This document shows, piece after piece, positions 1 through 44,843 of a stretch of DNA of 44,843 nt; position 1 is the first letter of the stretch, and each line of letters begins with the position of its first letter. The notes below the pieces were generated by a model. The model had not been told where the DNA came from. It was given only the letters and a program-made list of their open reading frames with translations, and did no database searches. The position numbers and the translations under genes were made by a program. The stretch lies in contig JBAWVS010000019.1 in assembly GCA_037147175.1 (NCBI GenBank), positions 1-44,843 on the forward strand, in the 5' to 3' direction. The DNA comes from a bacterium. Lineage in GTDB: Bacteria; Cyanobacteriota; Vampirovibrionia; Gastranaerophilales; UBA9971.

Positions 1-52
1 GTGCTTTCGCAAAAAATATTTCATTTCTTAATTACTTTTTCAGAGCACTATA
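1..52. repeat. Partial copy of a dispersed inverted-repeat element
   Basis: This stretch matches the core of the element at 38548-38598. The first 26 bases are identical at 25 positions, and both copies end in AGCACTATA. The ends GTGCT (1-5) and AGCAC (44-48) are complementary, so the copy can fold as a hairpin with a long AT-rich loop. It is cut by the window edge, so outer arms like those of the other copy cannot be checked. It lies immediately downstream of the glgA stop codon, where it may sit in the mRNA 3' end. Whether it is mobile or regulatory is unknown. Confidence 0.65.
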
Positions 53-56
53 ATTC

Positions 57-1544
57 TTAGAAAAATACTTTTTGTCTTTTATTAATTGCCAGTTCGTAGA
101 CTTCCACATATTTTTTTGCAGATTCTTCCCACGTGAAACGCTTTTTCATTGCGTTTTCAATCAGGCGTTTCATTGCATTTTTATTATTATAATAAGTATA
201 CACAGCCCATCCAACTGTGTTAAAGAGTGATTCAGAATTTAAATCATCAAATTTAAACCCTGTACCTTCCAATGTTTTTTCGTCAAAATTTTCTACTGTA
301 TCATTAAGACCGCCTGTGGCTCTGACTAAAGGGAGAGTTCCATACCTTAAACTGTATATTTGATTTAATCCGCAGGGTTCAAATTTTGAAGGCATCAGGA
401 AAAAATCAGCTCCGGCCTCAATTTTATGCGCAAGTTTGTTATTATATCCAAAATAACAACCCATTTTATCCGGTAATTTATGAGCAGCATCTCCAAAATA
501 AAAATGTGACCAGATTTCTCCATCGCCAAGCAATACAAACTGTGCTTCGAAATCAAAAAGTTTATAAATAGTTTCAGCAAGTATATCAACGCCTTTTTGC
601 CTTACCATCCTTGAAACAATCCCAAAAACAGGAACATCGTCTCTTACAGGAAGATTAAAAGTTTTTTGCAAGTCCCGTTTACATTCTTGCTTGCCTGAAA
701 GATCGTTAATTGAATAATTTTTTTTAATAAATTTGTCAGTTTCAGGATTCCATTCATCGTAATCACAACCGTTTAGTATTCCGTATAAATCAGCTGATCT
801 CTCTTTGACTACTCCTTCTAAACCCCATCCGTATTCAGGAGTTTGAATTTCACGTGCGTATCCTTCGCTAACGGTTGTCAATAAAGTTGAATGATAAATT
901 CCGCCTTTCATAAGGTTTACTTTATTGTCAAATTCGAGTTCCAAAAAATTAAAATGCTCCCAGCCAATGCCGAGAACATCCATAAGACCTTCATAAAACT
1001 CGCCTTGATACTGCATATTGTGTATTGTAAGAATGCTTGAAGCCTTTCCAAGTTTATCATTCTTATAATCTGTATTTAAAAATACTGGTATTGCGGCTGT
1101 TTGCCAGTCATTAGCCTGAATTACATCAGGATAAAAATCTAATTTTTTGCAAAGCTGAAGGCAGGCTTTTGAGAAAAAGGCAAACCTGTTGTCATTATCC
1201 ATGAACCCCTGTCCATTATCATCGTTATATATGCCTTTTCTTCCAAAATAGCCTTCATGTTCAATAAAGTACACAGGTACATCTGTTTCAGGAAGCTTTG
1301 ATTCAAAGACACTGCACCAGATTTCTCCCAGAGCGCCCAGAGGTGTTCCTAATGCACCGGGAATTTCTTTTAAACCGTATTTTTGTTTGTCAATCGAGTA
1401 ATATCTAGGAATCACTACTCTTACATCATGACCCAGATTTGCGAGTTCTTTCGGCAAAGTTCCAACTACATCAGCAAGTCCGCCTGTTTTTACAAACGGA
1501 ACTGCTTCTGATGCACATATTAAAATTTTTAATTTTTTCTGCAT
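57..1544 (-). CDS. glgA: Glycogen synthase (ADP-glucose type)
   Basis: Transfers glucose from ADP-glucose to the growing alpha-1,4-glucan in the cytoplasm (GT5 family, GT-B fold). The N-terminus carries the family signature KTGGLADV (residues 19-26), which binds ADP-glucose. The C-terminal half has the Rossmann-type segment VPVFGIVSRMVRQKG and the acceptor/nucleotide loop MPSKFEPCGLNQIYSLRYG with the conserved Glu. The 495 residues are close to the usual 470-490, so the gene is complete. The ATG is preceded by AGG about 10 nt upstream. It is transcribed alone on the minus strand. Its presence implies glycogen storage; glgC, glgB and glgP are not in this window. Confidence 0.96.
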   Translation of the reverse strand: MQKKLKILICASEAVPFVKTGGLADVVGTLPKELANLGHDVRVVIPRYYSIDKQKYGLKEIPGALGTPLGALGEIWCSVFESKLPETDVPVYFIEHEGYFGRKGIYNDDNGQGFMDNDNRFAFFSKACLQLCKKLDFYPDVIQANDWQTAAIPVFLNTDYKNDKLGKASSILTIHNMQYQGEFYEGLMDVLGIGWEHFNFLELEFDNKVNLMKGGIYHSTLLTTVSEGYAREIQTPEYGWGLEGVVKERSADLYGILNGCDYDEWNPETDKFIKKNYSINDLSGKQECKRDLQKTFNLPVRDDVPVFGIVSRMVRQKGVDILAETIYKLFDFEAQFVLLGDGEIWSHFYFGDAAHKLPDKMGCYFGYNNKLAHKIEAGADFFLMPSKFEPCGLNQIYSLRYGTLPLVRATGGLNDTVENFDEKTLEGTGFKFDDLNSESLFNTVGWAVYTYYNNKNAMKRLIENAMKKRFTWEESAKKYVEVYELAINKRQKVFF

Positions 1545-1861
1545 TATATTTCTGCCTATTCAAATTTTGTTAGTAAAGTGCAGATTAATTTAAATATTTT
1601 CAAAATATTATACTGCCTGTAATTATTATATTTGCTAATTTTTACTTATCTATAGTTGAAATTATATAATATCCCCTATTTTATAACTTTATACATATAA
1701 GTCTAAAATTTCTAAAGATATAATCTTTATGTAAATTTAATGTAACAGTATATACTTTTTACGCACTTTATAAATATTAAATGTTTTTAATTATATATAC
1801 ATATATATAAATTATAAATAAATTGTATTTAGTAAATGTTAAAAATTAAAAGGAGATTTTA
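1545..1861. other. AT-rich divergent intergenic region
   Basis: About 317 bp separating divergent glgA and the small protein gene at 1862. It is extremely AT-rich, with a TA-dinucleotide run around 1792-1815. It must hold promoters for both genes, but no single -35/-10 pair stands out. The only confident signal is the strong ribosome binding site AAAAGGAG ending about 6 nt before the ATG at 1862. I see no RNA gene or riboswitch. Confidence 0.5.
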
Positions 1862-2227
1862 ATGACATCAGTAAATTCTATTTCATCCTTCCAGAGAACA
1901 GGAAATCCAAACACAGATGCTCAGACTTACGCAACAAAGAACGGCATATCTCTTGAAGCGGCAAAAGCTAAGTTGCAAGCGCAGTTTGGCGCTCCAACAA
2001 AACCTACTTCGATTTTCGATAATTCATCCAAGAAATCAACTGCTTCAGATTCTTCAAGCAAGTCAGATAAAAGTGGTGAAAAGATACTTGACGCTCTGGT
2101 TTCAATAAAACTTAATGTTCAACCAAAACAAGGTCTTGCAAAAGAAAATGGCGTAACAAGTATTGAAGATCTTTCTAAGCTAAAATCAGATGCTACAACA
2201 GGCAAATCTTTAAATATCTCCGCATAA
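1862..2227 (+). CDS. Small Ser/Lys-rich protein of unknown function
   Basis: A 121-residue protein that I do not recognise. It has no signal peptide or membrane segment. Residues about 20-45 look helical (GISLEAAKAKLQAQFG). Residues about 52-73 are a low-complexity Ser/Lys/Asp linker, followed by a second region around IEDLSKLKSDA. The start is well supported by AAAAGGAGATTTTA directly before the ATG. It is monocistronic and ends in its own Rho-independent terminator at 2250-2277, which suggests substantial expression. It resembles the other small proteins here (22767, 23266, 38171) in size, RBS strength and lack of a signal peptide, and it carries an SSF element near its N-terminus. Function unknown. 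Confidence 0.8.
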   Translation: MTSVNSISSFQRTGNPNTDAQTYATKNGISLEAAKAKLQAQFGAPTKPTSIFDNSSKKSTASDSSSKSDKSGEKILDALVSIKLNVQPKQGLAKENGVTSIEDLSKLKSDATTGKSLNISA

Positions 2228-2249
2228 TTAAAACTATTATAATAATTAC

Positions 2250-2277
2250 AAAAACCTCTGCTAATGCAGGGGTTTTT
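2250..2277. terminator. Bidirectional Rho-independent terminator
   Basis: AAAAACCTCTGC, loop TAAT, then GCAGGGGTTTTT: a 12-bp stem with one G-T wobble, flanked by A and T runs on both sides. It lies between two convergent genes, the small protein gene ending at 2227 and argF ending at 2276, and probably serves both. The distal arm overlaps the argF stop codon. Confidence 0.85.
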
Positions 2278-3202
2278 ACATAATTGAAGCCATAATAGCT
2301 TTTTGAGCATGAAGTCTGTTTTCAGCCTGTTCAAAAATAATTGAAGCATGTTCTTCAAGTACATCTGCCGTTATTTCTTCACCTCTATGCGCAGGTAAGC
2401 AGTGAAGAACAATTACATCATCCGAAGCACTCGAAAGTAATTCTTTATTCAACTGATAAGGTCTGAAAATTTTTCTTCTTGATTCTGTTTCTTCTTCCTG
2501 TCCCATGCTTGCCCATACGTCTGTATAGGCTATATTGGCATTTTTGACTGCTTCTGTCTGGTCTGAAGTTATTTGGATTTGCGAGCCGGATTTTTGCGCA
2601 ATTTGTCTACACTTTGCCAAATATTCTTCTTGAGGCTCATAATCTTTCGGGCAACCTATAGAAACATCCATCCCCATAATTGAGCAGCCCGCTATAAGAC
2701 TGTTTGCCATATTATTTCCATCGCCTACATAAGCCAGTTTGAGATTTTCCAGATATCCGAAATGCTCTTTTATGGTAAGTAAATCAGCCATAACCTGACA
2801 GGGATGAGAAAGATCTGTAAGTGCATTAATAACCGGGACATCAGCATATTTTGCAAATTCTATAACGTCTTCCTGTGCAAAAGTTCTTATCATTACTCCA
2901 TCAACATATCTCGAAAGAACTCTAGCCGTATCGGCTATTGTTTCTCTCACTCCCAGATTAATTTCATCTTGTTTAAGCACAACTGCACTTCCGCCAAGCT
3001 GCTGAATCCCTACTTCAAAGCTTACTCTTGTTCTCAGGCTGGGTTTTGCAAAAATCATCGCAAGTGTTTTATTTTTTAATATATGGTGAGTTTGTTTTAG
3101 CTTATTTTCCTGTTTGAGTTTTGCTGCTAAATCAAGCAAATATGACAAACTTTCTCTGTCAAAATCAAGCAGGCTCAAAAAATCTCTTCCTTTTAAGTTC
3201 AT
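2276..3202 (-). CDS. argF: Ornithine carbamoyltransferase
   Basis: Makes citrulline from ornithine and carbamoyl phosphate in arginine synthesis. The protein has 308 residues, the normal length. Family motifs visible are the carbamoyl-phosphate loop SLRTR (residues 55-59; usually STRTR), HPCQ (133-136), the ornithine-side motif DVWASMGQ (228-235) and HCLP (267-270). An ATG 30 nt further upstream is in frame, but the chosen start is preceded by AAGGAG at ideal spacing and gives the typical N-terminus, so the longer form is rejected. It is a single gene facing away from the HAD phosphatase. With the ArgZ-like enzyme at 11041 it could form part of an arginine/ornithine nitrogen cycle. Identity is firm; catabolic versus anabolic use is not visible. 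Confidence 0.96.
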   Translation of the reverse strand: MNLKGRDFLSLLDFDRESLSYLLDLAAKLKQENKLKQTHHILKNKTLAMIFAKPSLRTRVSFEVGIQQLGGSAVVLKQDEINLGVRETIADTARVLSRYVDGVMIRTFAQEDVIEFAKYADVPVINALTDLSHPCQVMADLLTIKEHFGYLENLKLAYVGDGNNMANSLIAGCSIMGMDVSIGCPKDYEPQEEYLAKCRQIAQKSGSQIQITSDQTEAVKNANIAYTDVWASMGQEEETESRRKIFRPYQLNKELLSSASDDVIVLHCLPAHRGEEITADVLEEHASIIFEQAENRLHAQKAIMASIM

Positions 3203-3271
3203 AAAGTACTCCTTAAGGCAATTAAAATCCACAATAATTATACCAACTGAAAAATTTATAGCTATTATGTA

Positions 3272-3299
3272 TTGTTAATAAATGTTGTAGAATTATTAA
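3272..3299 (+). promoter_or_regulatory. Candidate sigma-70-type promoter for the HAD-ispF pair
   Basis: TTGTTA, 16-nt spacer, TATTAA, located 25 nt before the ATG at 3324. The -35 matches 5 of 6 consensus bases. In DNA this AT-rich such matches arise easily, so this is only a candidate. Confidence 0.3.
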
Positions 3300-3323
3300 A
3301 TAAATTAGCAAGAAGAGAATTTT

Positions 3324-4136
3324 ATGTCTAAAAAAGAAATAAAATTAATAGCACTTGATGTAGACGGCACAATAATGGATAAAAACTTTAATATATCAAG
3401 TCAAGTTAAAACAGCCGTGAAAAAATCTATCGAAAAAGGTATACATGTACTGATTGCTACAGGCAGAATGTATAGTGCTACAGTTCCCATTGCAAAGCAT
3501 CTCGGGCTAAAAACACCTCTTATTGTTTATCAGGGCAGTCTTATTCAAGAATTTTACGAGTCCGATAAAATACTTATGCATCATACTGTCCCATCAGATG
3601 TTTCTTTGCAGGTAATTAAAGATTTAAGAGAATATGGCGTTCAAATAAATGCTTATTTAAATGACAAACTTTATATTGAAAAAGAATCGGCAATTCTAGT
3701 TGAATATGCTGCTAAAAGAAATATTACCCTGTATAAAGTTGATAATTTTGACAATATAGACAAATTTGAGCCAACAAAAATCCTCGGAATGCATTATGAT
3801 ACTGATTTAATCAATAAAGTAAGGAATGAACTCAAAGAAAAATACAAAAATTTAATAAATATCACAAAATCGACTCCAAATTTTTGTGAATTCGTAAACA
3901 ATAATTGTTCAAAAGCAAATTCTGTCTTATTTTTGGCTAAAAAGTGGAACATTAGCCAATCGCAAATTATGGCGATAGGCGATCAGGAAAACGATTTAGA
4001 AATGCTAAAAATTGCAGAAATCGGCATAGCAATGGGAAATGGAGATAAGGGACTTCAGGATATGGCTGATTATATAACTGAATCAGTTGATAATAATGGT
4101 GTAGCTCACGCTATAGAAAAGTTTGTACTGGATTAA
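3324..4136 (+). CDS. Cof-type HAD-superfamily phosphatase
   Basis: A 270-residue hydrolase of the Cof/HAD-IIB subfamily, which dephosphorylates small metabolites such as sugar phosphates or flavin-type substrates. Motif I is LDVDGT (nucleophile Asp near residue 13). Motif II is the ATGR segment near residue 45. Motifs III/IV are a Lys in the cap region and GDQENDLEML near residue 215. A cap domain of about 110 residues lies between motifs II and III, as expected for type IIB. The RBS is AAGAGA before the ATG. IspF follows 14 nt downstream, so the two are probably cotranscribed. The substrate cannot be deduced from sequence. Confidence 0.9.
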   Translation: MSKKEIKLIALDVDGTIMDKNFNISSQVKTAVKKSIEKGIHVLIATGRMYSATVPIAKHLGLKTPLIVYQGSLIQEFYESDKILMHHTVPSDVSLQVIKDLREYGVQINAYLNDKLYIEKESAILVEYAAKRNITLYKVDNFDNIDKFEPTKILGMHYDTDLINKVRNELKEKYKNLINITKSTPNFCEFVNNNCSKANSVLFLAKKWNISQSQIMAIGDQENDLEMLKIAEIGIAMGNGDKGLQDMADYITESVDNNGVAHAIEKFVLD

Positions 4137-4150
4137 ACGGGTAATAAATC

Positions 4151-4648
4151 ATGCAATATAGAATTGGCAACGGTTATGATATACACAGACTTGTTGAGGG
4201 CAGAAAATTAGTCATAGGCGGAGTAGAAATACCCTACAAGTGCGGTTTATTGGGACATTCTGATGCTGATGTACTTATACATGCAATTATGGACGCAATG
4301 CTGGGAGCTGTATCTCTCGGGGATATAGGGACTCATTTCCCTCCAACTGACGAAAAATACAAAGATATTAGCAGTATTGAACTCTTAAAAACTGTTAAAA
4401 AGCTTATAAAATCAGAAAATTATTGCATAAGCAATATAGATGCGGTAATTCAGGCAGAAAAACCCAAAATGGCTGATTATATAACATTAATGAGAGAGAT
4501 CTTGTCTGAAATTTTAGAGATAACAAAAGATAAAATCTCTATAAAAGCAACTACCATGGAAGGACTTGGATCTATAGGCGAAGGAAAAGCAATTGCTTCT
4601 TATGCCGTAGTTTTATTATGTAAAGAACAGCTTGATTTTACTGCATAA
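4151..4648 (+). CDS. ispF: 2-C-methyl-D-erythritol 2,4-cyclodiphosphate synthase
   Basis: MEP-pathway enzyme of isoprenoid synthesis; it converts CDP-ME 2-phosphate to the cyclodiphosphate and releases CMP. The metal ligands Asp10 and His12 are in GYDIHRL. The second conserved block is [20 protein letters not shown], followed by GDIGTHFP. The C-terminal region carries the [17 protein letters not shown] segment typical of the trimer. The length of 165 residues is normal. It sits 14 nt after the HAD gene. Its last 11 bp overlap the 3' end of the convergent nucleotidase gene. The neighbouring ispD is absent, so the pathway genes are scattered. Confidence 0.97.
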
Positions 4649-6254
4649 ACTTTGTTATTAACGAAAGAAAATCCGTCGACTCAGGCTTATTGCTTTTTTC
4701 AAAAGTTATTCTGCCTGTTTCTATATCTACAGGTTTATTTTTCTCAGCAAAATCAGTTTTGAGATAATTTATCAAAACTTCTCTTTCTGTATCGTATTTT
4801 TGAATTATATGTTTATCATCAACCACTGTTTTATCGTTTTCAGTTTTAACATAATCTGTCATAATGCCTTTTTGGGAAAGATTTACAATCATATAATCCG
4901 TTAACGCAACAGTAAATTCTTTATTAGCTCCTTCCTCTGTAAAATTGCCTTGAGAATCAACAAGTTCGTATTGTTTATTACCATTTTTATCTACAGTATA
5001 TAAGTTTACTAATTGTTTATCAGCATTTACAGTGTATTTTAAACCTGAAATTTGGAATAGTCCCTGATTTGCATTTTCTTTGCCTGTAGAATCAACTCCT
5101 AATTTTATTATGTCTGCGATTTGTTTTCCTGTACATTTAATTTTGACTACTGTATTTGAAAAGGGAATGCAATATTCCAGATTCCTTGATGTAAGCGGAC
5201 CTGCTTCAATAAATGCTCTATAAGTTCCTGCATTTGTAAGTGCTACATCAGCATTAGTTGTTTTTCTCATAGCATCTGTACCGAGATTAGCAAGCGGATT
5301 TTCCTCTACTAAAGGATTTTCCGGTCTGATGGTTTTGCTCAATGTTCCCAATGGTAATGCCGGTTCTAAAATTTGGTCTTCATTGTCTTTTACATCCTGA
5401 TTTTCGTTATAATCATATATTGATTTGGTTATATTCACCGGCTCGTGTCCTTTGGAAAGGTTTATCCTTCCTTCTTTATCAAATTCAACGCTTACTTCTC
5501 CGCAATTTCTTTCATTTCCTGCCTGAACAATCAAAACAGGTTCATTTTTCGGTGACATAAACAGATTTTGTTCAGGAACAACTCCTTTGAGAAGTGTATG
5601 AGAGTGCCCGCCTACTATAATATCAATATCCGGAACGCTTTTGGCTATTTCTCTATCTACTTTTATTCCCAAATGAGAAAGTAAAATAAATTTATTTAAC
5701 GAAGGATCTTTTTCCTTAAGTCTTTCAATTTCTCTTGAAATATCTTTTTTGGTTTGTCCTAAATCATTTATTTTACAGTCATTAAATTTATAGTCATTAG
5801 CTGTAGCACCAACAATGCCGAATTTTTCATTATTTTTAGTAATTATTTTAGACTGTAAAAGTCCTTCTTCTTTGTATATTTTATCGTCGGCAGCAACTGA
5901 ATTACAGGAAATATAGTTATTAAACAGCAGTCTTGGCGCTATTTTGAAAAGTTTGTTCAACTCACCGTAAAAATTTGTACCGTTATCCCATTCATGATTT
6001 CCAACAGCGGACGCATCTATGTTCATTTTTTTTAAAAGTCTGAAAATAAGAATATTTTTTTTTAGATCATTTCCTGCTGTAATATCTCCGCCTGTCAGCT
6101 TAAAGTTGTCTGTATCTTTATGATTATTATCAAATTCATCAGATGCATTTTTTAAACGTCTGAATGCAGGAATATTCCCGTGGTAATCACTAAAATAGAA
6201 GATATTTAATCTTTTTTGATTATTATAGCTTTGATTAGCTATTGAATTTAACAT
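4638..6254 (-). CDS. 5'-nucleotidase / UDP-sugar hydrolase-like metallophosphoesterase
   Basis: A two-domain UshA/5'-nucleotidase-like protein of 538 residues. The N-terminal calcineurin-like domain has the metal ligands Asp23 and His25 (FSDYHGN), then GNHEWDNG and GGHSH. The C-terminal substrate domain starts near residue 300 and includes [13 protein letters not shown] and a [16 protein letters not shown] segment. Family members are normally exported. This one begins with a polar, Asn/Gln-rich N-terminus and shows no signal peptide, so it is either cytoplasmic or exported by another route. The start follows AGGAAG at good spacing. It would release phosphate from nucleotides or nucleotide sugars; the exact substrate is unknown. 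Confidence 0.88.
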
Positions 6255-6346
6255 AAATTTATCTTCCTGAACAAAATTATAATGCAGCTGCTAACTATAC
6301 AAAACATCTAAAAAAAAAAATTGCCAGTAAAATTAATAAATTTTTC

Positions 6347-6376
6347 TTGAAAAAAATCTATTTAATATATGATAAT
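6347..6376 (+). promoter_or_regulatory. Candidate promoter for the ABC importer operon
   Basis: TTGAAA, 18-nt spacer, GATAAT preceded by TAT (an extended -10-like TATGATAAT). It lies about 50 nt before the ATG at 6425. Good -35 and -10 matches, but unproven. Confidence 0.38.
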
Positions 6377-6424
6377 TTAAATTAAGCATTAGTTATAAAT
6401 TAAAGTTCGAGATTTAAATATATA

Positions 6425-8296
6425 ATGAGATACAAAAAATTATTAAACATATTATTGATTATAGGGATTATGGGCTTTGGGCTGAAATCCTGTATAAATG
6501 CTGACATTCCCGAAATTATAAAAAATAAAATTAAAACTGAAAGTTCACTTAAAATTGCTGATAAGCAACTTGCACCCTTCAAAACTGTTGTAATTAACGG
6601 TGTTGAATATCGTCAGGCAAGAGGCGAAATCGGGAAATATGGCGGAACTTTGTATTCCTCAAGTATAGGAGAAGGACCAAAAACTTTTAATCCGTGGGAT
6701 TCAACTGATGCAACGTCTTCTTTAATGGGCGAAATGATGTTTGACGGGCTCGTATCAACTGATGCATACACAGGTCAGGTTATTCCTCTTATTGCAAAAT
6801 CGGTTAAAATTGATAAAACCGGCTGTATTTATACTATAGAATTAAGAAAAGGTTTAAAATGGTCTGATGGTTTCCCAATTACCTCGGATGATGTTGTATT
6901 TACGTGGAAAGACATTATAGCAAACGGATTTGGTAATACAAGCATGCTCGATAATGCCTTAATTAACGGAAAAGCTCCGGAGGTAAAAGCTATTGACAAA
7001 TATAAGGTGCAGTTTACAACTTCGCAGCCGTTTGCCCCGTTTTTAAGACAGCTGAGCCAGAGCATTGCCCCAAAACACATACTTGCGCCTATTGTAAAAA
7101 AAGGCAAAAAAGAATTTAATTCTTTCTGGGGGGTAATAACACCGCCAGATAAATTTGTAACCAGCGGAATGTTTAAGCTTTCCAGATATATTCCAGCCCA
7201 AAGAGTAGAATTTGTACGTAATCCCGATTATTATATGGTGGATAAAAAAGGTCAAAAGCTTCCTTATCTTGATAAATATATTATTTATATTGTAGGAGAT
7301 TTAAATAATCAGGTTCTCAAATTTGAAGCAAAGCAGCTTGATATGATTACTCTTAACGGTGCTGACGTGGCAAGATTCAAAGAAATGGAGAAAAAATCTG
7401 ATTATAAAGTCTATAACCTTGGGCCTGACACAGGAACTATGTTTTTGTCGTTTAATCTCAACACCAGAAAAAATGCAGACGGACAATATTACGTGGACCC
7501 GATTAAACAGAAGTGGTTCGGCGATAAAAACTTTAGAAAAGCTGTCAGTCTTTCTATAGACAGAGAAAGCATTGTAATTAATATTTTAAGAGGAGTCGGT
7601 GCGCCCCTTTATACAGCAGAAAGCCTGTCTTCAATTTTTTTAAATCAAAAACTTAAAAACGGAGAACCGAGAAATCCCGATAAAGCAAGGAAATTACTTA
7701 AAGAATCAGGGTTTTACCGGAGCAGTACAGGGCAACTTTACGATAAAACAGGACACAAAGTTGAATTTAATTTGTCTACAAACGCAGGAAACACTGAAAG
7801 AGAATCCGTAGGCGTTATGCTCAAACAGGATCTTGAAGAACTCGGGATTCAAGTTAATTTCAAGCCTATAGAGTTTAATGTACTGGTTGGAAAACTTGTT
7901 GATTCACTAGATTGGGATGCGGTTGTAATGGGGCTTACAGGAAGTCCTCTGGAGCCGCATGGCGGAAGAAATGTATGGAGCAGTACAGGTACGCTCCACA
8001 TGTTTAATCAGAGAAAAGGAAAAGACTTAATACACCCCAAAGATACTTTGCCATGGGAAAAAGAAATTGATACAATCTTCGAAGACGGTGCTAAAACAGT
8101 TGATTTTAAGAAACGAAAACAAATTTACGATAAATATCAAGAAATTGTATGGATTAACAACCCTTTTATTTATATTTATTCGCCTTTAAGGGTTTATGCC
8201 GTCAGAAACAAATTTGGCAATATGAATCCGACTTCTCTTGGTGGAGTTACACACAATTTAGAAGAAATTTATGTGAAAAATAATAGTGATAAATAA
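6425..8296 (+). CDS. Family 5 ABC transporter substrate-binding lipoprotein (peptide-type)
   Basis: A 623-residue solute-binding protein of the SBP_bac_5 (peptide/nickel) family. The N-terminus has a basic start, a hydrophobic stretch (residues 8-20) and a lipobox-like LKSC with Cys23; Lys at -2 is unusual. The family core is clear: PKTFNPWDSTDATSS, then VFTWKDI, a FRKAVSLSIDRESIV block and DPDKARKLLKESGF-like features further on. At over 600 residues it belongs to the larger YejA/AppA-like members. It is the first gene of a set with two permeases (8319, 9292). Likely substrates are oligopeptides; specificity cannot be read from the sequence. Confidence 0.9.
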   Translation: MRYKKLLNILLIIGIMGFGLKSCINADIPEIIKNKIKTESSLKIADKQLAPFKTVVINGVEYRQARGEIGKYGGTLYSSSIGEGPKTFNPWDSTDATSSLMGEMMFDGLVSTDAYTGQVIPLIAKSVKIDKTGCIYTIELRKGLKWSDGFPITSDDVVFTWKDIIANGFGNTSMLDNALINGKAPEVKAIDKYKVQFTTSQPFAPFLRQLSQSIAPKHILAPIVKKGKKEFNSFWGVITPPDKFVTSGMFKLSRYIPAQRVEFVRNPDYYMVDKKGQKLPYLDKYIIYIVGDLNNQVLKFEAKQLDMITLNGADVARFKEMEKKSDYKVYNLGPDTGTMFLSFNLNTRKNADGQYYVDPIKQKWFGDKNFRKAVSLSIDRESIVINILRGVGAPLYTAESLSSIFLNQKLKNGEPRNPDKARKLLKESGFYRSSTGQLYDKTGHKVEFNLSTNAGNTERESVGVMLKQDLEELGIQVNFKPIEFNVLVGKLVDSLDWDAVVMGLTGSPLEPHGGRNVWSSTGTLHMFNQRKGKDLIHPKDTLPWEKEIDTIFEDGAKTVDFKKRKQIYDKYQEIVWINNPFIYIYSPLRVYAVRNKFGNMNPTSLGGVTHNLEEIYVKNNSDK

Positions 8297-8318
8297 AAAA
8301 TCGACAGAAAGAAAATAA

Positions 8319-9287
8319 ATGTCCTTACCTGTTTATATACTGAAAAGAATATTACAAGCAATACCATTGTTGATTATTGTGTCAATAATGAGCTTTATAA
8401 TCATTAAGTTAAGCCCCGTTGATCCACTTGCAGAACTAAAGCTAAATCCTGCTATTTCCCCACAGGTTTTACAGGCAGAAAAACAAAGGCTGGGTCTTGA
8501 TTTACCTGTTTATAAACAATATTTCAACTGGGTAGGAAATTTTGTTAAAGGAGATCTGGGTGTTTCTACTTCGGGGGAAAAAGTAGCAGACAGATTAATG
8601 GAAAGAATACCGAACACACTGCTTTTAACAATTTCAGTCATAATTATTACGTGGTTAATTGCGATTCCTCTGGGAATTTATGCTGCACTACATTGGAAGT
8701 CGAGTTTTGACAGATTATTAACAGTAATTTCTTCAATGGGGATGGCAGTTCCTACATTTTTCTTTGCTTTACTGCTGCTGATTTTTGCGGTTAAAACAGG
8801 TTGGTTTCCCGTTGGAGGACTTACCAGCGTAGGATTTGAAAATTTTAATCCTGTCCATAAATTTTTGGATATAGCGCATCACCTTGTTTTGCCTGTAATT
8901 GTCTTAACAACCGCAAGCCTTGCAGGTTTACAAAGGCAAATGAGAGGAAATCTTCTAGATGTTCTCGAATCAGACTACGTAAAAATGGCTAGAGCAAAGG
9001 GGCTTCCCGAAAACATAGTTATCTACAAACATGCGGTAAGAAATGCAATAAACCCTATGGTTACTCTATTAGGCTTTGAGTTTGCTTCTCTTTTAAGTGG
9101 AGCAGCGCTTACAGAATTTGTTCTTCAATATCCCGGTCTTGGCAGATTAATGCTGGAAGCTGTTATGAAGTCAGACATCAATCTGGTTATGGCTTCTCTT
9201 ATAATTGGAACTTTAATGCTCATTGCAGGTAATCTTATAGCGGATATACTTTTGAAATTTATTGACCCCCGCGTTAGTTTGGATTAA
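8319..9287 (+). CDS. Peptide-type ABC transporter permease (DppB/OppB family)
   Basis: A 322-residue inner-membrane permease with about six transmembrane helices. The N-terminal helix (YILKRILQAIPLLIIVSIMSFIIIKL) and the following DPLAE region are typical of DppB. The EAA loop that contacts the ATPase reads DYVKMARAKGLPENIVIYKHAVRN near residues 220-240, and the C-terminus ends in FIDPRVSLD as expected. It follows the binding protein by 22 nt and precedes the second permease by 4 nt, so the three form one operon. Confidence 0.93.
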   Translation: MSLPVYILKRILQAIPLLIIVSIMSFIIIKLSPVDPLAELKLNPAISPQVLQAEKQRLGLDLPVYKQYFNWVGNFVKGDLGVSTSGEKVADRLMERIPNTLLLTISVIIITWLIAIPLGIYAALHWKSSFDRLLTVISSMGMAVPTFFFALLLLIFAVKTGWFPVGGLTSVGFENFNPVHKFLDIAHHLVLPVIVLTTASLAGLQRQMRGNLLDVLESDYVKMARAKGLPENIVIYKHAVRNAINPMVTLLGFEFASLLSGAALTEFVLQYPGLGRLMLEAVMKSDINLVMASLIIGTLMLIAGNLIADILLKFIDPRVSLD

Positions 9288-9291
9288 ATAT

Positions 9292-10386
9292 ATGAAAAAA
9301 TTTTTTAATAAATTGTCAAATAATAAATTTTATAAAAAACTCACTAAAGACAAGTTTGTGTTTATTTCTCTGCTTATCCTCTTCTTTCTTTATCTTTCTA
9401 TAACATTCGCGGGATTTTTTGCAACTTACGGAAAAATGTTCAGCGACAGAAGGCTTTCTTATGCTCCACCATCAAAAATATTCGTCATAGACCAAAATGG
9501 CAAACTTTCGCTGCCTTATACATACAATTATAAAAGAACCTTTAATCCTGAAAATTTTCAAATGGACTTTCAGCTTGACAGAAGCCAAAAATATTATCTG
9601 AGATTCTTTTCACAGGGGGATAAATACAAATTACTTAATCTTATTCCCTGTAAAACCCACCTTGTAACAGTAAATTCTCAGGGAAGACTCTTTCTGCTGG
9701 GCACTGATATAAACGGAAGAGATATTTTTTCCAGATTATTTTACGGTGGACAAATTTCTTTAACTATCGGCTTTCTTGCTTTATTGATTTCTTTTCCTAT
9801 AGGGCTTTTATATGGCGGAATAGCAGGGTATTTCGGAGGAGCTGTAGACAATTACATGATGCGTGTTGCGGAAGCTATTATGAGCATTCCAAGCTTTTAT
9901 CTGTTGATAAGTCTTGCGGCTATTTTACCTGCTAATATGACGAGTATTCAAAGATTTACACTTATTATCGCAATACTTGCATTTATAGGCTGGGCGGGAT
10001 TAAGCAGAGTAGTTCGAGGAATGGTTTTATCAATTAAAAATCAGGAATTTGTTGAAGCGGCAAAAGCAATAGGCGCAAGTCCTATGCGAATAATTATAAA
10101 GCATATCCTGCCTCAGACAGCTAGTTATGTAATAGTTGCAATAACATTAAGCGTACCGGGATATATTCTTGCAGAATCCGGCTTGAGTTTTTTAGGACTT
10201 GGCATTCAGCAGCCTGATGCCAGCTGGGGAAATATGCTTAAAGAAGCACAGGAATATATTAATGTGCTATATCGTCCATGGCTGCTGACTCCAGGGGTTT
10301 TAATCTTTATTACGGTACTTGCTTTTAATCTTGTAGGAGACGCTGTAAGAGACATCCTAGATCCGAAAAGTCGAGTTCGAAAATAG
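9292..10386 (+). CDS. Peptide-type ABC transporter permease (DppC/YejE family)
   Basis: Second permease subunit, 364 residues from the ATG at 9292. An in-frame TTG at 9262 would overlap dppB and has no better RBS. TM1 (about residues 24-45) is followed by an unusually long extracytoplasmic segment of about 90 residues before the family landmark GTDINGRDIFSRLFYGG. This resembles the YejE/AppC-like group. The EAA loop is EFVEAAKAIGASPMRIIIKHILPQ. SGLSFLGLGIQQPDASWG and the C-terminal DPKSR follow as in DppC. No ATPase genes follow, although family-5 importers need one or two; they must be encoded elsewhere. Confidence 0.92.
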   Translation: MKKFFNKLSNNKFYKKLTKDKFVFISLLILFFLYLSITFAGFFATYGKMFSDRRLSYAPPSKIFVIDQNGKLSLPYTYNYKRTFNPENFQMDFQLDRSQKYYLRFFSQGDKYKLLNLIPCKTHLVTVNSQGRLFLLGTDINGRDIFSRLFYGGQISLTIGFLALLISFPIGLLYGGIAGYFGGAVDNYMMRVAEAIMSIPSFYLLISLAAILPANMTSIQRFTLIIAILAFIGWAGLSRVVRGMVLSIKNQEFVEAAKAIGASPMRIIIKHILPQTASYVIVAITLSVPGYILAESGLSFLGLGIQQPDASWGNMLKEAQEYINVLYRPWLLTPGVLIFITVLAFNLVGDAVRDILDPKSRVRK

Positions 10387-10406
10387 AGATAAATGTTAAT
10401 GTATTG

Positions 10407-10435
10407 TTGAAAAAACTAATAATTTCAGGTATATT
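10407..10435 (+). promoter_or_regulatory. Candidate promoter for the LOR/SDH-N and dihydrolase genes
   Basis: TTGAAA, 17-nt spacer, TATATT, about 110 nt before the ATG at 10544. The spacing is ideal and four of six -10 bases match TATAAT. It would separate the arginine genes from the importer operon. Candidate only. Confidence 0.42.
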
Positions 10436-10543
10436 ATATTTCAGGGATATAAATTAGAGATACAAAGTTGTGACATGGAAATTATTAGAATAAAAACAGA
10501 AATTGTTTATATTTAATAGAGATCAAAAGGAGATTTAAGCTTA

Positions 10544-11014
10544 ATGGATTATAAATGCACTGTTGAACTAAAAGGAGACCTGTTTGATTCTCTCAGGCTT
10601 ACTTCTGTGCTTGATGAAATAGCAGACAGTGATTCAACATGCAAAATTAAAGAACTTAAAATAGGTGAAACAAGAACAGAACCTTCTTATGCAAGAATAA
10701 AAATACGTTCCGAAAAGAAAAAAACCCTTGATGAGTTAATTAAAAGCTTAAAAAAATACAATGCTACTCCTGTCAAAATAGTTTACAGAAATATAGAGAT
10801 TCAGGGGCATATAGTAGATTCTTTAATTTTATCTAAAATACTCGATATGATATTTAACAGCAAAGCAAGATGTGAAATTCTGGAAACTAAAATAGGGGTG
10901 GAAAAAAAAGATTTTTCTTATGCAAAAATTAAAATTATTACTACAAACCAAAAAGATATGGATGATCTTTTAGAAAAATTGATTAAACAAGGCGCAGTCC
11001 TCATAGAACATTAA
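10544..11014 (+). CDS. Tandem LOR/SDH-N (Saccharop_dh_N-like) domain protein
   Basis: A 156-residue protein made of two copies of one domain, about residues 4-78 and 81-155, offset by 77. Matching landmarks are G11..DSLRL with G88..DSLIL, and the IGETRTEPSYARIKI block with IGVEKKDFSYAKIKI. From memory the pattern fits the LOR/SDH conserved N-terminal region (PF04455) found in archaeal ornithine cyclodeaminases and in the middle of cyanobacterial ArgZ/AgrE. Here the domain is duplicated and stands alone, without the catalytic NAD-binding part. The start has AAAAGGAG 11-12 nt upstream. The dihydrolase gene follows 26 nt later, so the two probably act together. A regulatory or amino-acid-binding role is an inference. 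Confidence 0.78.
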   Translation: MDYKCTVELKGDLFDSLRLTSVLDEIADSDSTCKIKELKIGETRTEPSYARIKIRSEKKKTLDELIKSLKKYNATPVKIVYRNIEIQGHIVDSLILSKILDMIFNSKARCEILETKIGVEKKDFSYAKIKIITTNQKDMDDLLEKLIKQGAVLIEH

Positions 11015-11040
11015 TTCGTATTTAAAAGGATTTAAAAAAT

Positions 11041-11844
11041 ATGACTGTTAAATTTTTAATGTGTCCGCCTGATTATTATAATAATATTGATTATGAAATA
11101 AATCCATGGATGAAAAAGGGTACAGGATGTGACAATAAAATTTCTGTTGAAAAGTGGAATGAATTAAAAAGCATTATAACAAATCTTGGCGCGGAAGTTT
11201 TGACAATGAAGGCTCAGCCGGGGCAGCCGGATATTATTTTTACAGCAAATGCGGCATTGATTTACAAGAATACCGCAGTAATAAGCAGATTTAGACCTTC
11301 TGAAAGACAGCCTGAAGAAAAGTTTTATGCTGATTGGCTTCAGAAACAAGGTTTTGATATTGAATATATTCCTGAAAACATGCATTTTGAAGGTGCAGGT
11401 GATGCTTTATTTTCGGGAGAAACTCTGTATTCAGGCTATATAACAAGAACTGATATAACTTCTCATACTTATATTGCTTATTTATCAAATTTAAAAATAA
11501 TTTCTCTTGAATTGGCTGATAAAAGATTTTATCACCTTGATACCTGCTTTTGCCCGCTTTCAGAAGGATATTTAATGTATTATCCGCCTGCCTTTGATGA
11601 ATACGCAAATAAAATTATCGAAAAAGATTTTCCTGAAGAAAAACGCATTATAGTTACAGAAAATGAAGCAATGGGATTTTGTTGCAATGCTGTCAATATT
11701 GACAGGTCTGTAATAATGAACAATACAACTGACAGATTGAAAAACGAGCTGAAAGAAAAAGGATTTGACTCCTACGAAGTCGATTTATCGGAATTTATTA
11801 AAGCAGGCGGTTCAGCCAAATGCTTAACTCTCAGGCTTAATTAA
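11041..11844 (+). CDS. argZ: ArgZ-like arginine dihydrolase (stand-alone catalytic domain)
   Basis: A 267-residue protein of the amidinotransferase/guanidino-modifying superfamily. It resembles the N-terminal domain of cyanobacterial ArgZ/AgrE, which converts arginine to ornithine, CO2 and two ammonia. Landmarks: MCPPDYY, INPWM (Asn21), FTANAAL (Asn70), HFEGAGDAL, FYHLDTCFCPL with the catalytic His, and the catalytic Cys261 in GGSAKCLTLR. Asn21 and Asn70 correspond to positions linked with dihydrolase rather than deiminase activity in the cyanobacterial enzyme (from memory). The C-terminal LOR/SDH and cyclodeaminase parts of ArgZ are missing; a related domain is encoded separately just upstream. 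Arginine deiminase or dimethylargininase activity is a less likely alternative. Confidence 0.85.
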   Translation: MTVKFLMCPPDYYNNIDYEINPWMKKGTGCDNKISVEKWNELKSIITNLGAEVLTMKAQPGQPDIIFTANAALIYKNTAVISRFRPSERQPEEKFYADWLQKQGFDIEYIPENMHFEGAGDALFSGETLYSGYITRTDITSHTYIAYLSNLKIISLELADKRFYHLDTCFCPLSEGYLMYYPPAFDEYANKIIEKDFPEEKRIIVTENEAMGFCCNAVNIDRSVIMNNTTDRLKNELKEKGFDSYEVDLSEFIKAGGSAKCLTLRLN

Positions 11845-11927
11845 CTAATCTTTAATCTACAATCTACCGGTTAATATTCAGATTTATATTTATATTATAA
11901 ATTTTAATTTTAATCGGAGAATTATTA

Positions 11928-12800
11928 ATGAAAAAAAATATTTATCTATTATCAATATTTTTCCTTGTTTTTTTATTTTTATATTTAACACCTATATTAA
12001 ACAAATCAGGTGCAAATAAAACTTTTCAATTCTGTCAGGCATTAATACCATCAGAAATAAGCAGCTTTAGCAACAAATCTGAATCAGATGATTATCACAA
12101 TATAAAAAATTTAAGTTCATTTTCTTCCGAACCAACTTTTAATATTTACAACACTCCAAATGATTATGACCCGCAGGAAATTAACAACAGAGAAAATGTT
12201 TTAATAATTTTGGACTGTTCTTACAGTATGGATGATGAAGTTAGAGGCAAAAGAAAAATCGACATAGCTCGTGATGTAATTAATGATGTATTAGGACAGC
12301 TTCCAAAAAATATTAATCTAGGTTTCAGGGTTTATGGTCAAAAAGATGGCGGTTTGTTCGGTATTGACGGCTGTAAAGCAACAGAGCTTATGGTTCCGAT
12401 AGGTTATAAAACACAAAACGCAATATCAGCAAAATTAAAAAACATAGATGCTGTTGGTTGGACACCAATATGTTATTCTCTTGATAAATCTATAAGCACC
12501 GATTTTATAGGGATAAGCGGCAGTAAAAGGATTATTCTTGTTAGTGACGGGATGGATACTTGCGGCGGAAGTCCCTGTGATTTTGCTGTTAATCTTATGA
12601 AAAGAAGAACAGATGTAACAATAGATGTTATAGGCTTTGATATCAGATCGGAACCTTCTGCAATAAGCCAGTTAAAATGCACAGCGCTCGCTACTCACGG
12701 AAAATTTTATACTGCTGATAATTCAGCTGAATTCACAAAAAGCCTTAAAAACAGTTTGAATATTAAAAAAGAAGTTGAGGGCAAAATTTTTTCAAAATAA
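11928..12800 (+). CDS. Exported/anchored von Willebrand factor A domain protein
   Basis: A 290-residue protein with a hydrophobic N-terminal segment (residues 4-22, signal peptide or anchor), a variable Ser/Asn-rich stretch to about residue 88, then a VWA domain (about 89-275). The metal-ion site (MIDAS) is complete: Asp96, Ser98 and Ser100 in DCSYS, Thr179 in GWTP, and Asp207 in SDGMD. The TCGGSPC segment after the last motif is typical of secreted bacterial VWA proteins of the chloride-channel-like (CaCC-like) type. The RBS is GGAG before the ATG. VWA domains usually mediate metal-dependent protein binding outside the cell. The next gene, 48 nt downstream, is also exported and may be cotranscribed. 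The specific role is unknown. Confidence 0.87.
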   Translation: MKKNIYLLSIFFLVFLFLYLTPILNKSGANKTFQFCQALIPSEISSFSNKSESDDYHNIKNLSSFSSEPTFNIYNTPNDYDPQEINNRENVLIILDCSYSMDDEVRGKRKIDIARDVINDVLGQLPKNINLGFRVYGQKDGGLFGIDGCKATELMVPIGYKTQNAISAKLKNIDAVGWTPICYSLDKSISTDFIGISGSKRIILVSDGMDTCGGSPCDFAVNLMKRRTDVTIDVIGFDIRSEPSAISQLKCTALATHGKFYTADNSAEFTKSLKNSLNIKKEVEGKIFSK

Positions 12801-12848
12801 AATTAAATGCTAAAATAAAAAAATAATTAAAAGATGAGGAATAAATTT

Positions 12849-13373
12849 ATGGGAAAAAAATTAAAAATATTGGCTTTAGCTTTTGCAGCAGCAATAACAG
12901 TTTCACATACAGGTATTTGCGCTGATACAATCGCAAAAAATCCTATCAATGCAGTAAAAGCAGCCGAAACAACAACCTCTGTTTCTGCGGAAACTGTAGA
13001 TCCTCTCGATCTTGTTGCTAATCCTCAATGCTATCTTAATAAAAAAATCAAAATAGTAGCTCTGTTTGATAAATTTTCTGTAATAGGGCTTGACTATGCA
13101 CCTGTAAACAGAAGTTCAAAAGATTATATTTCTTTTATTATCAAAAGACCTGATGTAGAAAATAAAGGCTACTCAATTCCACTTTCCGAACTTAAATTTA
13201 TTTTAAAAAGAGACAAAGCAGAGAAACTTATCGATCTTGAAAGCGGAAATAAAATAGAGATTAAAGGCACAGTATTTTCTGCGGCACTTGGAGATCCATG
13301 GGTTGATGTAGATGAAGTAAAAATTCTGGAAGCTAAGCCTTGTACCGCTAAAAAAGCTGATAGAATCAAATAA
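12849..13373 (+). CDS. Small exported protein, possible OB-fold-like domain
   Basis: A 174-residue protein. An in-frame ATG at 12834 overlaps the RBS; GAGGA lies 8 nt before the ATG at 12849, which is chosen. The signal peptide is clear: MGKKLKIL, a hydrophobic run and a likely cut at GICA-D. After an Ala/Thr-rich linker, residues about 45-165 form a beta-rich domain (DLVANPQCYLNKKIKIVALFDKF ... GNKIEIKGTVFSAALGDPWVDVDEVKIL). Its strand pattern resembles an OB fold of the kind seen in periplasmic tRNA-anticodon-like proteins. That fold guess rests on pattern alone. It is probably cotranscribed with the VWA gene and converges on the gene at 13388. Function unknown. Confidence 0.8.
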   Translation: MGKKLKILALAFAAAITVSHTGICADTIAKNPINAVKAAETTTSVSAETVDPLDLVANPQCYLNKKIKIVALFDKFSVIGLDYAPVNRSSKDYISFIIKRPDVENKGYSIPLSELKFILKRDKAEKLIDLESGNKIEIKGTVFSAALGDPWVDVDEVKILEAKPCTAKKADRIK

Positions 13374-13387
13374 ATCTGCTATCAAGA

Positions 13388-14170
13388 TTATTTTTTAGTG
13401 CCGGCTTCATATCCTGAAGTTAAAAATAAAAGCGGCAAAATTCTATTTATACATAATTTCCCTGCAAGACGCGGGTCTGCCAATATTAAAGCCCATGAAA
13501 CGTCATCAATGTGCATAAGACCGTCTTTTAATTTCATTGATCTTTTATAATGGTTTTTATTACCATCATAATAATTGTTAATTTTATTACATATCATAGA
13601 AGATAGCGGCATCCCGCCTCCTATGCCGACAATAACTGCCAAGATTTTTGCAGCTTTAGAGCTGAAAGCATTTTTGATTTTGGCTTTTTCAACTAATTTA
13701 TCCAATCCTGTTACAATACTTGCCGGAATTACAATATTACCAAACTGATAGATTCCTTCTTTTATTTTATTTTTGGTATTTTGGTTTTTATCAGAAATAA
13801 TACCGCCTGTAATTCCACCCAGTATTGAGCTGCCTCCTAAAATTAAAAATTCTTTCAGCTTTGTTTCTATATCCAAAAAGCTTGAAATCTTATTTTTCAG
13901 CGCAATTAAATTTGTTTTAATATCATTTGACTTGCTTATCATCTCTAAATTGTTTTTCAGGGATTTCCCCTGATATTTTCTGATAAACAATAATGAAGCA
14001 AAAGTAGCCAGTGCCGAGGTACTTAGTACAGGTAAATTGAGTTTATCTTTTTTTTCTTCTTTTTTTTCAAAAGAAGTATTTTTTGCTGCACAATTATTAT
14101 TGGAACAGGTTTTAGCTGTTTCATAGTTATTGTATATTTCTTTATTTACAAAATTAGTCGTTATTGACAT
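13388..14170 (-). CDS. Membrane-associated protein of unknown function
   Basis: A 260-residue protein that I do not recognise. The first 45 residues are polar, with an NTSFEKK element (residues 31-37) and no signal peptide. Hydrophobic Gly-rich segments follow at about residues 50-65, 110-127 (GGSSILGGITGGIISD), 145-158, 182-205 and near the C-terminus (ILPLLFLTSGYEAG). These suggest several membrane or membrane-inserting helices separated by Lys/Asn-rich loops. It may belong to the lineage-specific group of proteins with an SF element near the N-terminus, as at 27061 and 43444. The RBS is weak. It stands alone on the minus strand and ends 14 bp from the preceding convergent gene. Confidence 0.72.
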   Translation of the reverse strand: MSITTNFVNKEIYNNYETAKTCSNNNCAAKNTSFEKKEEKKDKLNLPVLSTSALATFASLLFIRKYQGKSLKNNLEMISKSNDIKTNLIALKNKISSFLDIETKLKEFLILGGSSILGGITGGIISDKNQNTKNKIKEGIYQFGNIVIPASIVTGLDKLVEKAKIKNAFSSKAAKILAVIVGIGGGMPLSSMICNKINNYYDGNKNHYKRSMKLKDGLMHIDDVSWALILADPRLAGKLCINRILPLLFLTSGYEAGTKK

Positions 14171-14471
14171 TACTACTTTTAACCGCTTTCTATAGTTATA
14201 AACATAAATAAATTCTTATTATTGCTAGTTAACTGGAATTTATTTAAAAAAATTAACATAATATTGCTGATAAATTCTTCGCCTGCGCATCGGTCTTTAT
14301 TTATAAAATTTTTGTAAACTTGAAAGACAGAAATTTGTGTTTGTAGTATTTTATTAATGAAGATATTAGTTTACGAAATAGAAATTAAAGTCTGAAATAC
14401 AGAATTCTAAGTTCGCAAGACTAAACTCTTTCATAGTCCTTAGCAAATTTTAACCTGAAAGGTACATAAGT
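14171..14471. other. Intergenic region before the kor operon
   Basis: About 301 bp between divergent genes. It must contain the promoter of korA. Possible -35 sequences lie around 14310-14335 but no convincing pair was found. A short GC-rich island (GCCTGCGCATCGG, around 14281) stands out from the AT-rich surroundings. No tRNA, riboswitch or ORF is apparent. AAGG about 9 nt before the korA ATG is the RBS. Confidence 0.4.
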
Positions 14472-15572
14472 ATGGTAAAAAAACTTATTACAGAAGACAC
14501 AAAATTATTTATGACGGGCAATGAAGTCATTGCTTATGCGGCAGTGGCAGCCGGTGCAGAGTTTATGTACGGTTATCCGATTACACCTCAAAACGAAATT
14601 ATGCACACTTGGTGTAAATTACTCCCTAAAACAGAAGCCGGCTTTTTGCAGACAGAAGATGAGATCTCAGCCGGTTTTTCTACGTTAGGCGGTATTTTAG
14701 TCGGTAAAAAAGCTTTTACAGCAACAGCAGGTCCGGGAAACGTTATTATGCAAGACGCTATGTCAATGGCTGAAATGATGAGAATTCCTTTTGTATGCGC
14801 AGTTATGCAAAGAGGTGGACCTAGCACAGCTACAGTTATTTATGCACAACAAGAAACAACTTTAACATGTTTTGGCGGCAACGGTGAAGGACACAGAATT
14901 GTTTATTCAACCGCGGGTCACCAGGATTTATACGACTATACAATCAAAGCTTTCAACACAGCATGGAAACACAGATTTCCTACTTTCATTTTAGCTGACG
15001 GATATCAGGGCAAAATGAGAGAACCTGTAGTGGCTTATGATCCGGCTTCCAGAGGAATCGAAATGCTTCCTGCTGTTCCTACATTAAGAGGCGACGGCAA
15101 AATCGGTGTTGACAGAAAATCTGTACACATCAGAAATACTTTCAACCTTGAAGAAGAACTTATGGAAGTTCTTGATTCTTACGAAGCAGAATTCAACAAA
15201 ATAGCTCCTGAAATTGCAGAATTTAAAGAATATAAAGCTGAAGACGCCGATATTCTTATCATAGCACACGGAATCGTAGCAAGAAGTGCTATGACAGCTA
15301 TTGATATTTTAAGAGCAAGAGGAATTAAAGCAGGTTTATTCAGACCAATTACAGTTAGACCTCTGGCTGTACCTGCATTAAGAAAAGCTTGTGACAGAGC
15401 GAAGAAAATTCTCTTTACCGAATCAGCTAACGGTCAGCTTGCAAGAATGGTTCTTAAAGAAATTTACGGCTGCACAACACCTTATGACACATTATATAAA
15501 ATGGGCGTCGGTGTAACAGGGGATGATCTCGTAAACAAGGTTGAATCTATGTCAGAAACCTTAGTTTGCTAG
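14472..15572 (+). CDS. korA: 2-oxoacid:ferredoxin oxidoreductase, alpha subunit (KorA/VorB type)
   Basis: Alpha subunit (366 residues) of a CoA-dependent 2-oxoacid:ferredoxin oxidoreductase, which oxidatively decarboxylates a 2-oxoacid to its acyl-CoA and reduces ferredoxin. The N-terminus GNEVIAYAAVAAGAEFMYGYPITPQNE is the family signature. TATAGPGNVIMQDAMSMAEM and MQRGGPST follow, and domain II starts near residue 255 (DADILIIAHGIVARSA). The segment after QRGGPST differs from typical KorA, so 2-oxoglutarate, branched-chain oxoacids or pyruvate remain possible substrates. It is the first gene of an alpha-beta-gamma-delta cluster. A 159-bp gap to the beta gene contains a degenerate inverted repeat. 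Confidence 0.9.
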   Translation: MVKKLITEDTKLFMTGNEVIAYAAVAAGAEFMYGYPITPQNEIMHTWCKLLPKTEAGFLQTEDEISAGFSTLGGILVGKKAFTATAGPGNVIMQDAMSMAEMMRIPFVCAVMQRGGPSTATVIYAQQETTLTCFGGNGEGHRIVYSTAGHQDLYDYTIKAFNTAWKHRFPTFILADGYQGKMREPVVAYDPASRGIEMLPAVPTLRGDGKIGVDRKSVHIRNTFNLEEELMEVLDSYEAEFNKIAPEIAEFKEYKAEDADILIIAHGIVARSAMTAIDILRARGIKAGLFRPITVRPLAVPALRKACDRAKKILFTESANGQLARMVLKEIYGCTTPYDTLYKMGVGVTGDDLVNKVESMSETLVC

Positions 15573-15586
15573 ATATAACAATTAAT

Positions 15587-15687
15587 TGTCATTGCAAGTA
15601 AGTGTTAAACACAGAACTGGCAATCTTTTCAAAATGTTTTTACTTTATACGCAAATGGAAAGGTGCTGAATTAATTTCAGAATGACA
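15587..15687. repeat. Possible degenerate palindromic intergenic repeat
   Basis: Within the korA-korB gap, TGTCATT (15587-15593) is mirrored by AATGACA (15681-15687), with CATTGCAAG near the left end and GGCAATCTTTT inside. This layout recalls the GTCATTGC...AATGAC palindromic repeats dispersed in many bacterial genomes, but the internal arms have decayed. No second copy was noticed in this window, so the call is weak. Confidence 0.3.
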
Positions 15688-15731
15688 AAAAAGACAATAA
15701 ATAAACAATATTATAGGAGAATAAATAAAAT

Positions 15732-16499
15732 ATGCCAGAATTATTAACATTACCTCCAAGACTGCCGAAAGCGCAAAATGAAGAAGTCGGAGCAAGCAAA
15801 TTTTGCCCCGGTTGCGGTCACGGTATGATATTAAAGACTTTAGCATTTGCCATAGATGAAATGGAATTAAAAGATAAAACCGTTTTTGGCTGTGATATAG
15901 GATGCAGCTTATTAGCGTGGAATTTTCTTGATGTAGATACAGTTCAGACACACCACGGAAGAACAACACCAGTTATTTACGGTGTAGTAAGAGCAAGACC
16001 TGAAATTGTAGGAATTGCTTATATGGGAGACGGCGGTGGTCTTGCTATCGGTGCTCAGCATTTGGTAAACGCTGCTGTTAGAAACGAAAAAATGTTTGCC
16101 ATACTTGTGAACAACACAAATTATGGTATGACAGGCGGGCAAATGGCTCCAACCACATTGCCGGGACAAGTTACAGAAACAACTCCTTATGGAAGAGACC
16201 CTGAAACAACCGGCAAACCTGCAAAAGGTGCTGAAATGGTAGCTGCTATCGTTGATACAGACAAAGCTTATGTTGCAAGAGCAACTTGCAGCAATCTAAG
16301 ATCATTAAAAACTACCTTCAAAAAAGCTCTTACCAACGTATCTGAAGGCAGAGGCTTCTCGTTTGTTGAAGTTCTTTCAATCTGTCCGTTAAACTGGAGA
16401 ACTAATAATGTTCAAACATTTGAAAGACTTAAAACAATGGAAGATTACTTTAAAGTAGGTGAATTGGTTGTTCCTCAAGGACTGGAAGGAGTTAAGTAA
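15732..16499 (+). CDS. korB: 2-oxoacid:ferredoxin oxidoreductase, beta subunit (TPP-binding)
   Basis: Catalytic thiamine-diphosphate subunit, 255 residues. FCPGCGHG near the N-terminus and GCDIGCSLL are family motifs. The TPP/Mg signature is GDGGGLAIGAQHLVNAAVRNEKMFAILVNN cut into its two halves GDGGG and NN. NYGMTGGQMAPTT follows as in KorB. The RBS is AGGAG before ATAAATAAAAT-ATG. The stop codon overlaps the start of korC by one base (TAATG), so translation is coupled. The Cys residues near the N-terminus may contribute to an Fe-S centre, as in related enzymes. Confidence 0.93.
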   Translation: MPELLTLPPRLPKAQNEEVGASKFCPGCGHGMILKTLAFAIDEMELKDKTVFGCDIGCSLLAWNFLDVDTVQTHHGRTTPVIYGVVRARPEIVGIAYMGDGGGLAIGAQHLVNAAVRNEKMFAILVNNTNYGMTGGQMAPTTLPGQVTETTPYGRDPETTGKPAKGAEMVAAIVDTDKAYVARATCSNLRSLKTTFKKALTNVSEGRGFSFVEVLSICPLNWRTNNVQTFERLKTMEDYFKVGELVVPQGLEGVK

Positions 16500-17062
16500 T
16501 GTCAAGAACAAAAATAGTACTAGCTGGAGAAGGCGGACACGGTGTGCAGAGTGTTGCAAAAATACTTGTAGAAGCGGGATATGCTGCTGATAAAAATGTT
16601 TTATATATTCCTAACTTTGGTGTAGAGCAAAGAGGCGGAGTAAGTATTGCATTTTGCCAGATTGCTGACGAAGAAATAGGCGAACCAAGATTCTCAAAAG
16701 GTGACATTGTAATTATGTTATCTGACAGGGCTATTGAACGCTGCTCAACTTATGTAGACGAGAATACAACTGTTATATATGACAGTTCAATTTGTAATAC
16801 AAAACCTGTAATGAAAGCAAAAGAAATCATTGATATTCGTGCTAACAAATTAGCTCATGATGAGCTTACTTCAAGAGTTTTCAACATAATAATTCTTGGT
16901 GCAGTTATTAAAGCAACAAATGTTATTGATCTTCAATACGTAAAACAAGCTATGGAACAGGCACTTGGTAAAAAATTCACTGCTAAACCCGAATTAAGAG
17001 AACTTAATCATAAAGCTCTTGAAATGGGAATGGCGTTAATTCAAGCCAAAGCGGCTGTTTAA
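16499..17062 (+). CDS. korC: 2-oxoacid:ferredoxin oxidoreductase, gamma subunit
   Basis: Gamma subunit (187 residues). LAGEGGHGVQSVAKILVEAG matches the family glycine-rich start, followed by PNFGVEQRGGVSIAFCQI and the SDRAIERC segment. This subunit completes the oxidoreductase domain set and contributes to CoA binding. The start codon overlaps the korB stop. Downstream, 100 bp separate it from korD; that gap contains a 7-bp hairpin (AATATTG/CAATATT) that might mark an mRNA processing point. Confidence 0.92.
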   Translation: MSRTKIVLAGEGGHGVQSVAKILVEAGYAADKNVLYIPNFGVEQRGGVSIAFCQIADEEIGEPRFSKGDIVIMLSDRAIERCSTYVDENTTVIYDSSICNTKPVMKAKEIIDIRANKLAHDELTSRVFNIIILGAVIKATNVIDLQYVKQAMEQALGKKFTAKPELRELNHKALEMGMALIQAKAAV

Positions 17063-17162
17063 TAAACTTAAAATAATTTTATAATTATTTATGATTAATA
17101 TTGTGAAAAGCAATATTTGATCAAAGAACAGAAACCTATATAAACAAGGAGATAAAATTAAA

Positions 17163-17435
17163 ATGGTGGAAACTGCTTATAAAGGTATAAAAGTAGAAGG
17201 TTGCGGAAAAGGCAGAGCTACTTGGTACTTATACACTGATTTATGTAAAGGTTGCGGATTATGTATAGTAAAATGCCCGATCAACATAAAAGGTGAAAAA
17301 TGCTTACAGTGGTCAAATGAAGTTGGAATTTACATGACTCCTGCTGTGCAGCCTGATCCGACTTTATGTATTGCTTGCGGAACTTGCGAAATGATTTGTC
17401 CTGACAGCGCAATCAGAGTAGAAAAAAATAAATAA
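17163..17435 (+). CDS. korD: 2-oxoacid:ferredoxin oxidoreductase, delta (ferredoxin) subunit
   Basis: A 90-residue bacterial-type ferredoxin with two 4Fe-4S motifs. The first is CKGCGLCIVKCP (near residue 30) and the second CIACGTCEMICPDSAI (near residue 70), so all eight cluster Cys are present. An additional Cys lies between them. It passes electrons from the TPP centre to free ferredoxin. AAGGAG precedes the ATG by about 8 nt. The delta gene is often first in kor/por operons of other organisms; here it is last, and hydE follows 14 nt downstream. Confidence 0.93.
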   Translation: MVETAYKGIKVEGCGKGRATWYLYTDLCKGCGLCIVKCPINIKGEKCLQWSNEVGIYMTPAVQPDPTLCIACGTCEMICPDSAIRVEKNK

Positions 17436-17449
17436 ATTAGAAAAATTAA

Positions 17450-18484
17450 ATGAACTTTAAAGAAATAATTTACAAAGCAGAAAATACACACAATCTCACT
17501 AAAAATGAGATTGTGTGTATTCTTGCAAATGAGGATATAAACCAAGAGCTTTTCGAAGCTGCAGATAGAGTTAGAGAAAAATATGTCGGCAATGAAGTTC
17601 ATCTTAGGGGATTAATAGAATTTTCCAATATTTGTTCTAAAAATTGCTTTTACTGCGGGCTTAGAAGAGATAATAAAAATATCAAAAGATACAAGCTTGA
17701 GCCGGAAATTATAATAGATTTTGCCCAAAAAGCTGCATCTTACGGCTATAAAACTTTTGTATTGCAATCAGGAGAGGGCAATATCTACTCTCTTGAGGAA
17801 ATGATTTATATAATTTCTGAAATTAAAAAATTTGATGTAGCTATAACACTTAGCATTGGTGAAAAAACAGAAGAAGAATATCAATTATTCAAAAATGCAG
17901 GTGCAGACAGATTTCTTTTAAGAATAGAAACAACTGATAAAGAGCTATATAACAAACTTCACCCGGGAATGAGCCATGAAAACAGAATTAATTGCCTTAA
18001 AACCATAAAAAAACTTGGATATGAAACAGGAACAGGGTGTTTAATAGGTCTGCCCGACCAAACTATCGAATCACTGGCTGATGATATTTTGTTTTTTAAA
18101 GAACTTGGCGCTGATATGATAGGAGTTGGCCCTTTTATTCCTAATGAGGACACTCCTCTTAGTTCCGAAAAAGGCGGCGATTTTGAACTTGCTTTAAAAG
18201 TTATGGCGATTACAAGGCTTTTGCTCCCAGATATAAATATTCCGGCCACTACTGCAATGGAAACACTTAATCCTCAAGGAAGACTTATTGCTCTTCAAAG
18301 CGGTGCAAACGTTGTTATGCCAAATGTTACCGAAGGGGAATACAGAGCTTTATACAAGCTTTATCCGTGGAAAATTTGCATAAACGATTCGCCTATTCAT
18401 TGCAGAGGTTGCATTACAGGAAAAATTCACGGCATAGGAAGAACTGTATCAAAAGAGTGCGGATTTAGAAATAAAATAGACTAA
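17450..18484 (+). CDS. hydE: [FeFe] hydrogenase H-cluster radical SAM maturase HydE
   Basis: Radical SAM enzyme (344 residues) that helps build the diiron site of [FeFe] hydrogenase. The radical-SAM cysteines are Cys62, Cys66 and Cys69 (CSKNCFYC), in the HydE-type context HLRGLIEFSNIC. The C-terminal half has IGVGPFIPNEDTPL, TTAMETLNPQGR and NVVMPNVT, which match HydE better than biotin synthase. It follows korD by 14 nt and probably shares its transcript, which links H2 metabolism to ferredoxin reduction. HydF, HydG and the hydrogenase are not in the window. A perfect 16-bp inverted repeat covers codons 12-24. The RBS before the ATG is weak. Confidence 0.92.
   Translation: MNFKEIIYKAENTHNLTKNEIVCILANEDINQELFEAADRVREKYVGNEVHLRGLIEFSNICSKNCFYCGLRRDNKNIKRYKLEPEIIIDFAQKAASYGYKTFVLQSGEGNIYSLEEMIYIISEIKKFDVAITLSIGEKTEEEYQLFKNAGADRFLLRIETTDKELYNKLHPGMSHENRINCLKTIKKLGYETGTGCLIGLPDQTIESLADDILFFKELGADMIGVGPFIPNEDTPLSSEKGGDFELALKVMAITRLLLPDINIPATTAMETLNPQGRLIALQSGANVVMPNVTEGEYRALYKLYPWKICINDSPIHCRGCITGKIHGIGRTVSKECGFRNKID
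17483..17521 (+). promoter_or_regulatory. Perfect 16-bp hairpin inside the 5' end of hydE
   Basis: Left arm 17483-17498 (AATACACACAATCTCA), loop CTAAAAA, right arm 17506-17521, exactly complementary over 16 bp. It begins 33 nt after the hydE start codon and encodes residues from about 12 to 24. A stem this long and perfect inside coding sequence is unlikely by chance. It could slow ribosomes, separate hydE expression from korABCD, or bind a protein as DNA. It lacks a T-run, so it is not a standard terminator. Confidence 0.6.
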
Positions 18485-18493
18485 CAAATATAT

Positions 18494-19276
18494 TTATCGA
18501 ATTTTAAAGCGAAAAAATATATCCAATAAATTACTTATAACAGGCATTACACTTAAACTTCTGCATTTTTTTGAAATAAATTCATAAGATAGTCTTTGGA
18601 ATTTAGTAAAATATTTATCCAGCATGTTATTACGTTCAAGTGTTAGCTTTTCTTGCTGATTAATATTTGTAGAAAGACCTCCGATATTAAAAATATTTAT
18701 TGGAAAGCCGAGGTATTTTGACTCGATTTTATGTTCCAGAAAAACTCTCAAAAACCATTCATGATCACTTACGATTTTATAATTTGTGTCAAAGTTGCCG
18801 TATTTAGAGAAAGCCGACTTTTTATAAAAACATCCCGGCTGACAGGGCGTGTTTTTCATCAGGTAAATTTTATTAAACTTATTATGTTTTTGTATGCAAA
18901 TAGTTCCTGTTTGTTTATTTAGTACTGCTATATCTCCATAAATCACTTCTGCTTGAGAATCTTCTGCATTTTCGGCAACCAGTTTCAGAATATTTTCATG
19001 CAAAAATTGATCGTCAGAATTTAAAAAAAACAAATAATCTCCTGTCGCATGCTTAATTCCAGAGTTCATTGCATCATAAAGTCCATTATCAGGCTCACTG
19101 ATAATAGTAGAAATTTTATCGCTGTATTTATTGACAATATTTAAAGTATTATCAGTAGAAACACCGTCAATTATTATATATTCAAAATTTTTATAAGTTT
19201 GGTTAATAACGCTAAGAATGGCGTTTTCAATAGATTTTTCAGAGTTTTTACAAACAGTGATTATTGAGAATTTCAT
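18494..19276 (-). CDS. Family 2 glycosyltransferase
   Basis: A 260-residue GT-A enzyme. The N-terminus FSIITVCKNSEKSIENAILSVINQTY and YIIIDGVSTDNT form the nucleotide-sugar fold. The metal-binding Asp motif is LNSDDQF near residue 88, and SDHEWFLR near residue 165 supplies the likely catalytic base region. It resembles WcaA-like/colanic-acid-type transferases that work on surface polysaccharides. The RBS GGGAG lies within the last codons of the preceding prepilin-like gene, so the two are probably translationally linked. Donor and acceptor are unknown. Confidence 0.88.
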   Translation of the reverse strand: MKFSIITVCKNSEKSIENAILSVINQTYKNFEYIIIDGVSTDNTLNIVNKYSDKISTIISEPDNGLYDAMNSGIKHATGDYLFFLNSDDQFLHENILKLVAENAEDSQAEVIYGDIAVLNKQTGTICIQKHNKFNKIYLMKNTPCQPGCFYKKSAFSKYGNFDTNYKIVSDHEWFLRVFLEHKIESKYLGFPINIFNIGGLSTNINQQEKLTLERNNMLDKYFTKFQRLSYEFISKKCRSLSVMPVISNLLDIFFRFKIR

Positions 19277-19283
19277 TAAATAA

Positions 19284-19502
19284 TTAATCTCCCATTTGCT
19301 GCATTAATAACTGCCCGTTACTGTCAATAGTTCCCGAAACGCTACCCTTAAAGTAACCTACAAATAGACTTGGATTCAATTTCAACAATGCTACTCCCAT
19401 TACAATCGCAACTAGTGCTGAAACCAGTAAAAATTCCTGTAGAGATTGACCATAATTTCTTTGAGAGGTTTTTTTTAGAATTTTCATTAATTTAACTCGC
19501 AT
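19284..19502 (-). CDS. Flp-like (type IVb) prepilin-like small protein
   Basis: A 72-residue protein. A basic leader (residues 1-17) ends in Gly18, followed by QSLQEF with Glu23 at +5 and Phe24 at +6, then a hydrophobic helix (about residues 24-42). This is the class of signal cut by TadV/PilD-type prepilin peptidase in Flp/Tad pilins and TadE-like proteins. The rest (Gly/Ser-rich, ending LLMQQMGD) is short, as in Flp pilins. No tad assembly genes are nearby; it lies between glyS and a glycosyltransferase. The start is uncertain because the RBS is weak; Met6 is an alternative. Confidence 0.66.
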   Translation of the reverse strand: MRVKLMKILKKTSQRNYGQSLQEFLLVSALVAIVMGVALLKLNPSLFVGYFKGSVSGTIDSNGQLLMQQMGD

Positions 19503-19513
19503 ATTTTATTAAA

Positions 19514-21568
19514 TTAAAAAATTATTTTGCTAAAATCTGCAATATTTAAAAATTTATCTCTCAAAATCCCGAGAAGATTTAGCCTGTTTTGTTTAATTTG
19601 CTCGTCATTGTCCATTACCAGCACTTTATCAAAAAAGTTTTCTATTTTTGGAATACAGTCTTCAAGATTTTTAACCAGTTGATTATAATCATTACTGTTA
19701 TCAATTTTAGAAACATATTCCCATAATTCTTTTTCTGCATCTATTACAAATAAATCTGATTTTACTTTTGGGTCAAACTTCTGATTTTTGATAATTCTGA
19801 TTATTCTGTTTGCTGATTCGTGAAATGCTTTATAAGAATCTTTTTTTAACAATTCGTTTACTGTCTCAACTCTTGTGATCAAGTCAGAGAGGTTTTCCAG
19901 AGAATCCTTTGCAGAAAGTGCAGCTTCTACTACATCATGTTTATATTTTTCCGTTAACTGATTTTTTAGCCTTTGAACAATAAATTCTTTTATATCATTA
20001 ATAAATTTATCTTTATTTTCTATATCCAAAGGCTGGACATAAAGAGTTTTTTCTACCAGCAATGATAAATTAATATCCAGTTTTTTATCAATTATTGTAT
20101 TAATTATACCAAGTGCTGCTCTTCTTAAGCCAAGTGGATCAGCCGAGCCTGTTGGTGCTTTCCCCAGTGCAAAGACTCCGCAGATTGTATCAATTTTGTC
20201 AGCTATGCCTACTACTTGCCCTGTAATAGTATTAGCAAGTTCTCCTTCAGAAGAGATGGGCATATAATGTTCTCTTATCCCTTTTGCGATAAGCTCGTCT
20301 TCTCCGTTTAATTTAGCATAATCACCGCCAATAATCCCTTGCAGCTCTGTAAATTCTCTAACCATTGTGGTTACTAAGTCTGCTTTGCACAATTCTGCTG
20401 TTCTTATTGCTTTTAAAGTCGTTTCATCTTCAAGTTTTAAATCACATCCTATAAATCCTGAAATTTGCTTTATTCTCTGTGTTTTATCAAAAAGATTTCC
20501 GAGTCCTTTTTGGAAAGTCACACCTTTTAAATCGTCCACTCTTTGGACTAAAGTCTTTTTAGTATCTTCTTTGTAGAAGAAAATTGCATCATCCAGCCTT
20601 GGTTTTACCACTTTTTCGTTGCCTTTTCTGATATTATCAAGGTTTGACTCATCATGATTTGCTATGGTTATGAAATAATTTAGCAATTTTCCTTCTTTAT
20701 TATAAATAGGAAAATATCTTTGATGATGCGCAAGCACGCATACAATTACATCATTTGTAATCTCGAGATATTTCTCGTCAAAACTTCCAATTACAGGCGT
20801 TGGCCACTCAACAAGATTTGTTACTTCATCAAGGAGTTCAGCGGGAATCTCCGGCACGCCGCCTTTTGAGGTAGCAGCTTTATTAATTAAATTAACTATT
20901 TCCTGTTTTCTTCTTTGAGGATCAGCTATAACTTGTGCTTTATAAAGATTTTCAAGATAAGTATCAGGATTATCTATTTTTACCTGTTTATTTTCAGAAA
21001 ATCTATGACCTCTTGAATATTGAGAAGACTCAGCATTGCCGATTTTAATTTTTACTTCTTTATCATCAAGAATAGAAACAATCCATCTGATTGGGCGTGA
21101 GAACTTTATTTCAAAGTCAGCCCATCTCATAAAACGTCCGCCTTGAATACTTAAGATAATTTCCGGAATAATATTTTTCAGAACTTCTTCAGTAGGCTTA
21201 CCATCCTGTTTTATGGAAGCATATAAATATTCCACGCCTGCAATTTCTTTTTTTGAAAGTATATCCGGATTAATACCCTGCTTTTTGGCAAAACCAAGAG
21301 CTGCATTTGTCAAATTTCCACTTGCATCAAAAGCAATGTTTGCAGGCGGACCTTTAATTTCTGTTGTAAGATCAGGCTGTGACTCAGATATACTGTTGAC
21401 TATTACACATAATCTTCTTGGTGTTCCATAAGTTATTATATCTTTGAATTCAATTTTATTTTCTTCAAGAACTTTTGTCAGTGATTCTTTTAGTTGATTT
21501 AAAGCTGAAGAAATAAATTTATAGGGTAATTCTTCGGTTCCAATTTCTAATAAGTATTTCTTTGTCAC
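19514..21568 (-). CDS. glyS: Glycine--tRNA ligase, beta subunit
   Basis: Beta subunit (684 residues, normal length) of the tetrameric alpha2-beta2 glycyl-tRNA synthetase, which charges tRNA-Gly. The N-terminus KYLLEIGTEELPYKFI is diagnostic. The central HD-like region includes EFTELQGIIGGDYAK and the GSADPLGLRRAALGI motif. The C-terminal anticodon-binding part is Lys-rich. The start is GTG, with AAAGG about 8 nt upstream. glyQ (alpha) is not adjacent, although in many bacteria glyQ and glyS are together. It is in a minus-strand set with thiG upstream and the prepilin-like gene 11 nt downstream. Confidence 0.97.
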   Translation of the reverse strand: MTKKYLLEIGTEELPYKFISSALNQLKESLTKVLEENKIEFKDIITYGTPRRLCVIVNSISESQPDLTTEIKGPPANIAFDASGNLTNAALGFAKKQGINPDILSKKEIAGVEYLYASIKQDGKPTEEVLKNIIPEIILSIQGGRFMRWADFEIKFSRPIRWIVSILDDKEVKIKIGNAESSQYSRGHRFSENKQVKIDNPDTYLENLYKAQVIADPQRRKQEIVNLINKAATSKGGVPEIPAELLDEVTNLVEWPTPVIGSFDEKYLEITNDVIVCVLAHHQRYFPIYNKEGKLLNYFITIANHDESNLDNIRKGNEKVVKPRLDDAIFFYKEDTKKTLVQRVDDLKGVTFQKGLGNLFDKTQRIKQISGFIGCDLKLEDETTLKAIRTAELCKADLVTTMVREFTELQGIIGGDYAKLNGEDELIAKGIREHYMPISSEGELANTITGQVVGIADKIDTICGVFALGKAPTGSADPLGLRRAALGIINTIIDKKLDINLSLLVEKTLYVQPLDIENKDKFINDIKEFIVQRLKNQLTEKYKHDVVEAALSAKDSLENLSDLITRVETVNELLKKDSYKAFHESANRIIRIIKNQKFDPKVKSDLFVIDAEKELWEYVSKIDNSNDYNQLVKNLEDCIPKIENFFDKVLVMDNDEQIKQNRLNLLGILRDKFLNIADFSKIIF

Positions 21569-21610
21569 TATTTTGACCTTTCAATATATTCATTGCAAAA
21601 CTTTAAAAAA

Positions 21611-22381
21611 TTATTTTCCAACAATGCCTACAAGAGGAGAAGATGCGCTCGCATATGCCTTTATTGGAATTCTACCTGCGTTATAAGCCATTCTTCCAGC
21701 TTCTACACCAAGCTTAAACGCTTCCGCCATTTTAACCGGATTTTCTGCAAGTGCTATAGCAGTATTTACAAGTACACAGTCAGCACCCATTTCCATAACC
21801 TGCGCTGCTTCAGACGGAACTCCAAGTCCTGCATCAACGACAACAGGAATATTTGATTGTTCAATGATTATTTTGATATTTTCTGCTGTTTTTATCCCCT
21901 GACCGGTGCCTATAGGAGAAGCAAGCGGCATAACTGTTGCACATCCAATATCTTCCAAATGTTTTGCAAGTAGTGGATCGGCATTTATGTACGGGAGGAC
22001 AACAAAATCTTCTTCAATAAGTCTTTTCGCTGCTTCAAGTGTTGCAATAGGGTCGGGTAAAAGATATTTAGCATCAGGAATAACTTCTAGTTTTATCCAG
22101 TTATTTATACCCATTGCTTTTGAAAGTCTTGCCACTCTTAAAGCTTCATCTACAGTTTGACAGCCTGCAGTATTTGGGAGTATCCAGTATTTGTTTGTAT
22201 CAATATAGTTCATTATCCCTACATGCCCCGGTGCGCATGAATCAACCCTTCTTATTGCAACGGTAATAATTTCTGCACCACTGGCAATATGAGCCTGTTT
22301 CATTACTTCAAAGTCATTAAACTTGCCTGTTCCTAACATCAGGCGGGAATTAAACGTTTTTCCTGCAATTGTTATAGACAT
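21611..22381 (-). CDS. thiG: Thiazole synthase
   Basis: Forms the thiazole phosphate ring of thiamine from deoxyxylulose 5-phosphate, dehydroglycine and ThiS-thiocarboxylate. The Schiff-base lysine is Lys97 in NWIKLEVI. The phosphate-binding part is [30 protein letters not shown], and the C-terminus [11 protein letters not shown] is typical. The start is the ATG with AAAAGGTG upstream, giving 256 residues; a longer in-frame reading adds 45 poorly conserved residues and is rejected. thiS, thiF and thiH/thiO are absent nearby. No TPP riboswitch elements were found upstream, but a 22-bp perfect palindrome lies there. Confidence 0.95.
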
Positions 22382-22766
22382 AATTAAATTCACCTTTTTA
22401 GTTTTAATTTGATTCTTACTTTTGAGGTATAAAAAATTTTTTATACCAGCTTTATTACTAATAAGATACAACGTAAAAACTCTCAATTCAAAGATTTTTT
22501 TATTATATCTTTTCAAAAAAACAATTCGAATTTCATAATATATATTTGAAGATATATAACCAATAAATAAAATAAATTTAACGAAAGAGATTTTTTAAGT
22601 ATTAAAAGCTTTTAGCCATATTGTAACAAAATATTAAGTCAATTATGTCAAATTTAGCAATTTTTGCGAGTATCTACTCTTTATATATATAAGAGATATA
22701 AAGCATACACAAACACTAATAAAACAAGATTTTAGCATTAATAGATAACATAAAAGGAGTACTACT
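22382..22766. other. Divergent intergenic region between thiG and a small protein gene
   Basis: About 385 bp, strongly AT-rich. On the thiG side lies a perfect palindrome at 22426-22447. On the right side is a promoter-like TTGCGA (22664-22669), 18 nt, TATAAG (22688-22693), which could drive the gene at 22767. No TPP-riboswitch signature (CTGAGA or its complement) and no ORF of note was found. Confidence 0.45.
22426..22447. promoter_or_regulatory. Perfect 22-bp palindrome upstream of thiG
   Basis: GGTAT, six A, six T, ATACC: fully self-complementary with no loop, about 45 nt upstream of the thiG ATG. The symmetry fits a dimeric repressor operator or a cruciform. With no unpaired loop or T-run it is not a terminator. 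Because the centre is a simple A6T6 run, part of the symmetry could be chance; the flanking GGTAT/ATACC makes it more notable. Confidence 0.4.
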
Positions 22767-23057
22767 ATGGGTATTGCTGCAAGTCAAGCACGTTTAACAA
22801 TGATTACCGCTCGTCAAAGTGATTTAGAATTCCAAATGCAATCAATTTCACAACAAAGAAGTGTACTAGCTTTGCAGGCTGCACAATCACAGGATACAAA
22901 CTCAAGTCAATCTGCACAATTACAAGCAGTAGATAAACAACTTGAATCTAAAATGCTGCAACTTCAAACACAACAAAAAATGGTTAATACAGAGTATGAT
23001 TCAGTAAAGAAAACAATGGATGACAGCATTACAAGATCATTTAAAACATTAGCATAA
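22767..23057 (+). CDS. Small helical protein with GIAASQARL..TAR N-terminus
   Basis: A 96-residue protein, almost entirely helical, Gln/Ser-rich and without signal peptide or membrane segment. Residues 1-16 contain MGIAASQARLTMITAR, a pattern I recall from many short uncharacterised proteins of non-photosynthetic Cyanobacteria relatives and a few other phyla. Two long helices (about 15-45 and 52-90), separated by a Thr/Asn/Ser turn, would form a hairpin coiled coil. The size and fold type recall WXG100-like or needle-like secreted proteins, but no WXG motif is present. AAAAGGAG precedes the ATG, and a terminator follows at 23080. Expression is likely high and monocistronic. Function unknown. 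Confidence 0.82.
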   Translation: MGIAASQARLTMITARQSDLEFQMQSISQQRSVLALQAAQSQDTNSSQSAQLQAVDKQLESKMLQLQTQQKMVNTEYDSVKKTMDDSITRSFKTLA

Positions 23058-23079
23058 ATAAAATTTAAATAATTCAAAC

Positions 23080-23118
23080 AAAAAGCCCTCTAAATTTGAT
23101 TAGAAGGCTTTTTGTTTT
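23080..23118 (+). terminator. Rho-independent terminator
   Basis: AAAAAGCCCTCTAA, loop ATTTGA, TTAGAAGGCTTTTT, then TGTTTTTG. A 14-bp stem with one mismatch and a T-rich tail, 23 nt after the stop codon of the gene ending at 23057. Confidence 0.88.
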
Positions 23119-23265
23119 TGTCTCATGCAAGTCTAATTGTAAATAAAGTTTAAGATTATTTAAAAAGCTGAAATTTAATATTTTTAAAAGGTTTATATAT
23201 ATTAGCGGGGTTTTTATTTAGTTTAATTTTGGTTTTATCTAAATATATAATAGAGGAGGAGATTT

Positions 23266-23625
23266 ATGAGTATTGGCGCAATAGATTCTTTTGGCAGTAC
23301 AACACAGGCTAACACAAATTTTAACACGGGTATTCTTCAGTTGCTGATGTCACTTTTGTCAAATCAAAATGCTTTAAGCTCCCAGAATACAGCTAATATT
23401 TTCGGAACTGCAGACTATAATAATTTATTAGGGTCTAGCAGTAATTCAGGAGTTAACAGTATTTTTAATAGCGCAACTATTCCAACAAACTCAAGCACAA
23501 TAGATTCATTGACATTAAATTCCCGTCCAACTGCTGATGAAGAAAAAATGCTTGCAAGCGGATATGCGTCTTACGTTAAAACAGCATTAGATACAAAAAT
23601 CCCATCTATGAAAGCAAAAAAATAA
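23266..23625 (+). CDS. Small Ser/Asn-rich protein of unknown function
   Basis: A 119-residue protein beginning MSIGAIDSFGSTT. It is Ser/Asn/Thr-rich with a short hydrophobic-polar helix near residues 25-38 (GILQLLMSLLSNQNALSS), an Asn/Ser-rich middle and a final charged helix (TADEEKMLASGYASYVKTAL). It has no signal peptide. GAGGAGGAG before the ATG is a near-perfect RBS, and its own terminator follows at 23664. The N-terminal pattern M-x-I-G/A is shared with the proteins at 22767 and 38171, and a DSFG element is present. The composition suggests an extracellular or structural role, which is inference. Confidence 0.78.
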   Translation: MSIGAIDSFGSTTQANTNFNTGILQLLMSLLSNQNALSSQNTANIFGTADYNNLLGSSSNSGVNSIFNSATIPTNSSTIDSLTLNSRPTADEEKMLASGYASYVKTALDTKIPSMKAKK

Positions 23626-23663
23626 ATCATAATTTATTTCAACTAATTTTCTATAATTTTTTA

Positions 23664-23712
23664 AAAAAAACAATAACGAGAGCGAATATTTCGAGCTTGT
23701 TATTGTTTTTTA
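23664..23712 (+). terminator. Rho-independent terminator
   Basis: AAAAACAATAAC pairs with GTTATTGTTTTT. The interior forms a second short stem CGAA-TAT-TTCG. It ends in a run of T after 23703. It closes the small gene ending at 23625 and precedes the TPR gene. Confidence 0.82.
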
Positions 23713-23784
23713 TATATCAAAATTCATTAATATTTAGACCTTTATGTTAATATATTTATTAAATTCAGGAGGTTTTCGATATTT

Positions 23785-25998
23785 ATGAGTAGATATGTAA
23801 ATATAAAAATTAAAAACTTATTATTCTTAACAGCAACTTTGTTTGCATTTATATCTATAAATAGCACTGCTTATGCTCAAATACCTGATGTGGATTTCCA
23901 AACAACCCCTGATATAAACTCATTTCAGCAATATACAGATGAAAGTGATGTTTATTATAAGAATGGCATGGAATTTCTTAACTCCAAGCAATACACAAAA
24001 GCCATTGATTCTTTCGAAAAAGCTTTAAGCCTCGCTCCTGACAGAACAACTACAAGAATTAATCTTGCTGTTACTTATATAAATAGGGGAACATATTTTT
24101 ATAATCAATTAAAAGACTTTGACAAATCAGCCAGCGACTACAGAAACGCTATTTATCTCTTAAAATACGACAATTTTGTTCCGACTTCTGATATGGCTGC
24201 TAAAAACCTTGCTGTGGTCAAAGCTGACCTTGATAACATTTACAAGGATGCCCAAGTAGCCTCGACAAAATCATCAAGGCTGAGAATAGCAAGAGAATTA
24301 AGAGGACAGGGAAAATTCAAAGAGGCTTTAGTCGAATTTTATGAATCGTTAGAAGGAAATCAAACTGATTTTCCTATTTACACAGCTATAGCTGATATAT
24401 CATCTGTTCTTCAAAATGAAAAAACTGCCATAAAATACTACCGGAAAGCTATTGAATATAATACGAATAATGCTGATCTTCATTTAAAACTTGCACAATC
24501 TTTAAATAATTCGGGCGACAGCGAAAACGCTGTAAAAGAATTTAATATTGCCCTAAAAACAACAAAAAAAGAAGATCAAGCTGAAGTTTTACAAGATTTA
24601 GAAAATTTATGGGTAAAAAAGCTTCAAGACAACCCCCAAGACGCTTCAGCACACATGAATTTAGGAGTTGTGCTTCAAAAAAAAGGGGATTTTGACGGAG
24701 CTTTAAAAGAATACCAGTTTGCTGAAGAAATAAATCCAAACGATATAACAACAAGGTTAAATATTGGAACTTTGTGTCAGGCAAAAAAAGATTATACTAC
24801 TGCCATCAACGCTTATAATACAATTCTTCAAGTCAATCCCGATAATTTATGGGCTCATTATTACAAAGGAACTGCCTTAAGAGATATGGGGCAGCTTGAT
24901 GATGCCATTAAGGAATTTCAGTTTGTCTTAAATAAAGATGCTTCAAATACTAACGCAAAAGAGGCACTCTTTGATACTGTAAAAATGTTTCCTGATAATC
25001 AGGATGTATCAGCCATATTCAAAACTTTTGCGGATAATAATCCTACAGATGCGATTGCTCAATATAAATACGGGTTTCATTTGCATTCTTTGAAAAGATT
25101 AGATGAAGCTTTTGAATATTACAAAAAAACTATTGCACTTGATCCAAAATTTGCTGATGCTTATTTAAACATGGCCGTTATGTATAAAGAAAAAAATCAA
25201 ACTAATAACGCTATTTCTTCACTACAAAACGGGCTAAAATCCGCACCAAAAAACCAGAAATTAAAAGAAATGCTCTCTTCTCTCAATTCTCAAACGGTAA
25301 CATCAAGGTACCAAAATGCCCTTAACAAGCATAATCAAGGAAAATATGACGAAGCAATAAAAGAATATTTAAGTATAATTCAGATAAGCGAACCTGATGC
25401 TGACCTTTATATAAATCTAGGAGCAGCTTATCAGGCTTCTAAAAAACTAAATGACGCCGCAGGTGCATATATCAAAGCTACGCAAATAGACAGTAAAAAT
25501 TCAACAGCTTTATACTATTTAGGAACTGTTTATTCTGCGCAGGGAAAAAACGAAGAAGCTTCCAAAGCTTACAGGAAAGCGCTTGTTTTAGATCCTGAAA
25601 ATAAAGATATTAAGCAGGCATTAAAAGATTCTAATCAATCAATTAAGGATAGTTCCCTGCAAACAGGCATAAATGAATACAATAAAGGCAAATACAGTGA
25701 AGCTTTATTGATATTTAACACTCTTTCAATGAAAGACCCAAACAACGGAAATGTTTATTATTACAGAGGAATGGTCTATGATGCCCTCAAAAAATATCAA
25801 TTAGCTATTGCAGATTATAAATTAACAATAAAATTCAGCCCTGATCTCTCTTATGCTTATTACGCAATTGCTGTTGATTATGATACACTCAGGAATTATC
25901 CTGAAGCTAAGAAATGGTACAGCTTTTTTATAATTAAATCCATTAATAAATCAGACCAGTACGTAAAATATGCCAGAGACAGAATTAAACAGATTTAA
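23785..25998 (+). CDS. Large exported tetratricopeptide-repeat protein
   Basis: A 737-residue protein with a signal peptide (hydrophobic residues about 12-28, likely cut after AYA). The remainder is tandem TPR units of about 34 residues. Clear examples are VYYKNGMEFLNSKQYTKAI..., NADLHLKLAQSLNNSGDSENA..., AHMNLGVVLQKKGDFDGAL..., AHYYKGTALRDMGQLDDAI..., AYLNMAVMYKEKNQTNNAI... and TALYYLGTVYSAQGKNEEA..., with more at the C-terminus. I estimate about a dozen or more units. The RBS AGGAGG is strong. Such proteins act as periplasmic or surface scaffolds for assembling complexes. The dihydrouridine synthase gene starts 7 nt downstream, probably in one transcript; the functional link is not obvious. 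Confidence 0.9.
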   Translation: MSRYVNIKIKNLLFLTATLFAFISINSTAYAQIPDVDFQTTPDINSFQQYTDESDVYYKNGMEFLNSKQYTKAIDSFEKALSLAPDRTTTRINLAVTYINRGTYFYNQLKDFDKSASDYRNAIYLLKYDNFVPTSDMAAKNLAVVKADLDNIYKDAQVASTKSSRLRIARELRGQGKFKEALVEFYESLEGNQTDFPIYTAIADISSVLQNEKTAIKYYRKAIEYNTNNADLHLKLAQSLNNSGDSENAVKEFNIALKTTKKEDQAEVLQDLENLWVKKLQDNPQDASAHMNLGVVLQKKGDFDGALKEYQFAEEINPNDITTRLNIGTLCQAKKDYTTAINAYNTILQVNPDNLWAHYYKGTALRDMGQLDDAIKEFQFVLNKDASNTNAKEALFDTVKMFPDNQDVSAIFKTFADNNPTDAIAQYKYGFHLHSLKRLDEAFEYYKKTIALDPKFADAYLNMAVMYKEKNQTNNAISSLQNGLKSAPKNQKLKEMLSSLNSQTVTSRYQNALNKHNQGKYDEAIKEYLSIIQISEPDADLYINLGAAYQASKKLNDAAGAYIKATQIDSKNSTALYYLGTVYSAQGKNEEASKAYRKALVLDPENKDIKQALKDSNQSIKDSSLQTGINEYNKGKYSEALLIFNTLSMKDPNNGNVYYYRGMVYDALKKYQLAIADYKLTIKFSPDLSYAYYAIAVDYDTLRNYPEAKKWYSFFIIKSINKSDQYVKYARDRIKQI

Positions 25999-26005
25999 CA
26001 AAAAT

Positions 26006-26995
26006 ATGCAAACAGAAAAACTTATAAATACAGACTCTTTAAAAATTGGTAGCCTTAAACTTAAAAGTAAAGTTGTTGCTGCGCCTATGGCAGGGATTAC
26101 AGATACTGTACTAAGGCAAATGATAAGAATGTTTTCCAAAGATTGCCTTTTAATGAGCGAAATGCTTAGCTCTGAAGCACTTAAATTCAATAAAGAACAG
26201 AAAATTCTTTTATACGACAAAACTGAATATCCTTTGTCTTTTCAGGTGTCAGGGCATAAACCTGAATTAATGGCGGAAGGCGCAAAAAAGCTTGAGCCTT
26301 TTGCACAAATTATTGATATAAATATGGGCTGTCCTGCTCCTAAAATAGTTAAAAACGGCGATGGGGCAAAGCTTATGACAGACCTACCTCTTGCTTCTTC
26401 AATTATTAAAGCAGTTAAAAAGTCCGTGAGTATTCCTGTTACAGTAAAATGCAGATTAGGCTGGGATTGCAATTCTAAAAACTATATAGAATTTGCTAAA
26501 ATGGTTGAGGATTGCGGAGCAGACGGGATTATCGTCCATGGCCGCACAAAATCACAGATGTATAACGGTAAAGCTAATTGGGAAGAAATAGGTAAAGTTA
26601 AACGGGCGGTAAAAATTCCTGTAATAGGAAACGGAGATATAGATTCGCCTCAAAAAGCCAGAGAATGCCTCGAACATTCGGGTTGTGACGGTATCGCTAT
26701 CGGTCGGGCAATTATGGGCGATCCGGGATTAATCGGAAGGATAGAAAAGTATATTTCAACGGGAGAATTACAGCCTGAGCCCTCTCAAAAAGAAAAACTT
26801 GAAATTGCTTTGCTTCACTGCAATAAAGAGATTGAACATATGAAAAATGAACTTAACGGGATTAAATTTATGCGAAAGTTTTTTGCTCATTATGTTACCG
26901 GGATCAGAGATGCTGCAACCTACAGGGCTGATTTAGTCCGATGTAGCAAACTTTCTGAAGTTGAAGAAATTTTTACCCGAATATTACAAAATTAA
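26006..26995 (+). CDS. dusB: tRNA-dihydrouridine synthase (DusB-like)
   Basis: Flavin enzyme of 329 residues that reduces uridines in tRNA. The FMN-binding barrel starts with VVAAPMAGITD. The catalytic Cys109 is in NMGCPAPKIVKNGDGAKLM, and VKCRLGWD, VHGRTKSQMYNGKANW and GNGDIDSP follow. GIAIGRAIMGDP matches the phosphate-binding site. The DusB type is suggested by CPAPKI and the helical C-terminus. An in-frame ATG at 25970 overlaps the TPR gene; neither has a clear RBS, and 26006 gives the usual short N-terminus. Confidence 0.93.
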   Translation: MQTEKLINTDSLKIGSLKLKSKVVAAPMAGITDTVLRQMIRMFSKDCLLMSEMLSSEALKFNKEQKILLYDKTEYPLSFQVSGHKPELMAEGAKKLEPFAQIIDINMGCPAPKIVKNGDGAKLMTDLPLASSIIKAVKKSVSIPVTVKCRLGWDCNSKNYIEFAKMVEDCGADGIIVHGRTKSQMYNGKANWEEIGKVKRAVKIPVIGNGDIDSPQKARECLEHSGCDGIAIGRAIMGDPGLIGRIEKYISTGELQPEPSQKEKLEIALLHCNKEIEHMKNELNGIKFMRKFFAHYVTGIRDAATYRADLVRCSKLSEVEEIFTRILQN

Positions 26996-27060
26996 ACGGT
27001 TGTTATAAATTTCAGAATTTCTCTATCTTAAGATTTTGCCTAATATTACTGCTTTAAAGT

Positions 27061-27360
27061 TTATGCTCTTGCAATAAATACGGATAATGTAGAGCCTTCT
27101 GGTATACTTTTTGCTAATCCTGACAAAATTTCAGGCTCACTTTTAGCAGTCTGCGAAATTAAAGTATTATTATTAATAAAAACATCGCAACCATTATACT
27201 TAAGCGTTCCTGATAAATATTTAGTGTCTTTTATCGGGTCTACTTGAAGAGATATATTTTTTGAGTCCATTAATTCTTTTAGTCTTTCCGGAGAAATACC
27301 AAAACTTAAAGATTTTTTTTGTGGAACTTGTCTATTCAAAACTGAATTTAAATTAAGCAC
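27061..27360 (-). CDS. Small protein with SFG N-terminal element
   Basis: A 99-residue protein, unrecognised. It starts with GTG (AAGGA about 8-9 nt upstream). Residues 17-25 read SLSFGISPE, after a polar N-terminus without a signal peptide. The rest (residues about 40-99) alternates beta-like stretches (SLQVDPI, YLSGTLKYNGCDVFINNNTLIS, STLSVFIA) and looks like a compact beta domain. It is monocistronic, convergent with dusB and divergent from nuo. The SFG element matches a pattern also seen at 43444 and more loosely at 13388, 1862 and 23266. Function unknown. Confidence 0.7.
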   Translation of the reverse strand: MLNLNSVLNRQVPQKKSLSFGISPERLKELMDSKNISLQVDPIKDTKYLSGTLKYNGCDVFINNNTLISQTAKSEPEILSGLAKSIPEGSTLSVFIARA

Positions 27361-27531
27361 CTTTACTTTTCCTTTCTTAATTTATTTATTCAATTTATAT
27401 AAAACTCGTAAAGAAAAATGTTGATGTTTGAGGATTATAAAATTTACATAAATTTACAATTTTTTGAACAAAAAAATAAATTAACAGTCTGAATAATTAA
27501 AAAGATAAACTTAACATTTTGTTGGATATAA

Positions 27532-27560
27532 TTGTTTATAAAATAACTTTAAGATATAAA
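27532..27560 (+). promoter_or_regulatory. Candidate promoter of the nuo operon
   Basis: TTGTTT, 17-nt spacer, TATAAA, about 35 nt before the nuoA start. Ideal spacing and good hexamers. A further TATAAT at 27526-27531 has no partner at the right distance. Confidence 0.42.
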
Positions 27561-27594
27561 TTTTAGTAATAGAGAAATAGGGTTTAGATTGAAT

Positions 27595-27954
27595 ATGTAC
27601 ATATCGGGTTACGGGATGTTAATTGCTTTTATTTTATTTTCTTTCGCTTTTGCCGCGGCAGCTTTGATTATGTCATTTCTGGTTCAGCCAAAAGCACCGG
27701 GAAAGCAAAAAGAAAAAACTTATGAATGCGGAATGAAACCGTTCGGGGATTCAAGAATTCAATTTGATTTAAAGTATTATCTTTACGCTTTATTATTTCT
27801 AATATTTGATATTGAAGCTGTTTTTCTTTTTCCATGGGCGGTGAGCTATAATAAATTAGGACTGTTTGCACTGGTAGAAGCTTTAATATTTATAGCAATA
27901 CTAGTAGTAGGACTGGTTTATGCCTGGAAAAAAGACGCTTTAAAGTGGCAATAA
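27595..27954 (+). CDS. nuoA: NADH-quinone oxidoreductase subunit A
   Basis: Membrane subunit of complex I, 119 residues from the ATG; an in-frame TTG at 27589 with closer AGGG is an alternative start. It has three transmembrane helices. The conserved loop KTYECGMKPFGDSRIQFDLKYYLYALLFLIFDIEAVFLFPWA contains the Cys and acidic residues that line the quinone site. It is the first gene of an 11-gene operon nuoABCDHIJKLMN without nuoE, nuoF and nuoG. Confidence 0.95.
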   Translation: MYISGYGMLIAFILFSFAFAAAALIMSFLVQPKAPGKQKEKTYECGMKPFGDSRIQFDLKYYLYALLFLIFDIEAVFLFPWAVSYNKLGLFALVEALIFIAILVVGLVYAWKKDALKWQ

Positions 27955-27988
27955 GTGGAATTTAATTAATCAAGGACTTACATAAATA

Positions 27989-28615
27989 ATGCAGATAATT
28001 TTAACAGCAGTCGATTTTATATACAACTGGGGAAGGTCTAATTCTTTATGGCCTTTGACATTTGCTACTTCGTGCTGCGGAATTGAAATGATTTCAGCAA
28101 GTGCAGCAACTTTTGACATATCAAGATTCGGCTCGGAAGTCTTTAGGGCAACGCCACGTCAAGCTGACCTAATGATAACTGCCGGTACTGTTACTCACAG
28201 AATGGCACCTGCTTTAGTCCGTCTTTACGAACAAATGCCTGAGCCTAAATATGTAATTGCAATGGGAGCTTGCGCAGTTACAGGCGGAATGTACGAGAAC
28301 GATTCTTACTCTGTAGTTAGAGGGGTAGACAGACTGGTTCCTGTTGATGTTTATTTGCCGGGATGCCCTCCAAGACCTGAAGCACTTCTTGATGCAATAA
28401 TAAAGCTTCAGAAACAAATGAAAACAGAAACTATACTGGATAGAAAAAAATATCTTGACGCGCATAAGCCCAGAGTGACGCTTTCAGAAGATGAAAATTG
28501 TGAAGTTCTGCTTCCCAATTCCGAATTTGAAGTAATTCACTGGGGCGTACAAAAAATAGGTTATGACACTGATTATAATTGCAAAGAAGCACAAAGCGCT
28601 GACGTTGCAATATAA
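27989..28615 (+). CDS. nuoB: NADH-quinone oxidoreductase subunit B (N2 cluster)
   Basis: Peripheral-arm subunit carrying the terminal 4Fe-4S cluster N2 next to the quinone site. The ligands are the adjacent Cys pair in TSCCGIE, Cys in GACAVTGG and Cys in PGCPPRPE, all present. [17 protein letters not shown] is also diagnostic. The length is 208 residues, with a C-terminal extension of about 40 residues after the conserved core. It lies 34 nt after nuoA in the operon. Confidence 0.97.
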
Positions 28616-28633
28616 AAATTAACGGAGAATAGC

Positions 28634-29101
28634 GTGCCTGAAACATCTAATATTACAGCAATTGACGAAAAATTCGAGGTAAAACACCTTGATAAAACCT
28701 CTGATGGCATTGAAATAATTGAAGTACCAAAAGATAAGTTAATTGAGCTTGTTACATACCTTAAAATGCACGTAAATACACAATTTAATATGCTTTTTTC
28801 TGTAAGCGGGCTTGATAGAGTTGATTGTTTCGAAGTTGTTTACAATTTTTATTCAACAGTTTTCCATAAAAAACTTCTTTTAAAAGTTAATCTTGAGAAA
28901 GAAAATCCGGGTGTAGAAAGCTTATGCGGATTATATTCGGCGGCTGATTGGCACGAAAGAGAAACTTATGACTTATTAGGCATAAATTTCTATAATCATC
29001 CTAATTTAGAAAGAATTTTGTTACCAAAAGACTGGATTGGACACCCTTTAAGAAAAGATTATGTGAATAAAGATAAAAGATTGAACTGGAACGAAAGATA
29101 A
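28634..29101 (+). CDS. nuoC: NADH-quinone oxidoreductase subunit C
   Basis: Peripheral-arm subunit (155 residues) of the 30-kDa family. The signature WHERETYDLLGINFYNHPNLERILLPKDW is near residues 96-125 and is followed by HPLRKDY. The start is GTG with GGAG 6-7 nt upstream. Its stop overlaps the nuoD start by one base (TAATG), so the two are translationally coupled. It is separate from nuoD and not fused as in E. coli NuoCD. Confidence 0.96.
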   Translation: MPETSNITAIDEKFEVKHLDKTSDGIEIIEVPKDKLIELVTYLKMHVNTQFNMLFSVSGLDRVDCFEVVYNFYSTVFHKKLLLKVNLEKENPGVESLCGLYSAADWHERETYDLLGINFYNHPNLERILLPKDWIGHPLRKDYVNKDKRLNWNER

Positions 29102-30294
29102 TGGTAGTAGAAAATACTTTTAATAAAGAAATGATAATAAATGTCGGGCCTCAACATCCCAGTACTCACGGCGTTTTAAGGTTAGTTATGTCGCTAAATG
29201 GCGAAATAATTAAAGAAACAAAACCCGTAATCGGATATTTGCATAGAGGGATGGAAAAACTTGCCGAGAGCAGAAATTATTTTCAGTATTTACCGATGGT
29301 TGACCGAATAGATTATTTATCGAGTTTCTTTTGTTCAGCAGCTTTCTGTTATGCGGTGGAATCTATTGCAGGGATTGTGGTTCCTAAAAGAGCCGAATAT
29401 ATCAGGCTAATCACGATGGAATTTAACAGAATTGCCTCGCATTTAATGTGGGTTGCTTCATTTTTGCTGGATTTAGGAGCGACTACTCCTATGTTTTATG
29501 CGTTTAGAGAGCGTGAAGACATAGTTAAACTTTTTGAAGAACTGACCGGACAAAGAATGATGTATAATTTTTACACATTTGGCGGAGTAAAAAAGGATTT
29601 GCCCGAGGGTTGGATGAATAAAGCTCTGGATTTATGCAAAATAATGCCTAAAATGTTCGATGAATACGAAGCAATTATCACTAAAAACCCTATATTTTTA
29701 GAAAGAACAAAAGGTGTCGGTATTTTAACTCCGCAAATGGCAACAGATTACGCAATTACAGGAGCAAATATCAGAGCATCGGCAATCGATTTGGATTTAA
29801 GAAAAATAAATACTTATTCGGTTTACAACGAAATCGATTTTCAAACACATCTTGCTGAAAATGGTGATAGTTACGACAGATATATAGTAAGAATTGCCGA
29901 AATGAGAGAATCTATCAAAATTATAGAGCAGGCAATAAAACAAATTCCCGGTGGTACACCAGAAAAATTAAAAGTTAAAAGCGTAAACTGCGGCTGTAAA
30001 GACGAAAATTGCGAATATTGCGGTTTCGACACACAACTTATAGCGAAAAAACTAAATGCCGCTGTTTTTAAACCACCTGCAGGTGAAGCAATTTCCACTA
30101 TTGAAGCGCCAAGAGGAGTCATAACCTGTTATGTAGTGAGCGACGGTACAAATAAACCTGTAAGAGTCAAATGGAGAACTCCTTCGTTTTCTTCTGTACA
30201 GGTGTTACCTGAGCTGATAAAAGGCAAAAATTACTCTGATTTAATGCCGATTTTTGGAAGTCTTGACGTTGTACTTCCTGAAGTTGACAGATAA
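29101..30294 (+). CDS. nuoD: NADH-quinone oxidoreductase subunit D, with a four-Cys insert
   Basis: The 49-kDa-type subunit that forms the quinone-binding site with NuoB (397 residues). NVGPQHPSTHGVLR (residues 14-27), the GYLHRGMEKLAE region and the C-terminal PAGEAISTIEAPRG are typical. Between PGGTPEK and KPPAGEA lies an unusual segment with Cys297, Cys299, Cys304 and Cys307 (C-x-C-x4-C-x2-C). The corresponding region in typical members has no such cysteine set. Four closely spaced Cys could bind Zn or an Fe-S centre. Otherwise the protein looks intact. It is in the nuo operon. Confidence 0.96.
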   Translation: MVVENTFNKEMIINVGPQHPSTHGVLRLVMSLNGEIIKETKPVIGYLHRGMEKLAESRNYFQYLPMVDRIDYLSSFFCSAAFCYAVESIAGIVVPKRAEYIRLITMEFNRIASHLMWVASFLLDLGATTPMFYAFREREDIVKLFEELTGQRMMYNFYTFGGVKKDLPEGWMNKALDLCKIMPKMFDEYEAIITKNPIFLERTKGVGILTPQMATDYAITGANIRASAIDLDLRKINTYSVYNEIDFQTHLAENGDSYDRYIVRIAEMRESIKIIEQAIKQIPGGTPEKLKVKSVNCGCKDENCEYCGFDTQLIAKKLNAAVFKPPAGEAISTIEAPRGVITCYVVSDGTNKPVRVKWRTPSFSSVQVLPELIKGKNYSDLMPIFGSLDVVLPEVDR

Positions 30295-30319
30295 GCAAAA
30301 CGGGAGAAATAAAGTTATA

Positions 30320-31447
30320 ATGCACGATTTGTATATAAATATTTTTAATAAACTCGGAATACCGACATTTTTTGCAGAAATCACATGGCCGATTATTCCG
30401 TTTATATGTGTAGCTGTTTTGCTGATTTTAGTGGTATTATTCCTTGTTTTAATGGAAAGAAAAGTTCTTGCGTGGCTCACAGTAAGAAAAGGTCCCAATA
30501 GAGTCGGTCCTTTTGGCTTTTTTCAGACGATAGCGGACGCAATTAAACTTCTTTGCAAAGAAGATATTATGTCTAAAGATACAAATAAAATCCTTTTTAC
30601 GCTTGCGCCTGTGATTGTATTCGCGCCGATAATGGTTATATACGGTTTAATGCCTTTCACAGAAAAGTTTGTTGCGATTAACCTTGCAGCAGGGTTATTT
30701 ATGATTTTTGCACTCTCATCAATAACAACTGTGGGAATCGTTCTGGCAGGATGGGCAAGCAATAACAAATATTCATTGCTTGGAGCAATGCGCTCTGCGG
30801 CTCAGGCAATTAGCTATGAAATACCTCTTATAATTGCTGTATTGAGCATTGCAGTACTTGCAGGAACACTAAACCTTTCTGATATAGTGGCAGCACAATC
30901 CGGAGGTGCTTCCGACCAAACATTCCTTAACTGGAACGTCTTTAGCTGGAACATAATACCTTCTTTTATCGGCTTTATAGTTTTCTTTATATGCTCAATT
31001 GCTGAAGTAAACAGGATTCCTTTTGACTTACCGGAAGCTGAAAGCGAGTTGGTAAGCGGATATAATACCGAATACTCAGGCATGAAGTTTGCGCTGTTCT
31101 TTCTTGCAGAATATGCCGCTATGTTTATAATGAGTGTTTTAATAGTTACACTATTCTTAGGCGGGTATTTATCGCCTTTTAATGATTATTTATCAATAAC
31201 TTTATTCCAGAATATAATACATAACCGGAATATTCTTGATCTTTTTGTCCATATAGAGCAAGGGTTCTGGATTATAGCAAAAACATATTTTGTAATATTT
31301 ATTATTATATGGATTAGAGGCACTTTGCCGAGATTAAGAGCTGACCAGTTGATGTCTTTTGCATGGAAATTTCTTTTACCTCTTTCTTTGCTCAATTTAA
31401 CGATTGTAGCCGTATTCAAATACGTCGTAACTTTAATAAACGGATAA
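30320..31447 (+). CDS. nuoH: NADH-quinone oxidoreductase subunit H
   Basis: Membrane subunit (375 residues, about eight helices) linking the quinone cavity to the antiporter-like subunits. MERKVLAWLTVRKGPNRVGP and RIPFDLPEAESELVSGYNTEYSGMKF are cut here to their conserved cores ERK..RKGPNRVGP and PFDLPEAE. A longer reading starting at 30254 overlaps nuoD and is rejected. GGGAG lies about 13 nt before the ATG, a loose but usable RBS. Confidence 0.96.
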   Translation: MHDLYINIFNKLGIPTFFAEITWPIIPFICVAVLLILVVLFLVLMERKVLAWLTVRKGPNRVGPFGFFQTIADAIKLLCKEDIMSKDTNKILFTLAPVIVFAPIMVIYGLMPFTEKFVAINLAAGLFMIFALSSITTVGIVLAGWASNNKYSLLGAMRSAAQAISYEIPLIIAVLSIAVLAGTLNLSDIVAAQSGGASDQTFLNWNVFSWNIIPSFIGFIVFFICSIAEVNRIPFDLPEAESELVSGYNTEYSGMKFALFFLAEYAAMFIMSVLIVTLFLGGYLSPFNDYLSITLFQNIIHNRNILDLFVHIEQGFWIIAKTYFVIFIIIWIRGTLPRLRADQLMSFAWKFLLPLSLLNLTIVAVFKYVVTLING

Positions 31448-31451
31448 AATT

Positions 31452-31928
31452 ATGAAAATTATATTTAACAAAACAGTAAATGGAATAATTGAAATAGCAA
31501 GAGGCATGTTTACCATCCTTAAGCATGCTTTTAGACCTGCTATAACCCTAGAATATCCAGAAAAAAAACCTGTGCTTTCTTCAAGAACAAGAGGAAGGCT
31601 GGCGCTTACTACTAACCAAGATGGAAATCTAAGTTGTATTGGATGCATGTCGTGTACAAAAGTTTGTCCATGCGGCGATTTAATACAGATTGAATCTGCA
31701 AAAGACGAAAATAACAAGAATATAATTAATAAATTTACCATTGATATGGGCAGATGCATATTCTGCGGAAACTGTACGCAAGCCTGTCCTAAGGATGCGC
31801 TTATTATGACTGATGAATTTGAACTTGCTGATTATTCCAGAGAATCTCTGGTTTTTGATAAAGATAAATTAAAGCTTTCTCCTGAAGAATCTGCAAAATG
31901 GAGAGATAAAAAAGAACGGGATGTTTAA
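31452..31928 (+). CDS. nuoI: NADH-quinone oxidoreductase subunit I
   Basis: Ferredoxin-like subunit (158 residues) with two 4Fe-4S clusters (N6a, N6b). The first motif reads CIGCMSCTKVCPCGD, with an extra Cys after the Pro, and the second CIFCGNCTQACPKDA. The N-terminal amphipathic helix carries ALEYP-like LEYPEKKPV. With no NADH module in the operon, NuoI is the likely entry point for electrons from ferredoxin, as proposed for cyanobacterial and archaeal complex I. Confidence 0.96.
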   Translation: MKIIFNKTVNGIIEIARGMFTILKHAFRPAITLEYPEKKPVLSSRTRGRLALTTNQDGNLSCIGCMSCTKVCPCGDLIQIESAKDENNKNIINKFTIDMGRCIFCGNCTQACPKDALIMTDEFELADYSRESLVFDKDKLKLSPEESAKWRDKKERDV

Positions 31929-31963
31929 TTAATAAACAAGGTGTGTTGAGGTTTTAATGTATT

Positions 31964-32554
31964 ATGGACATAATTTATAATTTATTTTTCTATGTTATTG
32001 CATTTGTGCTGGTAATTGCAGCTCTGGGAGTTGTATTTTTGCCGAGAATTGTGTACTCTGCAGTAGCAATGATTCTGGCTTTTATTTCAGTGGCAGGAAT
32101 TTTTGTGTTATTAAACGCTGATTTTGTTGCTATATCGCAAATAATTATTTATGCAGTAGGCATAACAATAGTTATGATTTTTGCAATTATGCTCACCGGA
32201 AGGATTTCAGAAAAAAAACTCTGGATAGCTTTTGCGCCAAGAACATTGTTTGCTTTTGCCACTTCGGGAGCATTTTTTGTTACTATTTTGTTTGCAATAA
32301 CTGACGGATTCAAGTCTTTAGCGAGAGAAAGCAATATATTTTCGGCAACATTACCTTCTATAGAAACTATTGATACTTTGCAGAACGAAGGAACAACCGG
32401 AATTATAGGCAAAGCTCTCTTTACAAAATATGTTTTGCCGTTTGAAATATTGTCATTATTACTGCTGGCAGCAATTATAGGGGCAGTAGTTCTGGCAAAA
32501 AAAGACAGGGATAATCTTGTTAACCCTACAACAAACCTGATAGAGGAAGATTAA
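31964..32554 (+). CDS. nuoJ: NADH-quinone oxidoreductase subunit J
   Basis: Membrane subunit (196 residues, five helices). The third helix DFVAISQIIIYAVGITIVMIFAIML contains the pi-bulge region typical of NuoJ. A nearby ATG at 31957 is out of frame. The gene ends 1 nt before nuoK. Confidence 0.94.
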   Translation: MDIIYNLFFYVIAFVLVIAALGVVFLPRIVYSAVAMILAFISVAGIFVLLNADFVAISQIIIYAVGITIVMIFAIMLTGRISEKKLWIAFAPRTLFAFATSGAFFVTILFAITDGFKSLARESNIFSATLPSIETIDTLQNEGTTGIIGKALFTKYVLPFEILSLLLLAAIIGAVVLAKKDRDNLVNPTTNLIEED

Positions 32555-32555
32555 T

Positions 32556-32894
32556 ATGAGAATAGACATTATTTTAAACCTTTTCAACGTAGGACTTACT
32601 CATTACTTGATTTTGGGGGCTGTTTTATTTTGTATCGGTATAGTGGGACTTATTATTTCGCGAAATATAATCAGAGTACTTATGTCAATTGAAATTTTAC
32701 TTTGTGCGGTAAATATTAATTTTGTTGCTTTTGCAAATTATAGCGACATTAATAATTTACAGGGACAGGTATTTGCTATATTTATAATGGCTATTGCAGC
32801 AGCTGAAGCAGCTCTTGGGCTTGCCATTCTTCTATCGCTTTACAGGAACAAACCTACAGTTGATACAGAAGAAATGAACGAATTAAAAGGATAA
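32556..32894 (+). CDS. nuoK: NADH-quinone oxidoreductase subunit K
   Basis: Membrane subunit of 112 residues with three helices. The conserved carboxylates are Glu in LMSIEILLCAVNINF and Glu in AAAEAALGLAI, both part of the central hydrophilic axis for proton transfer. The start codon directly follows the nuoJ stop. Confidence 0.96.
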   Translation: MRIDIILNLFNVGLTHYLILGAVLFCIGIVGLIISRNIIRVLMSIEILLCAVNINFVAFANYSDINNLQGQVFAIFIMAIAAAEAALGLAILLSLYRNKPTVDTEEMNELKG

Positions 32895-32920
32895 AAATAA
32901 TTTAGGAGTGTTTGAATATA

Positions 32921-34846
32921 ATGCAGTTTTTTGTAGAAAATGCCGGTTTAATAGCGTTATTGCCCTTGTGGGTTTTCTTGATTATTATATTTGGTCAAAA
33001 TTTATTTGTTTATGAAAATAAAAAATTCACGTTATGGCTGACGACAGCAAGCACTTTTGCCGGTCTTGTTTGCTCAAGTTTTATATTAGTCTGGACTTTT
33101 AATCACACTGCACCTTATGTTCAGAACTTTAACTGGATCCAGGCTGGCAATATCAATTTATCAATAGGAATTATCGTAGACAGGCTTGCTGCAATGATGC
33201 TTATGGTTGTTACAAGCGTAAGTTTGCTTATTCAGATATATTCTCATGAATATATGAACAAAGACGAAGGCTATCACAGGTTTTTTGCATACCTCAACCT
33301 GTTTAATTTTTCGATGCTAGGACTTGTTTTAAGTTCTAATCTTTTTCAAACTTATATTTTCTGGGAACTCGTGGGAGTTTCGAGTTATCTGCTTATTGGT
33401 TTCTGGTTCAGAAGACCGTCTGCTGCGAGTGCAGCAACTAAAGCTTTTATCATGAACAGAATCGGTGATTGCGGTTTGCTGATAGGCATTTTAATGTTTT
33501 TATTTTTCTCAATCGGCTGGTGGGCAAGCAGTAGTGATATATTTTTAAGTTTTACCTCTATGCCCGAAGCTGCAAAATATGTTCTTGACTCAACAAATCC
33601 CTTTTTATATACAGTTATTGCAATTTTAATTTTTCTTGGACCGGTGGCAAAAAGCGCACAATTTCCATTACATACTTGGCTTCCGGATGCAATGGAAGGC
33701 CCGACACCAATCAGTGCTTTAATTCACGCAGCTACAATGGTTGCAGCAGGTGTTTATCTTATCGCAAGAGTTTATCCAATTTTCGAACTTTCTCCTAATG
33801 CAATGACAATCATTGCATGGACAGGTGCAATTACTGCATTTATGACTGCAACTATAGCTATAACGCAGCAGGATATAAAAAAGGCATTGGCTTATTCAAC
33901 TTGCAGCCAGCTTGGATTTATGGTAATGGCTATGGGCGCCGGTGCATACTCTGCAGGTCTGTTCCATCTTATGACACACGCTTATTTTAAGGCTATGTTG
34001 TTCCTCTGCTCAGGCGCAGTAATACATGGATTGAATGACCAGCAGGACATGAAATATATGGGCGGCTTAAGAAAACATATGCCGGCTGTTGCTTATACTT
34101 ATTTAATAGGTTGTTTGGCTATTTCGGGGATATTTCTGAGCGGATTCTGGTCAAAAGAAGAAATTTTTTCAGGATTACTAGAGCATAACCAGCTTGTTTT
34201 ACTTGTAATTGCAATCTCAGTTGCAGGAATGACGGCTTTTTATATGTTCAGAACTTATTTTCTTACATTTGAAGGGGAATACAGAGGACATGAACATCCT
34301 CATAATGCCTCAAAAACAATAACTCTACCGTTAATTATTCTGGCAATTCCGTCTGCTATAATAGGTTTTATTCTTTGTGGAAAGTTCGGATTACCTTCGT
34401 TCGATGCTTTTATAAACACAGCAACGGAAACTGCTTCTCGCGGAGAAAGTTTATTGATTCCTGTTGTTTCTTTATTAGTTTCACTGGCAGGGTTTGGGCT
34501 TGCTATGATTTTGTACGTCGATAAATACAAAAATATGTTCAAAATCAATCTGGATAAATTTATACAAAAAATTAAACCCGTTTACAATTTTTCCGCAAAC
34601 CTCTGGTATATCGATCGTTCCTATTACAAATTTGTTGATTATATTGTACTTCCTATTTCTGAATTTTTGTCAGCTTTCGACAAATTTATTGTAGATGGAT
34701 TAGTCAATCTGGTGGCTATCTGGGTGCGTTTTAGCGGTTGGTTACTGAGAATTTTTCAAAATGGAAATGTCCAAACTTACGCCACAATACTTTTTGGCGG
34801 ATTGATGTTTTTAACGTTCATATTCACTATTTACTGGTTATTGTAA
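32921..34846 (+). CDS. nuoL: NADH-quinone oxidoreductase subunit L
   Basis: Distal antiporter-like subunit (641 residues). The first conserved Glu is in FWELVGVSSYLLIGFWF, the lysine-bearing helix is in PVAKSAQFPLHTWLPDAMEGPTPISALIHAATM, and the discontinuous helix region is KKALAYSTCSQLGFM. The C-terminal lateral helix region after residue 500 is present. The ATG at 32921 is chosen over an in-frame TTG at 32912; AGGAG lies 12 nt upstream. The downstream gap to nuoM is 110 bp, with no separate gene. Confidence 0.96.
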   Translation: MQFFVENAGLIALLPLWVFLIIIFGQNLFVYENKKFTLWLTTASTFAGLVCSSFILVWTFNHTAPYVQNFNWIQAGNINLSIGIIVDRLAAMMLMVVTSVSLLIQIYSHEYMNKDEGYHRFFAYLNLFNFSMLGLVLSSNLFQTYIFWELVGVSSYLLIGFWFRRPSAASAATKAFIMNRIGDCGLLIGILMFLFFSIGWWASSSDIFLSFTSMPEAAKYVLDSTNPFLYTVIAILIFLGPVAKSAQFPLHTWLPDAMEGPTPISALIHAATMVAAGVYLIARVYPIFELSPNAMTIIAWTGAITAFMTATIAITQQDIKKALAYSTCSQLGFMVMAMGAGAYSAGLFHLMTHAYFKAMLFLCSGAVIHGLNDQQDMKYMGGLRKHMPAVAYTYLIGCLAISGIFLSGFWSKEEIFSGLLEHNQLVLLVIAISVAGMTAFYMFRTYFLTFEGEYRGHEHPHNASKTITLPLIILAIPSAIIGFILCGKFGLPSFDAFINTATETASRGESLLIPVVSLLVSLAGFGLAMILYVDKYKNMFKINLDKFIQKIKPVYNFSANLWYIDRSYYKFVDYIVLPISEFLSAFDKFIVDGLVNLVAIWVRFSGWLLRIFQNGNVQTYATILFGGLMFLTFIFTIYWLL

Positions 34847-34956
34847 CCGGCTTAGCTATATTTTCGAATTTAGTTAAAGCCACAGATGAAAGGTTAAAGT
34901 TACGAAAACAAGGCTCTAAATCAAGAGTAATAATCTAGACAAAAGAAAGGTTAGTA

Positions 34957-36507
34957 ATGGAATTTTTATCTCTAATATTATTGATATTTCTGCCCGTTAT
35001 AGGGGCAATAATTATATTCGGTCCGTGGTTTCCCCAAAATGAAGTAAAAATAAGAAGGTTCGCAAAAGGCTGGAGCGGTCTTGTGTTTATTTATTCGCTG
35101 TTTTTTATAACATTTTTTAATCCGTCACAAACAGGTTTTCAGTTCGAAAATATATTAAAACTACCCGGAGGAAAAGATTGGATTGCGCCTCTAGGAATAA
35201 ATTTTGCATTTGGTGTTGACGGAATATCTATTACACTTATTATTTTAACCACATTTTTGGTTCTTATTTCACTTATTGCAAGCAAATATAGCATAACAAA
35301 AAGACACAAACTTTATTACTCAATGATATTTGTATTGGAAACTGCTATTTTAGGGGTTTTTGCAGCAAAAGACTTATTCTTATTCTTTTTATTCTGGGAA
35401 ATAGAACTGATTCCGATGTATTTTCTGATTTCTATATGGGGAACAGGCAGAAAAGAATATTCAGCAATGAAATTTATTCTTTATACTTTTGCAGGAAGTA
35501 TTTTCATGCTTGCATCTATACTTGCTATTGTGTATTACCACTATTCACAGACAGGCATTTTGACTTTTGATTTAGGAATTTATACGTCATTAAAAGATTA
35601 CAGCTACCCATTAATTTTCTCTATACTAGCTTTTTTTGGATTTTTCGCTGCATTTGCAGTAAAACTCCCTATAGTTCCTTTGCATACTTGGCTTCCTGAT
35701 GCGCATGTTGATGCTCCTACACCTGTAAGTATGCTTCTAGCAGGGATTTTGCTAAAAATGGGCGGTTACGGATTGATAAGAATGAATTTGCAGATTTTAC
35801 CTCAGGCGGTTAAGGTTTTAGCACCGTTGCTTATTATTTTAGGAGTCATAAACATAATTTATACAGCCTGTATTGCGCTTGTTCAAACAGATCTCAAAAA
35901 ACTAATTGCCTACAGCAGTGTCAGCCACATGGGAATCGTTTTAGTCGGACTGGGCGCTTTAAATACTGCCGGAATTTCCGGAGCTGTTTTTCAGATGGCG
36001 GCACATGGCATAATAAGTGCAGGTTTGTTTATGATAGTCGGCATTATTTATCTGAGAACGCACACAAGAGAAATTCCTTTGTTGGGCGGGCTGGGGCAAA
36101 ATGCTCCAAGAATTATGTATTTCTCTTTAATGATAGTTCTTGCGAGTTTAGGTTTACCTTTATTAATTGGTTTTGCTGCCGAAACGCTGGCTTTTTACGG
36201 AGCTTTTACGTCATATGCAATAAACGGGCTTTCTTTTTTCGGCTGGTATATTCCTGTTTCTATACAAGTATTGACTGCTGCAGCTATTTTCGGAATAATT
36301 TTAACGGCTGCTTACCTGTTATGGATGTTTAAAAAAGTTTTCTATGGCAACTTACTCCCCAGATGGAAGAAATTCCACGATGCTACACCTCATGAAGTAG
36401 TCATACTGCTGTCATTAATACTTGTAATCGTAGTATTCGGGTTTTATCCAACAGGATTAACAAGTATTTTCGTTCCTACAGTCAATAATATTGTGAATTT
36501 AATTTAA
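34957..36507 (+). CDS. nuoM: NADH-quinone oxidoreductase subunit M
   Basis: Antiporter-like subunit (516 residues). FWEIELIPMYFLISIWG carries the conserved Glu, VPLHTWLPDAHVDAPTPVSMLLAG the conserved loop, and KKLIAYSSVSHMG the key lysine region. It pumps protons or sodium in the membrane arm. GAAAGG precedes the start. Confidence 0.96.
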   Translation: MEFLSLILLIFLPVIGAIIIFGPWFPQNEVKIRRFAKGWSGLVFIYSLFFITFFNPSQTGFQFENILKLPGGKDWIAPLGINFAFGVDGISITLIILTTFLVLISLIASKYSITKRHKLYYSMIFVLETAILGVFAAKDLFLFFLFWEIELIPMYFLISIWGTGRKEYSAMKFILYTFAGSIFMLASILAIVYYHYSQTGILTFDLGIYTSLKDYSYPLIFSILAFFGFFAAFAVKLPIVPLHTWLPDAHVDAPTPVSMLLAGILLKMGGYGLIRMNLQILPQAVKVLAPLLIILGVINIIYTACIALVQTDLKKLIAYSSVSHMGIVLVGLGALNTAGISGAVFQMAAHGIISAGLFMIVGIIYLRTHTREIPLLGGLGQNAPRIMYFSLMIVLASLGLPLLIGFAAETLAFYGAFTSYAINGLSFFGWYIPVSIQVLTAAAIFGIILTAAYLLWMFKKVFYGNLLPRWKKFHDATPHEVVILLSLILVIVVFGFYPTGLTSIFVPTVNNIVNLI

Positions 36508-36537
36508 TCTATAAAATCTATTAATTAGGAGATAAAA

Positions 36538-38049
36538 ATGAATCTATTGTTTGATATAGCAAATGCCCTCTTGCCTGAAATGCTGCTGGCTATTTTAATT
36601 ATAATATGCCTGATTATGACCTTTAGTTTCAGGAATGATGACCAAAATTTAGTTTTTGTTGCCGCTATATCAGGGCTTGTATTCACTATTATTTCGTTTG
36701 TATTTTTGCCTCATTCTCAAGAAATAACTGCATTTTCAGGAACTTTTGTTTCAAACAGTTTTACTATTTTGTTCAGAGTGCTTATTTTACTGGGGGCAAT
36801 TTTATCAATTTTATTATCAAAAAGATATGTCTGCAATTTTGGCAATAGTATCGGGGAATTTTATACTTTAATTCTCACTGCTACTTTAGGAGCAATGCTT
36901 CTGACAGGTGCGAATGATCTTATTATGTTTTTTGTGGCGATTGAAACATTAAGTATTTCAAGCTTTGCCCTGTGCGGATATACTAAACTTGACAGACTAA
37001 GTAATGAAGCCGCATTAAAATATCTCGTAATCGGAGCTGCTTCAACAGCTATAATGCTTTATGGGTTTTCATTTCTTTACGGCATTACGGGACAAACAAA
37101 TATTACAAATATAGTTAATTTTTTATCACATTATGAGCACAGTACAGCATTAATTATAAGTTTTATTTTTATTGTAGCAGGGTTTGGATACAAACTTTCC
37201 GCAGTGCCCTTTCATACCTGGACTCCTGATGTTTATCAGGGTGCGCCTATTCCTGTTGCGGCTTACTTATCAGTTGTTTCTAAAATAGCAGGATTTGCAG
37301 CCATAATCAGATTTATGACTCTTGTTTATGCGGATATTTCAATTTTTACTGTCGTAATTGCGGTAATTGCCGCAATTACAATGACAACCGGAAATTTAAT
37401 GGCAATAGGTCAAAAAAATATAAAACGATTAATGGCATATAGTTCAATTGCTCAGGCGGGATATATTCTGCTGGGTCTTTCTGTTCTTACATCAGAAGGG
37501 ATTGCAGGAATGATATTTTATTTAATCGTCTATTTATTTATGAATTTTGGAACCTGGGCTGCTGTTGAAATTTTTGCAAGCCAGACAGGAATGGATTCTA
37601 TTGACGATTACAACGGACTTGCGCACAAAAACAGGTATTTTGCGCTTTGCTTATCTGTATGTTTATTGTCTTTAGCAGGTATTCCGATTACGGCAGGTTT
37701 TTTCGCAAAGTTTTATTTATTCAAAGCCATTGCCTTTGCCGGATTTAAATATATGCCTGTATTAATAATTGCCTTAATTAATACAGTTTTTGCGGTTTTT
37801 TATTATGTAAAAGTTATAAGGGCAATGTATGTAAGACCTGTCGGAAAATTTGCAAAACAAAAAGATGAAATAAAAATTTCTTTATCTTTGCAAAGTGTTT
37901 TAGTTGTGACCGTTTTAGCGACTGTATTATTAGGAATATTTGCAGGACCTGTTATAAATCTTTCAAAATCATGTGCAGATATTTTAACTATCAACAAAAA
38001 ACAGCACTTCGAAAAAATAACGAGCATTACTTCCTACTTAAGACAATAA
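36538..38049 (+). CDS. nuoN: NADH-quinone oxidoreductase subunit N
   Basis: Third antiporter-like subunit (503 residues). FFVAIETLSISSFALCGY carries the Glu, VPFHTWTPDVYQGAPIPVAAYLSV the conserved helix, and IKRLMAYSSIAQAGYILLG the lysine region. RBS AGGAG. It is the last gene of the operon and is followed by a strong terminator at 38074. Confidence 0.96.
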   Translation: MNLLFDIANALLPEMLLAILIIICLIMTFSFRNDDQNLVFVAAISGLVFTIISFVFLPHSQEITAFSGTFVSNSFTILFRVLILLGAILSILLSKRYVCNFGNSIGEFYTLILTATLGAMLLTGANDLIMFFVAIETLSISSFALCGYTKLDRLSNEAALKYLVIGAASTAIMLYGFSFLYGITGQTNITNIVNFLSHYEHSTALIISFIFIVAGFGYKLSAVPFHTWTPDVYQGAPIPVAAYLSVVSKIAGFAAIIRFMTLVYADISIFTVVIAVIAAITMTTGNLMAIGQKNIKRLMAYSSIAQAGYILLGLSVLTSEGIAGMIFYLIVYLFMNFGTWAAVEIFASQTGMDSIDDYNGLAHKNRYFALCLSVCLLSLAGIPITAGFFAKFYLFKAIAFAGFKYMPVLIIALINTVFAVFYYVKVIRAMYVRPVGKFAKQKDEIKISLSLQSVLVVTVLATVLLGIFAGPVINLSKSCADILTINKKQHFEKITSITSYLRQ

Positions 38050-38073
38050 TTTTTATTTATATTAAGAACTCTT

Positions 38074-38106
38074 AATAATTGCCTTTCAAAAAGGCAATTA
38101 TTTTGT
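38074..38106 (+). terminator. Rho-independent terminator of the nuo operon
   Basis: AATAATTGCCTTT, loop CAA, AAAGGCAATTATT: a perfect 13-bp stem, followed by TTG and Ts. It lies 24 nt after the nuoN stop. Confidence 0.9.
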
Positions 38107-38170
38107 TTATAAAAACTTTAAATATATAAGAGGTCTTTTAAATTCACAATTATTTTACGGGAGCAAAATT

Positions 38171-38392
38171 ATGGCTATCGGACCACAAGATTATATAGAT
38201 CAAATGCTTGCAAAAAAATATTCTGCAGAAAAAGTTAATAATATTTCAGAAGATGTAAGCAGACTGGCAATTTCCAAAGAAAGATACTGGGAAATCCAGA
38301 AAGACATTGCAGAAGTACAAAGAGCTCTTGTAATGGTCAACACAAAATTTCAAGTCGGTAGAATTATGGCCAAAGCTGCCAGTCTTACATAA
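38171..38392 (+). CDS. Very small helical protein of unknown function
   Basis: A 73-residue, mostly helical, charged protein starting MAIGPQDYIDQML. It has no signal peptide or membrane segment. The heptad-like spacing in residues 20-60 (VNNISEDVSRLAISKERYWEIQKDIAEVQ cut at its polar sites) suggests a coiled coil. GGGAG lies about 9 nt before the ATG. Its own terminator follows at 38412, so it is monocistronic between the nuo terminator and the repeat. The start M-x-I-G resembles the proteins at 22767 and 23266. Function unknown. Confidence 0.75.
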   Translation: MAIGPQDYIDQMLAKKYSAEKVNNISEDVSRLAISKERYWEIQKDIAEVQRALVMVNTKFQVGRIMAKAASLT

Positions 38393-38411
38393 GATTTATT
38401 AAATTTACACG

Positions 38412-38452
38412 AAAAAAATACTGCAACTAAAATTAACCGCAGTATTTTTTTT
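38412..38452 (+). terminator. Rho-independent terminator
   Basis: AAAAAAATACTGC and GCAGTATTTTTTT form a perfect 13-bp stem around a 14-nt loop, with a run of eight Ts. It closes the small gene ending at 38392. Confidence 0.92.
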
Positions 38453-38470
38453 GCATATATTTTGACCTAT

Positions 38471-38632
38471 TATACTGAAACGAGTTTGTTTTCCCGAAAA
38501 CCGGCAAAGCCGGATTTTCTCGAAAAGCATCACTCCTAAAAGATATAGTGCTTTTGCAAAAAATATTTCATTTAATAATTACATCTTATAGCACTATATC
38601 TGTTTTATCGAAAATAAACTCGTTTTGGTATA
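38471..38632. repeat. Nested inverted-repeat element (MITE-like or structured RNA)
   Basis: Outer arms 38471-38493 and 38610-38632 pair over 23 positions; the three non-Watson-Crick pairs are all G-U type on the plus-strand transcript. Inside are two further hairpins: GAAAACCGGC/GCCGG(A)TTTTC at 38496-38519 with loop AAA, and a perfect 12-bp inverted repeat, AGATATAGTGCT (38541-38552) with AGCACTATATCT (38590-38601). The whole forms a three-way-junction-like fold of 162 nt. The inner part recurs at 1-52, so it is a repeat. It lies between a terminator and maf, upstream of the maf start. Confidence 0.72.
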
Positions 38633-38667
38633 GAATTAATGTAAATATACCAAATGGAACAGATATT

Positions 38668-39249
38668 ATGCATAAAAAAATCATTCTTGCTTCAGCCTCT
38701 CCAAGAAGAAAAGAACTTCTCGAATTAATAGGGCTTGAGTTTGAGATAATTCCTTCCTGTATAGATGAAAACGTAGAAAATAAACCGTTTTCAACAAAAT
38801 TAATTGAAAATCTGGCAGTTGAAAAAGCAGGCGATATCGCAAATAAAATCACTATTCCTGCAATTATCATAGGCTCTGATACTGTCGTAATAATTGATAA
38901 TAAAATCCTGGGCAAGCCAAAAGATAAAAAAGATGCCTTTAATATGCTTAAAATGCTGAGTAATAATACTCATCAAGTTATTTCTGCAATAGCCGTTATT
39001 GATACAGAAACAGGAAAAACTATGAAAGATTCTGTTATCAGCAATGTAAGTTTTAAAGAACTTTCTGACGAAGAAATAAACGCTTATATAGAAACAGGCG
39101 AGCCGATGGATAAAGCAGGAGCATACGCTATACAAGGATTGGCAAGCATGTTCGTTAAATCAATAAATGGCTGTTATTCAAATATTGTCGGGATTTCAGT
39201 TTTCAAGCTCACAGAAATGTTAAAAGAATTCGGGGTTAAACTGCTCTAA
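38668..39249 (+). CDS. maf: Maf-like nucleoside triphosphate pyrophosphatase
   Basis: A 193-residue house-cleaning enzyme that hydrolyses non-canonical or dTTP/UTP-type nucleotides to monophosphates. LASASPRRKELLE (residues 7-19), the catalytic Asp71 in GSDTVV, GKPKD and ETGEPMDKAGAYAIQG are the family motifs. The last one points to the YhdE (dTTP/UTP) group. A longer in-frame start at 38548 would translate the repeat and is rejected. The stop overlaps the ruvC ATG (TAATG). Confidence 0.93.
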   Translation: MHKKIILASASPRRKELLELIGLEFEIIPSCIDENVENKPFSTKLIENLAVEKAGDIANKITIPAIIIGSDTVVIIDNKILGKPKDKKDAFNMLKMLSNNTHQVISAIAVIDTETGKTMKDSVISNVSFKELSDEEINAYIETGEPMDKAGAYAIQGLASMFVKSINGCYSNIVGISVFKLTEMLKEFGVKLL

Positions 39250-39725
39250 TGCGTATAATTGGTATTGATCCCGGCATGGCTATAGTCGGATACAGCATTT
39301 TAGATTGCGAAGCCGAGTCGAAAAATATTTTAGTTAACTGTGGATCTATCCAAACGGATAAGACCCTGAGCAACGCAACAAGACTGCTTGAAATTTATAA
39401 TGACCTCTCACATCTTTTGAAAACATACAAGCCTAATATTGCTTCTGTTGAGCAGCTGTTTTATTTCAAAAATGCAAAAACTATTATTCCTGTTGCCCAG
39501 GCTAGAGGGGTAATTCTTATGACCTTAGAAATGTTTAACATCCCAATCTATGAATACACTCCGCTGGTTGTGAAGCAAACTATAACAGGCTACGGAAGAG
39601 CAGACAAAAAAGATGTTAAAGAAATGGTAGAAATTCTATTAAGCGGTCAAAAGCTTCCAAAGCTTGATGATGCTGTAGATGCTATTGCAATAGCACTTTG
39701 CCATACTATGTGCGATGTCGGATAA
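39249..39725 (+). CDS. ruvC: Holliday junction resolvase RuvC
   Basis: Endonuclease (158 residues) that cuts Holliday junctions in recombination repair with RuvAB. The catalytic acids are all present: Asp7 (GIDPG), Glu68 (VEQLFY), Asp141 and Asp144 (DDAVDA). FFKNAKT-like FKNAKT is also conserved. It is translationally coupled to maf. ruvA and ruvB are not nearby. Confidence 0.96.
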   Translation: MRIIGIDPGMAIVGYSILDCEAESKNILVNCGSIQTDKTLSNATRLLEIYNDLSHLLKTYKPNIASVEQLFYFKNAKTIIPVAQARGVILMTLEMFNIPIYEYTPLVVKQTITGYGRADKKDVKEMVEILLSGQKLPKLDDAVDAIAIALCHTMCDVG

Positions 39726-39747
39726 TGCTTTTATAATTGCCTGTTCG

Positions 39748-40428
39748 TTAATCCATTGCAATCCAGAGAACTTTTCTCAAAAATCTGCCCATAATTATTG
39801 CAAGCACAGAAAAAATCACATCATAAAAAAACTGCATTCCGCTTAACTGCCATATCCATCCGAAAACTGTAAAGATTGATTCATGTTTTATAAAAAGTAC
39901 AATTGTTAAATAAATTACGCCTATAAAATGCACTGCGGTTACACCAACTATCGAGGCTCTTATGGTCGTAAAAGATTTTAGTTTTCCTGAAAGAATGTTT
40001 CCAACAGTGTATACACCGGGAATAAATCCGAGAATATACCCAAAACCGTGCTGCATGTAATAATTTATGCCTCCACCACCTGCAAATATCGGAAATCCGA
40101 CCAATCCTGCCAAAATATACAGAATTACCGACAGCATTCCGAGTCTGGGTCCCATAATAGCCGCAATCATAAGCACTATTGGGATTTGAGGAATATAATA
40201 AAAAACATTTGTAATTTTTCCCATTGAATTTGCTTTAGCAAAAAAATCTGCCGGATTAATAAGCGCTTCCTGGGGTATTGAGAGTATTAATTGAGGAATT
40301 GGTGTAAAAGTTGATATTATTATTAAAAACGTGCAAATCACAACAATAACAAGAGAACCCGTATTTAATCTCGGAAATCTTCTCAGAAATTTGGTATTTT
40401 TAACATTTTTTATAATTCTATTATTCAT
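39748..40428 (-). CDS. bioY: BioY-family biotin transporter (ECF S-component)
   Basis: A 226-residue membrane protein with five or six helices. The central part MGPRLGMLSVILYILAGLVG, then PIFAGGGGINYYMQHGFGYILGF, cut here into the two conserved blocks GPRLG and FAGGGG...FGYILGF, is characteristic of BioY, which binds biotin. The N-terminus (about 30 residues, basic) is longer than usual. It works alone or with an ECF ATPase and T-component, which are not here. It is on the minus strand, 17 bp after the rimI-like gene. Biotin specificity is a family-level inference. Confidence 0.88.
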   Translation of the reverse strand: MNNRIIKNVKNTKFLRRFPRLNTGSLVIVVICTFLIIISTFTPIPQLILSIPQEALINPADFFAKANSMGKITNVFYYIPQIPIVLMIAAIMGPRLGMLSVILYILAGLVGFPIFAGGGGINYYMQHGFGYILGFIPGVYTVGNILSGKLKSFTTIRASIVGVTAVHFIGVIYLTIVLFIKHESIFTVFGWIWQLSGMQFFYDVIFSVLAIIMGRFLRKVLWIAMD

Positions 40429-40445
40429 AATCCGTCGTAATTTTA

Positions 40446-40976
40446 TTATGTTCTAGTAAGGCTATTTCGCAATTTCAATTTTTCTTTTAAATCTTTTAAC
40501 AGGGCTGTAAAGCTTGTATCCCATATATTTTCTGTCCACATTATCAAAGCGTCTTCTTCATTGTCCTGATAGTATTTTTTGCGTAATCCAAGACTCTTAA
40601 AACCATATTTGTAATAAAGATTTTGCGCCGGAATATTTCCTGCTCTTACTTCAAGTGTAAACCATTTTGCATTTTTTGCGTAGCCGACATCTATCATATG
40701 TTGAAGCAGTGTCTCGCCTAAACCTTTGTTTTGAAGATTTGGCTTAACCGCAATTGTTGTAATATGCGCTTCATCAAAAATAAGCCAAAATCCTGCATAA
40801 CCGATTATCTCGTTCGTATCTCTATCTAAAGCAGTAAAATAATTTCCGTATTCATTTTCGATTTCACTTATAAAAGATTGAGGAGTCCAGTGATATTCAC
40901 CAAAGATAACAGATTCAATTTCCATAATCTGCTCAATATCTTTAGTTTCCATTTTTCTGACTATTATATTACTCAC
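40446..40976 (-). CDS. rimI: RimI-like GNAT N-acetyltransferase
   Basis: A GNAT-fold enzyme, probably acetylating the N-terminus of ribosomal protein S18 or other proteins. Motifs: VRKMETKDIEQIMEIE, the substrate part WTPQSFISEI, acetyl-CoA motif ITTIAVKPNLQNKGLGETLL (R/Q-x-x-G-x-G), then LEVRAGNIPAQNLYYKYGF, which is strongly RimI-like. The start is uncertain. GTG at 40976 gives 176 residues, whereas a TTG at 41030 would give 194 with a poorly conserved N-terminus. The C-terminal 30 residues extend past the usual RimI length. Confidence 0.87.
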   Translation of the reverse strand: MSNIIVRKMETKDIEQIMEIESVIFGEYHWTPQSFISEIENEYGNYFTALDRDTNEIIGYAGFWLIFDEAHITTIAVKPNLQNKGLGETLLQHMIDVGYAKNAKWFTLEVRAGNIPAQNLYYKYGFKSLGLRKKYYQDNEEDALIMWTENIWDTSFTALLKDLKEKLKLRNSLTRT

Positions 40977-41042
40977 TTTTTTCGAACTTTCTTTATCATA
41001 ATTGCTAAATAAAATTATATATGAAAACAAAATTTTTTATAT

Positions 41043-41079
41043 ATTTAAAAAGAGGAAAGCATAAAATCTTTCCTCTTTT
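41043..41079 (-). terminator. Rho-independent terminator of pnp
   Basis: AAAAGAGGAAAG and CTTTCCTCTTTT form a perfect 12-bp stem around an 8-nt loop. On the minus strand the stem is followed by a T-run, 25 nt past the pnp stop. Confidence 0.88.
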
Positions 41080-41103
41080 CGTAAATATTTTCAAACAGCT
41101 AAA

Positions 41104-43248
41104 TTAATTACAAATAGCCTGCTCTTTTTCTTCTTCGGTTACGTCTTTGATAGAAAGATTTACTCTGCCTCTATCATCAACACCGATAATTTTAACGTAA
41201 ACTTCATCTCCAAGATTTACAACATCTTCAACTCTGTTTACTCTCTGGTTAGCAAGTTTTGAAATATGAACCAGTCCGTCTTTTCCCGGTGCCATTTCTA
41301 CAAAAGCACCAATAGGAAGGATTCTGACTATTCTACCTTTTATTATCATACCTTCTTGAACTTTAAAGGTAAGTGCTTTAACTCTGGAAATTGTTAAACG
41401 CATCATATCAGCTTCTGAAGAAGTAATGGTAACTGTTCCATCGTCCTGAATATTTATATCAGCGCCTGTTTCTTCAATAATTGCTTTTATTGTTTTACCG
41501 CCAGGACCGATAAGACCTCCTATGGTATCAGGGTCAACTCTAACAGTTTCAATTCTTGGTGACCATTTGGATAGTTCTTCTCTTGGAACTGAAATTGCTT
41601 CCAGCATCTTATCGAGAATAAATAATCTTCCTTCTTTTGCATCATCAATAGCTTTTTTCAGGGTATTAAAGTCAATTCCTGTAATTTTCATATCCATTTG
41701 AAGAGCTGTAATACCTGCTCTATCGCCTGTGACTTTAAAGTCCATATCTCCGAGGAAATCTTCAATTCCTTGAATATCTGTAAGAACAACAGCTTTTTCG
41801 CCTTCTTTAACAAGCCCCATTGCAACGCCTGCAACGATATTTTTAAGCGGAACTCCTGCATCCATAAGTGCTAAAGTACTTCCGCATGTGCTTGCCATAC
41901 TTGTTGAACCGTTTGATTCAAGAACTTCTGATACAACTCTTATTACATAAGGGAAATCTTCTTTTGAAGGTAATGCAGGGAGCAAAGCTCTTTCTGCAAG
42001 AGCGCCATGCCCGATTTCACGTCTTCCTGCTCCTCTTTGAGGTTTTACTTCACCTACAGAGTAGCCGGGGAAATTATAACTGTGCATATATCTTTTATCT
42101 TTTTGAGGATCGATACCTTCAAGGCTTTGAGCAAGTCCCGGTCCTGCAAGTGTAGCGATAGAAAGAACCTGTGTTTGTCCTCTTGTAAAAAGTCCTGTTC
42201 CGTGAGTTCTAGGAAGAAGTCCTACTTCTGAACTTATAGGTCTGATTTCATTAACTTTTCTGCCATCAGCTCTAACTTGTTCATCAACAATCATTGCTCT
42301 CATTATTTTCTTTTCGAGAGATTTAAATTCTTCTCCTACAAAATCAAGTCCTGATTCTGCAAGAAGTGTTTTAATAGAATGATCTTCAGGAAGAGCGCTT
42401 ACTTTTTCTTTTATTTCTGCTTTTGCAGCGTCAAGAATTGCTCTTCTTGTTTCTCTGTCAAACTGGTGGTAAGCTTCATAAACTTTGTCTTTTGCAGATT
42501 CAGACACTAAAGCTTTTAGTTCTGATGTGTCGAATGGATTAACAAATGCTTGTTTAACCACACCGCATTGAGCTGCAAAAGCTTTTTGAGCAAGAACCTG
42601 TTTTTTGATTTCCTGTTGAGCAAGCTCCACAGCCTGAAGAATTTTTTCTTCAGTCACAAAGTTACATCCTGCTTCAACCATAATCACTGAATCTTCAGTT
42701 CCTGCAACAACTATATCAAGGTCACTTTTTTCTGACTGTTGGAAAGTAGGGTTAATAATTAATTGCCCGTCAAGTTCACCAACTCTTACAGCACCGATAG
42801 GACCTTCAAAAGGTATTTTTTCCGCCAATGTAAGTGCAAGAGAAGAACCTAGTACAACAAGAGTATCAGGCTGAACTTGCTCATCAGAGCTGAGTGTTGC
42901 TGCAACTATTTGCACATCATTTCTGTAGCCTTTAGGGAATAAAGGTCTGATAGGCCTGTCTATAAGCCTGCTGATTAATATTTGTTTATCGGTAGCTCTT
43001 CCTTCTTTTCTGGTAAAGCTTCCCGGGATTTTACCCATGCAATATAATTTTTCTTCGTAATCAACTAATAACGGGAAAAAATCGATTCCCGGTCTTGGTT
43101 TGTCTGTACATACTGTTGACACAATTATAACAGTGTCTCCGCATTTTACAGTAACAGAAGCTGCTGCTGATTTTGCAAGCTTACCTGTTTCAAATTCCAC
43201 TTCTCTGTCGCCAACCATAAGCGAATACTTTTGAATTGAATCCACCAT
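41104..43248 (-). CDS. pnp: Polyribonucleotide nucleotidyltransferase (PNPase)
   Basis: Phosphorolytic 3'-5' exoribonuclease of the RNA degradosome, 714 residues (normal). Two RNase PH domains are visible: residues 1-140 with the FFPLLVDYEEKLYCMGKIPGSF region and GRATDKQILISRLIDRPIRPLFP, and about 320-550 with DEQVRADGRKVNEIRPIS and GSTSMASTCGSTLALMDAGV. They are followed by a KH domain (GLIGPGGKTIKAI) and an S1 domain (IGAFVEMAPGKDGLVHISKLA). The RBS is AGAAGAAA. rpsO, which often precedes pnp, is absent. It is monocistronic with its own terminator. Confidence 0.97.
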   Translation of the reverse strand: MVDSIQKYSLMVGDREVEFETGKLAKSAAASVTVKCGDTVIIVSTVCTDKPRPGIDFFPLLVDYEEKLYCMGKIPGSFTRKEGRATDKQILISRLIDRPIRPLFPKGYRNDVQIVAATLSSDEQVQPDTLVVLGSSLALTLAEKIPFEGPIGAVRVGELDGQLIINPTFQQSEKSDLDIVVAGTEDSVIMVEAGCNFVTEEKILQAVELAQQEIKKQVLAQKAFAAQCGVVKQAFVNPFDTSELKALVSESAKDKVYEAYHQFDRETRRAILDAAKAEIKEKVSALPEDHSIKTLLAESGLDFVGEEFKSLEKKIMRAMIVDEQVRADGRKVNEIRPISSEVGLLPRTHGTGLFTRGQTQVLSIATLAGPGLAQSLEGIDPQKDKRYMHSYNFPGYSVGEVKPQRGAGRREIGHGALAERALLPALPSKEDFPYVIRVVSEVLESNGSTSMASTCGSTLALMDAGVPLKNIVAGVAMGLVKEGEKAVVLTDIQGIEDFLGDMDFKVTGDRAGITALQMDMKITGIDFNTLKKAIDDAKEGRLFILDKMLEAISVPREELSKWSPRIETVRVDPDTIGGLIGPGGKTIKAIIEETGADINIQDDGTVTITSSEADMMRLTISRVKALTFKVQEGMIIKGRIVRILPIGAFVEMAPGKDGLVHISKLANQRVNRVEDVVNLGDEVYVKIIGVDDRGRVNLSIKDVTEEEKEQAICN

Positions 43249-43443
43249 TTTCTTCTAAATTTCCTTTACTTCTTTTCTAATTTCTATAGTTCTTTCGTTT
43301 ATATAAGTATATATTAAAAAAAAATGATTAAAAATATTTTTATACTTTATTTTTATAAATTAGTAAATTTTGAATAAATTTAAAGCTATTTAAGATAATA
43401 AAATAATAACAAAAATCAATCAGCAATTTGCATTATGTCGATA

Positions 43444-44709
43444 TTATATTTTGATTTTTTTAGAAATTTTTATGATTTCATTTTCAAGATCATTTGCAGA
43501 AAATTTTTCTAAACCGTAATCTTTTAAGTAAATTGGTTCAATTTTATAAGCAATTGTGCTTTTTTCGTTTTGTTTTACTCTTGGAGCCATAAATTCGAGT
43601 TCAAGATACTTTGCATTCTCTTCACCAAGGCAAAATGCTTTAAATATGTCGTTATTAAATTCATTTCCGCTGTATATACTTCTCATTAAGTAAGCTTTAT
43701 CTGAACCTTCAACTGCAAATACTGCCCAGTTTGCTTTTTTACCGATAAAGCAATCCGTATTGCCTTTTTTAGACGGATCTAATAAAACAATATCATCTTT
43801 TATTTTCCATTTAGGATTGTCTTTAACCGTTGAAGTGTCTTCTTTGAAAGTGTTAGGAAATATAACAATAGCTTTTTTGCCATCGGGAATTTTAAAAGGT
43901 GCTATAGACCATGCGGAAAAATCAATTTCTCTATTATTGTTATTCTGCTGATAAGCAATAATAACAGAAGAATCATGGTTTATTGCAGCCATTCCTCTTG
44001 GATTTACGCCATAAGCCTTCCCTACAGAATCAGGAGAGGTAAAAAGAACGGCTTTATTACTTTTATCAATAAATGGTGTAGCAACGCCATTTTTATTTCT
44101 TGTATCTTCAGAAGGAGGCCATACCCTGCCAACTTGCGTTTTAGCCCAATCATCCTGATTTGCGGGATCAAAACCTCTTATTCCATTACCAATAATATGC
44201 GCTGATTCTTTATCCATAACATTGCTTTTTATAAGCTCTTCTTTTGTTATAAAAAGCTTTTTTCCATTTTCAGTTATTTGAATATGTCCATGTCTGTCAA
44301 CGCTTATGCTGTTGTTTAATGAAGAGTTTATGTTGTTAATTTGAATTAGAGAAACAGGAAAATTTTTATTCAAATTATTTATCTTTGTTAAAACTTTTGT
44401 GGAGTGAGCTGAAATTTCAGTATCATTTTTTATTGTCGGCAGATATTTATTAACATACTGTATAACTTCAGAAGCATCTCTTTTTGAAAAAGCATCATCA
44501 AGTTTTGTACTTAAAGTTTTATTAATTTGAGAATCATCCCCACTAAAGCTTAAATTCAAAGGTTTTCTGTAAATTTGAAGCATTTTGGTAGTTTTTTCAT
44601 AATTATTTGCACAATTATAATTTAGCTGAGCAGATTTATTTTCCAGACCGCTGTTGATTTGTTTTTTTTGCAAAATTATTGGACTATAATTGCACTTAAT
44701 GTTTAACAT
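43444..44709 (-). CDS. Large protein of unknown function, weakly DUF4380-like
   Basis: A 421-residue protein that I do not firmly recognise. The N-terminal 60 residues are polar, with LNLSFSGDD (SFSG at residues 54-57) and no signal peptide. Residues about 60-135 are helical and Asn/Lys-rich. From about 150 on a beta-rich domain contains GRVWPPSED (194-202), FSAWSIAPFKIPDG (264-277), then KKAIVIFPNTF and, near the C-terminus, KYLELEFMAP. The WPPSED and AWSIAP pieces loosely recall DUF4380-type mutarotase-like domains; this is a memory-based guess. A polysaccharide or envelope role is possible but unproven. It is monocistronic and divergent from the gene at the right edge. Confidence 0.7.
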   Translation of the reverse strand: MLNIKCNYSPIILQKKQINSGLENKSAQLNYNCANNYEKTTKMLQIYRKPLNLSFSGDDSQINKTLSTKLDDAFSKRDASEVIQYVNKYLPTIKNDTEISAHSTKVLTKINNLNKNFPVSLIQINNINSSLNNSISVDRHGHIQITENGKKLFITKEELIKSNVMDKESAHIIGNGIRGFDPANQDDWAKTQVGRVWPPSEDTRNKNGVATPFIDKSNKAVLFTSPDSVGKAYGVNPRGMAAINHDSSVIIAYQQNNNNREIDFSAWSIAPFKIPDGKKAIVIFPNTFKEDTSTVKDNPKWKIKDDIVLLDPSKKGNTDCFIGKKANWAVFAVEGSDKAYLMRSIYSGNEFNNDIFKAFCLGEENAKYLELEFMAPRVKQNEKSTIAYKIEPIYLKDYGLEKFSANDLENEIIKISKKIKI

Positions 44710-44764
44710 TAATATAAAATTCCATTAATTATCTGTTATAAAGAACTATTCTGAATATTTTTAT

Positions 44765-44793
44765 TTGACAGTTTCGCATTGAAATCGTAACAC
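44765..44793 (+). promoter_or_regulatory. Candidate promoter of the right-edge gene
   Basis: A perfect TTGACA -35 box (44765-44770), a 17-nt spacer and TAACAC (44788-44793) as a poor -10. It overlaps the inverted repeat at 44787-44801 and lies about 40 nt before the ATG at 44832. Confidence 0.4.
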
Positions 44794-44801
44794 TTTGTTA
44801 C
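44787..44801. promoter_or_regulatory. Possible operator palindrome
   Basis: GTAACA, CTT, TGTTAC: a perfect 6-bp inverted repeat with a 3-bp centre, overlapping the -10 region of the candidate promoter. The position fits a repressor operator for the right-edge gene. Short palindromes are common in AT-rich DNA. Confidence 0.35.
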
Positions 44802-44831
44802 AATCGTTAAATAACGAAAGGAGCAAAATAA

Positions 44832-44843
44832 ATGACAGAAGTA
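44832..44843 (+). CDS. Start of a gene truncated by the window edge
   Basis: ATG followed by codons for Thr-Glu-Val, cut at the window end. AAAGGAG lies 8 nt upstream, a near-perfect RBS, and a TTGACA promoter candidate sits 62 nt before the ATG. The product cannot be told. Confidence 0.5.

What the first reader, a model, noticed from the sequence alone, without database searches (positions are those of the whole stretch)
10544..11844. Split and rearranged ArgZ/AgrE system: tandem LOR/SDH-N protein next to a stand-alone arginine dihydrolase
Seen: a 156-residue protein made of two copies of one domain (offset 77 residues) is 26 nt upstream of a 267-residue enzyme with ArgZ-type motifs (FYHLDTCFCPL, catalytic Cys261). 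Known: in cyanobacterial ArgZ/AgrE the dihydrolase is followed in the same chain by an LOR/SDH-type region, and in AgrE by an ornithine cyclodeaminase. Here the order is reversed, the small domain is duplicated, and the catalytic cyclodeaminase part is missing. Inference: the tandem protein may be a stand-alone regulator, ornithine/arginine sensor or scaffold for the dihydrolase. That would be an undescribed architecture and perhaps an ancestral or dismantled form of ArgZ.
Basis: partly seen in the sequence, partly recalled or inferred. Interest (0 to 1): 0.78.

Follow-up and report, generated by a model that had tools for sequence, protein, structure and literature searches.

The report
Enzyme fragment kept as dihydrolase partner
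A small protein beside an arginine-degrading enzyme is what remains of a second enzyme whose catalytic part was lost; because the same remnant was kept in several unrelated bacterial lineages, it probably does a job of its own for the arginine enzyme, most likely regulation.

Summary
The 156-aa protein (10544-11014) is two PF04455 (LOR/SDH-N) domains, 64 and 69 bits against a cut-off of 23.5. The 267-aa protein (11041-11844) is closest to the ArgZ/AgrE arginine dihydrolase domain and keeps the ArgZ N71 and C264 equivalents. The evolutionary reading changes. In Verrucomicrobia, Planctomycetes, Chloroflexi and Armatimonadota the usual arrangement is a separate full ornithine cyclodeaminase (OCD, N-terminal LOR/SDH domain) directly upstream of a separate dihydrolase, so 'LOR/SDH before dihydrolase' is the common order and AgrE is a permuted fusion. 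In the window's class the OCD catalytic part is gone from the genomes searched; the LOR/SDH domain remains next to the dihydrolase in 17 genomes, is duplicated in the window's lineage and is fused to the dihydrolase in one genome. Four Verrucomicrobia lost the same catalytic part separately (tree needs at least three events; AU p 7e-5 against one verrucomicrobial origin). The remnant is under purifying selection (dN/dS 0.03-0.17) and predicted to be ACT-like. Best reading: a regulatory or accessory subunit of the dihydrolase, with ornithine passed to ornithine aminotransferase in most of these bacteria. No binding or activity was tested.

The parts
10544..11014 (+). 156-aa tandem LOR/SDH-N (PF04455) protein; proposed accessory/regulatory subunit
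10559..10774 (+). first PF04455 repeat; motif reads KGDLFDSL (the family's conserved His is Asp)
10784..11011 (+). second PF04455 repeat; intact motif QGHIVDSLxLxKxLD
10527..10533 (+). AAGGAGA, likely ribosome-binding site of the tandem gene
   Evidence: sequence printed
11024..11030 (+). AAAAGGA, likely ribosome-binding site of the dihydrolase gene
   Evidence: sequence printed
11041..11844 (+). 267-aa stand-alone arginine dihydrolase (N70 = ArgZ N71, C261 = ArgZ C264)

Best explanation
The pair is an arginine dihydrolase plus the leftover N-terminal domain of an ornithine cyclodeaminase (OCD) that once stood directly upstream of it. The catalytic part of the OCD was deleted, while its ACT-like LOR/SDH-N domain was kept (and duplicated in this lineage) because it acts as a small accessory subunit of the dihydrolase, most likely an amino-acid-sensing regulatory or assembly subunit that works in the way IlvH works on acetohydroxyacid synthase. 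The dihydrolase turns arginine into ornithine, CO2 and two ammonia; in the own genome and most pair-bearing relatives ornithine is then handled by ornithine aminotransferase instead of OCD. Shown by sequence: domains, conserved pairing, absence of the OCD part, repeated independent truncation, purifying selection, presence of an ornithine aminotransferase gene. Inferred: the direction of change (deletion rather than gain), enzyme activity, physical contact, ligand and regulation.
For: PF04455 in both repeats. Dihydrolase nearest ArgZ/AgrE, catalytic residues invariant. Small gene directly upstream of the dihydrolase, same strand, in 17 genomes including the window; G014 has both genes at contig ends in the matching orientation. 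One natural fusion LOR/SDH-dihydrolase, G362 (L101). Full OCD directly upstream of the dihydrolase in four other phyla. No OCD catalytic part in 21 genomes of the class or in four Verrucomicrobia with the same truncation; a like downstream gene follows the pair in L107 (full OCD) and in the four truncated loci. The dihydrolase tree needs four changes for the small-only state, at least three on well-supported branches; one origin of the four verrucomicrobial cases is rejected, p-AU 6.7e-5. dN/dS of the small genes 0.03-0.17. Verrucomicrobial class: 21 of 21 PF04455 genomes carry the dihydrolase. Tandem model: two beta-alpha-beta-beta-alpha-beta units; Foldseek finds MJ1480, ArgZ/AgrE, then ACT regulatory subunits of acetohydroxyacid synthase and aspartate kinase. 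Ornithine aminotransferase in the own genome, 529 bits over the 378.4 cut-off, and a close homologue in 16 of 19 pair genomes.
Against: G015 and G020 (one genus) keep the small gene, under purifying selection, with no dihydrolase, so it can persist without that partner. The motif GHxxDSLxLxKxLD is also conserved in OCDs with no dihydrolase found within about 4 kb, so it is not specific to dihydrolase contact. The fusion model has a disordered linker (residues 78-101) and gives no trusted interface. Full-length fold matches to ACT proteins have TM only 0.33-0.43, and no ACT family matches by sequence. The ornithine aminotransferase link does not hold in G203, G272, G353 or in the four truncated Verrucomicrobia. 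The OCD-to-small direction is parsimony, not shown by the unrooted tree.
Confidence: 0.55

Rival explanations
1. The small protein is a free-standing amino-acid-binding regulator that acts elsewhere (for example on transport or gene expression) and shares only the operon with the dihydrolase.
For: Kept under selection without the dihydrolase in G015/G020; motif shared with OCDs that have no dihydrolase nearby.
Against: Near-strict pairing in two phyla, natural fusion in G362, repeated retention exactly beside the dihydrolase.
Confidence: 0.2
2. The tandem protein is mainly a structural scaffold or oligomerisation subunit that holds dihydrolase subunits, or the dihydrolase and ornithine aminotransferase, together without sensing a ligand.
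For: Duplicated and fused forms; ornithine aminotransferase gene close to the pair in G283, G023, G014 and G299.
Against: The aminotransferase gene is elsewhere in the own genome and absent from some pair genomes.
Confidence: 0.15
3. It is a dismantled AgrE/ArgZ: a fused cyanobacterial enzyme was split, reordered and stripped.
For: Dihydrolases of this class group with AgrE dihydrolases (96 SH-aLRT).
Against: Would need splitting, reversal and loss, whereas the OCD-then-dihydrolase operon in four other phyla needs one deletion; the G362 fusion also has the operon order.
Confidence: 0.08
4. The small ORF is a vestige or a translational leader kept only to couple translation of the dihydrolase.
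For: Short gaps or overlaps between the two genes in most genomes.
Against: Protein sequence under purifying selection, invariant residues over many genera, duplication and fusion of the coding sequence.
Confidence: 0.02

Closest known systems
AgrE (Anabaena) / ArgZ (Synechocystis), bifunctional arginine dihydrolase - ornithine cyclodeaminase (NF052231; PDB 6juy, 6lrf)
   Same: Homologous dihydrolase with the same catalytic Asn and Cys; same LOR/SDH-type domain
   Different: Here separate genes, LOR/SDH first and duplicated, no cyclodeaminase catalytic part
OCD (TIGR00300) + separate dihydrolase operon of Verrucomicrobia, Planctomycetes, Chloroflexi and Armatimonadota (seen; not found described in the papers searched)
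   Same: Same gene order; LOR/SDH domain at the start of the upstream gene
   Different: The window's upstream gene ends after the LOR/SDH domain and repeats it
PF04455 domain of MJ1480 (PDB 3mgj)
   Same: Best structural and sequence match of the small protein (E 1.3e-7 by Foldseek)
   Different: An excised domain: Methanocaldococcus loci carry it as the first part of a full OCD (423-427 aa)
IlvH/IlvN and other tandem-ACT regulatory subunits (PDB 2f1f, 2dtj)
   Same: Two beta-alpha-beta-beta-alpha-beta units in a small protein; IlvH is an enzyme's regulatory subunit
   Different: No sequence family match, weak whole-chain TM; only a working analogy

Membership tests
PF04455 Saccharop_dh_N (LOR/SDH-N) | Score over the curated cut-off | tested here: met
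   64.3 and 69.3 bits for the halves against 23.5
Ornithine cyclodeaminase TIGR00300 | Full-length match including catalytic region (positions ~100-407) | tested here: not met
   Only about positions 3-78 matched, 107 bits against 410.8; catalytic part absent from the genome
Bifunctional ArgZ/AgrE NF052231 | Dihydrolase and cyclodeaminase in one chain | tested here: not met
   336 bits against 1025; two separate genes, no cyclodeaminase
Arginine dihydrolase NF052232 | Score over the curated cut-off | tested here: not met
   333.6 bits against 450, though it covers the whole model and is the best single-domain hit
Arginine dihydrolase NF052232 | ArgZ catalytic Asn71 and Cys264 equivalents | tested here: met
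   Align with N70 and C261, invariant in 17 sequences; N71S and C264S are the mutants of PDB 6juz and 6jv1
Arginine dihydrolase NF052232 | Converts arginine to ornithine + 2 NH3 + CO2 | not testable with these tools
   Needs an enzyme assay
Dimethylargininase NF045659 | Score over the curated cut-off | tested here: not met
   248.7 bits against 300, weaker than the dihydrolase match
ACT-domain regulatory subunit (IlvH type) | ACT sequence family match | tested here: not met
   No ACT family listed in the Pfam scan at E up to 10
ACT-domain regulatory subunit (IlvH type) | Tandem ACT-type fold | tested here: inconclusive
   Right secondary-structure order, Foldseek E 2e-5 to 2f1f, but TM 0.33-0.34

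The most novel reading that the evidence does not exclude
PF04455 is a portable amino-acid-sensing regulatory domain: bacteria that lose ornithine cyclodeaminase keep just this domain, as a separate 75-aa or duplicated 156-aa subunit, to control arginine dihydrolase by the level of ornithine, arginine or proline, as IlvH controls acetohydroxyacid synthase.
Probability: 0.35. Interest if true: 0.72.

Novelty: new variant of a known kind. Interest (0 to 1): 0.58.

Why it matters
No role for the LOR/SDH-N domain was found in the papers searched; [quoted passage not shown] that this exon is PF04455 was not checked). Here nature has removed the catalytic part several times and kept the domain next to one enzyme, giving small, separable proteins in which its function can be assayed directly. 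It also gives a plausible arginine-to-ornithine-to-glutamate-semialdehyde route for non-photosynthetic relatives of Cyanobacteria in place of AgrE.

Tried and rejected
Loss of OCD because its nickel-pincer cofactor is missing: LarC (PF01969) is present in 10 of 10 AgrE cyanobacteria tested and in 5 of 21 genomes of the class with the small gene, but also missing from 7 of 8 OCD genomes of other phyla, so it explains nothing safely. Peptide ABC transporter upstream as part of the system: neighbours the pair in the window's genus only. Ornithine aminotransferase as a general replacement: not in truncated Verrucomicrobia. L166 looked like a short form but is one OCD split over two frames. Papers on AgrE and ArgZ structures are not held; no paper found on the operon form. 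The Fisher test of dihydrolase against aminotransferase (12/0/2/46, p 6.5e-11) ignores relatedness and is not leaned on.

Full report
What is there. The two ORFs are as described. The 156-aa protein is two PF04455 domains that match the first ~77 positions of the ornithine cyclodeaminase model TIGR00300. The 267-aa protein is most like the dihydrolase domain of ArgZ (PDB 6jv0, E 3.5e-84); it scores 333.6 bits on the dihydrolase model NF052232, below the 450 cut-off, and 248.7 on a dimethylargininase model, also below cut-off. Residues equivalent to ArgZ N71 and C264 are invariant in 17 relatives; PDB holds N71S and C264S mutants of ArgZ in intermediate and substrate complexes.

The genome. G000 is 2.66 Mb, 99.4% complete. 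It has no other PF04455 and no OCD catalytic region. Public records of the nearest loci name them Cyanobacteria/Melainabacteria/Gastranaerophilales. It has an ornithine aminotransferase on another contig (529 bits, cut-off 378.4).

Relatives. In 17 genomes, the window included, a PF04455 gene lies immediately upstream of a stand-alone dihydrolase on the same strand. The small gene has one domain (about 75-84 aa) in most and two (156-161 aa) in G000, G001, G002, G004 and G018. In G014 the two genes sit at two contig ends in the orientation expected of neighbours. In G362, a genome of the same class, they are one 438-aa frame with LOR/SDH first, both domains confirmed. In G015 and G020 the small gene stands without a dihydrolase. 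In photosynthetic members of the phylum both domains lie in one frame of about 700 aa, the AgrE form.

Other phyla. A genome scan with the small-protein alignment gave 80 loci. In Verrucomicrobia, Planctomycetes, Chloroflexi and Armatimonadota the PF04455 domain is usually the start of a full OCD of about 410 aa, followed directly by a separate dihydrolase. This is the same gene order as in the window, so the window is best seen as that operon without the OCD catalytic part. Four verrucomicrobial loci (L113, L147, L150, L175) show the same truncation: a 79-83 aa LOR/SDH protein ending 3-12 nt before the dihydrolase, with a downstream gene like that of the full-OCD locus L107, and no OCD elsewhere in those genomes.

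How often. On the dihydrolase tree the small-only state needs four changes, at least three on well-supported branches. A smaller careful tree gives four changes over the 5-95% bootstrap range and rejects a single clade of the four verrucomicrobial cases (p-AU 6.7e-5). The tree is unrooted and the G362 branch is long, so the direction (loss of the catalytic part) rests on parsimony and on the wide spread of full OCDs, which is an inference.

Function. The small genes are constrained (dN/dS 0.03-0.17), including the verrucomicrobial pair L147/L150 and the dihydrolase-less G015/G020. AlphaFold2 gives two beta-alpha-beta-beta-alpha-beta units (pLDDT 80). Foldseek finds MJ1480 and ArgZ/AgrE first, then tandem-ACT regulatory proteins such as the small subunit of acetohydroxyacid synthase, at low whole-chain TM. 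ACT domains are known amino-acid sensors (own knowledge). Conservation of GHxxDSLxLxKxLD in small-only forms, OCD-operon forms and OCDs with no dihydrolase nearby fits a role common to all, such as binding a pathway amino acid, and not one tied to OCD catalysis. In the window's first repeat the His is Asp, so perhaps only one of its two sites is intact. The fusion model places no trusted interface because the linker is disordered. Regulation is therefore the favoured inference, not a result.

Pathway. A close ornithine aminotransferase homologue occurs in 16 of 19 pair genomes of the class, near the pair in some, next to proC in G362, while one of eight AgrE cyanobacteria tested has one. It is missing from G203, G272, G353 and from the truncated Verrucomicrobia, where ornithine must go elsewhere. 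In G203 a glutamine synthetase gene follows the pair. AgrE makes proline from arginine in cyanobacteria (PMC8262935); here the two steps appear to be handed to different enzymes.

Verdict. A real, conserved and selected two-gene unit; a new variant of the known arginine dihydrolase/OCD module, interesting because it isolates a domain whose job is unknown.

Noticed in passing
L094:8220-8447 and L095:7957-8184 (G015, G020): Small LOR/SDH-N gene kept under purifying selection in a genus with no dihydrolase and no ornithine aminotransferase over the cut-off; partner unknown.
   Followed up: partly
G412, G413, G414, G423, G508, G623, G748: Genomes with OCD that NCBIfam calls nickel-pincer-nucleotide-dependent have no detectable LarC, so the cofactor or its source there is unclear.
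   Followed up: no
G015, G020, G024: LarC-like matches with stop codons inside, reminiscent of split or frameshifted larC1/larC2.
   Followed up: no
G425, G434, G465, G584, G709, G752, G774: AgrE-like fusions of about 700-800 aa in the verrucomicrobial class, beside relatives with separate genes.
   Followed up: no
G168, G204: AgrE remnants with several stop codons, apparently decaying genes, in two cyanobacteria of one genus.
   Followed up: no
window 14472-18484: 2-oxoacid:acceptor oxidoreductase alpha, beta and gamma genes followed by a HydE-type [FeFe] hydrogenase maturase gene.
   Followed up: partly
window 6425-10386: Oligopeptide-type ABC transporter genes upstream of the pair; neighbours of the pair only in the window's genus.
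   Followed up: partly
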